Below are positions 1 to 64,000 of a stretch of DNA of 64,000 bases, piece by piece (positions within the stretch are counted from its first letter, which is position 1; each line of letters opens with the position of its first letter). Made by a program: the position numbers and the translations under genes. Origin of the DNA: Planobispora longispora (lineage in GTDB: Bacteria > Actinomycetota > Actinomycetes > Streptosporangiales > Streptosporangiaceae); assembly GCF_016863135.1 (NCBI RefSeq), contig NZ_BOOH01000044.1, positions 1 to 64,000 of the forward strand, given 5' to 3'. Under the pieces are notes generated by a model. That model made no database searches. It had not been told where the DNA came from and saw only the letters and a list, made by a program, of their open reading frames with translations.

Positions 1-120
1 CGCGTGGCGCCAGACCGCTACGCGTGGCGCCAGACCGCTACGCGTGGCGCCAGACCGCTACGCGTGGCGCCAGACCGCTACGCGTGGCGCCGGGCCGCCA
101 CGGCGACGCCGGGCCGCTAC
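1..120. repeat. Tandem 20-bp repeat at window edge
   Basis: Four identical 20-base units fill 1-80 and two degraded units follow to about 120. On the minus strand each intact unit contains GCGTAGCGG, matching the TAG stop region of the small minus-strand gene ending at 117, so the array looks like repeated copying of that gene's 3' end. It runs off the window edge, so the full copy number is unknown. Confidence 0.9.
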
Positions 121-299
121 GCGGTGGCCGGCAGGTCGCGGCGGTCGCCGCCGTCGGTCTCGTCCGGGTGAGGTTCGCCCTCCTGCGCGTCGAGGAGGTC
201 GATGCGCCGCTTGGCCTCACCGGGAATGCGCTTGGGCAGCTTTCCCGCGCCCGGCTCACCGCCGTCCAGCAGAAGGCGAGGCCGATGTCGTCTGTTCAC
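117..299 (-). CDS. Small hypothetical protein (60 aa)
   Basis: I do not recognise this protein. A GTG start at 299 has an AAGGA-type ribosome site about 12 bases upstream and gives 60 residues; an ATG at 353 would give 78. The frame has typical GC-rich third positions from residue 12 on. The N-terminus is basic (NRRHRPR) and the C-terminus acidic (EGEPHPDETDGGD), with no membrane segment. Its TAG stop is embedded in the first degraded unit of the 20-bp array that continues to the window edge. A chance open frame remains possible. Confidence 0.4.
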   Translation of the reverse strand: MNRRHRPRLLLDGGEPGAGKLPKRIPGEAKRRIDLLDAQEGEPHPDETDGGDRRDLPATA

Positions 300-432
300 A
301 ACGAATTTGATCCTTTTCGCCCCACTCCCCGGAAATCCCGGGGTCTTTGGCATTCATTTGGATAGCTGTTACGAGAATTCCAGGCGGTTTCCGCCGTCGC
401 CAGTGACCAGAACCACGATCGGACCCATGTGA

Positions 433-474
433 TTCGTCACGGTGCGCACGCGAGCATGCGCCGTACGTGACGAA
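433..474. terminator. Nested hairpin in gene-free stretch 300-532
   Basis: An inverted repeat TTCGTCACG (433-441) / CGTGACGAA (466-474) encloses a second one, GCGCA (444-448) / TGCGC (457-461). It lies about 140 bases beyond the stop of the phosphatase gene at 612 and could end transcription or bind a regulator. I see no gene in the rest of 300-532; the stretch around 300-400 is less GC-rich than its surroundings. Confidence 0.4.
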
Positions 475-532
475 GGGGCGTGGGCGGCGGAGCACCGGGA
501 ACGGCGAGAAACCGCGGATCGCGAGACTTCAA

Positions 533-615
533 GGCCCGCGGGAAGCCACGGCCCGCGGGAGCCAGGGCCCGCGGGAAGCCAGGGCCTGCGGGAGCCAGGG
601 CCTGCGGGGAGTCAC
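533..615. repeat. 16/17-bp tandem repeat over phosphatase stop codon
   Basis: Five units alternate between 17 and 16 bases, each of the form GGCCyGCGGGaAGcCAs. The last unit (599-615) contains the stop codon of the minus-strand phosphatase gene (612-614); the others lie just beyond the gene end. This is the same arrangement as at several other gene ends in the window. Confidence 0.85.
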
Positions 616-1727
616 GGGCGCCAGATGAGCACCAGCGCGCAGTCGTCGTTGTGCCCCGCCGACATGGAGGTGACCAGGTTGCGCGCGCCGCCGGAGAAGC
701 CGGAGGGCAGCAGGCGCTCGGCCTCGCCGAGCAGCCGGTCGAGACCGGCGTCGATGTCACGCCCGGGCTGCTCGATGAGCCCGTCGGTGTAGAGCATGAG
801 GGCGTCGCCCTTGCGGAGCATCCCCCGGTCGGGCTCGCAGTGCAGGTCGGGGACGACGCCCAGGACCACGCCCTTGGCCGGGGAGACCCGCCAGGTGCCC
901 GTGCCCGCCTCGAACGTGACCACCGGGGGGTGCCCGGCCGAGGTGATGGCGTACTCGCCGGTGGCGAGGTTGAGCCGGACGTGGACGGCGGTGACGAACC
1001 CCTCGGCCTCGCGCTGGCGGTGCAGGTAGGCGTTGCAGGCGGGCAGGAAGTCGTCCACCGAGCCGAGCAGACCGCCGAAGGTCCCCGACAACATCAGCGC
1101 GCGGGTGCCCGCGTCGACGCCCTTGCCGGAGACGTCGACCAGGGCGAGCTCCACCGTGTCACCGTCCCGCAGGGAGACCAGGAAGTCACCGCCGAAGGAG
1201 GAGCCCCCGGCCTGCTTGAGCACCACCTTGGCGCCCCAGTCCTTGGGCAGCGCGGGCAGCTCGCTCTGCCTCTTGAGCCGGTCGCGCAGCTCCAGCAGCA
1301 TCACGTCGCCCCGGAGCCCCTGCACGCCGAGCTTGCCCCGGGTGCGGGCCATCACCGCGGCCAGCACGGAGGTGAACCCGAAGGCGGCGAGCGTCCCCGG
1401 GCCGATGTATCCGAAGTCGCCGGCGACGCCCACGTAGACCAGCGCGACCACGATCGCGCACAGCAGCTTGGCGAGGCTGCGCAGGCGCAGCTGGAGCCCG
1501 CCGACGAGGACGATCGGAATCATCAGCGCGGGCGAGAACCACTCGACCGAGACCCGCGCGGCCAGGACGCCGAGCACCAGGGTCAGCACGGTCAGCGTGG
1601 CGAGCAGGTTGCGGTCCCGGGTCAGCAGCCCGCGGCGGATGAAGCGCACCGCGGGCACGAGGAAGGGGACCCGCACCAGGAACGCGCGGAGCCCTGTAGG
1701 GATCAACGGCACCGGACGGGAACTCAT
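612..1727 (-). CDS. Membrane-bound PP2C/SpoIIE-type Ser/Thr phosphatase
   Basis: A 371-residue protein with three or four hydrophobic segments between about residues 40 and 127, then a cytoplasmic PPM/SpoIIE phosphatase domain. Metal-binding and core motifs are visible: GGDFLVSL, LVDVSGKGVDAG, TSAGHPPVV, MLYTDGLIE and HNDDCALVLI. Proteins of this family dephosphorylate anti-sigma antagonists or other phosphoproteins and usually feed stress sigma control. The ATG at 1727 is chosen because upstream codons have poor composition. It is divergent from the acetyltransferase gene across 118 bases. No partner anti-sigma gene is adjacent, so its substrate is unknown. Confidence 0.85.
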   Translation of the reverse strand: MSSRPVPLIPTGLRAFLVRVPFLVPAVRFIRRGLLTRDRNLLATLTVLTLVLGVLAARVSVEWFSPALMIPIVLVGGLQLRLRSLAKLLCAIVVALVYVGVAGDFGYIGPGTLAAFGFTSVLAAVMARTRGKLGVQGLRGDVMLLELRDRLKRQSELPALPKDWGAKVVLKQAGGSSFGGDFLVSLRDGDTVELALVDVSGKGVDAGTRALMLSGTFGGLLGSVDDFLPACNAYLHRQREAEGFVTAVHVRLNLATGEYAITSAGHPPVVTFEAGTGTWRVSPAKGVVLGVVPDLHCEPDRGMLRKGDALMLYTDGLIEQPGRDIDAGLDRLLGEAERLLPSGFSGGARNLVTSMSAGHNDDCALVLIWRP

Positions 1728-1845
1728 GATGCGCCTGACTGTATCGGTCCGCCCCCGGTTCGGGGAGCCCACTTGACCAACACCTAGATCATTAAGCACG
1801 GATATTGTATGGCCGGGATGGTTTGCCGTGCCTACCGTAGGAAAA

Positions 1846-3093
1846 ATGAGTCTTACGCTGCGCCCGATGACCGAGTCCGACTGGTCCGACTGGATCACGG
1901 TTGACGAGGAGGCGTTCGGCAGTCCCATCCCCCCGTACCGCGCGGAGCTGTTCCGGGCCAACACCGAGTTCGAGCGCTCCCTGGGAGCGTACGACGGCGA
2001 TCTGCTCGTGGGCGTCACCGCCGTGTGCAGCTTCACCATGACGGTGCCCGGCGGCCCCATCCCGGTCGGCGGCGTCACAGCCGTCGGCGTCCTCCCGTCC
2101 CACCGCCGCCGCGGCGTCCTGACCGCGCTGATGACCCGTCAGCTGACCGACCTGCGCGAGCGGGGCGAGGCGGTCGCCGCGCTCTACGCCTCCGAGGCGG
2201 TGATCTACGGGCGGTTCGGGTACGGCAGAGCCGCCGACGGCATGGTCTTCGACGTCCCCACGCACCGCGCCGCCTTCGTCCCGGGCGCGCCGGTCGACCC
2301 CGCGCTGCGGCTGCGGATCGTCAAGCCCGCCGAGACCGGGGAGACCTTCGAGAAGGTCTTCGACGCCGTGCTCGGCAGCCGCCCCGGCCTGTACGCCCGC
2401 ACCCCCGGGCGGTGGAACTCGGTGCTCACCGACACCGAGGCCGACCAGGGCGGCGCCGGACCGCTGCGCGCCGTCGTGGTCGAGGACGACGGCGGCCCGC
2501 GCGGCTACGCGCTCTTCAGGATCAAGCCCAGCTGGAACGACGCCGGCGTGCCGGACGGCGAGGTGCGGCTGAAGGAGCTCTTCGGCCTGGACCCGGCCGC
2601 CTGCGCCCTGCTCTGGCGGCACGTGCTGGACCGCGACCTGGTCTCGCGGGTCACGACCGGGAACCGCCCGGTCGACGACCCGCTGACCTACCTGCTGGCC
2701 GACGTCAGGCAGCTCCACGCGCGCTGGATGGACGAGCTGTGGATCCGGCTCGTGGACGTCGGCCGGGCCCTGGCCGCGCGCCGCTACTCGGCCCCGGTGG
2801 ACGTGGTGTTCGAGGTCGAGGACGCGGTCTGCCCGTGGAACGCCCGGCGCTGGCGGCTGACGGCCGACTCCTCCGCCGCCCGGTGCGTTCCCGTCGAGGA
2901 GAGCGAGGAGCCGGGACGGGCCGCCGACCTGACGCTCCCGGTGGGCGCCCTGGGCGCGGCCTACCTCGGCGGGCAGAGGCTCACCTCGCTGCAGGAGGCG
3001 GGCCTGGTCCGGGAGGCGCGGGCGGGAGCCGTACGGGAGCTGTCCACCGCGATGTCGTGGGAGCCCGCGCCCTGGGCCGGTCTGATCTTCTGA
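1846..3093 (+). CDS. Eis-like GNAT acetyltransferase
   Basis: A 415-residue protein close in length to the mycobacterial Eis family. The N-terminal GNAT domain includes VTAVGVLPSHRRRGVL, the acetyl-CoA pyrophosphate-binding segment, and LYASEAVIYGRFGYGRA, typical of Eis-like proteins. A second GNAT-like region and a C-terminal sterol-carrier-like domain (from about residue 300) follow. Family members acetylate amines such as aminoglycosides or lysine side chains; the substrate here is unknown. ATG 1846 is preferred over GTG 1828 because AGGA lies five bases before it. Confidence 0.8.
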   Translation: MSLTLRPMTESDWSDWITVDEEAFGSPIPPYRAELFRANTEFERSLGAYDGDLLVGVTAVCSFTMTVPGGPIPVGGVTAVGVLPSHRRRGVLTALMTRQLTDLRERGEAVAALYASEAVIYGRFGYGRAADGMVFDVPTHRAAFVPGAPVDPALRLRIVKPAETGETFEKVFDAVLGSRPGLYARTPGRWNSVLTDTEADQGGAGPLRAVVVEDDGGPRGYALFRIKPSWNDAGVPDGEVRLKELFGLDPAACALLWRHVLDRDLVSRVTTGNRPVDDPLTYLLADVRQLHARWMDELWIRLVDVGRALAARRYSAPVDVVFEVEDAVCPWNARRWRLTADSSAARCVPVEESEEPGRAADLTLPVGALGAAYLGGQRLTSLQEAGLVREARAGAVRELSTAMSWEPAPWAGLIF

Positions 3094-3136
3094 GCGGCTC
3101 CCGGGGGACTCCGCCCCGGCGGGTTATGGTGGAGGC

Positions 3137-3286
3137 ATGGCGCTGCAGAGCTTGCAGATCACCGCGATCACCGCGATGCGGGCCAGGGACGTCTCCCGGC
3201 CCTCACCCGAGCAGCAGGAGGCCGCCGACCGCAGGCCGCTCCGCGACGAGATGCCCCGCAAGGAGGCCCGCGCCCGGGACAAGTGA
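3137..3286 (+). CDS. Small basic hypothetical protein (49 aa)
   Basis: An ATG preceded by GGTGGAGG opens a 49-residue frame starting MALQSLQITAITAMRARD and ending KEARARDK. It is rich in Arg, Glu and Asp after residue 14, has no membrane segment or cysteines, and is probably helical. It sits 44 bases after the Eis-like gene in the same orientation and 30 bases before the convergent rpiB stop. I do not know the family. The strong ribosome site and good codon usage argue that it is real. Confidence 0.6.
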   Translation: MALQSLQITAITAMRARDVSRPSPEQQEAADRRPLRDEMPRKEARARDK

Positions 3287-3315
3287 GCACCGGGTGCGGG
3301 CACGGGCGGGAGGGG

Positions 3316-3783
3316 TTACGGCAGCGGCGGGAGCTCGCCCGTGGTCTCGTATGCGGCGAGCTGCTCGATGCGGCGGCTGTGCCGCTCGGCGCCCGAGTAG
3401 GGAGTGGCCAGGAAGAGCTCGACGAACCTGGTCGCCTCCTCGGCGGTGTGCATCCGCGAGCCGATGCTGATCACGTTGGCGTCGTTGTGCTCGCGGCCGA
3501 GCTTGGCGGTGTCCTCGCTCCAGGCCAGCGCCGCGCGGATGCCGCGCACCTTGTTGGCCGCGATCTGCTCGCCGTTGCCCGAGCCGCCGATCACGACGCC
3601 CAGGCTGCCGGGCTCCCGGGCGACCCCCTCGGCCGCGCGCAGGACGAACGGCGGATAGTCGTCCTCGGCGTCGTAGACGAACGGACCGCAGTCCGTGACC
3701 TCGTGGCCGTGCTCCTTCAGCCAGGAGACGAGGTGGTTCTTGAGCTCATAGCCGGCATGGTCGGCACCGATGTAGACACGCAC
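3316..3783 (-). CDS. rpiB: Ribose-5-phosphate isomerase B
   Basis: A 155-residue RpiB/LacAB-type isomerase interconverting ribose 5-phosphate and ribulose 5-phosphate in the pentose phosphate pathway. The start IGADHAGYELK, the anion-hole segment GGSGNGEQIAANK, and EHNDANVISIGSR are family hallmarks. The GTG at 3783 gives the expected N-terminus (MRVYIGADHAG); upstream in-frame sequence is unlike the family. It converges on the 49-residue gene and diverges from def 99 bases away. Confidence 0.93.
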   Translation of the reverse strand: MRVYIGADHAGYELKNHLVSWLKEHGHEVTDCGPFVYDAEDDYPPFVLRAAEGVAREPGSLGVVIGGSGNGEQIAANKVRGIRAALAWSEDTAKLGREHNDANVISIGSRMHTAEEATRFVELFLATPYSGAERHSRRIEQLAAYETTGELPPLP

Positions 3784-3882
3784 CCGCCCAGTTTCGCAGG
3801 TGCGAGTGGCCGCCCGGCCGCCGCCCCCGGCTAAAGTAAGAGCCGATCCACTGTCTGAGCCCTTACACCAGGGAGCCCCCAC

Positions 3883-4371
3883 ATGCGCGACATCCGAGTG
3901 ATCGGGGATCCGGTCCTGCGCACGCCCGCCGAGCCGGTCGTGGACTTCGACCGCGACCTGCGCCGCCTGATCGACGAGATGTTCGCCGCGATGTACGCCG
4001 CGCAGGGCGTGGGCCTCGCCGGTCCGCAGATCGGCGTCGGCAGGCGGTTGTTCGTCTACGACTGCAGCAACCGCAGGGGACACGTGATCAACCCCGAGCT
4101 GACGATCGACGACGACGCCGAGGTCCTCGACGGGGAGGGCTGCCTGTCGGTGCCCGGGCGCGAGAGCGGCAAGCCGATCTACGCCAGGACGCCCCGGGCC
4201 GCCGGGGTGACCGTCAGCGGCCTCGACAAGCTGGGCCGGCCGGTGAAGGTCAAGGCCCGGGGCATGCTCGCCCGCTGCTTCCAGCACGAGACCGACCACC
4301 TGAACGGCATGCTCTACGTCGACCGCCTGGCCAAGGACGCCGCCAGGAAGGTCCTGCTCCAGGCGCCCTGA
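3883..4371 (+). CDS. def: Peptide deformylase
   Basis: A 162-residue type-I/III deformylase that removes the formyl group from nascent N-terminal methionine. All three metal-site motifs are present: GVGLAGPQ (residues 42-49, motif 1, with Gly in place of the usual Ala), EGCLSVPG with the metal cysteine, and HETDH with two metal histidines and the catalytic glutamate. An AGGGAG ribosome site precedes the ATG. The last codons and stop are repeated once immediately downstream. Confidence 0.93.
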   Translation: MRDIRVIGDPVLRTPAEPVVDFDRDLRRLIDEMFAAMYAAQGVGLAGPQIGVGRRLFVYDCSNRRGHVINPELTIDDDAEVLDGEGCLSVPGRESGKPIYARTPRAAGVTVSGLDKLGRPVKVKARGMLARCFQHETDHLNGMLYVDRLAKDAARKVLLQAP

Positions 4372-4409
4372 CACCGGACGCCCTGACACCGCGCCCCGGC
4401 ATCGGGCGC
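4364..4409. repeat. Duplicated def 3' end plus short hairpin
   Basis: The 15-base unit CGCCCTGACACCG(G/C)(A/G) occurs twice in direct succession (4364-4378 and 4379-4393); the first copy holds the def stop codon. Directly after it GCGCCC (4391-4396) and GGGCGC (4404-4409) can pair as a small hairpin between the convergent def and aldehyde dehydrogenase genes, a plausible shared terminator. Confidence 0.6.
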
Positions 4410-4444
4410 CCCGGCCGTCCCCGCGGGCGCGGCCTCGCGGGAGG

Positions 4445-5854
4445 TCAGAGCTGGAGCGACTTGACCTCCAGATACTCCTCGAGGCCGAACTCGCCCAGCT
4501 CGCGCCCGATGCCCGACTGCTTGTAGCCGCCGAAGGGGGCCAGCGGATTGAACCGGCCGCCGTTGATCGCCACCTGGCCGGTGCTCAGGCGCCGGGCGAC
4601 GGAGACCGCGCGGCTCTCGTCGCCCGCCCACACCGCGCCCGCCAGGCCGTACGGCGTGCCGTTGGCGATGGAGACGGCCTCGTCCTCGCCCCTGCTGTAG
4701 GGGATGACCGACAGGACCGGACCGAAGATCTCCTCCTGCTCGATCACCATGCCGGGCGCCACCCCGGCGAAGACCGTGGGCTCCACGTAGAACCCGCGAT
4801 CCAGCGGGTGGTCGGTCCCTCCGGTCACCAGCCGGGCGCCCTCCTCCTGGCCCCGGTTGATGTAGCGGATGACCCGGTCGCGCTGGGTCGCGGAGACCAG
4901 CGGGCCGAGCTTGGTGCCCTCGTCGAAGGGGTCGCCGACGGTGTATTTCCGCGCGGCCTGCACAGCGAGGTCGACGGCCTCGTCGTACTGGTCCCGGTGG
5001 ACGATCATGCGGGTCCAGGCGGAGCAGGTCTGCCCGGAGTTGATGAAGGCATTGGCCACGGTCACCTTGACCGCCGCGGCCAGATCGGCGTCGGGCAGGA
5101 TCAGACTGGCCGACTTGCCGCCGAGCTCCAGCGCCACCCGCTTGACCGTCGTCGCGGCGAGCGCGGCGACCCGGCGGCCCGCCTGGGTGGAGCCGGTGAA
5201 GGAGACCATGTCCACGCCGGGGTGGGCGGCGATGGCCTCGCCGATCACCGGGCCCCGGCCGCTGACCATGTTGAACACCCCGGGGGGCAGGCCGACCTCG
5301 TCGAAGATGCCCGCCAGCGCGAAGGCCGCCAGCGGCGCCACCTCGCTGGGCTTGAGGACGACCGTGCAGCCGGCGGCGAGCGCCGGGCCGACCTTGCACA
5401 CGATCTGGTGGAGCGGGTAGTTCCACGGCGTGATGGCGCCGACCACGCCGACCGGCTCCCGCAGGATCCAGGAGTTGCCGATCCGCTCGGTGTCGAAGTC
5501 GTAGGACTCGGCCAGGCTCGCGTAGGAGGCCAGCACCCCCGCCGGCATCAACGTCTGCACCTTCATCGCCAGGCCGTACGGGGCGCCCATGTCGGTGGCG
5601 ATGATCCTGGCGATCTGGTCGGCGCGTTCCCGGAGCAGTTCGGCCGCGGCGGCCAGGATCTTGCCGCGCTCGGCGGGCGCCGTGCCGGACCAGGCAGGGA
5701 GCGCGGCGCGGGCGGCGGCGACGGCGGCGTCCACATCGGCGGGCGAGCCCGCCGGCACCCGGTCGATCAGTTCCTCCGTCGCGGGATTGATCACGTCGAT
5801 GCTCTCGCCCGACGCCGACGCCTGCCATGCTCCGTTCAGGTAAAGGTGACGCAT
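4445..5854 (-). CDS. NAD(P)-dependent aldehyde dehydrogenase
   Basis: A 469-residue ALDH-superfamily enzyme oxidising an aldehyde to its acid. Visible motifs include [28 protein letters not shown] (cofactor binding), ELGGKSASL with the catalytic glutamate, SGQTCSA with the nucleophilic cysteine, EEIFGPVLS, and the C-terminal [11 protein letters not shown]. Substrate cannot be told from sequence. The ATG at 5854 follows a GAGGATGAGGG ribosome site. A possible promoter, TTGGCT then TACTCT with a 16-base spacer, lies in the AT-richer region upstream. Confidence 0.9.
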
Positions 5855-5884
5855 GCCCTCATCCTCGCGCGCGGAACGTGATAA

Positions 5885-5947
5885 GGCGAGAGTTCATGGA
5901 TTACTCAGCGTGTCGGAGTGATTACGTACAGCAATGACCCTCTCGCC
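5885..5947. promoter_or_regulatory. Long-spaced inverted repeat upstream of aldehyde dehydrogenase
   Basis: GGCGAGAG (from 5885) is repeated inverted as CTCTCGCC near 5940, flanking an AT-richer segment 31 bases or more upstream of the dehydrogenase start. It may be a looped operator or simply a weak structure. No gene is visible in 5855-6054. Confidence 0.3.
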
Positions 5948-6054
5948 GCAGTGGATGACACCGCTCCTACACAGAGTAGGGCGATGCCGCCATAAGCCAA
6001 TGAAAAGTCGGCGATTCTTAAAAACTCGTAATATCCCGACACTTGGGCATGCAG

Positions 6055-6089
6055 CCCGATGTCCGCGCCGGGACGGCGCGGACATCGGG
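6055..6089 (-). terminator. Perfect 15-bp hairpin terminator
   Basis: CCCGATGTCCGCGCC (6055-6069) pairs perfectly with 6075-6089 around a five-base loop. It lies 41 bases beyond the stop of the DsbA-fold gene (6130) and is best read as its terminator. No strong U-tract follows, as is common in high-GC actinobacteria. Confidence 0.75.
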
Positions 6090-6129
6090 TGGATGACCGG
6101 AGATCGGCCGGAGACCGCCGGCCGGGGGA

Positions 6130-6750
6130 TCAGTCGAAGATCGGCGGCCTGGTCCGGGAGCGCTTGAGCTCGAAGAAGCCGTCGAAGCTCGCGACCGCCT
6201 GGACCCCGTCCCAGAGCTTGCCGGCCTCCTCGCCCTTGGGCGCGGGCGAGATGACCGGGCCGAAGAAGGCGACGTCGCCGACCGCGATCACCGGGGTGCC
6301 GACCTCCTGGCCGACCCGGTTGATCCCGTCGTCGTGCGAGGCGCGCAGCGCCTCGTCGTACTCCTCGGACTCCATCGCGTCGGCGAACGTCCGGTCCAGC
6401 CCGGCCGCCTCCAGCGCCTCCTCCACGGTCTCGCGCAGCCTGCCGAGCCGCTTGATCATGCCCTGGTTGTGGAAGCGGACGCCGAGCTCGGTGTAGAGGC
6501 GGCCGACCGTCTCGGAGTCGTACTTCCCCTGCACGGCGGCGACCACCCGGACCGGGCCGATGGCCTTGGCGATCATTTCCCGGTAGGAGTCGGGAACGTC
6601 TTTCTCCTCGTTGAGGATGTTGAGGCTCATGATGTGCCAGCGCGGCTCGATCGACCGTACCTTCTCGACTTCCAGCAACCAGCGCGAGGTCATCCACGCG
6701 AACGGGCAGAAGGGGTCGAACCAGAGGTCGACGGGGGTTCGCTCAGTCAT
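6130..6750 (-). CDS. DsbA-fold oxidoreductase (mycothiol nitroreductase-like)
   Basis: A 206-residue DsbA-family protein resembling the actinobacterial Rv2466c-type mycothiol-dependent nitroreductases. The N-terminal strand and active site read WFDPFCPFAWMTSRW, so the CxxC of classical members is CPFA here, with only the first cysteine kept. The cis-proline region GTPVIAVGDVAFFGPV is present. A one-cysteine site suggests a monothiol mechanism using mycothiol (inference). AGGAAG precedes the ATG by eight bases. It is divergent from pepN. Confidence 0.85.
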   Translation of the reverse strand: MTERTPVDLWFDPFCPFAWMTSRWLLEVEKVRSIEPRWHIMSLNILNEEKDVPDSYREMIAKAIGPVRVVAAVQGKYDSETVGRLYTELGVRFHNQGMIKRLGRLRETVEEALEAAGLDRTFADAMESEEYDEALRASHDDGINRVGQEVGTPVIAVGDVAFFGPVISPAPKGEEAGKLWDGVQAVASFDGFFELKRSRTRPPIFD

Positions 6751-6856
6751 CTGTCAGCTTCCTCGTTCAGCGGACATTCCGCACCGCAACAACCTGGGGG
6801 AGGATCCCCCTATTCCCCGGCGGATTGGTCTCCCTGTTTCGCGGAGGATTATTGCC

Positions 6857-6883
6857 TTGACGGCCTCTTTATGCTCATATGCG
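6857..6883 (+). promoter_or_regulatory. Candidate pepN promoter
   Basis: TTGACG (6857-6862) followed after 15 bases by TATGCG (6878-6883) lies in the AT-richer 240-base spacer between the divergent DsbA-fold and pepN genes. The spacer is short and the -10 poor, so this is tentative. Confidence 0.3.
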
Positions 6884-6991
6884 ATGATCACTCTGCCGCG
6901 GGGTTTCCGAAGCGGCGATCTCCTGCCTGACGTGGCAGGATTCAGGCAGCCCTCCGCAACGGAGCGGAGGAAGTCGTGACGAGGAGCGGTA

Positions 6992-9559
6992 GTGGCAGGC
7001 AATCTGACCCGTGACGAGGCCCGCGAGCGCGCACGGCTGCTCAGCGTGCAGTCGTATGCGGTGGAGCTCGATCTGACCGAGGGCGAAGAGCGTTTCGAGA
7101 GCATCACCACGGTCCGCTTCACCAGCACCCGGGCGGGCGCGGAGACGTTCATCGACCTGGCCGGCGCCAAGGTGCGCACGGCCGTCCTGAACGGCGCCGA
7201 GCTGGACGTGGCCGCCTACGACCCGGAGACCGGGCGGCTCCCGCTGCCGAACCTGGCCGAGAGCAACGAGCTGCGCATCGACGCCGACTGCGCCTACATG
7301 CGCACCGGCGAGGGCCTGCACCGCTTCGTCGACCCGGTCGACAAGAGCGTCTACCTGCACAGCCAGTTCGAGACGGCCGACGCCCACCGGATGTACGCCT
7401 GCTTCGACCAGCCCGACCTGAAGGCGACCTTCGAGCTGACCGTGCTCGCGCCCTCCCACTGGGAGGTCATCTCCAACGCCGCCCCCGACGAGGTCGAGGA
7501 GCTGGAGGGCCACCGCGGCAAGCACGGCGCGCTGCAGGACGCCAAGCGCTGGCACTTCCCGCCGACCCCGGTGATGTCGACCTACATCACCGCCCTGTGC
7601 GCCGGGCCGTACCACAAGGTGACCTCCGAGCACGACGGCATCCCGCTGGGCGTCTACTGCCGCGCCTCGCTGGCCGAGCACCTCGACGCCGACAACATCT
7701 TCGAGCTCACCCGCCAGGGCTTCGACTTCTTCCACAAGATCTTCGGCGTCCGCTACCCCTTCGGCAAGTACGACCAGCTGTTCGTGCCGGAGTTCAACGC
7801 CGGCGCGATGGAGAACGCCGGCTGCGTGACCTTCCTGGAGGACTACGTCTTCCGCTCGCGCGTCACCGACGCGGTCATCGAGCGCCGCGCCGAGACGATC
7901 CTGCACGAGATGGCGCACATGTGGTTCGGCGACCTGGTCACCATGCGCTGGTGGGACGACCTGTGGCTGAACGAGTCGTTCGCCACCTACGCCTCCGTGC
8001 TGTGCCAGGCCGAGGCCACCCGCTGGGGCCAGGGCGCCTGGACGACCTTCGCCAACGTGGAGAAGGCCTGGGCCTACCGCCAGGACCAGCTGCCCTCCAC
8101 CCACCCGATCGCCGCCGACATCGTCGACATGCACGCGGTCGAGGTCAACTTCGACGGCATCACCTACGCCAAGGGCGCGTCCGTCCTCAAGCAGCTGGTC
8201 GCCTACGTGGGCCTGGACAACTTCCTGGCGGGCGTCCGCGACTACTTCACCGAGCACGCCTGGGGCAACACCGAGCTGGCCGACCTGCTGGGCGCGCTGG
8301 AGCGCACCAGCGGCCGCGACCTGTCGTCCTGGTCGAAGGAGTGGCTGGAGACCTCCTGGGTCAACACCCTGCGCCCGTCGTTCGAGGTCGACGCCGAGGG
8401 CCGCTTCACGGCCTTCGACGTGCTGCAGGAGGCCCCGGCCGACTACCCGACGCTGCGCTCGCACCGCGTCGCCATCGGCCTGTACGCCCTGCGGGGCGAC
8501 GTCCTGGTACGGGTCAAGCGGGTCGAGCTGGACGTGGTCGGCGCCCGTACGGCGGTGCCCGAGCTGGTCGGCGAGGTCCAGCCGGACCTGGTCCTGATCA
8601 ACGACGACGACCTGACCTACGCCAAGATCCGGCTGGACGAGCGCTCGCTGCGCACCCTCGTCGAGGGCGGCATCGTCAAGTTCGCCGAGTCGCTGCCCCG
8701 GGCGCTGTGCTGGTCGGCCGCCTGGGACATGACCCGCGACGCCGAGATGTCCACCCGCGACTACGTGGCGCTGGTCACCTCCGGCATCTCCTCGGTCAAG
8801 GACATCACCGTCACCCAGACCGTGCTCCGCCAGGCCCGCCAGGCCGTCCAGCAGTACGCCGACCCCGCCTGGCGCGCCGAGGGCCTGGCCCTGCTGGCCT
8901 CCTCGCTGCGCTCGCTGGCCGAGGCCGCCGAGCCCGGCTCGGACCACCAGCTCGCCTACGTCAACGCCCTGACCGCGGTGGCCTCCTCCGCCGAGGACCT
9001 GGCGTTCCTCAAGGGCCTGCTCGACGGCACGGCGGCGCTGGAGGGGCTGGCCGTCGACACCGACCTGCGCTGGACGCTCACCCAGGCCCTGGTCTCCAAC
9101 GGCGTGCTCGGCGAGGAGGACATCGCCACCGAGCTGCTGCGCGACCCCACCGCCACCGGCGAGCGCTCGGCCGCCCTGGCGCGGGCCTCGATCCCCACGG
9201 CCGACGGCAAGGCCACCGCCTGGACGACCATGACCGAGGGCAAGCTGAGCGGCGCCCTGCTCCGCTCGACGATCCTCGGCTTCATGGACCCGCGCCACCC
9301 GGAGCTGCTGGAGCCCTACGCCGACCGGTACTTCGCCGAGATCGGCCGCATCTGGGAGTCCTGGACCTTCGACAGCGCCCAGAGCTTCGCGGTCGGCTGC
9401 TACCCGGCCCTGGCCGTCTCCCCGGAGACCGTGGCCAAGACCGAGCGGCTGATCGAGGAGACCCGGCCGACGCAGGCGCTCAAGCGCCTGCTCCTGGAGG
9501 GCGCCGACGGCATCGGCCGGGCCCTGCGCGCCCGCGCCAAGGACGCCGCATCCGCCTAG
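6992..9559 (+). CDS. pepN: Aminopeptidase N (M1 family)
   Basis: An 855-residue M1 zinc aminopeptidase removing N-terminal residues from peptides. The substrate-recognition GAMEN motif is at residues 271-275 and the zinc site HEMAH at 305-309 with the third ligand Glu328 in WLNESF. The N-terminal saddle domain and long C-terminal ERAP1-like helical domain give the usual length. No signal peptide is visible, so it is cytoplasmic. GTG 6992 has GAGGAG upstream. A strong hairpin follows the stop. Confidence 0.95.
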   Translation: MAGNLTRDEARERARLLSVQSYAVELDLTEGEERFESITTVRFTSTRAGAETFIDLAGAKVRTAVLNGAELDVAAYDPETGRLPLPNLAESNELRIDADCAYMRTGEGLHRFVDPVDKSVYLHSQFETADAHRMYACFDQPDLKATFELTVLAPSHWEVISNAAPDEVEELEGHRGKHGALQDAKRWHFPPTPVMSTYITALCAGPYHKVTSEHDGIPLGVYCRASLAEHLDADNIFELTRQGFDFFHKIFGVRYPFGKYDQLFVPEFNAGAMENAGCVTFLEDYVFRSRVTDAVIERRAETILHEMAHMWFGDLVTMRWWDDLWLNESFATYASVLCQAEATRWGQGAWTTFANVEKAWAYRQDQLPSTHPIAADIVDMHAVEVNFDGITYAKGASVLKQLVAYVGLDNFLAGVRDYFTEHAWGNTELADLLGALERTSGRDLSSWSKEWLETSWVNTLRPSFEVDAEGRFTAFDVLQEAPADYPTLRSHRVAIGLYALRGDVLVRVKRVELDVVGARTAVPELVGEVQPDLVLINDDDLTYAKIRLDERSLRTLVEGGIVKFAESLPRALCWSAAWDMTRDAEMSTRDYVALVTSGISSVKDITVTQTVLRQARQAVQQYADPAWRAEGLALLASSLRSLAEAAEPGSDHQLAYVNALTAVASSAEDLAFLKGLLDGTAALEGLAVDTDLRWTLTQALVSNGVLGEEDIATELLRDPTATGERSAALARASIPTADGKATAWTTMTEGKLSGALLRSTILGFMDPRHPELLEPYADRYFAEIGRIWESWTFDSAQSFAVGCYPALAVSPETVAKTERLIEETRPTQALKRLLLEGADGIGRALRARAKDAASA

Positions 9560-9596
9560 CCGGTCCGGTCTGAACGACCGCCGGAACCACGCAGAC

Positions 9597-9658
9597 CCGC
9601 CCCCGCCGGAAACCCGGCGGGGGCGGACCCGCTTCCGGCGGGTTTCCGGCGGGGGCGG
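9597..9658 (+). terminator. pepN terminator with alternative longer pairing
   Basis: CCGCCCCCGCCGG (9597-9609) pairs perfectly with 9614-9626 around AAAC. The same left arm plus the loop can instead pair, with one mismatch over about 24 bases, with the downstream copy near 9635-9658. Two mutually exclusive hairpins are therefore possible 38 bases after the pepN stop. Confidence 0.7.
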
Positions 9659-9680
9659 CACGGCGGGAAACCGTCCCCTC

Positions 9681-9718
9681 TTGCCAACTCATCCCAATCA
9701 TGGAATATCATCGCCATG
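9681..9718 (+). promoter_or_regulatory. ArsR-gene promoter with overlapping dyad
   Basis: TTGCCA (9681-9686) and the overlapping -10 options GAATAT/TATCAT (9703-9711) place transcription start near the GTG at 9718, so the transcript is probably leaderless. A short dyad CATGG (9699-9703) / CCATG (9714-9718) overlaps the -10 region and is a natural self-repression operator for the ArsR product. Confidence 0.45.
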
Positions 9719-10083
9719 TGACGATTGATCCTGAAGAGGACCGGTGCGTCAGCGCCGGCATCGCCGCGGGGGTCTCCCCGGCCGCGGCGCTGTTCCACTC
9801 CCTGGCCGACGAGACCCGGTTGCGCATCGTGCAGCGGCTGGCCCGCGGCGAGGCCCGGGTGGTGGACCTGACCTCCCAGCTCGCACTGGCGCAGTCCACC
9901 GTCTCCAAGCATCTGGCCTGCCTGCGCGACTGCGGATTGGTCGACTACCGCACCGAGGGCCGCCAGTCGTTCTACAGCCTCACCAGACCCGAGCTGATGG
10001 ACCTGCTGGCCGCCGCCGAGCAACTTCTGGCCGCCACCGGCCACGCGGTCGCGCTGTGCCCGATCCACCGCGACAAGGACTGA
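9718..10083 (+). CDS. ArsR/SmtB-family metal sensor, CmtR-like
   Basis: A 121-residue winged-helix ArsR repressor. The recognition helix region reads QSTVSKHLACLRDCGLVDY, and the CLRDC pair matches the Cys57/Cys61 metal ligands of the cadmium/lead sensor CmtR; a third cysteine near the C-terminus (ALCPIH) matches its Cys102. Cd/Pb sensing is therefore inferred. GTG 9718 is preferred over ATG 9700 because the -10 element would overlap the latter. Three bases separate it from the next gene, implying one operon. A further Cys lies in the N-terminal extension. Confidence 0.85.
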   Translation: MTIDPEEDRCVSAGIAAGVSPAAALFHSLADETRLRIVQRLARGEARVVDLTSQLALAQSTVSKHLACLRDCGLVDYRTEGRQSFYSLTRPELMDLLAAAEQLLAATGHAVALCPIHRDKD

Positions 10084-10086
10084 CTC

Positions 10087-10698
10087 ATGGCCCTCACCGC
10101 TTTGCTGTTGTATCTGATCGCTTCGGGCCTGGCCTTCGGCTGGCGCACGTTCCTGCACTGGCGCCGGACCGGCGACAGCGGACTGCGCCTGGACGCCGGC
10201 CCGGTCGGCTCGCTGTCGTGGTGGGCCAAGCTCGCCTTCGTCGCCGCCCTCGTCCTGGGCCTGGCCGGGCCGGTCGCCGCCCTGGCCGGTCTGGCGCCCC
10301 TGTCCGCGCTCGACCACCCGCTCGCCCGCGCCGCCGGCCTGGCGATCGCCCTGGGCGGCGCCGTGGCCACCCTGGCCGCGCAGCTGGCCATGGGCGCCTC
10401 CTGGCGGATCGGCGTGGACGCCTCCGAGCGCACCGCCCTCGTCACCGACGGACCGTTCGCGCTGGCCCGCAACCCGATCTTCACCGCGATGATCACCACC
10501 AGTTGCGGGCTGACCCTGATGACGCCCAACCCCGTCGCCCTGCTCGCCCTCGTCACGCTGGTGACCTCCGTCCAGCTGCAGGTGCGCGCGGTGGAGGAGC
10601 CCTACCTGCGGCGCGTGCACGGGTGCGCCTACCGGCACTACGCCGCCGGCGTCGGCCGGTTCCTGCCCGGCGTCGGACGCCTGCCCCACGCTCACTGA
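10087..10698 (+). CDS. Membrane methyltransferase, isoprenylcysteine-carboxyl-MT family
   Basis: A 203-residue protein with about four to five membrane helices and the ICMT/PEMT-like C-terminal signature: TDGPFALARNPIFTAM followed by EEPYLRRVHGCAYRHY, which binds S-adenosylmethionine. Bacterial members have mostly unknown substrates. It is co-transcribed with the CmtR-like regulator (three-base gap), suggesting metal-responsive expression, a recurring pairing in actinobacteria as far as I recall. Confidence 0.8.
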   Translation: MALTALLLYLIASGLAFGWRTFLHWRRTGDSGLRLDAGPVGSLSWWAKLAFVAALVLGLAGPVAALAGLAPLSALDHPLARAAGLAIALGGAVATLAAQLAMGASWRIGVDASERTALVTDGPFALARNPIFTAMITTSCGLTLMTPNPVALLALVTLVTSVQLQVRAVEEPYLRRVHGCAYRHYAAGVGRFLPGVGRLPHAH

Positions 10699-10763
10699 CG
10701 GACGGCCGCGGCGGCCACCGCTTCCCCGGATTCCGGATGGAACGGCCACCGCCGGATCGCCGA

Positions 10764-10769
10764 TATCGT
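10764..10769 (+). promoter_or_regulatory. -10 element, leaderless start
   Basis: TATCGT ends seven bases before the GTG at 10776, the spacing expected of a leaderless actinobacterial transcript. No convincing -35 is seen. Confidence 0.4.
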
Positions 10770-10775
10770 CTGAGC

Positions 10776-11726
10776 GTGGATTCGGTACAGGACGTGCTCG
10801 TCACGCTCGCCCGGCGACACGCCTTCGCCGACCTGGAGGCGCTCACCGACGACCCGGTGGTCGCGGCCGTCTGCGAGTTCGGGCAGCGGCTGCTCTCCCT
10901 CGACGCCGAGGACTTCGCGGTCGAGGCCCGGGAGGTGCCGCCCGCGCTGCGGCGGCGCGCCCGGGCGTGCACCATGCCGCAGACCCCCAAGGAGCAGCCG
11001 CGCGGCGCGCTGGAGTCGCTGCGCCCGGCCTACGGGCTGCTGCTGGAGGTGATCTCGGTCCGGTGGCACCGGCGAGAGCTCAGCCCCATGGTCGCCGCCC
11101 TGCACATCGCCAGCGAGTATCTCCCGCTGCTCGCCTTCGAGACGGTGCTCGGCCACGCGGGCGACCCGGCCCGCTGGCCCGCCGGGCTCACCGCCCCGGG
11201 CAGCAGGTTCGGCGTGATCGGCGACCGCGAGTGCGACCACACCAAGCCCGAGCAGTCGGCCGCCAACCGGACCCTCCGGGTGGCCGGGGAGCCCGCCGAG
11301 GGCTGGCGGGCCTACTTCGACCGGCAGCACAGCCAGGTGGCGGGGGCTCTGGCCACGTGCGTGGCCGACTGCCGCAACCCGTGCACCGCGATGGACTGGG
11401 TGGAGCCGGAGCGCCGCGACGACCTCGCCGCCCGCGCGCGGGTGGCGCTGGCCTTCGCCGACACCCCGCTGGTACGGCTGCGCCACGCGGCCCCGGTGGG
11501 GCACGGCTTCGGCGTGCCCTCCCCGGAGGAGGTCCAGGAGGCCTGGCAGCGCAGCCGGGTCGTGCTGGCCAAGAGCGAGGTGGGCCAGGCGGCCTCGGCG
11601 GAGGACGGTTTCCCGCTCCCCGGCCTGCCCAGCCTGTTCTCCTCGATCGCCGCCGCGCCGGTGCCGACCTCGACGCTGCTGGACGACATCGCCGCGCACC
11701 TGGTGACGCTGCTGCGATCCGGCTGA
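10776..11726 (+). CDS. Hypothetical protein (316 aa)
   Basis: I do not recognise this family. The protein is soluble, mixed helical, and carries conserved-looking clusters: GDRECDHTKPEQSAANR around residues 149-165, and a cysteine group TCVADCRNPCTAMDW near residue 200 that could bind a metal. Start GTG 10776 is set by a -10-like TATCGT seven bases upstream and no ribosome site. It follows the ICMT-like gene by 77 bases and converges on the amidase gene across a repeat-filled spacer. Confidence 0.7.
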   Translation: MDSVQDVLVTLARRHAFADLEALTDDPVVAAVCEFGQRLLSLDAEDFAVEAREVPPALRRRARACTMPQTPKEQPRGALESLRPAYGLLLEVISVRWHRRELSPMVAALHIASEYLPLLAFETVLGHAGDPARWPAGLTAPGSRFGVIGDRECDHTKPEQSAANRTLRVAGEPAEGWRAYFDRQHSQVAGALATCVADCRNPCTAMDWVEPERRDDLAARARVALAFADTPLVRLRHAAPVGHGFGVPSPEEVQEAWQRSRVVLAKSEVGQAASAEDGFPLPGLPSLFSSIAAAPVPTSTLLDDIAAHLVTLLRSG

Positions 11727-11740
11727 CCGGAGCGCCCCGG

Positions 11741-11826
11741 CCCGCCGGACCGGGCGGCACGACCCGCCGGACCGGGCGACGCGCCCCGTCAGCCGCCCGG
11801 ACGGCACGACCCGCCGGACCACGCGG
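11741..11826. repeat. 22-bp-type repeats between convergent genes
   Basis: CCCGCCGGACCGGGCG occurs at 11741 and again 22 bases later; a diverged unit lies near 11793 and CCCGCCGGACC recurs near 11810. The array fills the spacer between the convergent hypothetical and amidase genes and may double as termination structure. Confidence 0.65.
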
Positions 11827-11832
11827 CGCCTC

Positions 11833-13263
11833 CTACCAGACGGCCGGGCGGCGCTCGCCCCAGAAACCTCCCGCGGCCGCCTCGAGCTGCGCGGAGACCG
11901 AGATCAGCGTGCCCTCGTCTCCGAACCGCGCGGCCAGCATGACCCCGATCGGCAGCCCGTCCTCCGTCCAGTACAGCGGCAGGTTGACCGCGGGCTGGCC
12001 GCTGACGTTGTAGATGGCGGGGAAGGCGGCGAAGCGCTTCATCCGCTCGAAGGTCTCCTCCGGGTCCCCGCCCTCCTCGAACCAGCCCACGGGACGGGGC
12101 GGGGCGGTGACGGTCGGGGTGAGCACCGCGTCGTACTCGTCGGTCACCAGCAGGCCGAACCGGGTGGCGAGCTGGAGCGCCGACTGGGCCTGGAGGAAGT
12201 CCGGCGCGGGGGTGGCGTAGCCGCGCTCCCGCAGCCAGGCCGTCAGCGGTCGCAGCCGGTCCTGCTTGGTGAGGTCCACCGGGTGCATGCACGCGAACGC
12301 GTACCAGAGCGTGACGAACTGCGGCACCAGGTCGGCCGAGAACGGCGGCGCGATGTCGACCACCTCGTGCCCGAGGGCGGCCAGCCGTTCCGAGGCGTGC
12401 TCGTAGGCGGCGAGCACCTCCGGGTCCACCACCGCGCCGGGGACCAGCGGCTCGGCGTAGCGGGCGATCCGCAGCCGGCCGGGATCCCGGTCCGCGTAGG
12501 CGGCGAACGAGCCCAGCTCCGGCGGCGGCGCGTGGTAGAGGTCGCCGGGGTTGTTGTGCGCCATCGCGTCCAGCAGCACGGCGGCGTCGGCGACGGTCCT
12601 GGCGATCGGGCCGTTGGTGGACAGCCCGGCCAGGTCGGGGATGATCGGGGCGAAGCTGATCCGGCCCCGGGTGGGCTTGATGCCGTACAGCCCGCAGACG
12701 GAGGACGGGATCCGGATCGAGCCCGCGCCGTCGCTGCCCTGGGCGGCCGGCGCCAGGCCCGCCGCGACCGCGGCGGCGGCCCCGCCGCTGGAGCCTCCGG
12801 CCGAGCGGGACAGGTCCCACGGCGTGCGGGTGGGCGGCGAGACGGAGGTCTCGGTGTAGCAGGGCATCCCGAACTCGGGCGTGGCCGTCTTGCCGAGCAT
12901 GACCGTCCCGGCCTCCCTCAGCCGTTCGACCACGCTGTCGTCCACCGGGGCGACGAAGTCGTCGTAGGTCGCCGAGCCGAAGTGGATCGGCACGTCCTTG
13001 ACCAGGTTGAGGTCCTTGATGGGGATCGGCACCCCGAGGAGTGGCGAGGCGTTCTCCTCGACCTCGCCGGCGAGCACTCTCGCCTCGGCCTTGTGCGCCT
13101 GCTCCAGCGCCAGCTCGGGGGTCACGGTCACGTAGGCGCCGACATCGGGGTCCAGTCTCCCGATGCGGTCGAGGTAGTGCTCGGTGATCTCGACCGGCGA
13201 GATCTCCCTGCGGCGTACGGCCGCCGCCTGCTCCAGAGCGGTGAGATCATGTATTTCTGCCAC
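11833..13263 (-). CDS. Amidase signature family enzyme
   Basis: A 476-residue amidase-signature hydrolase cleaving carboxamides. The catalytic Lys lies in GVPIPIKDLN, the cis-Ser in SAGGSSGGAAAAVAAG, and the nucleophile region in SDGAGSIRIPSSVCGLYGIKP. Substrate is unknown. GTG 13263 is preferred (MAEIHDLTALEQ, typical N-terminus) although GTG 13272 is possible. A dyad and AT-rich promoter-like segment lie 30-55 bases upstream. Confidence 0.88.
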   Translation of the reverse strand: MAEIHDLTALEQAAAVRRREISPVEITEHYLDRIGRLDPDVGAYVTVTPELALEQAHKAEARVLAGEVEENASPLLGVPIPIKDLNLVKDVPIHFGSATYDDFVAPVDDSVVERLREAGTVMLGKTATPEFGMPCYTETSVSPPTRTPWDLSRSAGGSSGGAAAAVAAGLAPAAQGSDGAGSIRIPSSVCGLYGIKPTRGRISFAPIIPDLAGLSTNGPIARTVADAAVLLDAMAHNNPGDLYHAPPPELGSFAAYADRDPGRLRIARYAEPLVPGAVVDPEVLAAYEHASERLAALGHEVVDIAPPFSADLVPQFVTLWYAFACMHPVDLTKQDRLRPLTAWLRERGYATPAPDFLQAQSALQLATRFGLLVTDEYDAVLTPTVTAPPRPVGWFEEGGDPEETFERMKRFAAFPAIYNVSGQPAVNLPLYWTEDGLPIGVMLAARFGDEGTLISVSAQLEAAAGGFWGERRPAVW

Positions 13264-13293
13264 GCCCCGCACGGTAGGCGGAATCAGCAGGGT

Positions 13294-13317
13294 TATCTAG
13301 AGAGATATGTATAGATA
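13294..13317. promoter_or_regulatory. AT-rich dyad upstream of amidase
   Basis: TATCTA (13294-13299) and TAGATA (13312-13317) form an inverted repeat around an AT-rich core. On the minus strand the core supplies -10-like TATACA/CATATC elements. It could be an operator for amidase expression; the regulator is unknown. Confidence 0.4.
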
Positions 13318-13406
13318 CCCGCTACCGCGTACCGCCATGCGGGTGACGGCGGTCACAAAAGTGTGAGTTGCGGAGTACTAGGCACCCCGTTTGAAGGTCA
13401 GCTACC

Positions 13407-14297
13407 GTGAGTTACGTGGATTCCGGTCAGGTGCCAGAAGACGGTAACATTACGTCACCGATTTGGGCCGGCGAGGGCCCGACCGCCAAAAGGGCGACGC
13501 CTCGTCCGCCCACGCATTCGTCTACGTACGCGCCCGTCGAACGCGTCTCACTGCTGAGTCTGCTCAGCCATCCCCGCTACCGCCCGCTGGTACGCCGCGT
13601 AGTGATCGCCGTCGTCGCGGGGGTCGCCGTCGGGTTCCTGCTGATCAGCTGGCGCATGGGCGTCACGGCGGCGATCGCGGCGGCGATCGCCGACACGGTG
13701 GTGCGCGCCCGCTCGAACTCGACGGTTCCCGCCTGGCGCCGCGCCTCGGTCGCCGAGCGGCGCACGGAGGCGCAGCTGAAGGGCCTGGAGCGGCGGGGTT
13801 ACCGCACCCTGCACGCGCGCGCGATCCCGGACAGCGACGCCCAGATCGATCACCTGGTCGTCGGGCCGACCGGGATCTACGCCGTCGACTCCGAGAAGTG
13901 GGACAAGCGGCTCCCGGTCCGCGCCCAGTCGCACCGCAAGCTGTTCCTGGGCCCGTTCTCCCAGAAGGCCCGCCTCGACGAGGCCCGCTGGGAGGCCAGC
14001 CGGGCCTCCGAGCTGATCGGCGCGGAGCTCGGCCGGGAGATCATGGTCATCCCCTCCCTGGCGATCTACGGCCCGGCCATCCCGTGGAAGGTCCTCAACA
14101 TCCGCGAGGTCGACGTCTTCGACGGCGGCCACGTCCGCAAGTGGATCACCAAGCGGGAGCGGTCGCTGACCGACGCCGAGATCTCCAGGATCTACGAGGC
14201 GGCCCAGCGGGTGCTGCCGCCGCGTTACCCGGAGGCTCCCGAGCAGGGTCCGCCGTCCCGCATGACCCGGACCGAGCAGGTCTCCTCCGAACGCTGA
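13407..14297 (+). CDS. NERD-domain membrane protein
   Basis: A 296-residue protein with two hydrophobic helices (about residues 68-100), then a nuclease-related domain: YRTLHARAIPDSDAQIDHLVVGPTGI and AVDSEKWDK. NERD domains share the restriction-endonuclease-like fold and occur with DNA-processing or sensor proteins, but the biochemical role of stand-alone membrane versions is not established. The Asp, Asp-His and Glu-x-Lys residues are kept. GTG 13407 is the chosen start. A hairpin follows 35 bases after the stop. Confidence 0.75.
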   Translation: MSYVDSGQVPEDGNITSPIWAGEGPTAKRATPRPPTHSSTYAPVERVSLLSLLSHPRYRPLVRRVVIAVVAGVAVGFLLISWRMGVTAAIAAAIADTVVRARSNSTVPAWRRASVAERRTEAQLKGLERRGYRTLHARAIPDSDAQIDHLVVGPTGIYAVDSEKWDKRLPVRAQSHRKLFLGPFSQKARLDEARWEASRASELIGAELGREIMVIPSLAIYGPAIPWKVLNIREVDVFDGGHVRKWITKRERSLTDAEISRIYEAAQRVLPPRYPEAPEQGPPSRMTRTEQVSSER

Positions 14298-14331
14298 CCC
14301 CGTCCCCCCGCGGGACTCCCCCGTCCATCCA

Positions 14332-14357
14332 CGCCCGGCGGCCCGGCCCGCCGGGCG
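14332..14357 (+). terminator. Hairpin terminator after NERD gene
   Basis: CGCCCGGCGG (14332-14341) pairs perfectly with 14348-14357 around a six-base loop, followed by TTCTCGTTCC, a weak pyrimidine tract. Confidence 0.65.
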
Positions 14358-14526
14358 TTCTCGTTCCCGCGGCGGCGTCCGCGCACCGGCTTCTGCCCGC
14401 CCGTCTCCTCCGTGTCCCGCCCCCGCTCTCCCCGGCCCCGGCGTCCGTCAAGTGGACCTCGGGTCTCACCAAGCGGGCGACGGCCGTACCATTTGAAGAC
14501 CCAGTGTCGATGATGGGAGAAGCGTC

Positions 14527-16365
14527 ATGCCCGCCCTCAGGTCTCGTACGGTCACTCACGGCAGGAACATGGCCGGAGCCCGGGCCCTGCTCCGGGCGAC
14601 GGGCGTAGCCGGCAGCGACTTCGGCAAACCGATCATCGCGGTGGCCAACAGCTTCACCCAGTTCGTCCCCGGGCACGTCCATCTGCGCGAGGTCGGCGAC
14701 GTCGTCGCCGGGGCGATCCGCGAGGCGGGCGCGATCCCGCGCGAGTTCAACACGATCGCGGTGGACGACGGCATCGCGATGGGCCACGGCGGCATGCTCT
14801 ACTCCCTGCCGAGCCGCGAGCTGATCGCCGACGCGGTCGAGTACATGGTGAACGCCCACTGCGCCGACGCGATGATCTGCGTCTCCAACTGCGACAAGAT
14901 CACTCCGGGCATGCTGCTGGCCGCCTTCCGGCTCAACATCCCCACGGTCTTCGTCTCCGGCGGGCCGATGGAGGCCGGCAAGACGCCCGGCAAGAAGCTC
15001 GACCTGATCGACCCGATGATCGCCTCCGCCGACGACAGCGTCTCCGACGAGGATCTGCTGGCGATGGAGGAGAACGCCTGCCCGACCTGCGGCTCGTGCA
15101 GCGGCATGTTCACCGCCAACTCGATGAACTGCCTGGCCGAGGCCATCGGCCTGGCGCTGCCCGGCAACGGCACGATCCTGGCCACCCACAAGGCCCGCAA
15201 GAAGCTGTTCCAGGACGCCGGGCGGCAGCTGGTGGAGATCACCCGCCGCTACTACGAGCAGGACGACGAGAGCGTGCTGCCGCGCAGCATCGCCACCAAG
15301 GACGCGTTCGAGAACGCCATGGCCCTGGACGTGGCGATGGGCGGCTCGACCAACACGATCCTGCACATCCTGGCCGCGGCCCGCGAGGCGCAGGTCGACT
15401 TCGGCCTCAAGGAGATCAACGAGATCTCGCTGCGGGTGCCGTGCCTGAGCAAGGTCGCCCCCGCCACCGACAAGTACCACGTCGAGGACGTCCACCGGGC
15501 CGGCGGCATCCCCGCCATCCTCGGCGAGCTCGCCCGGGGCGGTCTGATCCACCGGGACGCGCACACCGTCAACGGCGGCACGATGGGCGACTACCTCGCC
15601 GCCTGGGACGTGCGCTCGCCCGACGTGCTGCCCGAGGCGGTGGAGCTGTGGCACGCGGCCCCCGGCAACGTCCGCACCGTCAGGCCCTACTCCCAGGAGG
15701 CCCGCTGGGACTCCCTCGACCTCGACCGCGAGGGCGGCTGCATCCGCGACATGGAGCACGCCTACACCCGCGACGGCGGCCTGGCCGTGCTCTACGGCAA
15801 CATCGCCGTCGAGGGGTGCATCGTCAAGACCGCCGGGGTGGACGAGTCCATCTGGAAGTTCTCCGGGCCCGCCGTGGTCTTCGAGTCCCAGGAGGACGCC
15901 GTCGAGGGCATCCTGAACAACCGGGTGAAGGAGGGCGACGTCGTCGTCATCCGCTACGAGGGGCCCAAGGGCGGGCCGGGCATGCAGGAGATGCTCTACC
16001 CGACCTCGTTCCTGAAGGGCAAGGGCCTGGGCAAGGCCTGCGCCCTGATCACCGACGGCCGCTTCTCCGGCGGCACGAGCGGCCTGTCCATCGGCCACGC
16101 CTCCCCGGAGGCCGCCGAGGGCGGCGCCATCGCCCTGGTCGAGGACGGCGACGTCATCGAGATCGACATCCCGGGCCGCTCGATCGAGTTGAAGGTGGCG
16201 GAGCCCGAGCTGGCCGCCCGCCGCGAGAGGCTCCTGGCCGATCTGGGCCGCTACCGCCCGCGCGACCGTCACCGCCCGGTGAGCGCCGCCCTGCAGGCCT
16301 ACGCCGCCCTCACCACCTCCGCCTCCACCGGGGCCTCCCGCGACCTGTCCCAGCTCTCCCGCTAG
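14527..16365 (+). CDS. ilvD: Dihydroxy-acid dehydratase
   Basis: A 612-residue IlvD, the iron-sulfur dehydratase producing 2-oxo acids in valine, isoleucine and leucine synthesis. Cluster cysteines are seen in [10 protein letters not shown] and [23 protein letters not shown] and [15 protein letters not shown] are further family blocks. Length equals the enterobacterial enzyme. The ATG has a GGGAGAAG ribosome site. No other branched-chain genes are adjacent, so it stands alone here. Confidence 0.96.
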
Positions 16366-16646
16366 GGAGTCCCCGGCACGCCGGCCGCCGCATCCGGCCC
16401 CTCACCCGGCGGGGACGCGAACCCCGCGCTCCCGCCGGGCCATGGGATCCGCGTCCCCGGGCCGCTCTTCGGGGCCGCTGACGGCGCCCGTACGACCCCG
16501 GGACCGCGCTTGCTCCCATCCCCGGGCTTACTTCCGTGACGGCGCCCGTACGGCGAGAGGCCGCGCGGTGTTCCCGGCGCCGTTGTACGGCGAATAGTCC
16601 GGCATGTCGCTTGAGGGTCACAGTGTTGAGAATCCGGCATCTCTGT
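16366..16646. other. Gene-free spacer with repeats
   Basis: About 280 bases after ilvD hold no gene. CCCGGCGGG (16405-16413) and CCCGCCGGG (16431-16439) can form an imperfect terminator. The 16-base word TGACGGCGCCCGTACG occurs at 16479-16494 and 16537-16552, 58 bases apart. A segment at 16571-16592 recurs almost unchanged at 21676-21697, also just upstream of a regulatory gene. Confidence 0.6.
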
Positions 16647-16676
16647 TCGAAAAATGTCGGTGTCGCGACCTATCCT
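16647..16676 (+). promoter_or_regulatory. Promoter of WYL gene, leaderless
   Basis: TCGAAA (16647-16652) and TATCCT (16671-16676) are separated by 18 bases; the -10 ends six bases before the ATG, so translation probably starts at the first base of the transcript. Confidence 0.4.
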
Positions 16677-16682
16677 TGAGGT

Positions 16683-17168
16683 ATGGCAAACGTCGTGAAG
16701 TCCCCCGCCAGCCCCCTGACGACCGCCGAGATCGCCGCCCTCGCCCTCTCCCTCGCCCATCTGGGATCGGGTCCCCAGGCCGACGCCGCCCGGCATGGTC
16801 TCCGCCATGCCTTCGAGCACCTGGAGCTCGGAGACGACGTCGTGGCCACCACCCTCGCCACCCTGACCGCCCCGCTGCCCGCTCCGGTCGCCGACCGGGC
16901 CAGGACCATCGCCGGCGCCATCACCTCCCGGCTCGTGATCCGGCTGCACTACCGCGACGCCTCCGGCCGGGTCAGCATCCGCGACGTCGACCCGGTGACC
17001 TGCATGGTCCATCGCGAACACTGGTATCTCGTGGGAATGTGCCGCATGCGCGGCGCGATCCGCGCCTTCCGGTTCGACCGGATCATCGCCACCGAGCCCA
17101 CATTCGTCCCCGCCCGCCCGCACCGGCCCGAGGGCTTCCTGCCCTTCCAGGGCAAGCGCGCGGCATAA
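16683..17168 (+). CDS. Stand-alone WYL-domain protein
   Basis: A 161-residue protein made only of the WYL region found at the C-terminus of many actinobacterial HTH regulators. The ligand-sensing signature HWYLVGMCRMRGAIRAFRFDRI is at about residues 114-135. The usual N-terminal winged helix is missing: the protein begins in the linker helix. WYL domains bind nucleic acids or nucleotides and control regulators including some CRISPR and anti-phage switches; a free-standing one could modulate a regulator elsewhere. Start is defined by the -10 element; codon use is normal. Confidence 0.8.
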   Translation: MANVVKSPASPLTTAEIAALALSLAHLGSGPQADAARHGLRHAFEHLELGDDVVATTLATLTAPLPAPVADRARTIAGAITSRLVIRLHYRDASGRVSIRDVDPVTCMVHREHWYLVGMCRMRGAIRAFRFDRIIATEPTFVPARPHRPEGFLPFQGKRAA

Positions 17169-17248
17169 CGCCTCAGCAGGCACGACACGGCGGGGCCCGG
17201 CGGCCGGGATCGCTCCCGGCCGCGGGGACCTCACGGCGTCATCGGGAT

Positions 17249-17271
17249 CCCGGAGTCACCGGGACTCCGGG
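17249..17271 (-). terminator. FmdB-gene terminator
   Basis: CCCGGAGTC (17249-17257) pairs with GACTCCGGG (17263-17271) around ACCGG, 17 bases beyond the stop of the zinc-ribbon gene. Confidence 0.65.
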
Positions 17272-17287
17272 GTCACCTCCGGGCGGG

Positions 17288-17497
17288 TCAGCCGCAGCAG
17301 CCGCCCCCGCAGCAACCCCCGCCGCCGCCGGAGGGCCGGGGAGCACCGGCGCTCCCCGTGACGGCGATCGTGGACAGCAGCCGGACGGTGTCGTCGTGTC
17401 CCGCGGGGCAGGCCGCGGGCTCGTCGGACTGCGCCATCGGGCGGGACAGCTCGAAGGTGGAACCGCAGGAGCGGCAGCGGAAGTCGTAACGCGGCAT
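17288..17497 (-). CDS. FmdB-family zinc ribbon protein
   Basis: A 69-residue FmdB-type protein. MPRYDFRCRSCGSTFE gives the first zinc knuckle and CPAGHDD the second, in which one ligand is His rather than Cys. The C-terminus is a Gly/Cys tail, CCGGGCCG. The family was named from a formamidase regulator but general function is unknown. It lies between two strong palindromic structures and its own hairpin, suggesting a monocistronic unit. Confidence 0.85.
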   Translation of the reverse strand: MPRYDFRCRSCGSTFELSRPMAQSDEPAACPAGHDDTVRLLSTIAVTGSAGAPRPSGGGGGCCGGGCCG

Positions 17498-17521
17498 ACC
17501 ACCAGATTACCCAGACGGGCG

Positions 17522-17565
17522 TCCCGGGATGACCCGTGCGGGCGCCCGCACGGGTCATCCCGGGA
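17522..17565. terminator. Perfect 44-bp palindrome A
   Basis: Bases 17522-17543 are exactly the reverse complement of 17544-17565 (arms begin TCCCGGGATGACCCGTGC). It lies between the FmdB start and the GNAT stop. It can form a 20-bp hairpin in RNA or a cruciform in DNA and would work in either direction as a terminator. Confidence 0.85.
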
Positions 17566-17583
17566 GGCCCGTACGACAGCACC

Positions 17584-17627
17584 CGCCTGACGCTCCCGGC
17601 GTCCCGGGACGCCGGGAGCGTCAGGCG
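17584..17627. terminator. Perfect 44-bp palindrome B over the GNAT stop codon
   Basis: Bases 17584-17605 are exactly complementary in reverse to 17606-17627 (arm begins CGCCTGACGCTCCCGGC). The right arm includes the stop codon of the GNAT gene (17621-17623). It is 18 bases from palindrome A and has an unrelated sequence apart from the shared core CCCGGG. Confidence 0.85.
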
Positions 17628-18442
17628 AACGTGATGGAGGCGTAGTCGGCGACCGGACGGTAACCGATCGCCTGGTAGATCGAGTTGGAGACGGGATTGG
17701 ACAGGTCGGTGAAGAGCACCGCCTCGGTCGCCCCCGCCTCCAGCGCCCTGTGGGTCGCGGCGCGCGTGACCGCCTCGCCGTACCCCCTGCCCCGGAACTC
17801 CGGCGGCGTGTAGACCGGGCCGATCCGCGACATGGCGGCGATCGGCGAGGACAGGCCCGCGAGCGCGACGGGACGGCCGCCGTCCTCCCACAGGATCAGT
17901 TCCTCACGGCCGATCCGGCTGGAGACCAGCGGGGCCGGGTCCGTCACGGCGTCGTCCATCGCCTCCATGTGGAAGTCCGTGAGCCATTTCACGATCAGCT
18001 CCCGGTCGGCGACGGCCGCCGTGCGGGAGGTCCCGGCCGCGGAGCGCCGGACCGGGCTCAGGGAGCCGAGCCGGTAGAGGCGCTCGGACACGCGCTCACG
18101 CTCCGGCCGCCACCACGCGGCGGCGAACGCCTCGACCTGCGTCAGCGGTCCCTGAACGCCGGGGACCGCCCGCTCGATCTCGATCAGCGCACTGGCCAGG
18201 GCCGGCAGGGTCTCCACGGAGAGGTCGGGCAGGAGCAGCCCGCGCGGCGGCGTCTGGAGCACCGCGGCGACCGTCTCACCGTCCCGATCGAGCCAGCCCA
18301 GCAGCAGGTCGTCGGCGTACACCCCGGAGCGGATGGCGCGCACGACCGTCAACGGGGCGGTGTTGCGGACGGGGTCGCGCAGCAACCACGGCTCCGCCGC
18401 CCCGGCGAACACCTCGACGTCCGAGGTGAAGGTCCATGCCAT
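17621..18442 (-). CDS. GNAT-family N-acetyltransferase
   Basis: A 273-residue protein with a divergent N-terminal half and a C-terminal GNAT fold. The acetyl-CoA-binding motif A is VYTPPEFRGRGYGEAVTRAA, followed by FTDLSNPVSNSIYQAIGYRPV (given in part). Substrate unknown. The ATG at 18442 is preceded by CACAAT seven bases upstream, so the mRNA may be leaderless. The gene end is folded into palindrome B. Confidence 0.85.
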   Translation of the reverse strand: MAWTFTSDVEVFAGAAEPWLLRDPVRNTAPLTVVRAIRSGVYADDLLLGWLDRDGETVAAVLQTPPRGLLLPDLSVETLPALASALIEIERAVPGVQGPLTQVEAFAAAWWRPERERVSERLYRLGSLSPVRRSAAGTSRTAAVADRELIVKWLTDFHMEAMDDAVTDPAPLVSSRIGREELILWEDGGRPVALAGLSSPIAAMSRIGPVYTPPEFRGRGYGEAVTRAATHRALEAGATEAVLFTDLSNPVSNSIYQAIGYRPVADYASITFA

Positions 18443-18559
18443 GCACCCGATTGTGCCGACACGGACCGCGCCGGGGCGAGCGGATATCCGCCGTGTCCAC
18501 CGGATGGCGCCCGCCGTACCGCGCCCGGCGGCCGGGCCGCGCTCACCGGGCGGCGCCCG

Positions 18560-19069
18560 TCAGGCGGCGTTCTCCGCCAGATAGGGCGCCCACTGGGGAT
18601 CGCCCGCGACCTGCGCGCCGATCAGCCGCCAGTGCACGCCCCGCGGCACCACCGGCGCCACGTTGAGCGTCCAGCCCAGCTCCTCCAGGAGCCGGTCGGC
18701 CTTGCGGTGGTTGCACGTGGTGCACGAGGCCACGCAGTTCTCCCACGTGTGGGTCCCGCCGCGCGAACGGGGGATCACGTGGTCGATGGTCTCGGCCTTC
18801 TGACCGCAGTAGGCGCACCGGTAGTCGTCCCGGCGCATCAGGGCGGTGCGGGTCAGCGGGATCCGCGACCGGTAGGGGATGCGGACGTATCGGCGGAGCC
18901 TGATCACCGACGGCACGTCGAGCGTGCGGCTCGCCGACCGGAGCACGGCGCCCCGCCCGTCACGGTGGACGACGTCCGCCTTCTCCCGGAGCACGAGCAC
19001 GACGGCGCGGTGCAGGGAGAGGGTGGTCAGAGGCTCGTAAGTGGCGTTGAGTAGGAGGACTTGACGCAT
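18560..19069 (-). CDS. HNH endonuclease
   Basis: A 169-residue protein of the widespread actinobacterial HNH family. The zinc knuckle CAYCG and the catalytic run TIDHVIPRSRGGTHTWENC, then CTTCNHRKADR, give a complete HNH/McrA-like site. The N-terminal strand VLLLNATYEPLTTLSLHRA is typical of this family. These proteins are conserved chromosomal nucleases of unclear role rather than mobile-element enzymes. Its ATG overlaps the stop of a short upstream frame by one base (TGATG). Confidence 0.9.
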   Translation of the reverse strand: MRQVLLLNATYEPLTTLSLHRAVVLVLREKADVVHRDGRGAVLRSASRTLDVPSVIRLRRYVRIPYRSRIPLTRTALMRRDDYRCAYCGQKAETIDHVIPRSRGGTHTWENCVASCTTCNHRKADRLLEELGWTLNVAPVVPRGVHWRLIGAQVAGDPQWAPYLAENAA

Positions 19070-19167
19070 CAGCGGGCCTTTCCCGGCACGTGGCGCGTCT
19101 GGGTCGGGGGCACGATCTCACGTGCCCCGGTTGGTGGCCCTTCTTGGGGCCCGGGCGCTTCCGTCAT
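19069..19167 (-). CDS. Short upstream ORF coupled to HNH gene (32 aa)
   Basis: An ATG at 19167 with a strong GGAGG site five bases upstream opens a 32-residue frame (MTEAPGPQEGPPTGARE... ending PGKAR) whose TGA shares its last base with the HNH ATG. The arrangement fits a translation-coupling leader. The peptide is Pro/Gly-rich and of no known family; its function may be only to deliver ribosomes. Confidence 0.45.
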   Translation of the reverse strand: MTEAPGPQEGPPTGAREIVPPTQTRHVPGKAR

Positions 19168-19373
19168 GATGACCTCCGCCGGACGGCCCAGCGGATGGTC
19201 ACCACGGCACCGTCCTCCACCAAGTTTGGCTTCTCTGTCGCCTTGCCCGCCACCCATAAATGACGGGAGGGGCTCGTGGTGCTTTTATGCCCGCATTACC
19301 TGTTCTTCACTCCTCCTAAGCCTCTCCGGTACGGCCACCGGCCGGACCGCGCCCCGGCGATCCCCGGACGCCG

Positions 19374-19379
19374 TAGGGT
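19374..19379 (+). promoter_or_regulatory. -10 element of S9 peptidase gene, leaderless
   Basis: TAGGGT ends seven bases before the ATG at 19387. The rest of the 217-base spacer from 19168 holds an AT-richer stretch around 19250-19320 but no further gene that I can support. Confidence 0.5.
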
Positions 19380-19386
19380 TCCAGCC

Positions 19387-21459
<2,073 letters not shown>

Positions 21460-21471
21460 CCTCCCGGCCGG

Positions 21472-21652
21472 CTCACCGCTCCCCCGGCGAGCCGTCCTCC
21501 CCGGCGCCGGAACGAGAACCCGTCCCGAGACCAACCACCCGCCATCTCACCGCCCCCGGCGAACCATCCCCTCGGCGCCGGAACGAGAACCCGTCCCGAG
21601 ACCAACCACCCGCCACCTCACCGCCCCCGGCGAACCGTCTTCCCGGCGCCGG
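21472..21652. repeat. 71-74-bp intergenic tandem repeat, 2.5 copies
   Basis: A unit beginning CTCACCGCyCCCCGGCGA and containing GGCGCCGGAACGAGAACCCG occurs at 21472 and 21546, with a partial third copy from 21617. Copies one and two are nearly identical. The array starts 12 bases after the S9 peptidase stop and ends shortly before the AraC promoter. Confidence 0.9.
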
Positions 21653-21675
21653 GGCGGCGAGGAGGGGTGCGGCGG

Positions 21676-21725
21676 TTCCCGGCGCCGCCGTACGGCGGGA
21701 AAGTGTCGGTCGCGGCGGTTATCGT
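21676..21725 (+). promoter_or_regulatory. AraC-gene promoter with palindromic segment
   Basis: TATCGT (21720-21725) ends seven bases before GTG 21733, consistent with a leaderless mRNA. Upstream, TTCCCG (21676-21681) and CGGGAA (21696-21701) enclose the palindromic CCGCCGTACGGCGG; the same segment appears upstream of the WYL gene at 16571-16592. Confidence 0.4.
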
Positions 21726-21732
21726 TCGGACC

Positions 21733-22554
21733 GTGGACGGGACCGCCGTGACCGGTGGCCTGACCTTCGCCGAGGGCAGGCCGGGCGCCTTCCTGCGCCC
21801 ATACGTGACAGAGCTGTCGGCCTACGCCGAGCGCTACGAGGAGCCGCTGATCCGGCGGCAGCCGCCGTTCGCCGGGGTGGTGGTGATCTTCGGGCTCGGC
21901 GAGCCGATCGGGCTCAGCGGGCCGGGCACGCGGGAGCGGCTGGCCTCCTTCGCCGGAGGGCTGCACGACGTCTACGTGGACACGGTCATAGCCGGGGCCA
22001 CCGAGGGCGTGCAGGTCAACCTCACCCCCCTCGGCGCGCGCCGGCTGTTCGGCCTGCCGATGAGCGAGCTGGCCCACCGGGTCGTCTCCCTGGACGACGT
22101 GCTCGGCCCCTGGGCGGGCGCCGCCGTCGAGCGGCTGGCCGCCGTCCCCGACTGGCACGACCGGCTCGCGCTCCTCGATGCCCTGCTCACCCGGCGGATC
22201 CACGCCGCCCCCGAGTCCGACCCGCGGGTCGGCTGGGCCTGGCGGCGGCTCCGCGCCTCCCGGGGCGCGCTTCCGATCGCGGAGCTCGCCGGTGAGCTGG
22301 GGTGGAGCCATCGCCACCTGGTCTCCCGCTTCCACGACCAGATCGGGATGTCCCCCAAGGCCGTCGCGCGGGTGATGCGCTTCGAGCACGCGGCCGGCCG
22401 CCTCCGGGCCGGCCTGCCCGCGGCCGACACCGCCGCCGCCTGCGGCTACTACGACCAGGCCCATATGAACCGCGACTTCCGGGCCATGGCCGGGGCCACC
22501 CCCCGGCAGCTGGCCCGCCCCTGGCCGGAGGGCTCCGTCGCCGTCTCGGGATGA
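21733..22554 (+). CDS. AraC-family transcriptional regulator
   Basis: A 273-residue regulator. The C-terminal double HTH is clear: ELAGELGWSHRHLVSRF for the first helix pair and DTAAACGYYDQAHMNRDFR followed by GATPRQL for the second. The N-terminal 170 residues are a ligand or dimerisation domain of unknown specificity. Alternative GTG at 21703 exists; 21733 is chosen from the -10 position. It precedes the VOC and O-methyltransferase genes in the same direction and may control them. Confidence 0.85.
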   Translation: MDGTAVTGGLTFAEGRPGAFLRPYVTELSAYAERYEEPLIRRQPPFAGVVVIFGLGEPIGLSGPGTRERLASFAGGLHDVYVDTVIAGATEGVQVNLTPLGARRLFGLPMSELAHRVVSLDDVLGPWAGAAVERLAAVPDWHDRLALLDALLTRRIHAAPESDPRVGWAWRRLRASRGALPIAELAGELGWSHRHLVSRFHDQIGMSPKAVARVMRFEHAAGRLRAGLPAADTAAACGYYDQAHMNRDFRAMAGATPRQLARPWPEGSVAVSG

Positions 22555-22611
22555 GCCGCCTCAGGCTGAGCCGTCTCTAGGTGAGCCAGGCCGGGATGAG
22601 CCGGGCATCGG
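22552..22611. repeat. 15-bp tandem repeat over AraC stop codon
   Basis: Four successive 15-base units each begin TGAGCC (22552, 22567, 22582, 22597); the first TGA is the AraC stop. The last three bases of each unit vary most. This matches the stop-containing arrays at other gene ends. Confidence 0.8.
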
Positions 22612-22631
22612 GCGCGGCCGGGTCAGCCTTC

Positions 22632-22674
22632 CCCGCCCGGGACCCGGCGCCGGGAGCGGGCGGGTCAGATTTTT
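22632..22674 (+). terminator. Rho-independent terminator with T-tract
   Basis: CCCGCCC (22632-22638) pairs with GGGCGGG (22658-22664) around an inner CCCGGCGCCGGG palindrome, followed shortly by TTTTT. It would end the AraC transcript before the VOC gene. Confidence 0.75.
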
Positions 22675-22734
22675 CCAAGCCCGCAGGACCGGGGCCGGGA
22701 GATCGTGGACCCATCCACACGGAGGGAGACGACG

Positions 22735-23082
22735 ATGCGAACGGTTTATCCCCTGACCCGCTACCGGGACCCCGACGCGGCGATCGACTGGCTGAGCAAG
22801 GCGTTCGGGTTCGAGGTCCACCAGGTCTCCAAGGGAGACGACGGCGCGATCAAGCACGCCGAGCTGCTCGCCGGCACCGGCATGATCATGCTGGGGCCGG
22901 GTGAGCCGGGCGGGCCCGGGGTCTACATCGCCGTGGACGACCCGGACGCCCACCACGACAGGGCCGTGACGGCGGAAGCACGGATCACCATGGAGCTGAC
23001 GGACCAGTCGTACGGCTCGCGCGAGTACGCGTGCGAGGACCCCGAGGGCAACCTCTGGTACTTCGGGACGCACCGGCCATGA
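22735..23082 (+). CDS. VOC-family (glyoxalase-like) protein
   Basis: A 115-residue vicinal-oxygen-chelate protein. TRYRDPDAAIDWLSKAFGF opens the first beta-alpha module and YACEDPEGNLWYFGTH closes the second, retaining the metal-type Glu/His positions. Members are dioxygenases, isomerases or antibiotic-binding proteins; this short YcgJ/PhnB-like type is usually of unknown function. GGAGGGAG precedes the ATG. Its TGA overlaps the next ATG (ATGA). Confidence 0.85.
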   Translation: MRTVYPLTRYRDPDAAIDWLSKAFGFEVHQVSKGDDGAIKHAELLAGTGMIMLGPGEPGGPGVYIAVDDPDAHHDRAVTAEARITMELTDQSYGSREYACEDPEGNLWYFGTHRP

Positions 23083-24089
23083 CGACGCCCCCGAGCTCCC
23101 CGTGGGAGCTGATCTCCGGTTACATGCCCACCCAGATCGTCTACGTCGCCGCCGAGCTCGACCTGGCGACGCACCTGGCCGGCGGCGAGCGCGACGCCGC
23201 CGAACTCGCCGCCGCGACCGGGACCCACGCCCCCTCGCTCCGCCGGCTGCTGCGGGCGCTGGCCTGCCTGGGGATGGTCACCGAGACCGCGCCCGGACGG
23301 TTCGCGCTCACCGAGGCGGGCGACCGGCTCAGGGACGACGCCCCGGGGTCGTTCCGCGCGCTGTTCCGGCTGTTCTGCGGGCCGAACGTGTGGGCGAGCT
23401 GGGGCCGGCTGATCGACAGCGTCCGGACCGGGGAACCGGCCTGGGACCTGGTCACCGGCTCGCCGGCGTTCGAGTGGATGGCCCGCCACCCGGAGGAGTC
23501 CGCGGTCTTCAACCGGGCCATGTCGGAGGGCACCCGCAGGATCGCGCCGAGCATCGTCGCGGGCTTCGACTTCACCCGGTTCGGGACACTGGTGGATGTG
23601 GGCGGCGGGGACGGCACCCTGCTCTCGGTGATCCTGCGCGCCGTACCGGACCTGCGAGGGGTGCTCTTCGACCTGCCCAGCGGGCTGGCGGAGGCGGAGC
23701 GGAACCTGGCGGATCTCCGCGACCGGTGCGAGATCGTCGGCGGCGACTTCTTCGAGGAGGTGCCGAAGGGGGCCGACGCCTACCTGCTCAAGGGCGTCAT
23801 CCACGACTGGGACGACGAGCGCGCCACCGCGATCCTGCGGGTCTGCCACGCGGCGGCCGACCCGGGGGCCGCGCTGCTGCTCCTGGAGCCGACGCTGCCG
23901 GAGCGGATCGACTCCCCGGCCGCCACGGGGGCGGTGATGAGCGACATCAACATGCTCGTGGCCACCGGCGGCAAGGAGCGGACGGAGGCCGAGTTCCGCG
24001 CGCTCCTGACCGGGGCGGGGTTCCATTCGGTGGAGATCACCGATCCGTTCCCGGACACCCTGGTCCGCATGATCTCCGCCCGCTCCTGA
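23079..24089 (+). CDS. SAM-dependent O-methyltransferase
   Basis: A 336-residue acetylserotonin/hydroxyindole O-methyltransferase-like enzyme. An N-terminal dimerisation winged helix (residues 1-90) precedes the SAM site LVDVGGGDGTLL and the catalytic histidine in KGVIHDWDDERA. Relatives tailor aromatic polyketides and other natural products; no other biosynthetic genes are adjacent. Four-base overlap with the VOC gene implies coupled translation. Confidence 0.87.
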   Translation: MTTPPSSPWELISGYMPTQIVYVAAELDLATHLAGGERDAAELAAATGTHAPSLRRLLRALACLGMVTETAPGRFALTEAGDRLRDDAPGSFRALFRLFCGPNVWASWGRLIDSVRTGEPAWDLVTGSPAFEWMARHPEESAVFNRAMSEGTRRIAPSIVAGFDFTRFGTLVDVGGGDGTLLSVILRAVPDLRGVLFDLPSGLAEAERNLADLRDRCEIVGGDFFEEVPKGADAYLLKGVIHDWDDERATAILRVCHAAADPGAALLLLEPTLPERIDSPAATGAVMSDINMLVATGGKERTEAEFRALLTGAGFHSVEITDPFPDTLVRMISARS

Positions 24090-24096
24090 ACGGCGC

Positions 24097-24126
24097 GGCC
24101 GGGGCTCCACCGTCCGGAGCCCGGCC
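24097..24126 (+). terminator. Hairpin terminator after O-methyltransferase
   Basis: GGCCGGGGCTCC (24097-24108) pairs with GGAGCCCGGCC (24116-24126), with one bulged G, eight bases after the stop. Confidence 0.65.
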
Positions 24127-24183
24127 CGCCGATCGGGCTGGGCTCCGAAAGGGCGGGGCGCGCCTTCGGGCGGGGGCGGGCCT

Positions 24184-24538
24184 TCAGTAATAACGCTTCA
24201 TGAGTTCGGTCGCCCAGTCCGGCTGGGTGACCGGGTGACGGGGGGCGAACTCGGCCAGGTACGGCTTGACGTCGAGGATCGGCGATCCGGAGAGCGCGTC
24301 CAGGTCGGCGATGTGCAGGTCCAGGCCGTCCACGGCGAGCAGCCGGCAGCGGGAGACCCCCAGGCGGTTGGGGCGGTACGGCCCGCGGTGGGCGAAGACT
24401 CCCACGGGCTCCGCATCCGGGTCGCCTCTGGGAGGGCGGGGCTCGCCGCGCACCGTGGCCGGGTCGATCCGGTCGAAGAGGAAGACGACCTCCAGGTGGG
24501 AGAAGTGCTCGAGTCCGAGCACCGCCGAGCTCGATCAT
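24184..24538 (-). pseudogene. TrmO/TsaA-like gene, 5'-truncated and apparently frameshifted
   Basis: The frame from 24522 down encodes the C-terminal two-thirds of a TrmO-type tRNA m6t6A37 methyltransferase: LGLEHFSHLEVVFLFDRID, VGVFAHRGPYRPNRLGVSRC and GSPILDVKPYL. The N-terminal strand region with the SAM-contacting IGxVxSP motif is missing. A strong AAGGAGG site precedes an ATG at 24538, but that ATG is one base out of frame with the conserved part; removing one base of the GGCGG run would join them. A GTG at 24522 could still start a 112-residue protein. Confidence 0.55.
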
Positions 24539-24560
24539 GTCGCCTCCTTGGTCCAGGGGA

Positions 24561-24589
24561 GTCTCAGCCCCGGGTTCCGGGGCTGAGAC
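24561..24589 (-). terminator. Perfect 12-bp hairpin terminator
   Basis: GTCTCAGCCCCG (24561-24572) pairs exactly with 24578-24589 around GGTTC, seven bases beyond the stop of the monooxygenase gene. Confidence 0.8.
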
Positions 24590-24595
24590 AGGCGG

Positions 24596-24886
24596 TCAGA
24601 GTTCCTCGAGAACCTCGATGTCCTCCGCGGTGACGTCGCGGGCCACCGCGAACGCCTCGACGGCCGCGGGGGTGCCGGGCGCGGCCTGGCGGGCCGCGGC
24701 CAGGACTGCGGCCGAGTCCCAGCGCCAGACGCCGACCCATGTTCCGTCGCCCAGCCGGCCGAGACGCGCCTCGGTGAGGCCGGGCGCCGCGGCCCTGATC
24801 GCGGAGACCAGGGCGGCGTGCCGGGCCCGGACCCGCTCGGTGTCGGCGGGATCGGCCTGGAAGCGGGTGACGGTGATGACAGCCAT
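24596..24886 (-). CDS. ABM-domain monooxygenase-like protein
   Basis: A 96-residue antibiotic-biosynthesis-monooxygenase fold protein (ferredoxin-like alpha/beta dimer). MAVITVTRFQADPADTERV opens the domain, and GDGTWVGVWRWDSAA is the central strand. Members include quinone-forming monooxygenases, heme-degrading enzymes and many with no known substrate. It is divergent from a TetR gene across two operator-like dyads, so it is probably that regulator's target. ATG 24886 is preferred over GTG 24889. Confidence 0.75.
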   Translation of the reverse strand: MAVITVTRFQADPADTERVRARHAALVSAIRAAAPGLTEARLGRLGDGTWVGVWRWDSAAVLAAARQAAPGTPAAVEAFAVARDVTAEDIEVLEEL

Positions 24887-24901
24887 CACTGAACCTCATT
24901 T

Positions 24902-24944
24902 CTAGAGTTAACTTCTAGTAATCTAATCTAGAGATAGACTCTAG
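24902..24944. promoter_or_regulatory. Two tandem operators in TetR divergon
   Basis: Two 17-base dyads, CTAGAGTTAACTTCTAG (24902-24918) and CTAGAGATAGACTCTAG (24928-24944), are 26 bases apart centre to centre. The second abuts the TetR ATG. Both share CTAGA...TCTAG half-sites in an otherwise GC-rich region, so they are very probably TetR binding sites controlling both genes. Confidence 0.75.
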
Positions 24945-24946
24945 CC

Positions 24947-25594
24947 ATGAGCGATGTCAAGCGGATCAGCAAGCGGACCCAGAAAGCACGGGAGACGCGG
25001 CGGCGCATCCTGCAGGCGGCGCTGGAGTTGTTCACGCAGGACGGCTACGGTGCGACGAACCTGCAGGACGTCGCCGAGCGGGCCGGGGTCGCACTGCAGA
25101 CGATCTACTTCGTCTTCGGCAACAAGCGCACCCTGCTCAAGGAACTGGTCGACGTCACGATCGCGGGCGACGACGAGCCGACGGCCACGATGGACCGGCC
25201 GTGGTATGTGGACGCGCTGGCCGCCGGCACCGCCCGCGACATGTTGAGCGCCTACGTCGCGGGCACGACCTCGGTCCTGGAACGGGCCGCGCCGATCGGC
25301 AGGGTGCTGGACGGAGCACGCGCGAGCGACCCCGAGGTCGCCGCCCTGTGGTCGCACGACGTCGATCCCCGATATGTCGTCCACCGCGGGGCGGCCGAGG
25401 CGCTCGTCGGCAAGCCCGGCGCGCGGGCGGACGCCTCTGCCGAAGAAGCCGCCGACCTGCTGTACGGCCTGCTCAGCCCCGAGCTGTACCTGCTGTTCGC
25501 ACAGGAGCGGGGCTGGCCGCGCGAGCGCTGGGAGCGATGGGCCGAGGCGACCCTGCGCAGCCAGCTCTGCTCGGATCAGGACCGCCGGCGCTGA
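24947..25594 (+). CDS. TetR-family transcriptional regulator
   Basis: A 215-residue TetR/AcrR repressor. The HTH lies at about residues 14-60: RRRILQAALELFTQDGYGAT then LQDVAERAGVALQTIYFVFGNKRTLL. The ligand domain (from about residue 70) is unspecific. It most likely represses itself and the divergent ABM monooxygenase through the two dyads directly upstream of its ATG. Inducer unknown. Confidence 0.88.
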   Translation: MSDVKRISKRTQKARETRRRILQAALELFTQDGYGATNLQDVAERAGVALQTIYFVFGNKRTLLKELVDVTIAGDDEPTATMDRPWYVDALAAGTARDMLSAYVAGTTSVLERAAPIGRVLDGARASDPEVAALWSHDVDPRYVVHRGAAEALVGKPGARADASAEEAADLLYGLLSPELYLLFAQERGWPRERWERWAEATLRSQLCSDQDRRR

Positions 25595-25674
25595 CCACCG
25601 GCCCCGGCGTGAGCCGTGGCGGGCGGATCCACGGACCCGGCCGGCGGCGCGGGACCCGGGCGACGGAGGCGCGG

Positions 25675-26643
25675 TCAGGGGCCGGAGAGGGCGGGGGCGG
25701 CGTGCAGCAGGTCGCGGGCGAGGGCGGAGTCGCCCTCCACCTCGGCCGCGAACGTCGCGGGCTCTCCCCTGCCCCCCACCAGGAAGCAGAACTCGACCAC
25801 GTCGCAGGTGATCGTGGCGTCGGCCGAGGCGCCGTCCGTCCCGATCCCCCCGGCCGAGGCGCCGTCCAGCCCGGTCCCCCCGGCCGCGCCGTCCTCGCGC
25901 ACGGCCCGCCCTCCGGGGTGCAGCGGCACGTGCCACCGCCCGCCGCCCGGGCCGGTCAGCACGAGCCGTACGGCCCGGCCCTCGGGCACCGCGTGCCCGC
26001 TCACCCTCATGGTGACCGGCATGACCCGCACGCACAGGTCGGCGGTGGGCGCGATGTGCTCCGGGACCGGGTCGGGCACGGCGATCCCCACGACGCCCGC
26101 CGCGTCCGCGGTGTGGAGCCAGGTCTCCAGGGCCCTGCCCAGCAGGTGGTCGGCGGCCGCCATGGGGAACCCGCTCACGTCGGCCGGGGTGTCCGGCGGC
26201 AGCGCGGCCAGGTGGCGGCAGAGCGCGTCGGCCTGGGCCCGCCAGTCGCGGCGGGTCTGGCCGGGCTCCCGGCGGCGTTCGTACTCCTGCAGCTGCGCCG
26301 TCCGGGCGAGCGCCTCGTCCACGGTGACCGGCGGGCCGAGGACGGGGGCGCCCACCGCGAGCGCGACGAGCCCGTCCTTCGCCGCGAGGTGGGCCAGCAG
26401 CTCCTGGAGCGTCCACCCCTCGACGGTCTCCTTGTGCCAGTCGTCCTCGTCCACCTCGGCCAGCAGGGCGTCCATGGCCGCGATCCGTCCGGCGTAGGGG
26501 GCCGTCCAGCCCGACGCCGCGACCGCGGGGCGGCGGCGGGCGCGGGCGGCGGTGAACAGCAGGGGGCGCAACGACGTCCGCGGGACCTCTGCCGCCTCCG
26601 TCAGGGCGTCGAGATACAGGCGGCGAGCCGGGTCGTCGTTCAT
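25675..26643 (-). CDS. Maleylpyruvate isomerase N-terminal domain protein, sigma partner
   Basis: A 322-residue protein with the mycothiol-dependent maleylpyruvate isomerase (DinB-like) four-helix fold: GWTLQELLAHLAAKDGLVAL and ADHLLGRALETWLHTADAAG carry the metal-type histidines. The C-terminal sterol-carrier-like region contains a short Gly/Ala repeat around residues 265-283. Its ATG overlaps the stop of the ECF sigma gene, so it probably serves as a co-expressed modulator or anti-sigma protein, as seen for similar pairs in actinobacteria (inference). Confidence 0.75.
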   Translation of the reverse strand: MNDDPARRLYLDALTEAAEVPRTSLRPLLFTAARARRRPAVAASGWTAPYAGRIAAMDALLAEVDEDDWHKETVEGWTLQELLAHLAAKDGLVALAVGAPVLGPPVTVDEALARTAQLQEYERRREPGQTRRDWRAQADALCRHLAALPPDTPADVSGFPMAAADHLLGRALETWLHTADAAGVVGIAVPDPVPEHIAPTADLCVRVMPVTMRVSGHAVPEGRAVRLVLTGPGGGRWHVPLHPGGRAVREDGAAGGTGLDGASAGGIGTDGASADATITCDVVEFCFLVGGRGEPATFAAEVEGDSALARDLLHAAPALSGP

Positions 26644-27194
26644 GTGCCCTCCTCGGCCAGCGCGTCGGCCAGCCGGCGCAGTCCCAGCCGGATCCTGGAT
26701 TTGGCGGTGCCCTCCGGCAGGCCGAGTTCGTCGGCGACCTGCCGGTAGGTGCGCCCCCGGTAGTAGGCCAGCTCGATGACCTCGCGCAGGTGGTCGGGGA
26801 GCTTGCCGACCGCCAGGCGCACTCCGTCGGCCTCCTGCCGTGACAGTACCTGGTCCTCCAGCCTCTCCGGTTCCGGCTCCAGCAGGCGTGGGCCGAGCAC
26901 CGAAGCCTTACGGCGTTCCTGCGCCCGGACGTGGTCCACCGCCCGCCGGTGGGCGATGGTGGCCAGCCAGGCGCGCAGCGTCCCCCGCGCGGGATCGAAG
27001 GCGAGCGGGCGTTCCCAGAAGGCCACGAAGACCTCCTGGGTGATGTCCTCCGAGATCATGCGATCCCGGGTGATCCGGACGGCGAGGCCGAAGACCAGCG
27101 GCGCGAAGCGGTCGTAGACCTCCCCCAGCGCCGTCTCCTCGCCGCCCACGACCCGCTGGTGCAGCAGGCGGTCGTCCGCGACCGGTGCCTCCAT
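26640..27194 (-). CDS. ECF RNA polymerase sigma factor
   Basis: A 184-residue ECF sigma-70 protein. Region 2 reads YDRFAPLVFGLAVRITRD...DITQEVFVAFWE, and region 4 KLPDHLREVIELAYYRGRTYRQVADELGLP then GTAKSRIRLGLRRL (given in parts). It resembles the SigK-like group. The ATG at 27194 follows GGGAGCG; a further upstream ATG at 27248 is possible. Coupled by ATGA overlap to the downstream partner gene. Confidence 0.88.
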   Translation of the reverse strand: MEAPVADDRLLHQRVVGGEETALGEVYDRFAPLVFGLAVRITRDRMISEDITQEVFVAFWERPLAFDPARGTLRAWLATIAHRRAVDHVRAQERRKASVLGPRLLEPEPERLEDQVLSRQEADGVRLAVGKLPDHLREVIELAYYRGRTYRQVADELGLPEGTAKSRIRLGLRRLADALAEEGT

Positions 27195-27419
27195 GGCACC
27201 ACGCTCCCGAATAGTCGGCTGTTGTCCGAGCTTTTCACCATCCGACATGAATGTGGAGAGGACGGCCACCCTTGATGAGGTGCTCAATGCGCATCAATTC
27301 CTCCGGTACCGGAAATAACAGGCGAACGAGGGACATAAGCAGGCGGCTACCACTCATTCGTCTCCGGCGCCGGTCCGGATGTTCGCAATACCGGCTCTCG
27401 TCGGAAATCCCGGAACCCC

Positions 27420-28277
27420 TTAACGGGGGAAGACGACGGTCTTGTGCCCGTCGAGCAGCACGCGCTGCTCGACGTGCCACTTCACCGCCCGGGCCAGGGC
27501 GACGCACTCCAGGTCCCGGCCGATGGCGACCAGGTCCTCCGGGGAGTGGCTGTGGTTGACCCGCGCGACCTCCTGCTCGATGATCGGCCCCTCGTCCAGG
27601 TCGGAGGTGACGTAGTGGGCGGTGGCGCCGATCAGCTTGACGCCCCGGGCGTGGGCCTGGTGGTACGGCTTGGCGCCCTTGAACGACGGCAGGAACGAGT
27701 GGTGGATGTTGATCGCCCGTCCGGCCAGCTTGGCGCAGAGGTCCTCCGAGAGCACCTGCATGTAGCGGGCGAGCACCACCGCGTCGGCGCGGTAGTGCTC
27801 GACCAGCGCCAGGATCTCCGCCTCCTGCCGGGACTTGGTCTCCGGGGTCACCGGCAGGTGGTGGTAGTCGATGCCGTAGGACTGGGTGAGCGGGCGCAGG
27901 TCCGGGTGGTTGGAGGCGACCGCGACGATCTCGACGTCCAGCGTGCCGGAGCGGACCCGGTAGAGCAGGTCGTTCAGGCAGTGGCCGTACTTGCTGACGA
28001 GGATGAGCACGCGCGGCTTGACCGCCGTGTCGCGCAGGGTGATCTCCATGCCGAACTCGGGGGCCAGCTCGGCGAAGGCCACGCGCAGCTTGTCCTCGGA
28101 GGCCGTGCCGGGGGTGGAGAACTGCACGCGCATGAAGAACCGCCCGGCGTCCCGGTCGCCGAACTGCTGGCTCTCGATGATGTTGCAACCTCGCCCGGCG
28201 AGCAATCCGGAGACCGCGGCGACCACGCCGGGACGGTCCGGGCAGGACAGGGTCAGAACATACTCGGCGGAACTCAT
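27420..28277 (-). CDS. purU: Formyltetrahydrofolate deformylase
   Basis: A 285-residue PurU that hydrolyses 10-formyl-THF to THF and formate, balancing one-carbon pools. The N-terminal ACT domain (YVLTLSCPDRPGVVAAVSG) senses glycine/methionine, and the C-terminal formyltransferase-like domain has INIHHSFLPSFKGAKPYHQA and GATAHYVTSDLDEGPII with the catalytic Asp. The spacer of about 225 bases to the sigma gene (27195-27419) holds no gene that I can support. Confidence 0.95.
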   Translation of the reverse strand: MSSAEYVLTLSCPDRPGVVAAVSGLLAGRGCNIIESQQFGDRDAGRFFMRVQFSTPGTASEDKLRVAFAELAPEFGMEITLRDTAVKPRVLILVSKYGHCLNDLLYRVRSGTLDVEIVAVASNHPDLRPLTQSYGIDYHHLPVTPETKSRQEAEILALVEHYRADAVVLARYMQVLSEDLCAKLAGRAINIHHSFLPSFKGAKPYHQAHARGVKLIGATAHYVTSDLDEGPIIEQEVARVNHSHSPEDLVAIGRDLECVALARAVKWHVEQRVLLDGHKTVVFPR

Positions 28278-28531
28278 GCCTTCACCCTTGCGGAGGTCGG
28301 ATCGTACGGTGCCGTGAGGCCGGTCTGGGCAGGGTACAGCGTGCCGGCCACATCCACCTCCACCGCTCCGCACGCGGGGCCGCCCTCGGGGAAGGCCGGG
28401 GCGACGGCACGGGCCGGGGTTCAACAGGACCGGCTGCTCGTCCATCATTCACGCGATCTTGGGTAGTAACTACGTATCAGCGCACTGCGGACGCTACCTG
28501 CGGGCCGACGCCGGAGGCAGCCGTCGTTCGC

Positions 28532-28546
28532 CTATGGGCCCCATAG
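28532..28546. promoter_or_regulatory. Dyad upstream of phosphate transporter
   Basis: CTATGGG (28532-28538) and CCCATAG (28540-28546) form a 7+1+7 palindrome about 50 bases before the transporter GTG. It could be an operator; no matching regulator is adjacent. Confidence 0.4.
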
Positions 28547-28594
28547 CCGAACCGGCCTCGTCGTCCACCCGGTGTTCGGCTGGAATGGAGGACC

Positions 28595-29533
28595 GTGAGC
28601 TCGATCGCCCTGGCGGCGCTCGCCGGTCTGTTCGCGGTCATCAGCGGGGTCAACGACGGCGGCGCGCTGCTGGCGACAGGGCTCAAGATCCCCAGCATCC
28701 GGCCGGTGACCGGCGTGCTCATGATGATGGCGGCGGTCGCGCTGGTCCCCTCGGTGACCCACCAGGTCGCGATCACCTTCACCACCCGGCTGGCGACCAT
28801 GGAGGGGCCCGACGGACAGGTCGCCCTGGCCGTCGCGGTCCTGTCCGCGCTGACCGTCGTCATGTTCCTGAGCAACCGCGGGCGGCCCACCAGCCTGACC
28901 CTCGCCATCGTGGGCGCCCTGACCGGAGCCGACCTGGGCTGGGGCGTACCGGTCTCCTACGGCGGGGTGGTGTTCGTGCTCGGGGTCGCGATGGCGGCCC
29001 CGTTCGTGGGGGCGCTGCTCGCGGTCCCGGTCAGGATCCTCCTGGTACGGCTGGCGCACGGCCGTACGCTCCGGTGGTGGCACCGGGCCGGGTTCACCCT
29101 GCAGTGCCTGGCCTACGCGGCCAACGACGGGCAGAAGATGCTGGCCGTCTTCATGCTCGCCTTCGGCCTGTCGGACGCGCCCCTGTCCACCTGCGTGGCG
29201 GTGGCCGGACTGTTCGGAGCCGGCGCGGTGTACGGCCTGCCGCGCGCCGGCCGCCTGCTCAGCCGCGAGATCCTCGCCTCCCGCCCGCTGCACGGGGTGA
29301 CCGCCGAGCTGGCCACCGGCACCGCGGTCATCGGCTGCGCGGCGATCGGCGCGCCGGTGAGCATGACCCAGACCATCGCCGGGTCCCTGATCGGGGCCGG
29401 AGCGGCGGAGAGCGTGAAGCGGGTGCGCTGGCACGCCGCCATGAAGATCGTTTTCGCCTGGATGCTGACGCTGCCGGTGAGCGCGCTGCTCGCCGGGGCG
29501 GCGGCGCTCATCGTCAGAGGGGTGATGGCTTGA
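28595..29533 (+). CDS. PiT-family inorganic phosphate transporter
   Basis: A 312-residue polytopic membrane protein with about eight helices and the duplicated PiT signature: ISGVNDGGALLATGL near the N-terminus and AYAANDGQKMLAVF in the second half, plus SMTQTIAGSLIGAG. It imports phosphate (usually as metal-phosphate) by proton symport. GTG 28595 has GGAGGACC upstream. The length is on the short side for the family. It is followed with overlap by its DUF47 partner. Confidence 0.88.
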   Translation: MSSIALAALAGLFAVISGVNDGGALLATGLKIPSIRPVTGVLMMMAAVALVPSVTHQVAITFTTRLATMEGPDGQVALAVAVLSALTVVMFLSNRGRPTSLTLAIVGALTGADLGWGVPVSYGGVVFVLGVAMAAPFVGALLAVPVRILLVRLAHGRTLRWWHRAGFTLQCLAYAANDGQKMLAVFMLAFGLSDAPLSTCVAVAGLFGAGAVYGLPRAGRLLSREILASRPLHGVTAELATGTAVIGCAAIGAPVSMTQTIAGSLIGAGAAESVKRVRWHAAMKIVFAWMLTLPVSALLAGAAALIVRGVMA

Positions 29534-30165
29534 AGCGGCTACGCAGGGTCCGGGACCTGATGACCGGGCACATGGACAGCGCCCTCGCCGAGGCGCTGAT
29601 CGGTCAGCTGGAGGCGACCAAGGAGGGCGCCTGGCTGGCCATGGCGATGATCGGCGGCGACACCCGCAGGACCGACGCGCACGAGGAGATGCGGGAGATC
29701 GAACATCGGGGCGACACCCAGCGCGCCCGCCTGGTGGAGGAGCTGTCCGGCTCCCTGGTCACCCCCATCGACCGCGAGGACATCTTCCGGCTGTCCCGCT
29801 CGATCGACGACATCCTGGACTCCCTGCGCGACTTCGTCCGCGAGTCCCACCTCTACCGGGTCCGCGAGCAGCAGCGCTTCGCCCCCATGCTGGACCAGGT
29901 GATCGCCGGCATCGAGGCGCTGGAGACGGCGGTCCGCGACCTGGTCTCCGCCGGCACCGCGACGGTCACCCACGACGCCCTGGAGGCCAAGAAGATCAGC
30001 GGCACCCTCCAGCGCATGTACCAGTACGAGATCGCCCGCATCTTCTCCGGGGAGATCACCTCCGAGACCATGAAGGAACGTGAGCTCGTCCGCCGCCTGG
30101 AGATCGTCGGCATGGCGATCGGCGTGGCCGCCGACGCCATCGCCGACGGCGTGATGAAGCGCTGA
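29530..30165 (+). CDS. DUF47/PhoU-like accessory protein
   Basis: A 211-residue all-helical DUF47 protein, typically encoded with PiT transporters and thought to regulate them. The helices carry EIEHRGDTQRARLVEEL, DREDIFRLSRSIDDILDSL and SGEITSETMKERELVRRLE. TTG at 29530 overlaps the PiT stop (TTGA) and has GAGGGG upstream; an ATG at 29560 is an alternative. Co-translation with the transporter is likely. Confidence 0.82.
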   Translation: MKRLRRVRDLMTGHMDSALAEALIGQLEATKEGAWLAMAMIGGDTRRTDAHEEMREIEHRGDTQRARLVEELSGSLVTPIDREDIFRLSRSIDDILDSLRDFVRESHLYRVREQQRFAPMLDQVIAGIEALETAVRDLVSAGTATVTHDALEAKKISGTLQRMYQYEIARIFSGEITSETMKERELVRRLEIVGMAIGVAADAIADGVMKR

Positions 30166-30387
30166 CCGTTCCTCGTCGGTGAGCGGGAGTGCGTCCCGGA
30201 TCGCCGCGTTGCGCACGTGCGTGATCGTCCTCTGGAGGACGGAGAGGTCCGGCCCGGCGTGAGGGTCCCCGCCGTGGATGATCGGGTGAAGACGTCGGGG
30301 CCGACAACGTCTCCCCAGGTCATCGCATTCTTCGATGGCCTCCGAGGGGTCCCCTTGATCGATTGATGGTGGTAGCGTCCGGAGCCT

Positions 30388-30846
30388 ATGAGCGAGTCCG
30401 AGGTGAATGACCGGCCCGCGGCGCGGGTGGTGTGCATGGACGGCCGGGGCCGGGTGCTGCTGCTGCACTGGCGTGACGCGACGAGCGGGCTGACCCTGTG
30501 GGAGCCTCCGGGCGGCGGGATCGATCCGGGCGAGACGCCGCTGGAGGCCGCCCGCAGGGAGCTGGCCGAGGAGACCGGGCTGCCCGGCACGGCGGTGCTG
30601 GACCGGTGGGTGCCGGTACGGCGGGACTTCACCTGGCTCGGCGTGCGCTACGCCAAGACCGAGCGGTTCTACCTGGCCAGGTTCGGCGAGACCCCCGCGG
30701 TGGACCCCGGCGCGTTCACCGCCGAGGAGGACGACACCTACCTGGGCTACGGCTGGCTCTCGCCCGAGGAGATGGCCGCGCTGCCCGACGCGCTGGAGCC
30801 GCCGGACCTGGCGGGGGTCCTGTCCCGGCTCACCCGGCTGGGATGA
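30388..30846 (+). CDS. NUDIX hydrolase
   Basis: A 152-residue NUDIX protein. The NUDIX box is complete: GGGIDPGETPLEAARRELAE, followed by ETGL. Substrates are nucleoside diphosphates linked to another moiety; specificity is not evident. TAGCGT (30373-30378) sits nine bases before the ATG with no ribosome site, so the mRNA may be leaderless. Its 3' end, with stop, is repeated twice downstream. Confidence 0.88.
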   Translation: MSESEVNDRPAARVVCMDGRGRVLLLHWRDATSGLTLWEPPGGGIDPGETPLEAARRELAEETGLPGTAVLDRWVPVRRDFTWLGVRYAKTERFYLARFGETPAVDPGAFTAEEDDTYLGYGWLSPEEMAALPDALEPPDLAGVLSRLTRLG

Positions 30847-30943
30847 CGCCGGACCTGGCGGCGGAGGTCCTGTCCCGGCTCACGCTGCCGGGATGACGCC
30901 GGACCTGGCGGAGGTCCTGTCCGGGCTCACGCTGCCGGGATGA
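30800..30943. repeat. Three tandem copies of the NUDIX gene 3' end
   Basis: Units of 47, 50 and 47 bases start at 30800, 30847 and 30897, each running from CGCCGGACCTGGCGG to CCGGGATGA. The first is the real gene end; the other two would encode variants of the same C-terminus. The last unit also contains the stop of the convergent flavoprotein gene (30927-30929). Confidence 0.9.
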
Positions 30944-32087
30944 CGCTGGAGCTCAGGCTCCGGAACGCGCGGCCCATGACGGCGGCGCCGCCGGGCAGGT
31001 CGGCCAGGCCGAACAGGCGGTTGCGCAGGGCGATCCGCCACGCCTGGTGCGGCACCATCCACTCCGCGGAGGTCCGGCCGCTCTCCTGCTTGGCCAGGGC
31101 GAAGGGGCGCATCCGCCGCTCGTAGCGCTCCAGCGCCGCCTCGGTGTCCGCGCCGAGCAGCTCGACGGCCAGCGTGTAGGCGCCGCCCATCGCCATCGAC
31201 GCGCCCTGCCCGGCCATGAGCGAGACCGCGTACGCGGCGTCGCCGAGCAGGACCGTGCGGCCCCGGCTCCAGCGGGGCATCCGGATCTGGGCGACGCAGT
31301 CGTAGTACGGATCCTCCGGGCAGTGGGCCAGCACCCGGTCGGTCAGGTCGCCCATGCCCCGGTAGCGGGCCGCGAGCTCGGCGCGGGGATCGGCGGGCAG
31401 GGCCGGGTCCGGGAGGGCGTGCACGAGGAAGGCCGCCAGGGCGCCGTCGCGCGTCGGGTAGACCCCGGCCTGCCGGTCCGGGACGTTCACCAGGATCGCC
31501 CGCCTGCCGACCTCCCCGGCCAGGCCAGCGTCCCGGATCAGGTAGGAGGCGGTGTGGTAGCCCAGCGGGCGCAGCCAGCGCTCCTCGGGGCCGAAGGCCA
31601 GGCGGCGCACCACCGAGTGGATGCCGTCGGCGCCCGCCAGCAGGTCCGCCCGGAACGCCGTCCCGTCGGTCAGTTCGGCCTCCACCCCGCCGGGAACGTC
31701 GCGGACCGCGGTGATGCTGGTGCCGTACCGGATCTCCACCCCGGGGTCCAGGGCCTCGCGGATCACCGTCTCCAGGCCGCCGCGCATGAGGCTGAGCACC
31801 CGGCCGCCGAGCACCGCCCGGGCGGAGGCGTAGCGCAGGCCGCCGGTCCGGCGGCCGCGCGGGTCGGCGTAGACGAGCTCGTCGATGTCGGCGGCGATGT
31901 CACGCAGCGCGCCGAGGAGGTCCATCCGCTCGGCCACGTCGTGGCCCGAGCCGAAGAAGTCGATCATGTAGCCGTCGCTGCGCGGCCCGGCCGCCCTCTC
32001 CACGATCGTCACCTCGGCGCCGCCGCGCCGCAGCCACCAGGCCAGCGTGAGCCCGGCTATCCCGGCGCCGCAGATCAAGACCTTCAT
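30927..32087 (-). CDS. FAD-dependent monooxygenase (PHBH/TetX-like)
   Basis: A 386-residue class A flavoprotein monooxygenase. The FAD dinucleotide fold is ICGAGIAGLTLAWWLRRGG, the DG motif LAGADGIHSVVRR, and the GD motif TVLLGDAAYAVSLMAGQGAS. Relatives hydroxylate aromatics or inactivate antibiotics such as tetracycline; the substrate here is unknown. Its ATG overlaps the TetR stop, so it belongs to an operon repressed by that TetR. The C-terminal codons lie in the NUDIX 3'-end repeat. Confidence 0.88.
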   Translation of the reverse strand: MKVLICGAGIAGLTLAWWLRRGGAEVTIVERAAGPRSDGYMIDFFGSGHDVAERMDLLGALRDIAADIDELVYADPRGRRTGGLRYASARAVLGGRVLSLMRGGLETVIREALDPGVEIRYGTSITAVRDVPGGVEAELTDGTAFRADLLAGADGIHSVVRRLAFGPEERWLRPLGYHTASYLIRDAGLAGEVGRRAILVNVPDRQAGVYPTRDGALAAFLVHALPDPALPADPRAELAARYRGMGDLTDRVLAHCPEDPYYDCVAQIRMPRWSRGRTVLLGDAAYAVSLMAGQGASMAMGGAYTLAVELLGADTEAALERYERRMRPFALAKQESGRTSAEWMVPHQAWRIALRNRLFGLADLPGGAAVMGRAFRSLSSSVIPAA

Positions 32088-32701
32088 CGGGGTTCCCCTT
32101 CCGTGCAGAACAGTCCGTCGCGATAGATGTCCAGCACCTCGCCGGCCCAGCGGGCGGTCCCCTCGGGGCCGAGGGGGTCGGCGCCGAGCACGTCGGCGAG
32201 CTGGTCCCGCAGGAGCAGCAGCACCAGGTCGGCGGACATGACGAAGGCCGTGCGGACCTCGGGGTCGCGGCCCGGGGCCATCTGCCCGGCGGCCGCGAGC
32301 GCGTCGAGCATCGCCCGGGAGGCCGCGAACCAGCGGCGGAAGATCCGCGTCCCGGCGGCGTCGCCGGACAGCAGCAGGCGGCGCAGGTAGCCGGGGATCG
32401 GCGAGCCGGGCGGGAGGTCCTTCAGGAGGGCCTCGGCGAAGGACGCGCCGTCCGACAGGTCGAGCTCCCCGGCCGCCGCACGGGCGAACATGCCGTCGAA
32501 CACCCCGGCCACGTACTCGTCGACCACGGCTCTCAGCCCCTCTTTGGAGCCGAAGTGGTGGATGACGAGCGCGGGCGAGACCCCGGCGGCCCCCGCGATC
32601 CGCCGCACGGTCACCGCGTCCGGGCCCTGGGCCGCGAACAGCTCCAGGGCCCGGTCGCGGATGACGGCCCGGGCGGTGAGGTCCTCATGGGCTGAACACA
32701 T
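32084..32701 (-). CDS. TetR-family repressor of the flavin monooxygenase
   Basis: A 205-residue TetR protein. The HTH is AVIRDRALELFAAQGPDAVT then VRRIAGAAGVSPALVIHHFGSKEGL; the C-terminal domain is of the TetR_C_33-like type. Start ATG 32701 is inferred from the -10 element seven bases upstream, giving a leaderless mRNA; ATG 32710 is an alternative. The start codon lies in the spacer of a perfect operator dyad. Overlaps the downstream monooxygenase gene by four bases. Confidence 0.88.
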   Translation of the reverse strand: MCSAHEDLTARAVIRDRALELFAAQGPDAVTVRRIAGAAGVSPALVIHHFGSKEGLRAVVDEYVAGVFDGMFARAAAGELDLSDGASFAEALLKDLPPGSPIPGYLRRLLLSGDAAGTRIFRRWFAASRAMLDALAAAGQMAPGRDPEVRTAFVMSADLVLLLLRDQLADVLGADPLGPEGTARWAGEVLDIYRDGLFCTEGEPR

Positions 32702-32738
32702 GTTCAGCATACTAAACAGATGTTCAGCCCTCAGGCAA
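32692..32738 (-). promoter_or_regulatory. Autoregulated TetR promoter with two operators
   Basis: On the minus strand TTGCCT (32738-32733) and TAGTAT (32714-32709) form a promoter with an 18-base spacer. Two 16-base dyads of the form CTrAACANNTGTTCAG lie at 32692-32707 (perfect) and 32712-32727 (one mismatch), 20 bases apart. One occludes the spacer and one spans the start point and ATG. Confidence 0.75.
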
Positions 32739-33120
32739 CCGGCAGGCTGTCCACGGGTCGCGGATGCGCTGGGCGCGACGGAAACCGGGCAGGCGCTCGC
32801 GGCGCCCACGCATCTCGGCGACGACCTCGGCCATCCCGCCCCCGGCGGACACTGACGGCGCAACCTCCGGCGTATCCCGCACATCAGGACAAGACACGTC
32901 AATCTCAGTGGGGAAGATCCCCTCCTCAGGAGGAGAATTTTCAACCCAGGAAACAACGGGGTGAGCCGGGGAAAATCTCGGGAGAAGTCGTCTCCCCTCC
33001 GGGGGAAAAATCCACACCCGCGAAGAGTGAGAGGGAAAGAGTTCCTCTGAAGGAGGCAATCCTCCCCCCGGGAAGAAGATTCCTTCACCGAGGCGCCGCG
33101 GACCGCACCCTCGACCCTCC
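32739..33120. other. Gene-free spacer, purine-rich with small hairpins
   Basis: About 380 bases without a supportable gene. From 32900 to 33080 the plus strand is rich in GGGGAAAATC-like and GGGAAGA-like blocks; GGGAGA (32980-32985) and TCTCCC (32991-32996) form a hairpin. Short minus-strand coding-like sequence at 32730-32850 (ending GFRRAQRIRDPWTA) may be the tail of a decayed gene. Confidence 0.5.
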
Positions 33121-33246
33121 GGAGACCCCGGGGAGCGGGCGCTGCGCCTGCTCCGTCCCGGGGACGTGTCGCCGGCCGTGGACGGCCCGGGCGATCCGGT
33201 ACGGCTCAGCGTGGACCCCGACCGCGTGCAGGTCTTCCCCGCCTGA
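33121..33246 (+). pseudogene. Relic of an ABC-transporter TOBE-domain C-terminus
   Basis: The plus frame 33121-33246 reads ERALRLLRPGDVSPAVDG and then VRLSVDPDRVQVFPA before a TGA. This resembles the last residues of the TOBE domain of sugar/molybdate-type ABC ATPases. No ATPase domain lies upstream and no start is evident, so it would be a fragment. The match is from memory of the family and is short; coincidence is possible. Confidence 0.3.
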
Positions 33247-33345
33247 GAACCGGCCGCGCGAATCTCGCATGAGAACCGGCCGCGCGAGTCTCGCATGAGA
33301 ACCGGCCGCAGGAGGCTCAGGTGAAAACCGGGCGCACGGGGCTCA
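33244..33345. repeat. 26-bp tandem repeat over TPR-gene stop codon
   Basis: Four units start at 33244, 33270, 33296 and 33322 with the pattern TGAGAACCGGCCGCGCGA (first 18 bases). Units one and two differ by one base; the fourth holds the stop codon of the minus-strand TPR gene (33343-33345). Confidence 0.9.
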
Positions 33346-35448
33346 CAGCTGCAGGGCGGCCCGGATGTCCGGGTCGCCGGGGGCCAGGTCGAGGGCCCGG
33401 CGCAGGTCGGTGCGGGCGGCCCGCTCCCGGCCCAGTGCCCGGAGCACCATGGCCCGGTTGAAGTACAGCTCCGCGCCCTCCTCGATCTCGATCGCCCGGC
33501 TCAGGTCGGCCGCCGCGCCCTCGAGGTCGCCCGTCCGGTAGCGGAGGGTCCCCCGGTTCGCCCAGGCCGCGCCGAGGTCCGGCGCCCGTTCCAGCGCCGC
33601 CTCGAACGCCTCGGCGGCCGCCGCGAAGCGCTCCGCCTCGGTGTCCAGCTGCCCCCGCACGGTCAGCAGGTGCGGGTTGCCCGGGTCGAGCGCCAGACCG
33701 GCCTCGACGTCGGCACGCGCCTCGGCCTCGCACCCGAGCACCGCCAGCGCGCCCGCCCGGTTGACGTAGGCGTCCAGGTAGGCCGGGTCCAGCTCCAGCA
33801 CGTGGTCCAGATCCGCCCGGCCGCCCTCCAGGTCCCCCCGGGCCAGGCGGAGCTCGGCCCGGTTGTAGTACGCCTCCGGCAGCGGGGGGCTCACCTCGAT
33901 CGCGGTCTCGTAGTCGGCCAGGGCCTCCTCCTCCCGGCCGAGCGCGAGCAGCAGGTTGCCCCGGTCCAGGTAGTGGTCGGGGAAGCAGGGGTCGATGGCG
34001 ATGGCCGCCGTGTAGTCGGCCAGCGCCTCCTTGCCCCGGCCCAGCGCCGCCAGCAGCTGCCCCCGGTTGGCTCGCAGGACCATCCGGTGCACCGGGTGCC
34101 GGTCCGGCAGCGCCTCCTCGGCCAGCGCCAGGGCCGACTCCACCAGCGCGAGCGCCCGGGCGGGCCGTCCCCGGCGCAGCTCGATGAGCGCCTGGCCGTT
34201 GCGGTCGAAGCCCAGTTTGAAGGCGCGTTCCCGGGGGTCGGGCAGCAGCGTGGAGATGGCCACGGCCTGGTTGATCCAGCCGGTGGCCCGGCCCAGGTCG
34301 CGCCGGGCCGGGTCGGGGTGGCGGGCGTCGAGCATGGCGGTGCCGTACGCGCAGGCCGCGTGCACGGCGGGCTCCTGGCTCACCCGACGCGCGTGCTCGT
34401 AGAGGTCGCGGGCCTCCTGGTGGCGGTTCAGGGCGCCCAGCACCGCGGCCGTGCGCTGGGTGAAACGCCACCACAGATCCGAGCCCGGCTCGGCCAGGCG
34501 CACGCCGCGCGGGCCCAGCTCGGCCACCGCGTCCAGGAAACCCTCGCGGACACAGTGGTCGACGGCGGTCCACAGCGCCTCCGCCCCCCTGCCACGGGGG
34601 TCGGTCCCGCGCTCGCGGTGGAAGGGGACGGCGCCCAGCCGGAGGGCGAACTCCCCGGTGGCCTCCAGCTCGGCGGCGCGCAGGTCGTGGAGCCTGGCGC
34701 GCTCCATCTCACCGGCCGCCTCGTAGGCGGCGCGCGAGCGCTCGTCGAGGCACTCGGAGGCCACATGGGCCGCCGCGTCGCAGGAGTGCCGCCCGCCGTT
34801 GCTCAGGAGGTGTCCGCCGTCCCGCGGGAAAGGTTCGCCGTTGCTCAGGAGGTGTCCGCCGTCCCGCGGGAAAGATTCGTCGTCGCCCGGGAACCACCCG
34901 CGAGCGTGGCCGGGGGGCTGCGGCTCCTCCGGCGCCGCCCGGCCGCGGAACCAGGATGGAGGCGGCCCGGAGGCCACGATCATCACCGTCAGCACGTCCG
35001 GGTCCACGCGCCTGAGCATGACCGCGAGCAGTTCGCGATCGGTCGGGTCGGCCTCGTGGATATTCCGTACCACCAGCGTGAACGGCGCGGCGGCGCGGCG
35101 GGCGGGCAGGCAGGCGCCGAGGAACTCCGCCACCCCGTTGGCCAGCCGGAGCGTACGGCGCGGCGCCGGCACGAGGATCCGTTCGTCGTCCTCGACCAGG
35201 GTGTCCAAGGTCTTCCGGCGCGCGGCCACCCGGTCCCGCAGATCGGGCGCCACGCTCCGGATCTCGATGTCGTGGGAGGCGACCTGCTCGGGGGCCCGCT
35301 CCAGGGCCTCAGGGACGATCGCGCGCAGCAGAGCTCCGCCGACGGTGTAGGGACCACGTGACCGCCGGTGCCCGTTCACCTCGAGGGAGGGGGGGTCCGC
35401 GCGGTCACAGCCGGGTGTTCTTCCGGTCAGCCAGAGATGTTTCCTCAC
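33343..35448 (-). CDS. TPR protein with degenerate AAA-like N-terminus
   Basis: A 701-residue protein. Residues about 20-170 resemble the STAND/AAA region of MalT-like proteins (VVRNIHEADPTDRELLAVML is Walker-B-like), but I find no P-loop GxxxxGK[ST]. From about residue 340 a solenoid of some ten TPRs follows, e.g. GKEALADYTAAIAIDPCFPD and DLEGGRADLDHVLELDPAYL. A 14-residue in-frame duplication (PRDGGHLLSNG) lies near residue 205. GTG 35448 overlaps the stop of the 24-residue peptide gene (GTGA), so both are co-translated. TPRs suggest peptide or protein binding; role unknown. Confidence 0.8.
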   Translation of the reverse strand: MRKHLWLTGRTPGCDRADPPSLEVNGHRRSRGPYTVGGALLRAIVPEALERAPEQVASHDIEIRSVAPDLRDRVAARRKTLDTLVEDDERILVPAPRRTLRLANGVAEFLGACLPARRAAAPFTLVVRNIHEADPTDRELLAVMLRRVDPDVLTVMIVASGPPPSWFRGRAAPEEPQPPGHARGWFPGDDESFPRDGGHLLSNGEPFPRDGGHLLSNGGRHSCDAAAHVASECLDERSRAAYEAAGEMERARLHDLRAAELEATGEFALRLGAVPFHRERGTDPRGRGAEALWTAVDHCVREGFLDAVAELGPRGVRLAEPGSDLWWRFTQRTAAVLGALNRHQEARDLYEHARRVSQEPAVHAACAYGTAMLDARHPDPARRDLGRATGWINQAVAISTLLPDPRERAFKLGFDRNGQALIELRRGRPARALALVESALALAEEALPDRHPVHRMVLRANRGQLLAALGRGKEALADYTAAIAIDPCFPDHYLDRGNLLLALGREEEALADYETAIEVSPPLPEAYYNRAELRLARGDLEGGRADLDHVLELDPAYLDAYVNRAGALAVLGCEAEARADVEAGLALDPGNPHLLTVRGQLDTEAERFAAAAEAFEAALERAPDLGAAWANRGTLRYRTGDLEGAAADLSRAIEIEEGAELYFNRAMVLRALGRERAARTDLRRALDLAPGDPDIRAALQL
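34798..34881. repeat. In-frame 42-bp duplication in TPR gene
   Basis: The 42-base unit starting GTTGCTCAGGAGGTGTCC is present twice (34798 and 34840), adding 14 residues in frame to a low-complexity linker of the TPR protein. Confidence 0.8.
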
Positions 35449-35519
35449 CCCTTGTGGATGACGCTGGAAGCGCCACTCAGCCTGGTGGTGCCGGGCTTGC
35501 GGACGATGATCTTTTTCAT
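35445..35519 (-). CDS. 24-residue basic peptide coupled to TPR protein
   Basis: An ATG with AGGGGA five bases upstream opens a 24-residue frame beginning MKKIIVRKPGTTRL and ending SVIHKG, then TGA overlapping the GTG of the TPR gene by four bases. It is basic (Lys/Arg-rich first third) with a Ser/Thr/Gly-rich second half and no cysteine or classical signal sequence. It has its own promoter-like elements. Possibilities are a peptide signal, a modified-peptide precursor, or a translation-coupling leader. I do not recognise it from a named family. Confidence 0.6.
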   Translation of the reverse strand: MKKIIVRKPGTTRLSGASSVIHKG

Positions 35520-35553
35520 CGCATCCCCTGAAACGAGCTGCAGCTACGATGAA

Positions 35554-35583
35554 AAAATATTCCGCGATTTCATCAGATCGCAA
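35554..35583 (-). promoter_or_regulatory. Promoter of the peptide-TPR operon
   Basis: On the minus strand TTGCGA (35583-35578) and TATTTT (35559-35554) are 18 bases apart, in a markedly AT-rich patch 35 bases before the peptide ATG. This supports the peptide gene as the first gene of the transcript. Confidence 0.5.
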
Positions 35584-35602
35584 TCCCCGGTAAAGGAATA
35601 GT

Positions 35603-35614
35603 CTGGAATTCCAG
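35603..35614. terminator. 12-bp palindrome between GNAT and peptide genes
   Basis: CTGGAATTCCAG is a perfect palindrome immediately beyond the GNAT stop and upstream of the peptide promoter. It is short for a terminator and may be an operator. Confidence 0.35.
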
Positions 35615-35615
35615 G

Positions 35616-36110
35616 TTATGTAGGCGATACGGACATCGCCTCAATTAGCTCCTTTTCGCCATATATCACGACACATCCGCCTCGTACTTCTCTGCGAACT
35701 TCGTGCCAGCCGTACTTGCGATAGAGCTCGATCGCAGCCGACTGGTTCAGTGTCGTGTCCCCCCTCAGCCGCAGGTACCCCAGCTCAAGGGCGCGGATCT
35801 CCAGGGTCGAGACCATCCGCGCGCCGTACCGGCGCCGCTGGAACTCCGGGTGGACCCGGAGGCGGCACATCTCGGCCGTCTCATCATCGACGCGGCGGAT
35901 GCCGCCCATCGCCACGACCCGTCCAGCGACCTCTCCCACGAGGAACTCCCCCCGATCGGCGAGATAGATCTCGTTGATCCGCGGGAAGTCGTCGTCGTAC
36001 CAGACGCCGTCACCTGGGGCGAGGCCCACCTGGGCCAGGCAGATCTGGTGCAGCGCCCAGACGGAGTCGAGGTCAGACCAGCGGTAGCGCCTGATCTCGA
36101 GGTCGCTCAT
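35616..36110 (-). CDS. GNAT-family N-acetyltransferase
   Basis: A 164-residue single GNAT domain. MCRLRVHPEFQRRRYGARMV is the acetyl-CoA site and NQSAAIELYRKYGWHEVRRE the C-terminal motif, both close to RimI-like protein N-acetyltransferases. Its ATG overlaps the stop of the HTH-TPR regulator gene (ATGA), so the two are co-translated. It lies 97 bases upstream of the peptide gene in the same orientation; acetylation of the peptide is a speculative possibility. Confidence 0.85.
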   Translation of the reverse strand: MSDLEIRRYRWSDLDSVWALHQICLAQVGLAPGDGVWYDDDFPRINEIYLADRGEFLVGEVAGRVVAMGGIRRVDDETAEMCRLRVHPEFQRRRYGARMVSTLEIRALELGYLRLRGDTTLNQSAAIELYRKYGWHEVRREVRGGCVVIYGEKELIEAMSVSPT

Positions 36111-37687
36111 GCATTGCCACCCCTCAGCGTCACCGGCTCGGTCACCGGAGCCGCGCGCAGCGTCTCGTGGAAGGTCCTGAGGTCCGGGTGGTTCGGAGCC
36201 TTGCTCTCCACGAGCTGGACCACTTCCTGGGCCCGCCGCATGAGGATCTCGGTGCGGCAGCCCTCGCCCAGGCCCGAGACCGTGTTCGTGGCGATCGACA
36301 GCGCCTCGTCGATGTCGCCCTCCATGACCTTGCACTTGGCCCGGTCGAGCTTGATGAGCGCGGGGTCGAGCCAGTCGGACGGGCCGTACTTGGTGAGGGC
36401 CTGCTCCAGGATGAGGTCGGCCTCCATCGCCTGGCCCAGCCGGACCAGCGCGTCCCCCTGGTGGAAGTAGAGCTGCCGCTCGGTGTAGCCGAAGGCCAGG
36501 TCTTCCTGCTCGGCCGTGGTCATCTGGGAGAACGCCGCCCTGGCCCGGGACAGCGCCCGCTTGGCCTGGTCGACGACGTCCTTGCGGCCCGCCGTCCCCG
36601 AAGTGCCCGAGAGCATCGCGATCGCCCGGGCCTCCACGACCGGCGCCATGGCCCGGGCCGCGCAGGGGGTCTCGCCCGCCATGTCGCGGCTCTTCTTGGC
36701 CAGGTTGAGCGCCTCGCGGGGGTCGCCGTAGTAGAGCGGGACCAGCGCCTCCCTGGCGGTGACCCAGGCGCGCAGCGCGCGGTCCCCGGTCTCGTCGGCC
36801 GCCGTCCTGCCGGTCCTGAAGAAGGACCGGGCCATGCGGTGGTCTCCCAGGTTAATCATGATCATCCCGCTGAGACCGGCCAGCTGGGCCGCCATCCGGC
36901 ACAGCCTCTCCTGCAGGTCGACGGGCTGACGGCGCTCCATGGCCTTGCGCACGGAACTGAACTCCAGCAGCACGTCGCAGAGCAGCCGGAGCGGCGGCGT
37001 GTTCATGTACTGCCGCCCGAAGCCGACGGTGGCCTCTTCCCACTGGTCGAGCATCGCGGGTGAGACGGTCGCCGACACCAGGGTGTCGTCCATCCTCCGG
37101 CGGATGCTCTCGACAGATCCGAGGACCTGGCCGTCCAGGGCGACAGTGCCGCCGGCCAGAAGTCCCAAAAGCGTTCTCCGTAGCACGTTCTCGTCCTCCT
37201 CGCCCCCGTCCGCAGAGGAATCGCTGCTGGCCTGCTTGATCCACAGCTCGCGCGGACCAGGGGAAGTGTCGGGTTTTCCCTCCTGGAGATCGCCTCGGAC
37301 GACACCGGGCATCTTGTGGCCGTGGCCGCAGATGCACGGGCCCTCGTATCCAAGGGCGACCGGTTCCACCCGGTAGACGGTGCACAGGTAATGCAGGTAT
37401 TCGGGGCCGGGTCGCTTCAGCCCGCTCTCGTAAGCGGACAGGAGCGTCTCCCCGATGCCCGGCGTCGGTTTCGCGTCGCGCTCGAACAGTGCCCTGACCT
37501 GTTCGATCACGTCGGCGAGAGCGATGCCGTGCGCGAGACGATGACCTTTGATGCGCGTGGTCCCGAACTGGCCACTGCACTTCTCGTAGATCTCCTCGGC
37601 GATCTGCGCCGCGGTGCGTCCCGCGGCCAGGCCTCGCGCCCGGACCTGCCGCGCTAACTCTGTTTCCCTGTGCTGCCTGCCGGACAT
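36107..37687 (-). CDS. XRE-type HTH regulator with TPR-like C-terminus
   Basis: A 526-residue regulator. After an N-terminal helix block, the XRE HTH ends in LLSAYESGLKRPGPEYLHYLCTVYRVEP (given as two overlapping halves of the motif), followed by a CICGHGH segment that could bind metal. From about residue 190 to the end helical TPR-like repeats follow. This architecture resembles RRNPP-type peptide-responsive regulators of Firmicutes, and is common in actinobacteria without known ligands. ATG 37687 has GAGAGGGG upstream. A 15-base dyad lies 72 bases upstream of the start. Confidence 0.82.
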   Translation of the reverse strand: MSGRQHRETELARQVRARGLAAGRTAAQIAEEIYEKCSGQFGTTRIKGHRLAHGIALADVIEQVRALFERDAKPTPGIGETLLSAYESGLKRPGPEYLHYLCTVYRVEPVALGYEGPCICGHGHKMPGVVRGDLQEGKPDTSPGPRELWIKQASSDSSADGGEEDENVLRRTLLGLLAGGTVALDGQVLGSVESIRRRMDDTLVSATVSPAMLDQWEEATVGFGRQYMNTPPLRLLCDVLLEFSSVRKAMERRQPVDLQERLCRMAAQLAGLSGMIMINLGDHRMARSFFRTGRTAADETGDRALRAWVTAREALVPLYYGDPREALNLAKKSRDMAGETPCAARAMAPVVEARAIAMLSGTSGTAGRKDVVDQAKRALSRARAAFSQMTTAEQEDLAFGYTERQLYFHQGDALVRLGQAMEADLILEQALTKYGPSDWLDPALIKLDRAKCKVMEGDIDEALSIATNTVSGLGEGCRTEILMRRAQEVVQLVESKAPNHPDLRTFHETLRAAPVTEPVTLRGGNA

Positions 37688-37758
37688 ACCGGCCCCTCTC
37701 TCGTGCACCAGCTGGGCGAGCTGGTTCACTATGTCCCGACCGGTCCTCTCCCGCTGAC

Positions 37759-37773
37759 TCAGTGTGACACTGA
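37759..37773. promoter_or_regulatory. 15-bp perfect dyad upstream of HTH-TPR gene
   Basis: TCAGTGT (37759-37765) and ACACTGA (37767-37773) form a 7+1+7 palindrome in the 340-base divergent spacer 37688-38027. It is the obvious candidate operator for the adjacent HTH-TPR regulator. The rest of the spacer is AT-richer and holds no gene I can support. Confidence 0.6.
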
Positions 37774-38027
37774 TGTCGCACTGCGCCTACAGAGAATGAT
37801 GGACCACCTTTGGCTCATCCGGAACCTCGGAATAGAGCCATCGGCTAAGGATCGTCTCCCGCCGGACTGTTTCTTTCAACCTACTTGGGAGAAGGCCCAC
37901 CCTGACCTCCCAATCCGCGACGTTGACCCTTGAGCCCAGGTGAGTCATCTTTGGCCAACCAGCACTGATTCAGCGGAAGAAAAGAATGCGATTCGGTGCG
38001 GATGGAGCGGAAAAGGAGGGAATCGAG

Positions 38028-38312
38028 GTGCAGGAAGACGACTTCGGGCACCTGGAGCGATTGGTGTCGGAACTTGACGCTCGCGGGTTGCACGCCCGGG
38101 TGGTGCGGACCCGTTCGGGCCGCGCATTCGTCCGCGTGATCAACCCGAACGCGACCAGTCTGGCGGAGAACGTCACCTGCCGAGCTCAGGCCGCCCCCAG
38201 CCACCCTGATTGGTACTACTGGTGGTCCTGGGGTGAGCGGATGCACACGGCGGAAGACCCCGCCGGTGCCGCGACCAAGGTCGCACGCGTACTCGCCGCG
38301 GTAGGAGAGTGA
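38028..38312 (+). CDS. Small hypothetical protein (94 aa), divergent from regulator
   Basis: GTG 38028 has an AGGAGGG site seven bases upstream. The 94-residue product starts with an acidic helix (QEDDFGHLERLVSELDARGL), then strands RVVRTRSGRAFVRVINP and an aromatic cluster PDWYYWWSWGERMH. I do not know the family, but small proteins of this kind are often encoded beside HTH-TPR regulators in actinomycetes. It is probably a target of the neighbouring regulator. Confidence 0.7.
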   Translation: MQEDDFGHLERLVSELDARGLHARVVRTRSGRAFVRVINPNATSLAENVTCRAQAAPSHPDWYYWWSWGERMHTAEDPAGAATKVARVLAAVGE

Positions 38313-38697
38313 GAGAAGCGATGCCCCGGGATGGAGCGCAGCCGTCCCGGCTCATCGCGCCCACCGCGGCTCAGCGGAGCCGGCGAGGTGACCGGTGCGG
38401 AGCGTCCCTGGACGCTGGACACCTCGCCGGCTCCGAAATCGGAGCCGCCGCCCGGGCTCGTCCGGGCGGTGATCGGGGGGATCCCCCCACGGGAACGGCA
38501 CGGGACACGCTTCCGGGTGCGTGCCCCGTCCGTGCCGTACGTCACCGGAGCGTCAGGACTCGCCCCCCGCGGCCCCGGGTCCCGATGTCCCCGTCTTCCC
38601 CGGCGTGATGTGACGACGGCCGGCTTGGTCGGCAATATGGGTACGGTCGATGACTTTGCCCCATGCCGACCGAGCCGATCCGGGAGGGATCCTCTCC
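38313..38697. other. Highly structured spacer upstream of MscS gene
   Basis: No gene is supported here, but several hairpins are: CCGGGA/TCCCGG with flanking CGATG/CATCG (about 38329-38362); a perfect 15-bp stem 38376-38390 / 38420-38434 whose 29-base loop holds AGCGTCC (38401-38407) / GGACGCT (38410-38416); GGGGGGATCCCCCC (38475-38488); and GGCACGG/CCGTGCC near 38496-38537. The first probably terminates the upstream gene; the rest could be a regulatory leader. Confidence 0.6.
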
Positions 38698-39768
38698 GTG
38701 TTCCTGCTGTCCCCCAGTCCTTCCCCCGTCCCCTCATCGACCCCGTCGCCCGTGCCGTCACCGACGCCTTCCGGGACACCGACGCCGTCGATCGTGGATC
38801 TCCCCGCTCAGATAACCCGGGGGTTGACCAACGCATGTAGCGGCGGCAGCGGCGACAGTGACGTAATCTGCGGCATCGTGAACTCCTTCCTTCCCGCGAC
38901 CTGGGCGCCCGTGGTCGCAGGCCTGATCTCCATCGCGCTGATCGTGGTGATCGCCTTCATCCTGCGGAACGTGACCCACCGCCTGATCACCCGGGTGGTA
39001 CGGCGCGCGTCGTCCGGCACGGGAAACTCGCTCGCCCTGCGGCTCCGCGGCAGGCAGACGGTGGAACCCGAAGGGCTCGACGCCGTCGCCGCCGAGCGGC
39101 GCAGGCAGCGCTCCGAGACGATCGGCTCGGTGCTCCGGCCCGTCTCCTCGATCGTCGTCCTCGGCACCGCCGCCCTGACCGTCCTGGACCGCCTCTCCGT
39201 CCCGATCGCCCCGCTGCTGACCAGCGTCGGCATCGTCGGCGTGGCCGTCGGCTTCGGCGCCCAGGAGCTCGTCAAGGACTTCATCGCCGGCATGTTCATG
39301 CTCCTGGAGGACCAGTACGGCGTGGGCGACGTGATCGACGTCGGCGCCGCCGTCGGCGCCGCCACCACCGGCACCGTCGAGGCCGTCACCCTCCGGATCA
39401 CCCGCGTGCGCGACGCCGACGGCCGGGTCTGGTACATCCGCAACGGCACCATCACCCGCGTCGGCAACGAGTCCCAGGGCTGGTCGCGGGCCACCGTGGA
39501 CGTCCCGGTCGCCTACACCGCCGACGTGCCCGCCGTCCGCAAACTGCTCGGCGAGGTCACCGACGAGATCTGGAACGACCCCGAGTACCGCGACGTCGTC
39601 ATCGTCGAGGAGCCCCAGGTCTGGGGGATCGAGCAGATCTCCGACACCGCCATCGTCTTCCGGATCAGCGTCAAGACGATCCCGTCCTGCCAGGCCCAGG
39701 TCGCCAGGGAGCTCCGGCTGCGGGTGAAGGCCGCCCTGGACCGGGAGTCCATCACGATCGCCGGATAG
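38698..39768 (+). CDS. Small-conductance mechanosensitive channel (MscS family)
   Basis: A 356-residue MscS-type channel relieving osmotic pressure. The N-terminus is Pro/Ser-rich (SPSPSPVPSSTPSPVPSP), then a helix at about residues 66-88, a second at 150-170, and the pore/beta-domain signature GIVGVAVGFGAQELVKDFIA then GMFMLLEDQYGVGD. A C-terminal alpha/beta domain follows. GTG 38698 is chosen for its GGGAGGG site; ATG 38650 is possible. Confidence 0.88.
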   Translation: MFLLSPSPSPVPSSTPSPVPSPTPSGTPTPSIVDLPAQITRGLTNACSGGSGDSDVICGIVNSFLPATWAPVVAGLISIALIVVIAFILRNVTHRLITRVVRRASSGTGNSLALRLRGRQTVEPEGLDAVAAERRRQRSETIGSVLRPVSSIVVLGTAALTVLDRLSVPIAPLLTSVGIVGVAVGFGAQELVKDFIAGMFMLLEDQYGVGDVIDVGAAVGAATTGTVEAVTLRITRVRDADGRVWYIRNGTITRVGNESQGWSRATVDVPVAYTADVPAVRKLLGEVTDEIWNDPEYRDVVIVEEPQVWGIEQISDTAIVFRISVKTIPSCQAQVARELRLRVKAALDRESITIAG

Positions 39769-39886
39769 TCGCGGAGTCCACGACTCACCGGGTGGACCGG
39801 TTCACGGCGATCGCCCGGCGGACCCGGGGTTCACGATGATCGCCGGAAGCGGGCGGGAGGGTTCGGCTCCACGTTCCGCCACCCCG

Positions 39887-39892
39887 TAGTCT
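39887..39892 (+). promoter_or_regulatory. -10 element of globin gene, leaderless
   Basis: TAGTCT ends six bases before the GTG at 39899 with no ribosome site between, consistent with a leaderless transcript. Confidence 0.4.
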
Positions 39893-39898
39893 GAAAGT

Positions 39899-40297
39899 GT
39901 GTCAGGAACCACCGAGGAACCCCAGACCTTCTACGAGGCGGTCGGCGGCGAGGAGACCTTCCGCCGCCTCGTGCACCGTTTCTACCAGGGCGTCGTGGAC
40001 GACCCGCTGCTCCGCCCGCTCTACCCCGAAGACGACCTCGTCGGGGCCGAGGACCGGCTGCGCCTGTTCCTGATCCAGTACTGGGGCGGGCCCGGCACCT
40101 ACAGCCAGGAGCGCGGCCACCCCCGGCTGCGGATGCGGCACAACCCGTTCGTCATCGGCAGCGCCGAGCGCGACGCCTGGCTGAAGCACATGCACGACGC
40201 GGTGACCTCGCTGGAGCTCCCCCAGGACCTGGAGAAGCGACTGTGGGACTACCTCGTCTACGCGGCGCACAGCATGGTCAACGCGCCCGACGCGTGA
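39899..40297 (+). CDS. glbO: Group II truncated hemoglobin
   Basis: A 132-residue trHbO-type globin binding oxygen or nitric oxide. [20 protein letters not shown] is the B-helix region, and [16 protein letters not shown] holds the proximal heme histidine in the F-helix region; WGGPGTY is the CD segment of group II. It is followed 54 bases on by the GH13 gene, as in other actinobacteria, though functional linkage is unclear. Confidence 0.9.
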
Positions 40298-40351
40298 CCG
40301 GTGCGCCGCCTTGAGGCATAAACCTCACTGAGCGGGGGCAACCCATCCCAT

Positions 40352-41881
40352 ATGGGAAACCCCTGGTGGCGTGAGGCCGTCGTCTATGAGATCTACGTTC
40401 GCAGCTTCGCCGACGCCTCGGGAGACGGCGTCGGCGATCTGGCCGGCGTCCGGCAGCGCCTGCCGTACCTCGCCGAGCTGGGCGTCGACGCCATCTGGCT
40501 GACCCCGTTCTACCGCTCGCCCATGGCGGACGGCGGCTACGACGTGGCCGACCACCGGGACGTCGACCCGCTGTTCGGCACCCTGGACGACTTCGACGCG
40601 ATGGTGGCCGACGCGCACGCGCTCGGGCTGCGGGTGATCGTGGACATCGTGCCCAACCACAGCTCCTCGGCGCACGCGTGGTTCCAGGCCGCCCGGCGCG
40701 GCGAGGGCCGCGAGCGCTACATCTTCCGGGACGGCGGGGAGCTGCCGCCCAACGACTGGCAGTCCGTCTTCGGCGGCCCGGCCTGGACCCGGCTCCCGGA
40801 CGGGCAGTGGTACCTGCACCTGTTCGACTCCGCCCAGCCCGACTTCAACTGGCGCAACCCCGAGGTGCACGCCGAATTCCTCGACGTGCTGCGGTTCTGG
40901 CTGGACCGCGGGGTGGACGGGTTCCGCATCGACGTGGCGATGGGCCTGTACAAGGCCGAGGGGCTGCCCGACACCCCGGTCGAGAGGCAGGCGTTCCGCA
41001 CCGAGTCCCCCATCTGGGGACAGCCCGAGGTGCACGAGGTCTACCGTCAGTGGCGCAAGGTGCTCGACTCCTACGACGGCGACCGGATGGCCGTCGGGGA
41101 GGTGTGGACCGACTCCATCGAGGACCTCGCCCTCTACCTCCGCCCGGACGAGCTGCACCAGAGCTTCAACTTCGCCTGGATGGAGGCGCCCTGGTCGCCC
41201 ACCGCGTTCCGGACCGTCATCGACGACACCATGGCCATCGGGGCCTCCCCCACCTGGGTGCTGTCCAACCACGACGTGGTGCGTCACGTGACCCGTTACG
41301 GCGAGGGCCTGCCCTACTCCACCACCGGTCTCGCCCGGGCCCGGGCGGCGCTGCTGACGATGCTCGCCCTGCCCGGCTCGGCCTATCTCTACCAGGGTGA
41401 GGAGCTCGGGCTGCCCGAGGTGACGGATCTTCCCCCGGAGGCCCGCCAGGATCCCATCTTCGCCCGCTCGGAGGGGAAGGTGCCCGGCCGGGACGGCTGC
41501 CGGGTTCCCCTCCCGTGGTCGGGCACGGCCGCGCCGTACGGCTTCTCACCCGCCGGCGTCGCCCCCTGGCTCCCACAGCCGATCGAGTGGGCCGCGCTGA
41601 CCGCCGGACGTCAGGCGTCCGACCCCGAATCGACTCTCAGCTTCTATCGCCGCGCCCTGCAGGCCCGCCGCGTCCTGCGCGGCTCCCTGCCCGCCCGCAT
41701 CACCTGGCTGGACTCCCCCGAGGGTGCGCTTTTCTTCACCCGCGGCCCGCTGACCTGCGCGGTCAACTGCGGCTTCAATCCGGTACGGCTCCCGCCCCAC
41801 GACCGCGTCCTGATCGCGAGCGCTCCCCTGAGCGACGACATGCTCCCGCCGGACACCGCGGCCTGGCTCCACAGGTCGTGA
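40352..41881 (+). CDS. GH13 alpha-glucosidase / oligo-glucosidase
   Basis: A 509-residue cytoplasmic GH13 enzyme hydrolysing alpha-glucosides. The four conserved regions are visible: DIVPNHSS, GFRIDVAMG with the nucleophile aspartate, AVGEVW with the acid/base glutamate, and LSNHDVVRH with the transition-state aspartate. No signal peptide; RQDPIFARSEG is typical of actinobacterial alpha-glucosidases. The C-terminal domain is compact. Confidence 0.92.
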   Translation: MGNPWWREAVVYEIYVRSFADASGDGVGDLAGVRQRLPYLAELGVDAIWLTPFYRSPMADGGYDVADHRDVDPLFGTLDDFDAMVADAHALGLRVIVDIVPNHSSSAHAWFQAARRGEGRERYIFRDGGELPPNDWQSVFGGPAWTRLPDGQWYLHLFDSAQPDFNWRNPEVHAEFLDVLRFWLDRGVDGFRIDVAMGLYKAEGLPDTPVERQAFRTESPIWGQPEVHEVYRQWRKVLDSYDGDRMAVGEVWTDSIEDLALYLRPDELHQSFNFAWMEAPWSPTAFRTVIDDTMAIGASPTWVLSNHDVVRHVTRYGEGLPYSTTGLARARAALLTMLALPGSAYLYQGEELGLPEVTDLPPEARQDPIFARSEGKVPGRDGCRVPLPWSGTAAPYGFSPAGVAPWLPQPIEWAALTAGRQASDPESTLSFYRRALQARRVLRGSLPARITWLDSPEGALFFTRGPLTCAVNCGFNPVRLPPHDRVLIASAPLSDDMLPPDTAAWLHRS

Positions 41882-41950
41882 CCTCCGCCCGGCCCCGGGC
41901 GCCCGGAAAACCCGGCTGAGTCCCCGGAGGAGGTCCGCGGCGTGCGGAGC

Positions 41951-41988
41951 GTTCCCCCGGGGAACGGCCGGCGACGACGTCGCCGGCC
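41951..41988. terminator. Twin palindromes between convergent genes
   Basis: GTTCCCC/GGGGAAC (41951-41965, one-base loop) is followed directly by GGCCGGCGAC (41966-41975) / GTCGCCGGCC (41979-41988). Back-to-back hairpins between the glucosidase and ettA stops suit a bidirectional terminator. Confidence 0.75.
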
Positions 41989-42026
41989 CGAGTCGAGCGG
42001 CGCGGCGGAGGCCGGAGGGCGACGCC

Positions 42027-43691
<1,665 letters not shown>

Positions 43692-43750
43692 GCCTTCTAG
43701 CTTAGGGCCTGTCGCCATGCCCTCGCTCGCCCAGCGCAGGAGGAACGGGG

Positions 43751-45046
43751 TCAGCCCGGGGCCGCGGCCGGGGCTCCGGGTGGGCGGGCCGGGGGGACGA
43801 CGGGGAGACAGACGCGGTCCCGGCCGAGTTCCTTGGCCCGGTAGAGGGCCAGGTCTGCCGCCGCGAGCAGCTCGATGAGGTCGTCTCCGTGGACGTTCAT
43901 GATGGCGACGCCGGTCGAGACCGTCACGCTGAGCATGACCTCGTCCACGGGGACCGCCATCCGGGCGATGCGGGATCTCAGACGCTCCGCCACCCTCCGC
44001 GCCTCGACGCCGTCGGCCCGGGGCAGCAGGACCACGAACTCCTCCCCGCCGAACCGGCCCACCACGTCGTAGTCACGCAGCTGGCTGCGGAGCATGGCGG
44101 CCACCCCGATCAGGACCTGATCTCCGATCAGGTGACCGTGGTTGTCGTTGACCCGCTTGAAATGGTCGATGTCGATGATCAGAAGTGCCAGGGTCTCCCC
44201 GGTGCGCCGGGCCCGGCCGATCTCGGTGTCGGCCTCCCGTTGCCAGGCGGCGGCGTTGAGCAGGCCGGTCTTCGCGTCCGTCCGGGCCGCGGCCTGGAGC
44301 TGGGCGTGCAGGAGGCTCCGCTGGAGCAGGACCACCGGCGGCAGCGCCAGCAGCAGCAGCGGCAGGCCGATCCCGCAGGTGACGGCCACGAGGACGCCGA
44401 GGCAGAGCTCCACCACGTCGAGGGTCAGGCTCTCGCGATCCCACAGCACCTCGCGCCAGCTGCTCTCGGGATCGGCGGTGTGCGCGGCCACGGCGATGAG
44501 CCCGGTGTTGAGCACGGTGAACACCACGGCGCAGCCGATCGCCACGAGGATCGGCCCTCCGACGCCGATGGTCAGCTCGGACGGATCACCGACGCCCAGG
44601 TGGAACAGGGTCGAGGTGACGTAGCCCGCCAGCCCGATCGCGGCCGAGCTGAAGACCCTCCGGTAGAGAACCGTCTCGCGTACCCGTTTCTGGATCAGGA
44701 TCTGCAGGGGGATGGGCGCGAGAAGCGCGTAGACCGGTGGAAGCAGCAGGGCCACCGGGAGCCACCAGGCGGACAGCAGGTCGCGGGAGACCCCCGCGGG
44801 CATGCCCAGCCGCCGCGTCGCCTCGATGCAGACCGCCCCGCACAACACCAGCGCCGTGAACGTCAGGACGTCGGCCCCGCGCACGACGCTCGTCGCGGCG
44901 GAGAACGCGAGCACGACCAGGCCGAGCGTCACGACCCCGCAGAGGTAGACGACCAGCGGGCGGCGCTGCCCGAGCAGCGGCCACCGGTCGGCCAGGGTCA
45001 CCACGCCTTCACGTGGCTTGACCGAGGTGTGACTGGACACCGCCAT
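43751..45046 (-). CDS. Membrane diguanylate cyclase (GGDEF)
   Basis: A 431-residue protein with about six membrane helices (residues 30-250) and a C-terminal GGDEF domain. The active-site loop is FGGEEFVVL, and the RDYD five residues before it forms an intact product-inhibition site. IIDIDHFKRVNDNHGH is the metal/nucleotide motif. It should make cyclic di-GMP, which controls development in related actinomycetes. ATG 45046 has AGAGGGGG upstream. Confidence 0.92.
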   Translation of the reverse strand: MAVSSHTSVKPREGVVTLADRWPLLGQRRPLVVYLCGVVTLGLVVLAFSAATSVVRGADVLTFTALVLCGAVCIEATRRLGMPAGVSRDLLSAWWLPVALLLPPVYALLAPIPLQILIQKRVRETVLYRRVFSSAAIGLAGYVTSTLFHLGVGDPSELTIGVGGPILVAIGCAVVFTVLNTGLIAVAAHTADPESSWREVLWDRESLTLDVVELCLGVLVAVTCGIGLPLLLLALPPVVLLQRSLLHAQLQAAARTDAKTGLLNAAAWQREADTEIGRARRTGETLALLIIDIDHFKRVNDNHGHLIGDQVLIGVAAMLRSQLRDYDVVGRFGGEEFVVLLPRADGVEARRVAERLRSRIARMAVPVDEVMLSVTVSTGVAIMNVHGDDLIELLAAADLALYRAKELGRDRVCLPVVPPARPPGAPAAAPG

Positions 45047-45438
45047 GCCGCCCCCCTCTTTGACTAACGATGTGTAACACAATAGTTGCGGAGTGTGCGT
45101 CACGCGATGGGAACGGATACCTTTACGAAGTGGACTGACCTCGGTCGGCCCATGATTGGAAACCGCTCTCTCCGCGAGCGGTCCGCCAGGGAAAGGAGCA
45201 GCCATGCTGCGGGGCGTAACCTGGATCTGACAGGTGCCTCGGCGTCTGACATGCGCACGGCCATCGGCCGATCCCGCGGTGCCGCCGCCCTTCACCCGGT
45301 GAGGCACCGGCCGCGCCGGCCGATGCCTCCTCCCCTGCGTAGTCCTTCGTTCCGGCCCTTGGCTCCTGCCGACTCCTGCGACGGCCTCTGCGGCTGACAG
45401 CCCCGACGGCCCTCGCGGCTGACGACCCCGACGGCTCC
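45047..45438. other. Gene-free spacer upstream of diguanylate cyclase
   Basis: About 390 bases with no conventional gene. ACCGCTC (45162-45168) / GAGCGGT (45176-45182) form a hairpin, followed by AAAGGAG and an eight-codon frame MLRGVTWI on the plus strand, with nothing obvious downstream for it to lead into. The stretch 45380-45438 holds degraded units of the repeat that follows. Confidence 0.45.
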
Positions 45439-45544
45439 TGCGACGGTCCCTACGGCTGACGGCTCCTGCGGGTAGCGTGCCGCGATGGCCAGCGCAGCCG
45501 CTCCCACCCTGCGACGGTCCCTACGGCTGACGGGCTCCTGCGGG
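45439..45544. repeat. 34-bp direct repeat beyond ssb
   Basis: The word TGCGACGGTCCCTACGGCTG, continuing into ACGG(G)CTCCTGCGGG, occurs at 45439-45472 and 45510-45544. Related shorter CGGCTGAC units extend back to about 45388. The second copy ends two bases before the ssb stop codon (45547-45549). Confidence 0.8.
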
Positions 45545-45546
45545 GG

Positions 45547-46326
45547 TCAGGCGGCCGTCCGCGTGTCAACGGGCCACGGCACGTCATCCTTGCCCGCCCA
45601 GGGGATCACCTGCGCGCCCGCCTCCGCGACGTCCACACCGTCCGCACCGCCGTCCGGAGTGTCGACGCCCTCCGCGGTGTCCGCACCGCCGTTCGAGGTG
45701 TCCGTCCCGTCTGAGATGTCCGCCCCGCCATCCGCGCCCTCGCCGGGCCGGCTCCCGCCACCGGTCTCGGCGTCCATGCCGGTGACGGTCGTTCCTCCGC
45801 CCGCCGCGTCCCCGGAACCACCGTCCCCGCCCGTCGTCGTCATGGACGGCTGCCGGGCGTCCGCGCGCCACGACGTCCCGGGGGCGGCTCCGCCCAGTGC
45901 CCAGTCGTGGGTCTCGCGGTCCAGCTCGCTCCGCTCGCCCTGCCCCAGCGCCGGGACCACGCCACCCCGCTGCGGCTTGCTGAACACGCCGATCCCCCAG
46001 CGCAGGTCGTGACCGAGCGAGTTGGCCTCCACCTCCGCCATGAACCGGCGCTCACCCTCGTGGACGAACTCGCGGATGCGCAGCCGCCCCTGGACCACGA
46101 CCGGCTGGCCCACCCGGACGGACTGGGCGACGTTGTCCGCCAGCCCCCGGAAGCAGCGCACCCCGAAGTAGGTCGTCTCCCCGTCGCGCCACTGCTGGTT
46201 CTCCCGGTCGAAGTGACGGCTGGTCGAGGCCACTTTGAGCGAGGTGACCCGCGACCCGTCGGCGAAGGTGTGCTGGCGCGGCGGAGCCGCGACGTTACCG
46301 GTCAGCGTGACGTAGATGTCGTTCAT
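45547..46326 (-). CDS. ssb: Single-stranded DNA-binding protein, atypical C-terminus
   Basis: A 259-residue SSB. The OB-fold occupies residues 1-115 (IYVTLTGNVAAPPRQHTFAD, YFGVRCFRGLADNVAQSV, VVVQGRLRIREF). A long Gly/Asp/Thr-rich tail follows. The usual acidic DDDIPF-type tip that recruits repair proteins is absent from the extreme C-terminus; instead KDDVPWP lies ten residues inside. It resembles SsbB-type paralogues linked to sporulation rather than the replicative SSB. It follows the GTPase pair. Confidence 0.88.
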   Translation of the reverse strand: MNDIYVTLTGNVAAPPRQHTFADGSRVTSLKVASTSRHFDRENQQWRDGETTYFGVRCFRGLADNVAQSVRVGQPVVVQGRLRIREFVHEGERRFMAEVEANSLGHDLRWGIGVFSKPQRGGVVPALGQGERSELDRETHDWALGGAAPGTSWRADARQPSMTTTGGDGGSGDAAGGGTTVTGMDAETGGGSRPGEGADGGADISDGTDTSNGGADTAEGVDTPDGGADGVDVAEAGAQVIPWAGKDDVPWPVDTRTAA

Positions 46327-46505
46327 CGAATCGTGCCTCCCATGAGAGCGGGCGGGCTGCCCGCGATGTCAGAGACACGATGGCTCGCGTGGTCCAGGGC
46401 ACGGCTCCCCGAACGACGATCTGTGGACGGCCGGGCGCCCCCGGAAGGAGCTGTGGACAGCTCGCTTCCCGACACAGGGGAAGCGCGTCAGGGAACTCCC
46501 CGCCT

Positions 46506-46610
46506 GGCGTCAGCCGCGCACGCCACCCACCGCCGTACGGGACTCACCGCATCGGCTTCCCGCACCCGGCGTCAGCCGCGCACGCTCCGCACCGCCGTGT
46601 AGAACTCGTT
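46506..46610. repeat. 62-bp duplication of GTPase 3' end
   Basis: GGCGTCAGCCGCGCACGC occurs at 46506 and 46568; the following 20 or so bases are also similar. The second copy is the real end of the minus-strand GTPase gene with its stop codon (46572-46574), and the first is a diverged downstream duplicate. The rest of the 245-base spacer to ssb holds no other gene. Confidence 0.7.
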
Positions 46611-48236
46611 GTAGCGGGCCAGTTCCCGTTCGACCGGCTCGATCACCATGCTCTCGGCGGTCGTGCCGACCCTGCGGCGCATCTCGCGCTCGAGCCGGTC
46701 GCGCTCCTGGCCGGCTCCGAGCACCACGAAGTTCCGGCTGGCCATGGCGGTGAGCAGGCCGAGGCCGAGGACCGCGACCATCATCAGGCCGACCCACGGC
46801 AGCGAGGACGCGTCGCCGAACGCCTCCAGGTTCGCGGGAAGCTCGCCGACCTCGAAGACGCCGTAGGCGAGGGCCGTGCCGACCCACGCGAGCCCGGCCA
46901 CGAACAGCAGGACCAGCAGGTACTGCCAGGCGAGGAGGGCCCGCCACCACGCCGGGACCCGGTCGAGCGAGGGGGCCACCTCGGTCAGCTCCTCCGAGAG
47001 CACCTGCGGCAGCTGCGCCGAACGGGAGCGCGCGGCGTCGCGGACGCCGTTCTGCCAGGTCTCGTGCATCCCGCCGGTGAGCCCGTCGGCCAGGGCCTGG
47101 ATCGCGTTGTCCACCTCGGCGGGCTGCGCGGTCACCGCGCCGCCGGTCAGCCCCCGGATCTCGTCCTTGATGTCACCCAGGTTCAGGCTGTTCAGCGGGT
47201 CGGAGCGGAGCCGGGCCGCCCAGCGGGCGTACGGCCAGCCGACCCACTCGACGGACCGCACGCCGTACACGTTCTCCAGCGCCTCGCCGACGGCCGGCAC
47301 CCCGACGGCGTCGCAGAGGGCGTCGGTCAGGCCGATCCGGCGGGCGTCGTCGATGGCCACCGGCGGGGGCGGGGCGTCCTCGTCGGGAACGACCTCCGCC
47401 AGGCGCCGGGTCAGCCGGTCGAGGTCCGCCTCCAGGCGCTGGATCGCCGCCCTGCGCCTGGCCACGGTGTCGGCGAGGACCGCCTTGAGGTTGTCCACGC
47501 CCTTGCCCGTGGTCGCCGAGGTGGTCACGATCGTGGGGTGCTCGACGCCCTCCCGGCGGAGCAGGTCCTCCAGGTCGGCGACGCACTCGGCCAGCTCCTC
47601 CGGGGCGAGCCGGTCGGCCTGGTTGAGCACGAAGATCGTCACCGCGTCGTGCCCGGCCAGCTCGGTCACGTAGCGGCGGTGGGTGGAGGCGTCGGCGTAC
47701 TTCTGCGGGTCGAGGACCCACACGATGAGGTCGGCGACCTGGATGAGCCGATCGGCCTCGGTGTCGGTGAGCGCCCGGATGGAGTCGTGGTCGGGCAGGT
47801 CGAGCAGGATCAGCCCGTGGAGCCGGCTCTCGCCCTTGTCCAGCGCGCTGGCCCTGGCGAAGCGGTGCCGCCACTGGATCTGCAGCCAGTCGAGCAGCGG
47901 TCCGGCGCCCTCCAGCCCCCAGACGCAGGCGTGGGTGCGCGCCGTGGTGGGACGGCGCACGCCGGTCGGCGAGAGGTCGAGCCCGGAGACCGAGTTGAAC
48001 AGCGAGGATTTGCCGCTGCCCGTGCCTCCGGCGAGGGCGACCACCGTGTGGTCGGAGGAGAGCTTGAGCCGGTCGCCCGCGCGGAGCAGCAGCTGGCCCG
48101 ACTCGGTGAGGAGTTTGGGATCGACCCGGCCCGGTCCCAGCTCAACGATCTTGGCCAGCGCCGCGAGCCTGCTGCCGAGACCTTGACGCGCCGGGGTGAT
48201 GCCGCTCGGAGGGGTGATACCGATGGTGCTGCTCAT
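46572..48236 (-). CDS. Dynamin-like GTPase (DynB/YfjP type)
   Basis: A 554-residue GTPase. The P-loop is GGTGSGKSS, switch motif LLDLPDHDS, and specificity motif LNQAD. A helical region follows, then two membrane helices (about 415-445 and 460-485) and a short cytosolic tail. Together with the next gene it matches the paired dynamin-like proteins that support sporulation septation in Streptomyces (DynA/DynB); this assignment is by architecture. It overlaps the upstream GTPase gene by four bases. Confidence 0.82.
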   Translation of the reverse strand: MSSTIGITPPSGITPARQGLGSRLAALAKIVELGPGRVDPKLLTESGQLLLRAGDRLKLSSDHTVVALAGGTGSGKSSLFNSVSGLDLSPTGVRRPTTARTHACVWGLEGAGPLLDWLQIQWRHRFARASALDKGESRLHGLILLDLPDHDSIRALTDTEADRLIQVADLIVWVLDPQKYADASTHRRYVTELAGHDAVTIFVLNQADRLAPEELAECVADLEDLLRREGVEHPTIVTTSATTGKGVDNLKAVLADTVARRRAAIQRLEADLDRLTRRLAEVVPDEDAPPPPVAIDDARRIGLTDALCDAVGVPAVGEALENVYGVRSVEWVGWPYARWAARLRSDPLNSLNLGDIKDEIRGLTGGAVTAQPAEVDNAIQALADGLTGGMHETWQNGVRDAARSRSAQLPQVLSEELTEVAPSLDRVPAWWRALLAWQYLLVLLFVAGLAWVGTALAYGVFEVGELPANLEAFGDASSLPWVGLMMVAVLGLGLLTAMASRNFVVLGAGQERDRLEREMRRRVGTTAESMVIEPVERELARYNEFYTAVRSVRG

Positions 48237-50632
48237 CGCGCGACCTCGAGGTTGTACGTTGCCTGGTAAAGGCGGGTGGCGGCGGATTCGTCAGGAATGC
48301 CTGCGCCGTCGAGGACCTGGATGTAGCGCGACGTCTCGTCGTCGAACAGCATGCCGATCCTGGCCCTGAGGTCACTGCGGGCCTTGGCCCCGATGTTGCG
48401 CAGGGACTCGGCGCCGAACAGCGCGTGCAGCAGCCGCTGGGGCAGCGCGCCCTTGCCCTCGGACTCGGCGGCGCCGTACCCCAGCAGCCCGACCGCGAAG
48501 ATCACCGCCAGGGACTCCACGTCGAACGAGATGAGCCTGGTCACCGCCCGCTTGGTCACGCCTTCGGTGCGGATCAGCTGGACGAGGTGGTCCTGCCAGG
48601 CGGCCACGGTCCGGTTGGTCCTGCGCAGAAGCTCATCGGAGGGACGGCTGAGGCCGGGGGCGAGCGCCAGGGTCTCGGCCGCCCCGGGACGGTGCTGCCA
48701 CCGCGACACGGTCTCCTCGGCCGCCCGCTGCGCCGCCGAGACGATGACCGACTCGAGCCCGGTCCGCAGGGCGGTCTTCAGCGCGTTGAGCCGCTCGGGC
48801 CCCTGCCGGCTCGCCTTGCCGGCGAACCGGCCGGGCTTACGCAGACGCAGGGTCCGCATGAGGTCGCCCGACCCGGCGAAGTCCTGCCACCGGGCGAGCA
48901 TCTCCCCGCGGAGCAGCGAGCCGTTCCGCGTCGCCTTGTCGATCTCCGCCAGCGCGGCGGTGTAGGCGGCGTCCACGTCGCCGCGGAGCTGGCCCCTGAT
49001 GGCCACCTGGGCCTCCAGCTGCCTGGCCAGGGCCGGGACCCTGGTCCGGAAGCTGTCGAGGGCTCCGTTCAGCGTCGCCCGCACGGCCTGCGTCCGGCGC
49101 TGATCGTCCACCGAGAGCTCGGCCAGCCAGAGCCGCAGCTCGGTGATCTCGTGGTCGGGGAGCATGCCGTCGACGACCTTGCTCTCGTCGATGACGAACC
49201 GCTCGACCTCGCCGAGGCCGTACTCGGTGAGCATCCGGACGAAGTGCTTGGTGACCACCTCGCGCGACTTGGGGGGAACCCGGGAGAGCACGATCGCCAG
49301 CCGGGCGCCGCGCTCCTTGGCCAGCCGGAGCAGTCTCCAGGCGGGGGCGTCGGCGTAGCGGGCGGCGGTGGTGACGAAGATCCACAGGTCGGCCGCGTCG
49401 AGCATGCGGTGGGCGATCTCGTGGTGCTCCTCGACGACCGAGTCGATGTCGGGGGTGTCGAGCAGCGCCACGCCCTGGGGAAGGCGCTCGGTGGAGACGA
49501 GCACGAGCCCGTCGAGCCCCGGCTTGGCGCCGGGAGCCTGCCTGCGCTCCAGGCTGCCGAGCAGGCCGCCCTCGGCGAACCACTCGTGGTCGTCGGGGTG
49601 GCAGGCGAGGACCGGCGTTCCCGTGGTCGGACGGCGCACGCCGGTCGCGCTGACCTTCGCGTTGGCGAGGGTGTTGAGCAGCGTGGACTTCCCGGCGCCG
49701 GTGGACCCCGCGATGACGATGAGCGCCGGCGCGGTGCTGGTGTGGACCCGGGGGATCACGTAGTCGTCGAGCTGCGTCAGGATCTCGGTCTGGGCCCGCC
49801 TGGCCTCCTCGGCGCCGGGGAGGTCCAGGCCGAAGCTGAGATCGGTGACGCTCTCCCGCAGCCCCGTGAGGGCGTTGGTCAGCGCCTCGGAGACCTCCTC
49901 GGGCAGCGGCGTCTCCCGGACCCAGTCTCCGGTCGCCCAGGCTTCGCTCTCCCCCGCCTCGTCCTCGTCCTGATCCGCCTCGGTCCCGTCCTCGCCTGAC
50001 GCGGTCTCGTCCTCGCCCGCGTTGATCCCGTCCTGATCCGTCTCGGCCTCGCCCCGGTCCTCGGCGGGCTCGGCGGGCTCGGCGTCCCCGGAGCGTCCCT
50101 CCTCGGTCTCGTCCCGGTCCTCCCCGGAGGAGGCGACGACCGTCCCGGACGCCTCACCGGAGCCTCCGGCCGGGTCTGCGGGGTCGTCCTCGCGGGAGAC
50201 GCGATCGTGCTCCGGCACGGCCGGATCCTGATCGTCCCGGTCCTCGGCGGGCTCGGCGTCCCCGGGGCGCCCCTCCTCGGCGGCCGCCTCGGGATCGTCC
50301 GCGTCGCCCGCAGGATCGGCGGAAAGCCCCTCATCACCGGGAGGCGTCCCATCGCCCGAGAACACCCGGCCGTTCGAGAGCGTCTCGTCCTCTCCGCCGC
50401 GAGCGGCGGGGGACTCCTCACCCTCGGCGGCCGGCCCCTCGCCTGCGGTGGGGGACGCCTCGTCGTGGACGGAGACCAGATCGTCGTCGCGGATGGCGCG
50501 GAAGGTCACGGTCTGTTCACCCGGGGCTTCGGAGTGGTCCGGGGAGGGGTCTCCCGACCCTTCCCGAGGGGCGTCGCCGAGTGCGTGGTCGCCCTCGCCC
50601 GGGGGCGCGGGCCTGTTGGCAGCCGATTTCAC
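48233..50632 (-). CDS. Dynamin-like GTPase with acidic N-terminal extension (DynA type)
   Basis: A 799-residue protein. Residues 1-225 are an Asp/Glu/Gly-rich disordered extension; the GTPase domain has GSTGAGKST, LLDTPDIDSV and IVLSRVPPK. A long helical stalk follows, with one hydrophobic segment (SLAVIFAVGLLGYGAA) near residue 730. GTG 50632 overlaps the cobA stop (GTGA) and has GGAG nine bases upstream. Pairs with the next GTPase; predicted membrane-remodelling complex. Confidence 0.8.
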   Translation of the reverse strand: MKSAANRPAPPGEGDHALGDAPREGSGDPSPDHSEAPGEQTVTFRAIRDDDLVSVHDEASPTAGEGPAAEGEESPAARGGEDETLSNGRVFSGDGTPPGDEGLSADPAGDADDPEAAAEEGRPGDAEPAEDRDDQDPAVPEHDRVSREDDPADPAGGSGEASGTVVASSGEDRDETEEGRSGDAEPAEPAEDRGEAETDQDGINAGEDETASGEDGTEADQDEDEAGESEAWATGDWVRETPLPEEVSEALTNALTGLRESVTDLSFGLDLPGAEEARRAQTEILTQLDDYVIPRVHTSTAPALIVIAGSTGAGKSTLLNTLANAKVSATGVRRPTTGTPVLACHPDDHEWFAEGGLLGSLERRQAPGAKPGLDGLVLVSTERLPQGVALLDTPDIDSVVEEHHEIAHRMLDAADLWIFVTTAARYADAPAWRLLRLAKERGARLAIVLSRVPPKSREVVTKHFVRMLTEYGLGEVERFVIDESKVVDGMLPDHEITELRLWLAELSVDDQRRTQAVRATLNGALDSFRTRVPALARQLEAQVAIRGQLRGDVDAAYTAALAEIDKATRNGSLLRGEMLARWQDFAGSGDLMRTLRLRKPGRFAGKASRQGPERLNALKTALRTGLESVIVSAAQRAAEETVSRWQHRPGAAETLALAPGLSRPSDELLRRTNRTVAAWQDHLVQLIRTEGVTKRAVTRLISFDVESLAVIFAVGLLGYGAAESEGKGALPQRLLHALFGAESLRNIGAKARSDLRARIGMLFDDETSRYIQVLDGAGIPDESAATRLYQATYNLEVAR

Positions 50633-51861
50633 GGAATGCGCTCCGCTCGAACCATCTCGACCTCCTGGCCGACCTTCACGACGTCGCCGACGATCACGAT
50701 CGCCGGTGGCCGAATCCCAGCCGCGGTCACGCGCTCCGCCACGGTGGACAGCGTGGCGTAAAGAGCTCGCTGGGTGGGAAGAGTACCGTCCTGTACCACC
50801 ATTACGGGAGTTTCCGGTGAACGTCCTTCGTAGATCAGTGTCTCGGCGATCACCGCGATCCGCTCGACCGCCATCATGAGGATCAAGGTCCCCGCTGACC
50901 GCGCCAGGTTCGGCCAGTCAACGGTGGAGGCGGGGTCGCCCGGGGGAACATGGACCGAAATCACGTGGAATTCCTGGCTGACACCGCGATGCGTCACCGG
51001 CACGCCCGCCGCCGCGGGCACCGCGACCGGGCTGGTGATCCCCGGGACGACGGTGACCGGGATGCCCTCGCGGGCGCAGGCGAGCATCTCCTCACCGCCC
51101 CGGCCGAAGACGAAGGGGTCGCCGCCCTTGAGGCGGACCACGAACTTGCCCTGCTTGGCGTGCTCGACGATCAGCTCGTTGATCCGCTCCTGGGCCATGT
51201 AACGGCCGTAGGGGATCTTCGCCGCGTCGATCAGCTCCACGTCCGGGGAGAGCTCGTCGAGCAGGCCCTGCGGAGCGAGACGGTCGGCGATGACCACGTC
51301 GGCCTGGGCGAGCAGCTGCCGGCCGCGGACCGTGATCAGCCCGGGGTCGCCGGGGCCGCCCCCGACGAGGGCGACGCCGACGGGCTTGGTGCGGTTGCGC
51401 CGGGCCTCGACCGTGCCGTCGCGCAGGGCCTCCACCACGGCGTCCCGGATCCCGGCCGCCCGCCGGGGGTCGCCGCCCGCGGAGATCGCCACGCCGATCT
51501 CGCCCACCCGCCCGCTGGCGGGGGTCCATGCGGCCGAGGCGTCCCTGTCGTCGGCGCGCACGCACCAGATCCGCTTGGCCTCGGCCTCGGCGGCGATCGC
51601 GGTGTTCACCGCCCTGTCGTCGGTGCAGGCCTGCACCAGCCAGGCCCCGTCCACGTCTCCCACCTGGTACGGCCTGGCCTCCCAGGTCACGCGCCCGCTG
51701 GCGATGAGGTCGTCGAGTGCGTGCGTGACGCTCGTCGAGACGATGGTGACCAGGGCTCCGGCCTCCAGCAGGGCCGGCACGCGCCGCTGCGCGACGCGGC
51801 CTCCGCCGACGACGAGAACGCGCCGCCCGGAGAGACGCAGACCAAGCAGGTAGGGCGACAT
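50629..51861 (-). CDS. cobA: Uroporphyrinogen-III C-methyltransferase fused to siroheme-synthase-like domain
   Basis: A 410-residue CysG-like fusion. The N-terminal Rossmann part (RVLVVGGGRVAQRRVPALL) corresponds to precorrin-2 dehydrogenase; residues about 160-400 are the SAM-dependent methyltransferase: VGGGPGDPGLITVRG, RLKGGDPFVFGRGGEE and VVPGITSPVAVPAAAGVPVT. It makes precorrin-2 for siroheme and cobalamin. It follows cobT in the same direction and its stop overlaps the GTPase start. Confidence 0.92.
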   Translation of the reverse strand: MSPYLLGLRLSGRRVLVVGGGRVAQRRVPALLEAGALVTIVSTSVTHALDDLIASGRVTWEARPYQVGDVDGAWLVQACTDDRAVNTAIAAEAEAKRIWCVRADDRDASAAWTPASGRVGEIGVAISAGGDPRRAAGIRDAVVEALRDGTVEARRNRTKPVGVALVGGGPGDPGLITVRGRQLLAQADVVIADRLAPQGLLDELSPDVELIDAAKIPYGRYMAQERINELIVEHAKQGKFVVRLKGGDPFVFGRGGEEMLACAREGIPVTVVPGITSPVAVPAAAGVPVTHRGVSQEFHVISVHVPPGDPASTVDWPNLARSAGTLILMMAVERIAVIAETLIYEGRSPETPVMVVQDGTLPTQRALYATLSTVAERVTAAGIRPPAIVIVGDVVKVGQEVEMVRAERIP

Positions 51862-51941
51862 GGCGACAGATCTCCTGTTCGCGACGAACGGTGAAGCAGG
51901 GCGTGTTAGGAGGTAAACCTACCGGCTAACCTCGCGTCATT

Positions 51942-51972
51942 TGATGTCACTGTGTTAACAAGCTTGACATCA
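51942..51972. promoter_or_regulatory. Inverted repeat upstream of cobA
   Basis: TGATGTCA (51942-51949) and TGACATCA (51965-51972) are 15 bases apart in an AT-rich patch about 80 bases before the cobA start. It may be an operator. I could not recognise a cobalamin riboswitch in 51862-52094. Confidence 0.5.
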
Positions 51973-52094
51973 TCAGGTCTCCGAAGAGCCGGAATGGTGT
52001 CAAGTCGTCCGCGCCGGCCCGGGTCGTGACCTTCCGAGTGGCAATCACCCAGGTCGTACCCCGGCCGGCCCCGCCGGAGCGGCCGGCCCGGCCG

Positions 52095-52244
52095 GGTTTC
52101 CCGGTCGGAACCCCTCCCCGGCTCCCCGGTCGGGACTCGCTCTCGAATGCCCGGCCGGAACTCCTTCCCGACTGCCCGGTCAGGACTCCTTCCCGACTGC
52201 CCGGTCAGGACTCCTTCTCGACTGCCCGGTCAGGACTCCTTCTC
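52095..52244. repeat. Six 25-bp copies of the cobT 3' end
   Basis: Exact 25-base periodicity from 52095 to 52244. The unit next to the gene (52220-52244) contains the cobT stop (52230-52232); the next is identical, the third differs by one base, and the fourth to sixth diverge progressively away from the gene. Confidence 0.92.
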
Positions 52245-53300
52245 GGCGACCCCCGCGGAGTCGAAGGTCGCCACCTCGTGCATGACGCGCGCCGCCGCGC
52301 AGACCAGCGGGTGCGCCAGCAGTCCCCCGGTGCCCTCGCCGAGCCGGAGTTCCAGCTCGACCAGGGGGCGGAGGCCGAGGTGGGCGAGCGCGACGGCGTG
52401 GCCCGGTTCCGCCGAACGGTGCCCGGCCACGCAGTGGTCCAGCACGTCCGGGGCCAGCGCGGCGGCGGCCAGCGCCGCCGATCCCGCGATCACTCCGTCC
52501 AGGATGACCGGCACCCGCAGGGACGCGCCGCCCAGGATGAATCCGGCGATCGCCGCGTGCTCCAGCCCTCCGACCGCCGCCAGGATGTCCAGGCCCGGTA
52601 CGGCGCCCTCCCTGAGCAGTCCGTTCACCCGCAGCCCCTCGCGGACGACCTCGATCTTGCGCGTCAGGGTCTCGTCGTCGACGCCGGTCCCCCTGCCGGT
52701 CGCCTCGGCGGCGTCCCGTCCGGTGAAGGCGCAGATCAGAGCGGCCGAGGCGGTGGTGTTGGCGATGCCCATGTCCCCGGTGACCAGGCAGCGGGCCCCC
52801 TCCTCCACGAGCTCGCGGGCCGTCGCGATCCCGGCCTCCAGGGCGGCGACGGCCTGCTCGCGCGTCATCGCCGGTCCCCGGGACAGGTCCGCGGTGCCGT
52901 ACGCCACCTTCCTGATCGCCAGGCCCGGCGCGGCGGGCAGGTCGGCGGCGACGCCGACGTCCACGACCCGCACGGTGGCCCCCACCTGGTTGGCGAAGGC
53001 GTTGGCCACGGCCCCGCCCGCCAGGAAGTTGCCCACCATCTGCTGGGTGACCTCCTGCGGCCAGGGGCTCACGCCCCGGGCGTGGACCCCGTGGTCGGCG
53101 GCGAAGATGGCCAGCGCCGCGGGGGCCGGGACGGGCGGCGGGCTGACGGCCGCGGCCCCGGCCAGCCGTACCGCGACCTCTTCCAGCACGCCCAGCGAGC
53201 CGCGCGGCTTGGTCAGCCGCTCCTGGTGGGCCCGCGCCGCCGCGACGGCCTCCGGGTCGCACGGCCGGATCGCGGCGATGGTCTGCTCAAGGGTGATCAT
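52230..53300 (-). CDS. cobT: Nicotinate-nucleotide-dimethylbenzimidazole phosphoribosyltransferase
   Basis: A 356-residue CobT forming alpha-ribazole phosphate for the lower ligand of cobalamin. AADHGVHARGVSPWPQEVT, TGDMGIANTTASAAL and the catalytic-Glu segment LRLGEGTGG are visible; HRSAEPGH is also typical. The last four codons and stop are tandemly repeated beyond the gene. Part of the minus-strand cob run. Confidence 0.94.
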   Translation of the reverse strand: MITLEQTIAAIRPCDPEAVAAARAHQERLTKPRGSLGVLEEVAVRLAGAAAVSPPPVPAPAALAIFAADHGVHARGVSPWPQEVTQQMVGNFLAGGAVANAFANQVGATVRVVDVGVAADLPAAPGLAIRKVAYGTADLSRGPAMTREQAVAALEAGIATARELVEEGARCLVTGDMGIANTTASAALICAFTGRDAAEATGRGTGVDDETLTRKIEVVREGLRVNGLLREGAVPGLDILAAVGGLEHAAIAGFILGGASLRVPVILDGVIAGSAALAAAALAPDVLDHCVAGHRSAEPGHAVALAHLGLRPLVELELRLGEGTGGLLAHPLVCAAARVMHEVATFDSAGVAEKES

Positions 53301-53354
53301 GCCACCAGTGTCCCCGAAAGCGCCCCCGCGAGGTCACCGGGCGGGGGCCGGAGA

Positions 53355-54176
53355 TCACCGGGCGGCGGCGAGCGCTTCCTCGTAGCGTTCGATGACCACG
53401 TCGGCCAGGCCCTCGCAGTCGCCGATCGCTTCGGCGCAGCGGACGTCCAGCTCGGGGTGGCCGGCGGCGTAGGCCATCGCCTGGGCCCAGACCTTCTCCA
53501 GCAGTCCGCCGGAGAACAGCAGATAGGGGACGACGATCACGCGGCGGGCGCCGAGGCGGCGGCAGCGCTCGATGCCGCCGGGCACGCCGGGCGGGGTGAG
53601 GGAGGCGAAGGCGGTCTCCACCGTCATGTACTCGTGCGCGTGCGTCTCCCAGAACAGGCGGGAGACGCGGTGGACGTCGGCGTTGACGGCGGGCGAGGTG
53701 GAGCCGTCGCCGACCAGCACCACGGCGGTCTCGCCGGTCTCGATCCGCTCGGGCTCCTCCTCCGCGGGACCCCCGGCGGGGACCAGGCGGAGGCTGGGCA
53801 CCTCGACCGCGGCGTCGGCCAGGCGCTCGGCCAGGAGCGCCAGCACGCGCGGGTCGGCTCCCAGGGGCCGGCCGTAGTCGCAGGTGAGCATCGGATGGCG
53901 CTGCTGCTCCAGGGCCATCGCAGCCGGGATCTCGGCGCCGATCCGCGTGTCCCCGGCGAGGCTCAGCGGCAGCGCCACCATGCGGTGGTGCCCCCGCGCG
54001 ACCAGCGAGGCGATCGAGTCGCTGAGCCGCGGCGTCGCCCTGGCGAGGTAGCCGCCGGAGACGTCGGCCGCGGTCCGGTCCAGACGACAGCGGAGCCGGT
54101 GGACGAACCTGCCGAATTCAGCGGATCCGTTGTCATCGTGCGAGCCCTGCCCGATGAGCAGCAGCGGCGGCTTCAT
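53355..54176 (-). CDS. CbiX/SirB-like sirohydrochlorin chelatase
   Basis: A 273-residue two-domain chelatase. LLLIGQGSHDDNG holds the metal-inserting histidine of the N-terminal domain, and VVPYLLFSGGLLEKVW is the hallmark of the C-terminal half. It inserts cobalt or iron into sirohydrochlorin; neighbours favour cobalt. ATG 54176 has GGAG nine bases upstream. TCACCGGGCGG, including the stop, recurs once 21 bases further out. Confidence 0.88.
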   Translation of the reverse strand: MKPPLLLIGQGSHDDNGSAEFGRFVHRLRCRLDRTAADVSGGYLARATPRLSDSIASLVARGHHRMVALPLSLAGDTRIGAEIPAAMALEQQRHPMLTCDYGRPLGADPRVLALLAERLADAAVEVPSLRLVPAGGPAEEEPERIETGETAVVLVGDGSTSPAVNADVHRVSRLFWETHAHEYMTVETAFASLTPPGVPGGIERCRRLGARRVIVVPYLLFSGGLLEKVWAQAMAYAAGHPELDVRCAEAIGDCEGLADVVIERYEEALAAAR

Positions 54177-54348
54177 GAAAGAGGACTCCAATGACCTTGA
54201 CCTGCGATTGCGTGGCGGCGACTCGCGAGAATAGCCGATGAGGACACGGCAGGGACAGGTCACGGGCAGACGATGTTCATCCGTCGCCGCGGCGACGTTC
54301 ACTCCCTCTCCCGCCGCTCCCTGTCCCGCGCCGCCGCCGTCCGGCGGG

Positions 54349-55515
54349 TCACGGTCTGCGGGAGTGCACGACGAAGACCGGGTCGGCGGCGGAGAGGAGA
54401 TGCCCTCCGTCGGTGTGGACGGTCAGCCGGGAGGATTGCAGCTGCGCGCATTCGGCCTGGTAGCCCTGCTCGCGGAGGATGCCCAGCACGGTGACGACCT
54501 GCTCCACGGTCCGCAGGGCGCAGACCAGGGTCCTGGGGTTGCGGACCGCGCACGCCTCCACCACGTCGGCGCCCCCGCCGCCCACGAAGATCGCGTCCGG
54601 GTCGGCCAGCGGCTCCAGGGCCGGAGGCGCCTGCCCCCGGGTCAGGGCGACCTTCACCCCGTGCGCGATGACGTTGCGGCGCAGCCGGGCGCACGCCTCC
54701 TCCTCGCGCTCCACCGCCACCACGGCCGCGCCCATCCGGGCGCACTCCACCGCGACCTCCCCGCCGCCCGCGCCGACGTCCCAGACCAGGTCGCCCAGCC
54801 GGGGGCCGAGCTTGGCCAGCACGAACGCCCGGACCTCCGGGGTCAGGCCGCCGCCCTCGAAGTCCAGCGCCCACTCTTCGGGCCCCGGCCGGGCCCCGGC
54901 CACCCAGCTCGGCTCGTACGGCCGGTGCAGCGGGTCCAGGACGAGCACCACGTCGGGGTCCTTCCACGGCCGGGTGGTCGCCTCGCCCATCCGGCTGTGC
55001 GTGATCCGTTCGTCGGGGCCGCCGAGGTCCTCGCAGACGATCAGCGCGCGCGGGGTGGTGGGGGCCAGTTCCCGGGCGATCTCGGCGGGCCCGATGCCGG
55101 GGGTGACCAGCACGGCGACCTTGTGGTGGGCGCGGCAGGCGTTCACCACCCGGTCGATCCGCCCGCCGGTGACCACGAGGGCGTCCTCCCACGCCAGGCC
55201 CGCCTTGGCGAAGGCGCGCGAGACGAACGGGAGCCCGGGCAGGACCTCCGGGGTGACCCCGTGGCCGCGCAGCCGTCGGACCACGTCGAAGAACCCGGGA
55301 TCCCCCTCGGCGAGCACGACCAGCCGCCCCTCCCCCGACTCCAGATGAGCGTCCACGATCTCCAGGAGAGGGCCGTCGGTTCTCGTGACCCCGGCGGGCA
55401 GGGGCCCCAGGCGGCGGAAGGCCCGTTCGGATCCGGTGACCAGAACCGCCTCGTCCAGCCTGGCCCGCGCGGCCGCGGAGAGACCGGAGCCGTCCACCCC
55501 GACAACTGTGATCAT
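54349..55515 (-). CDS. cobL: Precorrin-6Y C5,15-methyltransferase (CbiE-CbiT fusion)
   Basis: A 388-residue CobL. The N-terminal CbiE half has VVLAEGDPGFFDVVRRL and VTPGIGPAEIARELA; the C-terminal CbiT half has the SAM site WDVGAGGGEVAVECARMGA. It methylates C5 and C15 and decarboxylates the acetate chain in corrin-ring synthesis. It is the first gene of the minus-strand cob run here; the remaining corrin genes must lie elsewhere. Confidence 0.92.
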   Translation of the reverse strand: MITVVGVDGSGLSAAARARLDEAVLVTGSERAFRRLGPLPAGVTRTDGPLLEIVDAHLESGEGRLVVLAEGDPGFFDVVRRLRGHGVTPEVLPGLPFVSRAFAKAGLAWEDALVVTGGRIDRVVNACRAHHKVAVLVTPGIGPAEIARELAPTTPRALIVCEDLGGPDERITHSRMGEATTRPWKDPDVVLVLDPLHRPYEPSWVAGARPGPEEWALDFEGGGLTPEVRAFVLAKLGPRLGDLVWDVGAGGGEVAVECARMGAAVVAVEREEEACARLRRNVIAHGVKVALTRGQAPPALEPLADPDAIFVGGGGADVVEACAVRNPRTLVCALRTVEQVVTVLGILREQGYQAECAQLQSSRLTVHTDGGHLLSAADPVFVVHSRRP

Positions 55516-55644
55516 CAGTGCTCACCGTCCTCGCCTCCAGAGTGACGGCTCAACGCGGATCAGACCAGGTGCACCCCGTTTTCCCTGTTCGGCAATACGG
55601 AGGTCAAGCCTCCCCGCGAAGGGGCAAGCCCGCGTAATCACGAT

Positions 55645-55668
55645 GTTTGTCCTCAATTCGCCGGGTAT
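55645..55668 (+). promoter_or_regulatory. Stress-sigma-type promoter (GTTT-N14-GGGTAT)
   Basis: GTTT (55645-55648) and GGGTAT (55663-55668), 14 bases apart, match the SigB/SigF-family consensus of actinobacteria (GNNT, 14-16 bases, GGGTAC/T). It lies 35 bases before the DUF2795 gene and would drive it and the baeRF gene under general stress. Confidence 0.65.
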
Positions 55669-55702
55669 GGGTCGCCTAGCCAGTGTGAAAGGGGTGACCG
55701 CC

Positions 55703-56122
55703 ATGGAACGCGGAAGTGCCAAGCACGGCCCGCGCCTGGATGACCAGCAGCAGCACGAGACCGAGGGGATGACCCGGGGCGGGGGCACCACGCACGCCCA
55801 GGAGTGGAAGCAGCCCGAGCCCACGCTCGCGCCGGGCGAGGAGGGCACCGCGCCGACGAACCGTCCGCCGGACCACCAGCCGGGCGTCCCGCGCGGCCTC
55901 ACCCCGGAGGGGGCCGAGCGCCGCAGCGACCTGGCCAAGTGGATCAGTGGCACGGATGTCTTCCCCGCCGACCGCGACGCCCTGCTGTCCCGTGCCGAGA
56001 TGCAGGGGGCGCCGGACCCGATCATCGCGGACCTCCGGTCACTGCCGAACGCGACCTACGTGAACATGGCCGAGGTGTCGGAGGCGCTGGGGTACGGCAC
56101 TGAGGAGAGGGATCAGGGATGA
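55703..56122 (+). CDS. DUF2795-domain protein
   Basis: A 139-residue protein. The first 75 residues are hydrophilic and low-complexity (DDQQQHETEGMTRGGG and Pro/Glu-rich stretches); the C-terminal 60 residues are a DUF2795 domain with WISGTDVFPADRDALLSRAE and LPNATYVNMAEVSEAL. Function is unknown. ATG 55703 has AAAGGGG upstream. Its TGA overlaps the ATG of the release-factor-like gene, so the two products are made together, probably under stress. Confidence 0.8.
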   Translation: MERGSAKHGPRLDDQQQHETEGMTRGGGTTHAQEWKQPEPTLAPGEEGTAPTNRPPDHQPGVPRGLTPEGAERRSDLAKWISGTDVFPADRDALLSRAEMQGAPDPIIADLRSLPNATYVNMAEVSEALGYGTEERDQG

Positions 56123-57192
56123 AACTGGACATGCTCCAGTCCTTGTACGAGCGGACGGGGCCGTTCGCGTCGGTGTACCTCGACACCGGCCGCGCCGTCC
56201 CGCAGGGCGAGCAGCGGATCGAGCTGCGTTTCAAGGGGAGGGCCGAGCAGCTGGAGGGGGCTGACCAGGCGACCCTGGAAGCGCTCGGAGACGTGTTCAC
56301 CGACGTGAACCTGGCGGCGTCGGGACGGGCGGCCTTCGCCTGCGGCGGTGAGGTCCTCTACACCGAGGCGCTGCCCGACAAGCCCCGCAGGGAGATCGCG
56401 CGCTGGTCGCCGCTGCCGCACGTCATGCCGCTGCTGGCCCAGCGCGGCGAGAACGTCCCGCACATCCAGGTGCTCGTCGACCACGCGGGCGCGGACGTGA
56501 TCGTGGTGGGCGCGGGCTCGCCGCGCCGATCGACGGTGCAGGCCCAGGACTGGCCGCTGCAGAAGACCGGCAAGGGCGGCTGGTCCCAGCGGCGCTACGA
56601 GAGCAGCGTGGAGGAGGCCTGGGAGCAGAACGCCAAGGCGGTGGCCGAGGCGGTGGACAAGGAGGTCCGCCGCATGGACATCGTGCTGGTGGTCGTGGCG
56701 GGCGACCCGAAGTCGGTGAGCCTGCTCCAGTCCCACCTGGGCCACGAGGCCTCCGAGCGCGTCGTTCTGGTGGAGCACGGCAACCGGGCCGCCGGAAGCG
56801 ATCCCTTCCCGTTCCACAAGGAGGTCGAGGCGGCCATCGACGACTGGCTCGACCAGCGGCAGGGCGCGCTGATGGAGCGTTACGGGGAGGCTCTCCCCAG
56901 GGGACTGGCGGTCGAAGGCCTGCCGGCCGTCACCAAGGCGTTCCGGGAGGGGCGGGTGGACACCCTGCTCATCGTCGACCACTCGGACGCCGACGGCACG
57001 GTGTGGATCGGCCCGGAAGGCGGCCAGCTGGCCACCGACCGGGAGGAGCTGCGCGAGTGGGGCGTGAGCGACCCCGTGGAGGAGCGCGCCGACGCCGCGC
57101 TGGCCAGGGCCGTCGCCATGACCAACGCCGAGCTGGCCTTCGTGCCCAGGCTCGAGGCGCCCGACGAGGTCGCGGCTCTGCTGCGTTTCTGA
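56119..57192 (+). CDS. baeRF/Rv2629-type release-factor-like protein
   Basis: A 357-residue protein of the bacterial archaeo-eukaryotic-release-factor group. The central domain has LVDHAGADVIVVGAGS and the loop KGGWSQRRYESSVEEAW in the place of the GGQ loop; the C-terminal domain reads DTLLIVDHSDADGTVWIG. Relatives include mycobacterial Rv2629 and the Balon/Msmeg1130 ribosome hibernation factors. GGQ is not kept, so peptide release is unlikely; A-site binding on idle ribosomes is inferred. Confidence 0.82.
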   Translation: MKLDMLQSLYERTGPFASVYLDTGRAVPQGEQRIELRFKGRAEQLEGADQATLEALGDVFTDVNLAASGRAAFACGGEVLYTEALPDKPRREIARWSPLPHVMPLLAQRGENVPHIQVLVDHAGADVIVVGAGSPRRSTVQAQDWPLQKTGKGGWSQRRYESSVEEAWEQNAKAVAEAVDKEVRRMDIVLVVVAGDPKSVSLLQSHLGHEASERVVLVEHGNRAAGSDPFPFHKEVEAAIDDWLDQRQGALMERYGEALPRGLAVEGLPAVTKAFREGRVDTLLIVDHSDADGTVWIGPEGGQLATDREELREWGVSDPVEERADAALARAVAMTNAELAFVPRLEAPDEVAALLRF

Positions 57193-57217
57193 GGCGTACC
57201 GTCCCGCCCGGCCATCC

Positions 57218-57258
57218 CAGGCGGGGTACGGCCCCGTCCGCGGGCCGTACCCCGCCTG
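57218..57258. terminator. Perfect 17-bp hairpin between convergent genes
   Basis: CAGGCGGGGTACGGCCC (57218-57234) pairs exactly with 57242-57258 around a seven-base loop, between the convergent baeRF-like and lutC stops; a bidirectional terminator. Confidence 0.85.
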
Positions 57259-57283
57259 CGCCGTCTTCCGGCCCGGTGTCCGG

Positions 57284-58099
57284 TCAGCGCAGGACGACGA
57301 CCTCCAGCGTGCGGGGGCCGTGCACGCCCTCGACCCGGTCGAGCTCGATGTCGCTGGTCGCCGAGGGCCCGCTGATCCAGGTCAGCGGCCTGGCCGGGTC
57401 GAGCGCGGCGACCGCCTCGGGCACGCCCGTCACGATCTGCCCGGCCCACACCAGGCAGAGGTGGTAGTCGGGCACCAGCGTCAGCGCCCTGCGCCCCTGG
57501 TCGGGGCCCGCGTCCAGGACGATCGTGCCGGTCTCGGCGATGCCCGCGGCGCATCCGGTGACGACGCCGTCGAGGCCGTCCAGCTCCGCGGCCGACAGGG
57601 GCGGGTCGTCCGGTACGGCCTCGCCGCCCGGATGCGCCCGTACGGCCCGCGCCCACTCCTGCGGCAGGCCGCCGGGCACGGCGACGCGGCGGGCTCCGCG
57701 ACGGGCGAGAGCCCCGGCGATCACCTCGCCCGCCCGGGCGGCGTCCACCACGTGCACGACGGCCCGGTAGTCGGCCACCCGCTCGGCGAACAGCTCGATC
57801 ACCTTTCCGGCCGAGGCCGAGGCCGAGGACGGGGCCGAGGACGGGGCCGAGGACGGGGCCGAGGACGGGGCCGAGGACGGGGCCGAGGACGGGGCCGAGG
57901 CCGGAGAGGCGATCCGGTAGGACCGGGTGATCCGGGCCTCCGGCGCCCCGGCGACCGCCGCGCGGATCCTGGCCAGGACGCGGTCACGCGAGCTGGTCGT
58001 CGGTCCCTCCGGCGCACTCCCGATGCCTCCCGGCGCACTCCCGGTGCCTCCCGGCGCACTCCCGGTGGGAGCCTCGTCGGCAGGCTCGCGGGAGCTCAT
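57284..58099 (-). CDS. lutC: LutC-type LUD-domain protein
   Basis: A 271-residue LUD-domain subunit of the LutABC lactate-oxidising complex. The conserved part (from about residue 95) has GVVTGCAAGIAETGTIVLD, LVPDYHLCLVWAGQIV and ISGPSATSDIELDRVEGVHG. The N-terminal region carries two low-complexity stretches: three GSAPGGT-like repeats (residues 13-32) and about six APSS units (65-95). ATG 58099 overlaps the lutB stop (ATGA). Confidence 0.88.
   Translation of the reverse strand: MSSREPADEAPTGSAPGGTGSAPGGIGSAPEGPTTSSRDRVLARIRAAVAGAPEARITRSYRIASPASAPSSAPSSAPSSAPSSAPSSAPSSASASAGKVIELFAERVADYRAVVHVVDAARAGEVIAGALARRGARRVAVPGGLPQEWARAVRAHPGGEAVPDDPPLSAAELDGLDGVVTGCAAGIAETGTIVLDAGPDQGRRALTLVPDYHLCLVWAGQIVTGVPEAVAALDPARPLTWISGPSATSDIELDRVEGVHGPRTLEVVVLR
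57811..57903. repeat. 12-bp repeat inside lutC
   Basis: GGGGCCGAGGAC is repeated about six times in frame, encoding APSS units in a flexible linker. A second, 21-base repeat (CTCCCGGTGCCTCCCGGCGCA type) lies at about 58011-58075 near the gene start. Confidence 0.85.
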
Positions 58100-59541
58100 C
58101 GGGTGCCTCCTTCGGTCCGGTCCCACCAGTCGCGGAAGGACTCGGCGGGGACGTCGGGGATGTCGCGCGTGTCGGTCCAGGCGGACAGCGGGCCGGGCAG
58201 GCGCCGGGGCAGGAAGCGGCGCAGCCGGCCGCCGAGGCGCTGGGCGCGCGCCAGCCGTACAGGGCGGTCGAACACCCACCCGGCGGCCCGCATGCCCAGC
58301 CGCTCGGCACGCGGGTGCGGGGTCCTGGCGCGCAGGTGGACGAGCACCTCGGGGATGTCGATGGCGACGGGGCAGACCTCGAAGCAGGCCCCGCACAGAG
58401 AGGACGCGTAGGGCAGCGAGGCGTCCAGGTCCCCGGTCGCGGACGGGGGCAGGCGGTCGCGCGAGGCGACGGTGCCGGAGGCGCGCAGCTGCGGGGTGAG
58501 GATGGCGCCGATGGGGCCGGGATAGACCGAGCCGTAGGCGTGGCCGCCCGCGCGCTCGTAGACCGGGCAGACGTTCAGGCAGGCCGAGCAGCGGATGCAG
58601 CGCAGCGCCTGGCGGCCGACCTCGTCGGCGAGGACGGCGGTGCGGCCGTTGTCCAGCAGGACGAGGTGGAACTCCTGGCCCTCGACGGCCCCGGTCCAGG
58701 TGGAGGTGTAGGGGTTCATCCGCTCGCCGGTGGAGGAGCGCGGCAGGAGCTGGAGGAAGACCTCCAGGTCGCGCCAGGCCGGCAGCAGCTTCTCGATGCC
58801 GACCACGCTGATGAGCGTCCGCGGCAGGGTCAGGCACATCCGGCCGTTGCCCTCGGACTCCAGGACCACCAGCGTGCCCGTCTCAGCGATCATGAAGTTG
58901 GCGCCGGAGATCGCGACCTCGCTGGCGAGGAAGCGTTCCCGCAGGTGGAGCCGGGCGGCCTCGGCCAGGGCCCGGGGGTCGTCGCTCAGGTCCTCAGGCG
59001 CGGGCCGTCCCCACTCCCCCATCCTCTCCCGGAAGATCTCGCGGATCTCGGAGCGGTTGCGGTGGATCGCGGGCACGAGGATGTGCGAGGGCCAGTCGTC
59101 GCCGAGCTGCACGATCAGCTCGGCCAGATCGGTCTCGTAGGCGGTGATCCCCCGCTCGGCGAGGGCCTCGTTGAGGCCGATCTCCTGGGTGGCCATCGAC
59201 TTGACCTTGACCACGCTGGTCTCGCCGGTGGCCTCCACCAGGCCGGCGACGATCCGGTTGGCTTCGGCGGCGTCGGCCGCCCAGTGGACGTGGCCGCCGG
59301 CCCGCGTGACGGCCTCCTCCAGCTGGAGGAGGTAGCGGTCCAGGTTGCGCAGGGTGTGGTCCTTGATCTGCTTGCCCGCCTCCCGGAGCGCGGCCCAGTC
59401 GGGCAGCTCGCCGACCACCGCGGCCCGTTTGCCGCGGATGGTGCGCGTGGCCTTGCGCAGGTTGAAGCGGAGCTGGGAGTCCTGTACGGCCGCCGCGGCG
59501 TTCCGCGGGAAGGCGGGCATGCCGAGGAAGGTCCCGCTCAC
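58096..59541 (-). CDS. lutB: LutB-type iron-sulfur subunit
   Basis: A 481-residue subunit with an N-terminal LUD domain (SVVKVKSMATQEIGLNEAL, EVAISGANFMIAETGTLVV) and two ferredoxin clusters, CIRCSACLNVCPVY and CGACFEVCPVAI, which relay electrons from lactate. GTG 59541 overlaps the lutA stop (GTGA); an in-frame ATG lies at 59520. The C-terminal extension of about 90 residues is Arg-rich. Confidence 0.92.
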   Translation of the reverse strand: MSGTFLGMPAFPRNAAAAVQDSQLRFNLRKATRTIRGKRAAVVGELPDWAALREAGKQIKDHTLRNLDRYLLQLEEAVTRAGGHVHWAADAAEANRIVAGLVEATGETSVVKVKSMATQEIGLNEALAERGITAYETDLAELIVQLGDDWPSHILVPAIHRNRSEIREIFRERMGEWGRPAPEDLSDDPRALAEAARLHLRERFLASEVAISGANFMIAETGTLVVLESEGNGRMCLTLPRTLISVVGIEKLLPAWRDLEVFLQLLPRSSTGERMNPYTSTWTGAVEGQEFHLVLLDNGRTAVLADEVGRQALRCIRCSACLNVCPVYERAGGHAYGSVYPGPIGAILTPQLRASGTVASRDRLPPSATGDLDASLPYASSLCGACFEVCPVAIDIPEVLVHLRARTPHPRAERLGMRAAGWVFDRPVRLARAQRLGGRLRRFLPRRLPGPLSAWTDTRDIPDVPAESFRDWWDRTEGGTR

Positions 59542-60353
59542 CGGACGGCTCCCTTCCCCACGCCCTCGCCCTTCCCCGCCTCGGCGCCCTTCCCCGTCCC
59601 GGCCCCGGGTCCCGGCGGGGGGTCGTCACCGGTCGCGGCGAGGATCTCGGCCAGGTGCATGATCCGCACCCCCGCGCGCTGGCGGCGCAGGGCTCCGCCG
59701 ATGTGCATCAGGCAGGAGTTGTCGGCGGCGCAGAGCACCTCGGCGCCGGCGGCCATGACGTTGTGCACCTTGTCGGCGCACATGGCGGCGGAGACGGCCG
59801 GGTTCTTGACGGCGAAGGTGCCGCCGAAGCCGCAGCACTCCTCCGCGCCCGGGAGCGGGACCAGCTCCAGGCCCCGGACGCTCCGCAGCAGCCGGGCGGG
59901 GCGGTCGCCGAGATGGAGCCCGCGCAGGGAGTGGCAGGTCGGGTGGTAGACCACCCGGTGCGGGAAGGAGGCGCCGACGTCGGTCACCCCGAGGACGTCG
60001 ACCAGGAACTCCGACAGGTCGTGGACCTTCGGCGCCGTCTCCGCCACCGCCTCGGCGAAGGACGGCCCCGGCGCGGTGCGGGCCAGCCGGGGGTACTGCT
60101 CGCGGACCATGGCCGCGCAGGACCCGGAGGGGGTGACGACCGCGTCGTAGCCGGCGAAGACGTCCGTGAGACGCCGGGCCAGCCGGGCCGCCTCCCGCGG
60201 GTATCCGGTGGTGAGGTGCATCTGGCCGCAGCAGGTCTGGGCCCGGGGGAACCCGACCTCGCATCCGAGGCGGCGCAGCAGCGTCACGACCGCCCTCCCG
60301 GTTCCGGGGAACAGCGTGTCGTTGACACACGTGATGAACAGGGCGACGCGCAC
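59538..60353 (-). CDS. lutA: LutA-type heterodisulfide-reductase-like subunit
   Basis: A 271-residue protein with two CCG domains: QTCCGQMHLTTGYPREAARL and GAEECCGFGGTFAVKNPAVS, which bind iron-sulfur clusters as in heterodisulfide reductase. It is the first gene of lutABC for L-lactate use. GTG 60353 has GGAG six bases upstream. The C-terminus ends in a Gly/Lys repeat (GKGAEAGKGEGVGKG), unusual for the family. Confidence 0.92.
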   Translation of the reverse strand: MRVALFITCVNDTLFPGTGRAVVTLLRRLGCEVGFPRAQTCCGQMHLTTGYPREAARLARRLTDVFAGYDAVVTPSGSCAAMVREQYPRLARTAPGPSFAEAVAETAPKVHDLSEFLVDVLGVTDVGASFPHRVVYHPTCHSLRGLHLGDRPARLLRSVRGLELVPLPGAEECCGFGGTFAVKNPAVSAAMCADKVHNVMAAGAEVLCAADNSCLMHIGGALRRQRAGVRIMHLAEILAATGDDPPPGPGAGTGKGAEAGKGEGVGKGAVR

Positions 60354-60402
60354 GGCGCTCCTTCCGTCCGGTGGTGCGACCACAGTACGGTTCGGCCGCC
60401 GA

Positions 60403-61887
60403 TCAGCTCACGGTCAGGTTCCAGCCCTGCGGCAGGACGACGAAGTCCGGGGAGGGGACGGCGTCGGCCTCCCGGCAGCCCGCGCCGGAGCAGGCGGCCA
60501 GCGCGTCGAGCCGGCGGTCGAACTCGGCGATCACCTCCCGCGGGACGACCCCGGCGAGGTTGCGGAGCTGGTAGGGATCGCTGTCGAGATCGTAGAGCTG
60601 GTACTCGCCGGTCTCGTAGCGGACGAAGGTGTGCCGGGCGGTGCGCATCGCCCGATACGCCGGGACCGGGGTCTGGCGGCCCGACGCCTCGTCCGCCGGA
60701 CGGTGGAACTCCACCAGCACGTTCTGCCGCCAGGAGGCGGGGACCCAGCCGCGCAGCAGCGGCAGCAGGGAGCGGCCCTCCACGAACGGGGGCAGCGCGG
60801 CCCCGGCGAGGTGGGCGAAGGTGGGGGCGAGATCCACGGTCGAGCCGACCTCCTCGATGACCCGCCCCTGCTCGATCCCGGGCCCCCGGACGAACATCGG
60901 CACCCTGATCGCCTCGTCGTACGGCGTCGTCTTGCCCTGGGACAGCCGGTGCTCGCCCAGGTGGAATCCGTTGTCGGAGCCGAAGAACAGGTAGGTGTCC
61001 TCCAGCTTCCCGGCCGCGCGCAACGTCTCCACCAGGGCGCCCACCATGTCGTCCACGCCGAGCATGGCCCGGAGCCGGTCGCGGTGGACGCGGTCGATCT
61101 TCGCCAGTTCCCTCGCCGTGAAGCGCTCGCGCGAGCGGAGCCACTCGGGCTCGGCGGACACGTCCGCCTGGTCGAAGGAGGGGCCCCGGGGGGCGGTGAC
61201 GCCGGCGAAGGCGTCGCGGTGCCGGGGGGCGTGGTTGGCGGGCAGGTGGGGGGCGACCGGGGCGAGGTAGAGGAAGAACGGCTCGTCGCCCTGGGAGACG
61301 AACGCGTTGGCCTTCGCGCTCAGGACGTCGGTCAGGTAGTCCTCGGGCGCGGAGCCGTACCCCTTCAGCACGCCGTTCTCGTTGAGCGTGTAGCCGTACT
61401 CCTCATAGAGGCGGCGCACCGGCACGTGCCATTCGTCCCATCCCGGCGGCACGTGGGCGGGATCGGCCTCGCCCGGATAGTGGTTGAGGTATTTGCCCAT
61501 CAGCGCGGTGCGGTATCCGGCCTGCCGCATCCACGTCCCGATGGTGGAACGTTCCAGACCTGAGTCGTGAAAGCGGGTGAATCCCCCCTCCGGCGCGGTG
61601 TTGGTCAGCACGCCGTGGCTGTGGACGTACTGGGAGCGGAGGATGGAGGCGCGGGACGGGCAGCACCAGGAGTTGGGGACGAAGAACCGCTCGAACCCGG
61701 CGCCCGCGTGAATGAACTCGTTCCAGATATTCGGAAATCTCTCCAGATCGCCGGTGCCCAGGTCGTCGGTCAGGATGAGCACGATGTTCGGCCGGTCCCG
61801 CACCTGCGCCACCGCGGGGAGCCCCCCGGAGGCACCCAGCATGAACAGCAGTATCAGGCACAGCACCTTGCGAGCGGCGTTCAGCAC
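60403..61887 (-). CDS. Secreted sulfatase
   Basis: A 494-residue arylsulfatase-family enzyme. A signal-like N-terminus (ARKVLCLILLFMLGASGGL) precedes RPNIVLILTDDLGTGD, and the formylglycine motif CCPSRASILR is intact; the later SDNGFHLGEH and KYLNHYPG blocks bind the metal and sulfate. Substrate unknown. GTG 61887 is preferred because GGGGAAA lies before it; TTG 61905 is an alternative. It is divergent from an F420-dependent oxidoreductase gene with a shared operator. Confidence 0.88.
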   Translation of the reverse strand: MLNAARKVLCLILLFMLGASGGLPAVAQVRDRPNIVLILTDDLGTGDLERFPNIWNEFIHAGAGFERFFVPNSWCCPSRASILRSQYVHSHGVLTNTAPEGGFTRFHDSGLERSTIGTWMRQAGYRTALMGKYLNHYPGEADPAHVPPGWDEWHVPVRRLYEEYGYTLNENGVLKGYGSAPEDYLTDVLSAKANAFVSQGDEPFFLYLAPVAPHLPANHAPRHRDAFAGVTAPRGPSFDQADVSAEPEWLRSRERFTARELAKIDRVHRDRLRAMLGVDDMVGALVETLRAAGKLEDTYLFFGSDNGFHLGEHRLSQGKTTPYDEAIRVPMFVRGPGIEQGRVIEEVGSTVDLAPTFAHLAGAALPPFVEGRSLLPLLRGWVPASWRQNVLVEFHRPADEASGRQTPVPAYRAMRTARHTFVRYETGEYQLYDLDSDPYQLRNLAGVVPREVIAEFDRRLDALAACSGAGCREADAVPSPDFVVLPQGWNLTVS

Positions 61888-61942
61888 ACGTTCACGTTTC
61901 CCCAAAGGTTGACCCCCGACACTCCCCTCTCGACCGCGAAGC

Positions 61943-61956
61943 TAGAACGTGTTCTA
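61943..61956. promoter_or_regulatory. KstR-like operator TAGAAC-GT-GTTCTA
   Basis: A perfect 6+2+6 dyad fitting the TnnAACnnGTTnnA pattern bound by the TetR-family cholesterol/lipid regulator KstR. It lies between the divergent sulfatase and F420-oxidoreductase genes, 34 bases before the latter's ATG. Confidence 0.7.
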
Positions 61957-61989
61957 ATTACGGAGCCGTACCCGACCGGAAGGCCCGAT

Positions 61990-63042
61990 ATGACCACCGA
62001 CTTGAACCTCGGTCTGAACCTCGGCTACTGGCAGCGGAACGCCGTCGACGCCACCGAGCTCGTCCAGGCCGCCGAACGCCTGGGATACGGGTCCGTCTGG
62101 ACCGCGGAGGCCTACGGCAGCGACGCCTTCACCCCCCTGGCCTGGTACGGCGCGCGGACCTCGCGCATCAAGCTGGGCACCTCGGTGGTGCAGCTGTCGG
62201 CCAGGACCCCGGCGGCGACCGCGATGACCGCGATGACGCTGGACCACCTGACCGGCGGACGGCTGCTGCTCGGCGTCGGCGCGTCCGGGCCGCAGGTGGT
62301 CGAGGGCTGGTACGGCATGCCGTTCGGCAGACCGCTGGCTCGCACCCGCGAGTACGTCGAGATCATGCGCAAGGTGTGGCGCCGCGAGGAGCCGGTGACC
62401 AGCGACGGCGAGCACTACCCGCTCCCGCTGCCCGCGGAGGGCGCGGGGTCGGGCCCCGGGCGCGGGCGCGCCACCGGTCTCGGCAAGCCGCTGAAGCTCA
62501 TCACCCATCCCCTGCGCCCGGAGATCCCCCTCTACCTGGGCGCCGAGGGGCCGAAGAACGTCGCCCTCGCCGCCGAGATCGCCGACGGCTGGCTCCCGCT
62601 CTTCGTCTTCCCCGAGAAGGTCGAGCAGATGTACGGGCCGTCCCTGGCCGGGGCCGGCCCGGACTTCGACATCGCGGCGATGGTCATGACCGTGATCACC
62701 GACGACGTGCGGGCCGCCCTGGACGGGGTGAAGATGATGCTCACCCTCTACATCGGCGGCATGGGGGCCAAGAGCCGCAACTTCCACGCCGACATCATCG
62801 GCAGGATGGGCTACGCCGAGGCCGCCGAGGAGATCCAGGCGCTCTACCTGGCCGGGCGCAGAGACGAGGCGTTCGCCGCGATCCCCGACGAGCTGGCCGA
62901 CGGCATCTCCCTGGTCGGCCCGCCCGGCCGCATCCGCGAGCGCCTGGAGCCGTGGCGCAAGAGCCCGGTGAGCACCCTGCTCGTCATGGGCCCCCACGAC
63001 GAGCCCTCCCTGAAGATCATCCGGGATCTCGTCCTGGGCTAG
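61990..63042 (+). CDS. LLM-class F420-dependent oxidoreductase
   Basis: A 350-residue luciferase-like (TIM-barrel) oxidoreductase using coenzyme F420. LNLGYWQRNAVDATELVQAA, VWTAEAYGSDAFTPLAWYGA and LLLGVGASGPQVVEGWYG are family blocks. Its length and KstR-like site recall mycobacterial Rv3520c, an F420-type enzyme of the KstR regulon (from memory). A role in sterol or lipid catabolism is inferred. ATG 61990 has GGAAGG upstream. It overlaps the convergent PaaX-like gene by 26 bases. Confidence 0.9.
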   Translation: MTTDLNLGLNLGYWQRNAVDATELVQAAERLGYGSVWTAEAYGSDAFTPLAWYGARTSRIKLGTSVVQLSARTPAATAMTAMTLDHLTGGRLLLGVGASGPQVVEGWYGMPFGRPLARTREYVEIMRKVWRREEPVTSDGEHYPLPLPAEGAGSGPGRGRATGLGKPLKLITHPLRPEIPLYLGAEGPKNVALAAEIADGWLPLFVFPEKVEQMYGPSLAGAGPDFDIAAMVMTVITDDVRAALDGVKMMLTLYIGGMGAKSRNFHADIIGRMGYAEAAEEIQALYLAGRRDEAFAAIPDELADGISLVGPPGRIRERLEPWRKSPVSTLLVMGPHDEPSLKIIRDLVLG

Positions 63043-63970
63043 CGTCGCCCGGCCACGACTCCTCCCCCGCACCTTCGACGATCTCTCGCACGACGTCGCC
63101 GTAGACGCGGAACAGACTCGGCGCGCCGGCGGGATCGGCCCGCCGCAGTTCCTCCCAGCACCGGGCGACCAGGGCCCGTGCCCGCACACCCGGCCAGGGG
63201 CGGGGGAGCAGCTCGGGAGGCAGGAGCGGATCGGGCTCGACCGCGCGGGTGAACTCCGCGGCGAGCTCGATCGCGATGGTGAGCACCTCCTCCCGCGGCA
63301 GGGGCTCAGGACCGCGCAGCCGGGCCAGGCGGGACTCGGCGACCTCGCGGAGCCGTTCGTGGGCCCGGGCGATCCGGTCCAGGGGCCAGAGGCGGGCGGC
63401 CAGCGCGCGCGGGTCGCGCTCGCCGCCGACACTCAGGTCGCCGCTGGTGAGGAGGGTGACGTACCCGGCGACGCCGAGCCGGCCGGCCTCGGCCTCGACG
63501 AGTTCCCCCCAGTCGTTCGGCGAGACGTACAGGCCGCCGTGCACGGGCGCGCCGCCGAGGCCGACGATGACCTCCCGCAACGCGTCCCGGGCTGACCTGG
63601 CCGCCTCCGGCACCGCGAACCCCGCCAGGTGCCACACTCCGTCCCAGGGGGCCCGCCCGCGGTCCTGGCGGTACATGTGCCGCATGAACTCGGCGTTGGG
63701 GGCGATCGACCGCCGGACGTCGTCGGCCGCCCGCAGCAGCGCCCTGCGACCCCGCCCCTCCTGGGTGAGCCGTCCTTCGGCGACGAGCCGCTTGACGCAC
63801 AGCCGCACCTGCTGGTCGGTCATCCCCAGGGCGCCCGCCACGGCGTAGAGCTCTCCGGCGTCGACGGTCCCGTCCTCGCGGACCATCCCCTCCACCAGGA
63901 TCCGGGTCGGGACCTCCACGCCACCGTCGCCGCGCCCGTCCTCCCGCTCTTCCTCACGCCTGCCGGACAT
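63017..63970 (-). CDS. PaaX-family transcriptional regulator
   Basis: A 317-residue PaaX-type regulator. The N-terminal winged helix (GELYAVAGALGMTDQQVRLC) and the PaaX central block APWDGVWHLAGFAVPEAARS with VHGGLYVSPNDWGELV are clear. PaaX proteins sense phenylacetyl-CoA or related CoA esters. ATG 63970 is chosen, although GGGGAG lies unusually close; a GTG downstream or TTG 63994 are alternatives. Its promoter lies at or beyond the window end. Confidence 0.85.
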   Translation of the reverse strand: MSGRREEEREDGRGDGGVEVPTRILVEGMVREDGTVDAGELYAVAGALGMTDQQVRLCVKRLVAEGRLTQEGRGRRALLRAADDVRRSIAPNAEFMRHMYRQDRGRAPWDGVWHLAGFAVPEAARSARDALREVIVGLGGAPVHGGLYVSPNDWGELVEAEAGRLGVAGYVTLLTSGDLSVGGERDPRALAARLWPLDRIARAHERLREVAESRLARLRGPEPLPREEVLTIAIELAAEFTRAVEPDPLLPPELLPRPWPGVRARALVARCWEELRRADPAGAPSLFRVYGDVVREIVEGAGEESWPGDASPGRDPG

Positions 63971-64000
63971 CTCCCCGCCTCTCGTATCTATCAAATATGT

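Follow-up and report, generated by a model that had tools for sequence, protein, structure and literature searches.

A gene of 24 codons lies immediately upstream of a gene for a 701-residue TPR protein in a 64,000-nucleotide stretch of the Planobispora longispora genome, here called the window, and the question raised by this locus is whether so small a gene encodes a functional peptide and, if so, which of its neighbors is its partner. Four co-oriented genes, all on the minus strand, make up the locus: those for an NsdA-family HTH-TPR regulator (36107..37687; NF053720, 137.2 bits against a cut-off of 75), a GNAT acetyltransferase (35616..36110; Acetyltransf_1, 8.5e-16), the 24-codon peptide (MKKIIVRKPGTTRLSGASSVIHKG; 35445..35519, stop codon included), and the TPR protein (33343..35448). 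The NsdA-like and GNAT genes overlap by ATGA, the GTG start of the TPR gene overlaps the stop codon of the peptide gene (GTGA), and a promoter-like element read from the sequence, TTGCGA-16-AATATT (35556..35583, minus strand), precedes the peptide gene. This layout, described previously in a sequence-only reading, was confirmed. Of the interpretation attached to it, the peptide gene, its selection, and its linkage to the TPR protein stood, whereas the four-gene system, membership in the RRNPP family, and an operator dyad did not. No Rfam model matched positions 33000-38500 at the gathering score.

A conserved peptide gene paired with a TPR protein

As can be read directly from its sequence, the 24-mer is basic, contains no acidic residues, and has no hydrophobic, signal-like stretch. 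It matched no model in Pfam or NCBIfam, and the Planobispora genome encodes a family of three such peptides (E-values of 7e-14, 1e-12, and 2e-12, with the next match at 0.27). The pN/pS ratio is 0.29 in type A, to which the window locus belongs, and 0.22 in type B, indicative of purifying selection in both lineages, with the last eight codons being the most constrained in type A (pN/pS of 0.18). The 24-residue peptide gene is real and is selected as a protein; rather than a neutrally evolving peptide of which the overlap alone is conserved, the opposite was found, with the amino acids themselves conserved.

The linkage between the peptide and the TPR protein was examined in 80 loci chosen by the TPR protein alone and not by the peptide, 78 of which had usable upstream sequence. 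The peptide adjoins the TPR gene in 77 of these 78 loci, with scores of at least 47.6, whereas control stretches taken from these loci score no higher than -5.8, which bears out the proposed link to the downstream gene. The search for the pair in other actinomycete genomes, suggested along with that proposal, gave a concordant result: in a sample of 394 genomes of the class, the TPR core was found at E ≤ 1e-8 in 18, all 18 of which contained a peptide match at E ≤ 1e-3, and such a match was present in 19 genomes overall, the one without the TPR protein (G552) having a short match inside a longer frame. At E ≤ 0.5, the peptide profile matched 248 of the 394 genomes, but the weak matches listed were mostly short and located inside longer frames, and therefore only the E ≤ 1e-3 matches were used. 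In a family search at E ≤ 1, 152 of 297 genomes yielded peptide matches, the weakest of which are only candidates. The genera encoding the peptide include Planobispora, Nonomuraea, Streptosporangium, Microtetraspora, and others within Streptosporangiaceae, and searches of PSLDB plasmids with one type C protein and the TPR part of the window protein as queries returned 24 and 3 records, respectively. No description of the peptide-TPR pair or of the type C cassette was found in the literature covered, which lay mostly outside subscription journals.

The only partner that types A, B, and C all share is the TPR protein. Exceptions to the pairing are few and of several kinds: one locus (L227) carries the TPR gene and 1.36 kb of upstream sequence with no peptide; three of the 62 peptide-led loci (L005, L072, and L081) encode a conserved peptide with no TPR protein found in the stretch; and in two loci (L064 and L071), the peptide lacks the usual downstream TPR protein and a different TPR protein is encoded directly upstream, with L064 additionally encoding a TPR protein of the usual type 2.6 kb away on the opposite strand, before which no peptide was found. 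The peptide seems to drift where the TPR gene is lost. Near-invariant positions, which were picked from TPR-linked peptides and hence favor this contrast, are altered in 4 of the 5 type A loci without TPR, all from two genera, compared with 3 of 63 TPR-linked ones (Fisher P = 2e-4), and a comparison within the same clade gave 4 of 5 versus 0 of 8 (P = 0.007). Rare residues anywhere in the peptide occur in 5 of 5 TPR-less versus 19 of 66 loci (P = 0.003). In one TPR-less locus (L281), the change affects a variable position only, and several such loci retain a nearly intact peptide.

Architecture of the TPR protein

Besides matches to TPR Pfam models, the structure model of the 701-residue protein (pLDDT 91.5) points to a degenerate STAND/AAA_16-like region (residues ~1-175), followed by a disordered linker and a helical TPR solenoid (~219-701); no HTH model of Pfam or NCBIfam matched. 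A 42-bp tandem duplication within the gene (34794..34883) falls in the linker, which is modeled with low confidence. Although the AAA_16 match to the N terminus is weak (E = 0.011, whole protein searched), the modeled strands and helices follow one another in an order fitting an NTPase fold. The Walker A motif (GxxxxGK[ST]) is not intact: in the segment GPYTxGGA, placed against it by hand, the lysine column is occupied by G in 22, A in 8, S in 4, and R in 1 of the 35 proteins. The fold comparison, which barely covered the N-terminal part, identified among the neighbors of the TPR protein peptide-bound TPR domains, namely, KLC1-JIP1 (Z score 21.5, rmsd 2.5, 220 residues aligned) and LGN (Z score about 22). 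The Asn at position 6 of the repeat is conserved in four repeats (35, 35, 35, and 34 of 35 proteins), whereas three of the seven repeats checked do not follow this rule, with D in 32, V in 24, and N in 18 of the 35 proteins at the respective sites. The TPR region carries a net charge of -13 to -31 in all 35 proteins. The acid-free, basic peptide and this acidic region fit each other in charge; acidic surfaces and position-6 Asn are common among TPR proteins generally.

Kinship with RiPP-type cassettes

In the more distantly related type C loci, the gene order is a related peptide, a membrane protein resembling RRE domains and site-2 proteases (S2P), and the TPR protein, and the type C precursors share with the window peptide the leader-like sequence MKKIxVRKxGxVRL. 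None of the three membrane proteins scanned scored above a Pfam or NCBIfam cut-off, and Foldseek returned nothing significant (best E = 0.25). The RRE-like domain was assigned in a second look with VIA-align at a moderate model (pLDDT 76), matching 5v1v with a Z score of 8.7 and an rmsd of 2.3 over 79 residues. The residues H168, E169, and H172 (HExxH) and the downstream Asp motif LRTDLY are invariant in all six members, and the similarity to SpoIVFB (Z score 7.0, rmsd 5.4 over 160 residues) is modest and might reflect a common arrangement only. The type C cassettes are themselves clusters of a RiPP-like kind. RiPP cassettes with an RRE (lasso B1, PqqD) and M50 proteases likewise combine a leader-bearing precursor with such components, whereas the pair in the window has no such protein alongside. 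The M50 proteases of RiPP cassettes include EpeP, TglG, and TmoG (PMC10885120), and TPR proteins are present in RiPP clusters, as in the case of AmmC2 of ammosamide (PMC12424672) and BipC of biphenomycin (PMC12707348).

The peptide-TPR pair is akin to the RRE cassette. The RRE/S2P membrane protein would have been lost, rather than gained, in the window lineage; the tree obtained is unrooted. At 1e-15, the type C protein had no relative in the window genome, and neither an RRE nor a maturation enzyme was recognized beside the pair in the window. The suggestion that the 24-mer is the precursor of a modified peptide holds in part, as regards its ancestry, given its cousins in the RRE/S2P-like cassette.

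Alternative explanations

The extended system envisaged in the sequence-only reading, in which the NsdA-like protein senses the peptide and the GNAT enzyme acetylates it, draws on the shared orientation and neighborhood: among type A loci, an NsdA-like gene is present in 59 of 63 and a GNAT gene in 58 of 63. However, an MscS-like channel is shared equally (52-57 of 63 loci, depending on the query), so that synteny alone can explain the NsdA-GNAT association. NsdA-like genes occur in all 30 GNAT loci examined, and the module consists of the peptide and the TPR protein, not four genes, because the peptide is missing from 7 of these 30 loci but from none of their 19 TPR genes. Furthermore, neither NsdA nor GNAT matches were detected near the type B pair, several Nonomuraea loci contain about 1.5 kb of extra sequence between the GNAT and peptide genes, and the perfect 15-bp dyad TCAGTGTGACACTGA (37759..37773) upstream of the NsdA-like gene, the would-be operator, is not conserved, being found in full in only 1 of 57 NsdA upstream regions, that of the window itself, with the GTGNCAC core present in 3 of 57. 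The four-gene system is accordingly judged highly improbable, and the window's member of the NsdA family, known for regulators of Streptomyces development, is separable from the pair, as is its GNAT neighbor. We give still less credence to the peptide being a mere translational-coupling leader for the TPR gene: the GTG at +71, with its GTGA overlap, is present in all 24 type A loci that carry the TPR gene, that of the window among them, but none of the 32 type B loci, which keep the same peptide, has an ATG or GTG overlap (an in-frame TTG is found there in 3), and it is the amino acids, not the overlap alone, that are conserved. That the peptide is antibacterial or toxic and the TPR protein confers immunity would be compatible with the basic composition; the conserved chromosomal neighborhood, the persistence of the peptide in five TPR-less loci, unexpected for a toxin, and the absence of PADLOC matches among the TPR, GNAT, NsdA-like, and one type C protein make it very improbable. 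Anti-phage defense was rejected as a candidate role on the same scan.

In RRNPP systems (Rap, Rgg, NprR, PlcR, and PrgX), an exported propeptide is re-imported and bound by a TPR receptor. The resemblance lies in the adjacency of a short peptide gene and a TPR gene, with the solenoid as the presumed receptor; a two-gene layout of receptor and small peptide gene is described for RRNPP systems (PMC10075063). RapI is among the structural neighbors (Z score 19.4, rmsd 5.6 over 251 residues), beside many other TPR proteins. The window pair differs in the degenerate STAND-like N terminus of its 701-residue TPR protein, in which no HTH was found, and in its host, an actinomycete rather than a member of Bacillota. 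RRNPP membership fails because the peptide has no secretion-type sequence and is conserved across genera instead of diversifying, and a secreted and re-imported pheromone is improbable. The peptide could alternatively still be a RiPP precursor, modified or cut by enzymes encoded elsewhere, with the TPR protein serving as a scaffold, carrier, or immunity protein. The leader-like sequence shared with precursors encoded beside the RRE/S2P-like protein, the TPR proteins AmmC2 and BipC, and the alignment of His22, by eye and ungapped, with W22 in another relative (L160) and with Y22 in all but one of the four distinct type C peptides, the remaining one being shifted by a single residue, speak for this reading. 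It is nevertheless rather unlikely: no RRE/S2P relative was found in the window genome at 1e-15, the type A GNAT is the one recurrent modification enzyme among the listed ORFs that many loci share beside types A and B, the window-type peptide lacks the Cys present in several type C peptides, and the C-terminal codons are the most constrained, whereas RiPP core peptides usually vary. The FxSxx-COOH RiPP system also combines an actinomycete peptide with a TPR protein; the window peptide lacks the FxSxx end, and no model so named matched either protein.

A putative intracellular ligand

The explanation we lean toward, somewhat above even chances, is a two-gene module in which the 24-mer serves the TPR protein as its dedicated ligand or partner inside the cell, with ancestry shared with RiPP-type machinery. 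The ancestral cassette would have comprised a leader-bearing precursor, the RRE/S2P-like membrane protein, and the TPR protein; the window version, with no such membrane protein, would have kept the leader-like sequence and the TPR protein. The 24-mer would be translated, remain in the cell, and lie in the conserved groove of the solenoid made from the next gene, its presence setting the state of the TPR protein. Because the Walker lysine is absent, the N-terminal P-loop-like domain would function not as an NTPase but as a scaffold or switch. Direct binding, intracellular action, a regulatory output, and a pseudo-NTPase are thus all predicted features. A bolder version, which we put forward tentatively and hold to be less probable than its negation, is that the unmodified, non-secreted 24-mer is the built-in ligand of a pseudo-NTPase TPR switch that arose when a RiPP cassette lost its RRE/protease, leaving the TPR protein as the sole reader of the former precursor. 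If so, a natural-product pathway has turned into an intracellular signaling pair across much of Streptosporangiaceae, which would outline a possible route from RiPP precursors to regulators. The previously unnoticed tiny gene recurs across many genera of this family, and the pair offers a clean two-gene test of genetically encoded intracellular peptide ligands in actinomycetes.

Upstream elements

A genome scan with the promoter pattern CTTGN{16,20}CGAATAMT identified one place, upstream of the second peptide, and a reversed control pattern also gave one match; as a means of defining a regulon, the pattern was uninformative. Sequence similar to the promoter-like element of the window recurs upstream of some relatives. 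Among the upstream regions of 64 type A and 14 type B loci, one pattern was found in 18 and 11, respectively (0.2 and 0.1 in mononucleotide shuffles), and another in 17 and 0.

A conserved peptide-TPR module

As the sequence-only reading described, four co-oriented and partly overlapping genes lie on the minus strand of the window: one for an NsdA-family regulator (37687-36107; 137.2 bits with NF053720, whose cut-off is 75), a GNAT gene that overlaps it through ATGA (36110-35616), a 24-codon gene encoding the peptide MKKIIVRKPGTTRLSGASSVIHKG, 96 bases beyond the GNAT gene (35519-35445), and a gene for a 701-residue TPR protein (35448-33343), the GTG start of which overlaps the peptide stop. 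A 42-bp tandem duplication (34794-34883; FPRDGGHLLSNG twice) falls in a low-confidence linker of the TPR gene, and a 26-bp tandem repeat of about four copies (33240-33347) spans its stop codon. Divergent from the NsdA-like gene, the plus strand encodes a small protein (37986-38312) with relatives in 59 of 63 window-like (type A) loci.

The peptide and the TPR protein constitute a real, widespread and unnamed module; our literature searches found no paper describing the pair. When the TPR core was the only criterion for choosing loci (the top 80 of 139 were taken), inspection of the upstream sequence showed the peptide at 77 of the 78 usable loci, L211 and L238 having been left out because their sequence ends at a contig end; only at locus L227 was no upstream peptide found. 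Peptide scores at the 77 loci were at least 47.6, versus at most -5.8 in control stretches from the same loci. Of 394 genomes sampled across the class, 18 had the TPR core and each of these also had a peptide match at E<=1e-3; the only other genome with such a match (19 in all) had a partial one within a longer frame. A family-wide sample yielded peptide matches at E<=1 in 152 of 297 genomes, the weakest of which are tentative. The window genome has three family members (E 7e-14, 1e-12 and 2e-12; next match 0.27). The copy on contig 64 is followed by a TPR protein with 58% and 56% identity to that of the window in two pieces, the sole relative found in this genome at E<=1e-5, and the third copy lies downstream of a putative ftsY, with no TPR found nearby. 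A GTG-started third copy 3' of an ftsY-like gene occurs in two genomes of the genus (at about 6415 in L005 and about 4023 in L072, oriented coordinates), with no TPR found nearby.

Codon comparison gave pN/pS values of 0.29 for type A (n=63) and 0.22 for type B (n=14), a second lineage, at TPR-chosen loci, and of 0.24 (n=26) and 0.43 (n=37) at peptide-chosen loci, window included, which argues against peptide residues evolving neutrally with just the overlap conserved.

Two lineages of the two-gene module

In an unrooted tree of 38 TPR proteins, types A (19 rows, 100/98) and B (14 rows, 100/99) form separate clades united at 100/100, with the more distant type C proteins outside. The GTG overlap is found at all 24 TPR-bearing type A loci; an ATG or GTG at the peptide stop is absent from all 32 TPR-bearing type B loci, three of which have an in-frame TTG there, and yet the type B peptide retains its residues (MKKVIVHKPGTVxLxGAASPKHVG). 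Residue conservation thus does not stem from the overlap, and the suggestion of a mere coupling leader is not sustained. A separate promoter for the pair agrees with promoter-like sequences upstream of the peptide: ignoring kinship of the loci, one pattern occurs at 18/64 type A and 11/14 type B loci (0.2 and 0.1 in mononucleotide shuffles), and another at 17/64 and 0/14.

The module comprises two genes, peptide and TPR, rather than the four-gene system initially proposed. NsdA and GNAT mostly lie upstream at type A loci, and no match to either was found within the fetched 10-kb stretches of type B. Among 63 type A loci, neighbors include the NsdA-like gene (59), GNAT (58) and, equally commonly, an MscS-like channel (52-57, depending on the query), so the neighborhood reflects shared synteny. 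In a GNAT-led sample (150 genomes searched), the loci are near relatives, since only the 30 top-ranking ones, out of 78 genomes with a match, were taken; these 30 contain 30 NsdA-like genes, 23 peptides and 19 TPR genes, never a TPR without the peptide, and at the seven where no peptide was found NsdA-GNAT is retained. Several Nonomuraea loci have ~1.5 kb extra between GNAT and peptide, or no NsdA-GNAT within 4 kb. The 15-bp inverted repeat at 37759-37773, proposed as an operator, is complete in 1 of 57 NsdA upstream regions, that of the window itself. In Streptomyces, NsdA exerts pleiotropic negative control over development and antibiotics (PMC7105598).

Peptides without the TPR protein

Five loci carry a type A peptide without the TPR: L275 (the same place as L083), L279, L280 and L281, all from the GNAT-led sample, and L095. 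No TPR was found over the entire fetched 10-12 kb at L083, L095 and in genome G005; L280 and L281 were seen for ~1.4 kb downstream only. Among the ten positions that hardly vary when the peptide is TPR-linked (97% or more constant), changes occur in 4/5 TPR-less versus 3/63 TPR-linked loci (Fisher p 2e-4), a contrast favored by the choice of positions from TPR-linked peptides. Two counts are fairer in this respect: the same ten positions are unaltered in all eight TPR-linked loci of the same clade (0/8; p 0.007 versus TPR-less loci), and rare residues anywhere, scored leave-one-out, occur in 5/5 versus 19/66 (p 0.003). H7 is found in 5/5 versus 3/63 (p 5e-6). The independence of these loci is limited, since they come from two genera, yet the four changes differ (K23T, K23E, P9V and I21M, the K23T peptide also overrunning the usual stop); the fifth peptide has a single change, at a variable position.

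Some loci count against the pairing. When 62 peptide-led loci and the window were surveyed, seven lacked the usual-type TPR directly downstream: L083, L095, L005, L072, L081, L064 and L071. At L005, L072 and L081 the peptide is conserved and no TPR was found. At L064 and L071 a different TPR protein (47% identical between the two) is encoded directly upstream of the peptide; L064 carries, in addition, a TPR of the usual type 2.6 kb away on the opposite strand, ahead of which no peptide was found.

A candidate peptide-binding solenoid

The window TPR model is good (pLDDT 91.5). Solved folds close to it, with ties among many TPR proteins, are those of LGN complexes (Z ~22), KLC1 bound to a JIP1 peptide (Z 21.5, rmsd 2.5 over 220), OGT (Z ~21) and RapI (Z 19.4), among others. 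Asn occupies position 6 in 35, 35, 35 and 34 of 35 sequences in four repeats and in 18/35 in a fifth; two further repeats have D or V there. All 35 TPR regions are acidic (net -13 to -31) and the peptide lacks acidic residues, features that suit an extended basic peptide and are common among TPR proteins. The N-terminus weakly resembles STAND NTPases (AAA_16, E 0.011); the Walker A lysine, at our own placement of that motif, is absent from all 35 rows.

The mechanism we consider likeliest, by a modest margin over even odds, is that the 24-residue peptide would act inside the cell as the TPR protein's ligand or partner. The analogy with RRNPP systems drawn earlier fits in part: the gene order of that layout (PMC10075063) matches the window pair but the peptide does not.

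Related cassettes and the RiPP alternative

The main rival, which we regard as rather improbable, is that the peptide is a RiPP modified in trans. Seven type C loci bear on this rival and on the probable ancestry of the module. They lie in three genera of the family (Planobispora, Streptosporangium and another) and in three further families, and in them a peptide such as MKKIKIRKAGPVRLTAAACSIYKNPN is followed by a ~400-residue membrane protein and a distant TPR relative. HExxH and LRTDLY are invariant in the membrane protein (6/6 aligned). In its moderate model (pLDDT 76), residues 6-91 align with lasso-peptide RREs, the leader-binding domains of RiPP systems, in structures that include leader peptides (5v1v, Z 8.7, rmsd 2.3 over 79; 6jx3, Z 8.0) and with PqqD (Z 7.2), and the membrane part with SpoIVFB, a site-2 protease (S2P) (Z 7.0, rmsd 5.4 over 160). 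Foldseek alone found nothing significant for this model, and three such proteins fell below every Pfam and NCBIfam cut-off. Epipeptide and pearlin systems include M50 proteases (PMC10885120), and some RiPP clusters contain TPR proteins of unproven role (PMC12424672, PMC12707348). No relative of the membrane protein was found in the window genome at 1e-15.

Types A and B thus look like RiPP-type cassettes minus the leader-binding protein, the direction of change between type C and these two being one that we infer. As the leader-like part of the peptide is still conserved, the TPR protein is the natural candidate for its reader.

A plasmid of Streptomyces sp. NBC_01450 (L303, 6725-10368) shows the type C order, with a precursor-like ORF ending MRKISVRRTEPIKVTSAPFSHQPAIVPV, an RRE/S2P-like protein annotated as hypothetical and a TPR protein, with transposase genes flanking both sides. 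More distant RRE/S2P-like proteins (L250-L265) have other tiny ORFs close by in some loci, such as MKKLIVRRLESVKTSAATSCSVVVA and MKKLVVRKLEPIKTSANADCVPAAA, and a relative on a Streptomyces plasmid adjoins an annotated ThiF family gene; perhaps these represent a wide, as yet unnamed group of RiPP-like cassettes in actinomycetes. At L160, ~590 bases upstream of a remote TPR core, the small ORF MRKMTVRRKSAVRLLSGARRLWIEWCW has a similar leader-like start and Trp at position 22. At three type C loci (L153, L154 and L155), the gene 3' of the TPR resembles, by eye, NADH:flavin oxidoreductase (Old Yellow Enzyme), a possible modification enzyme.
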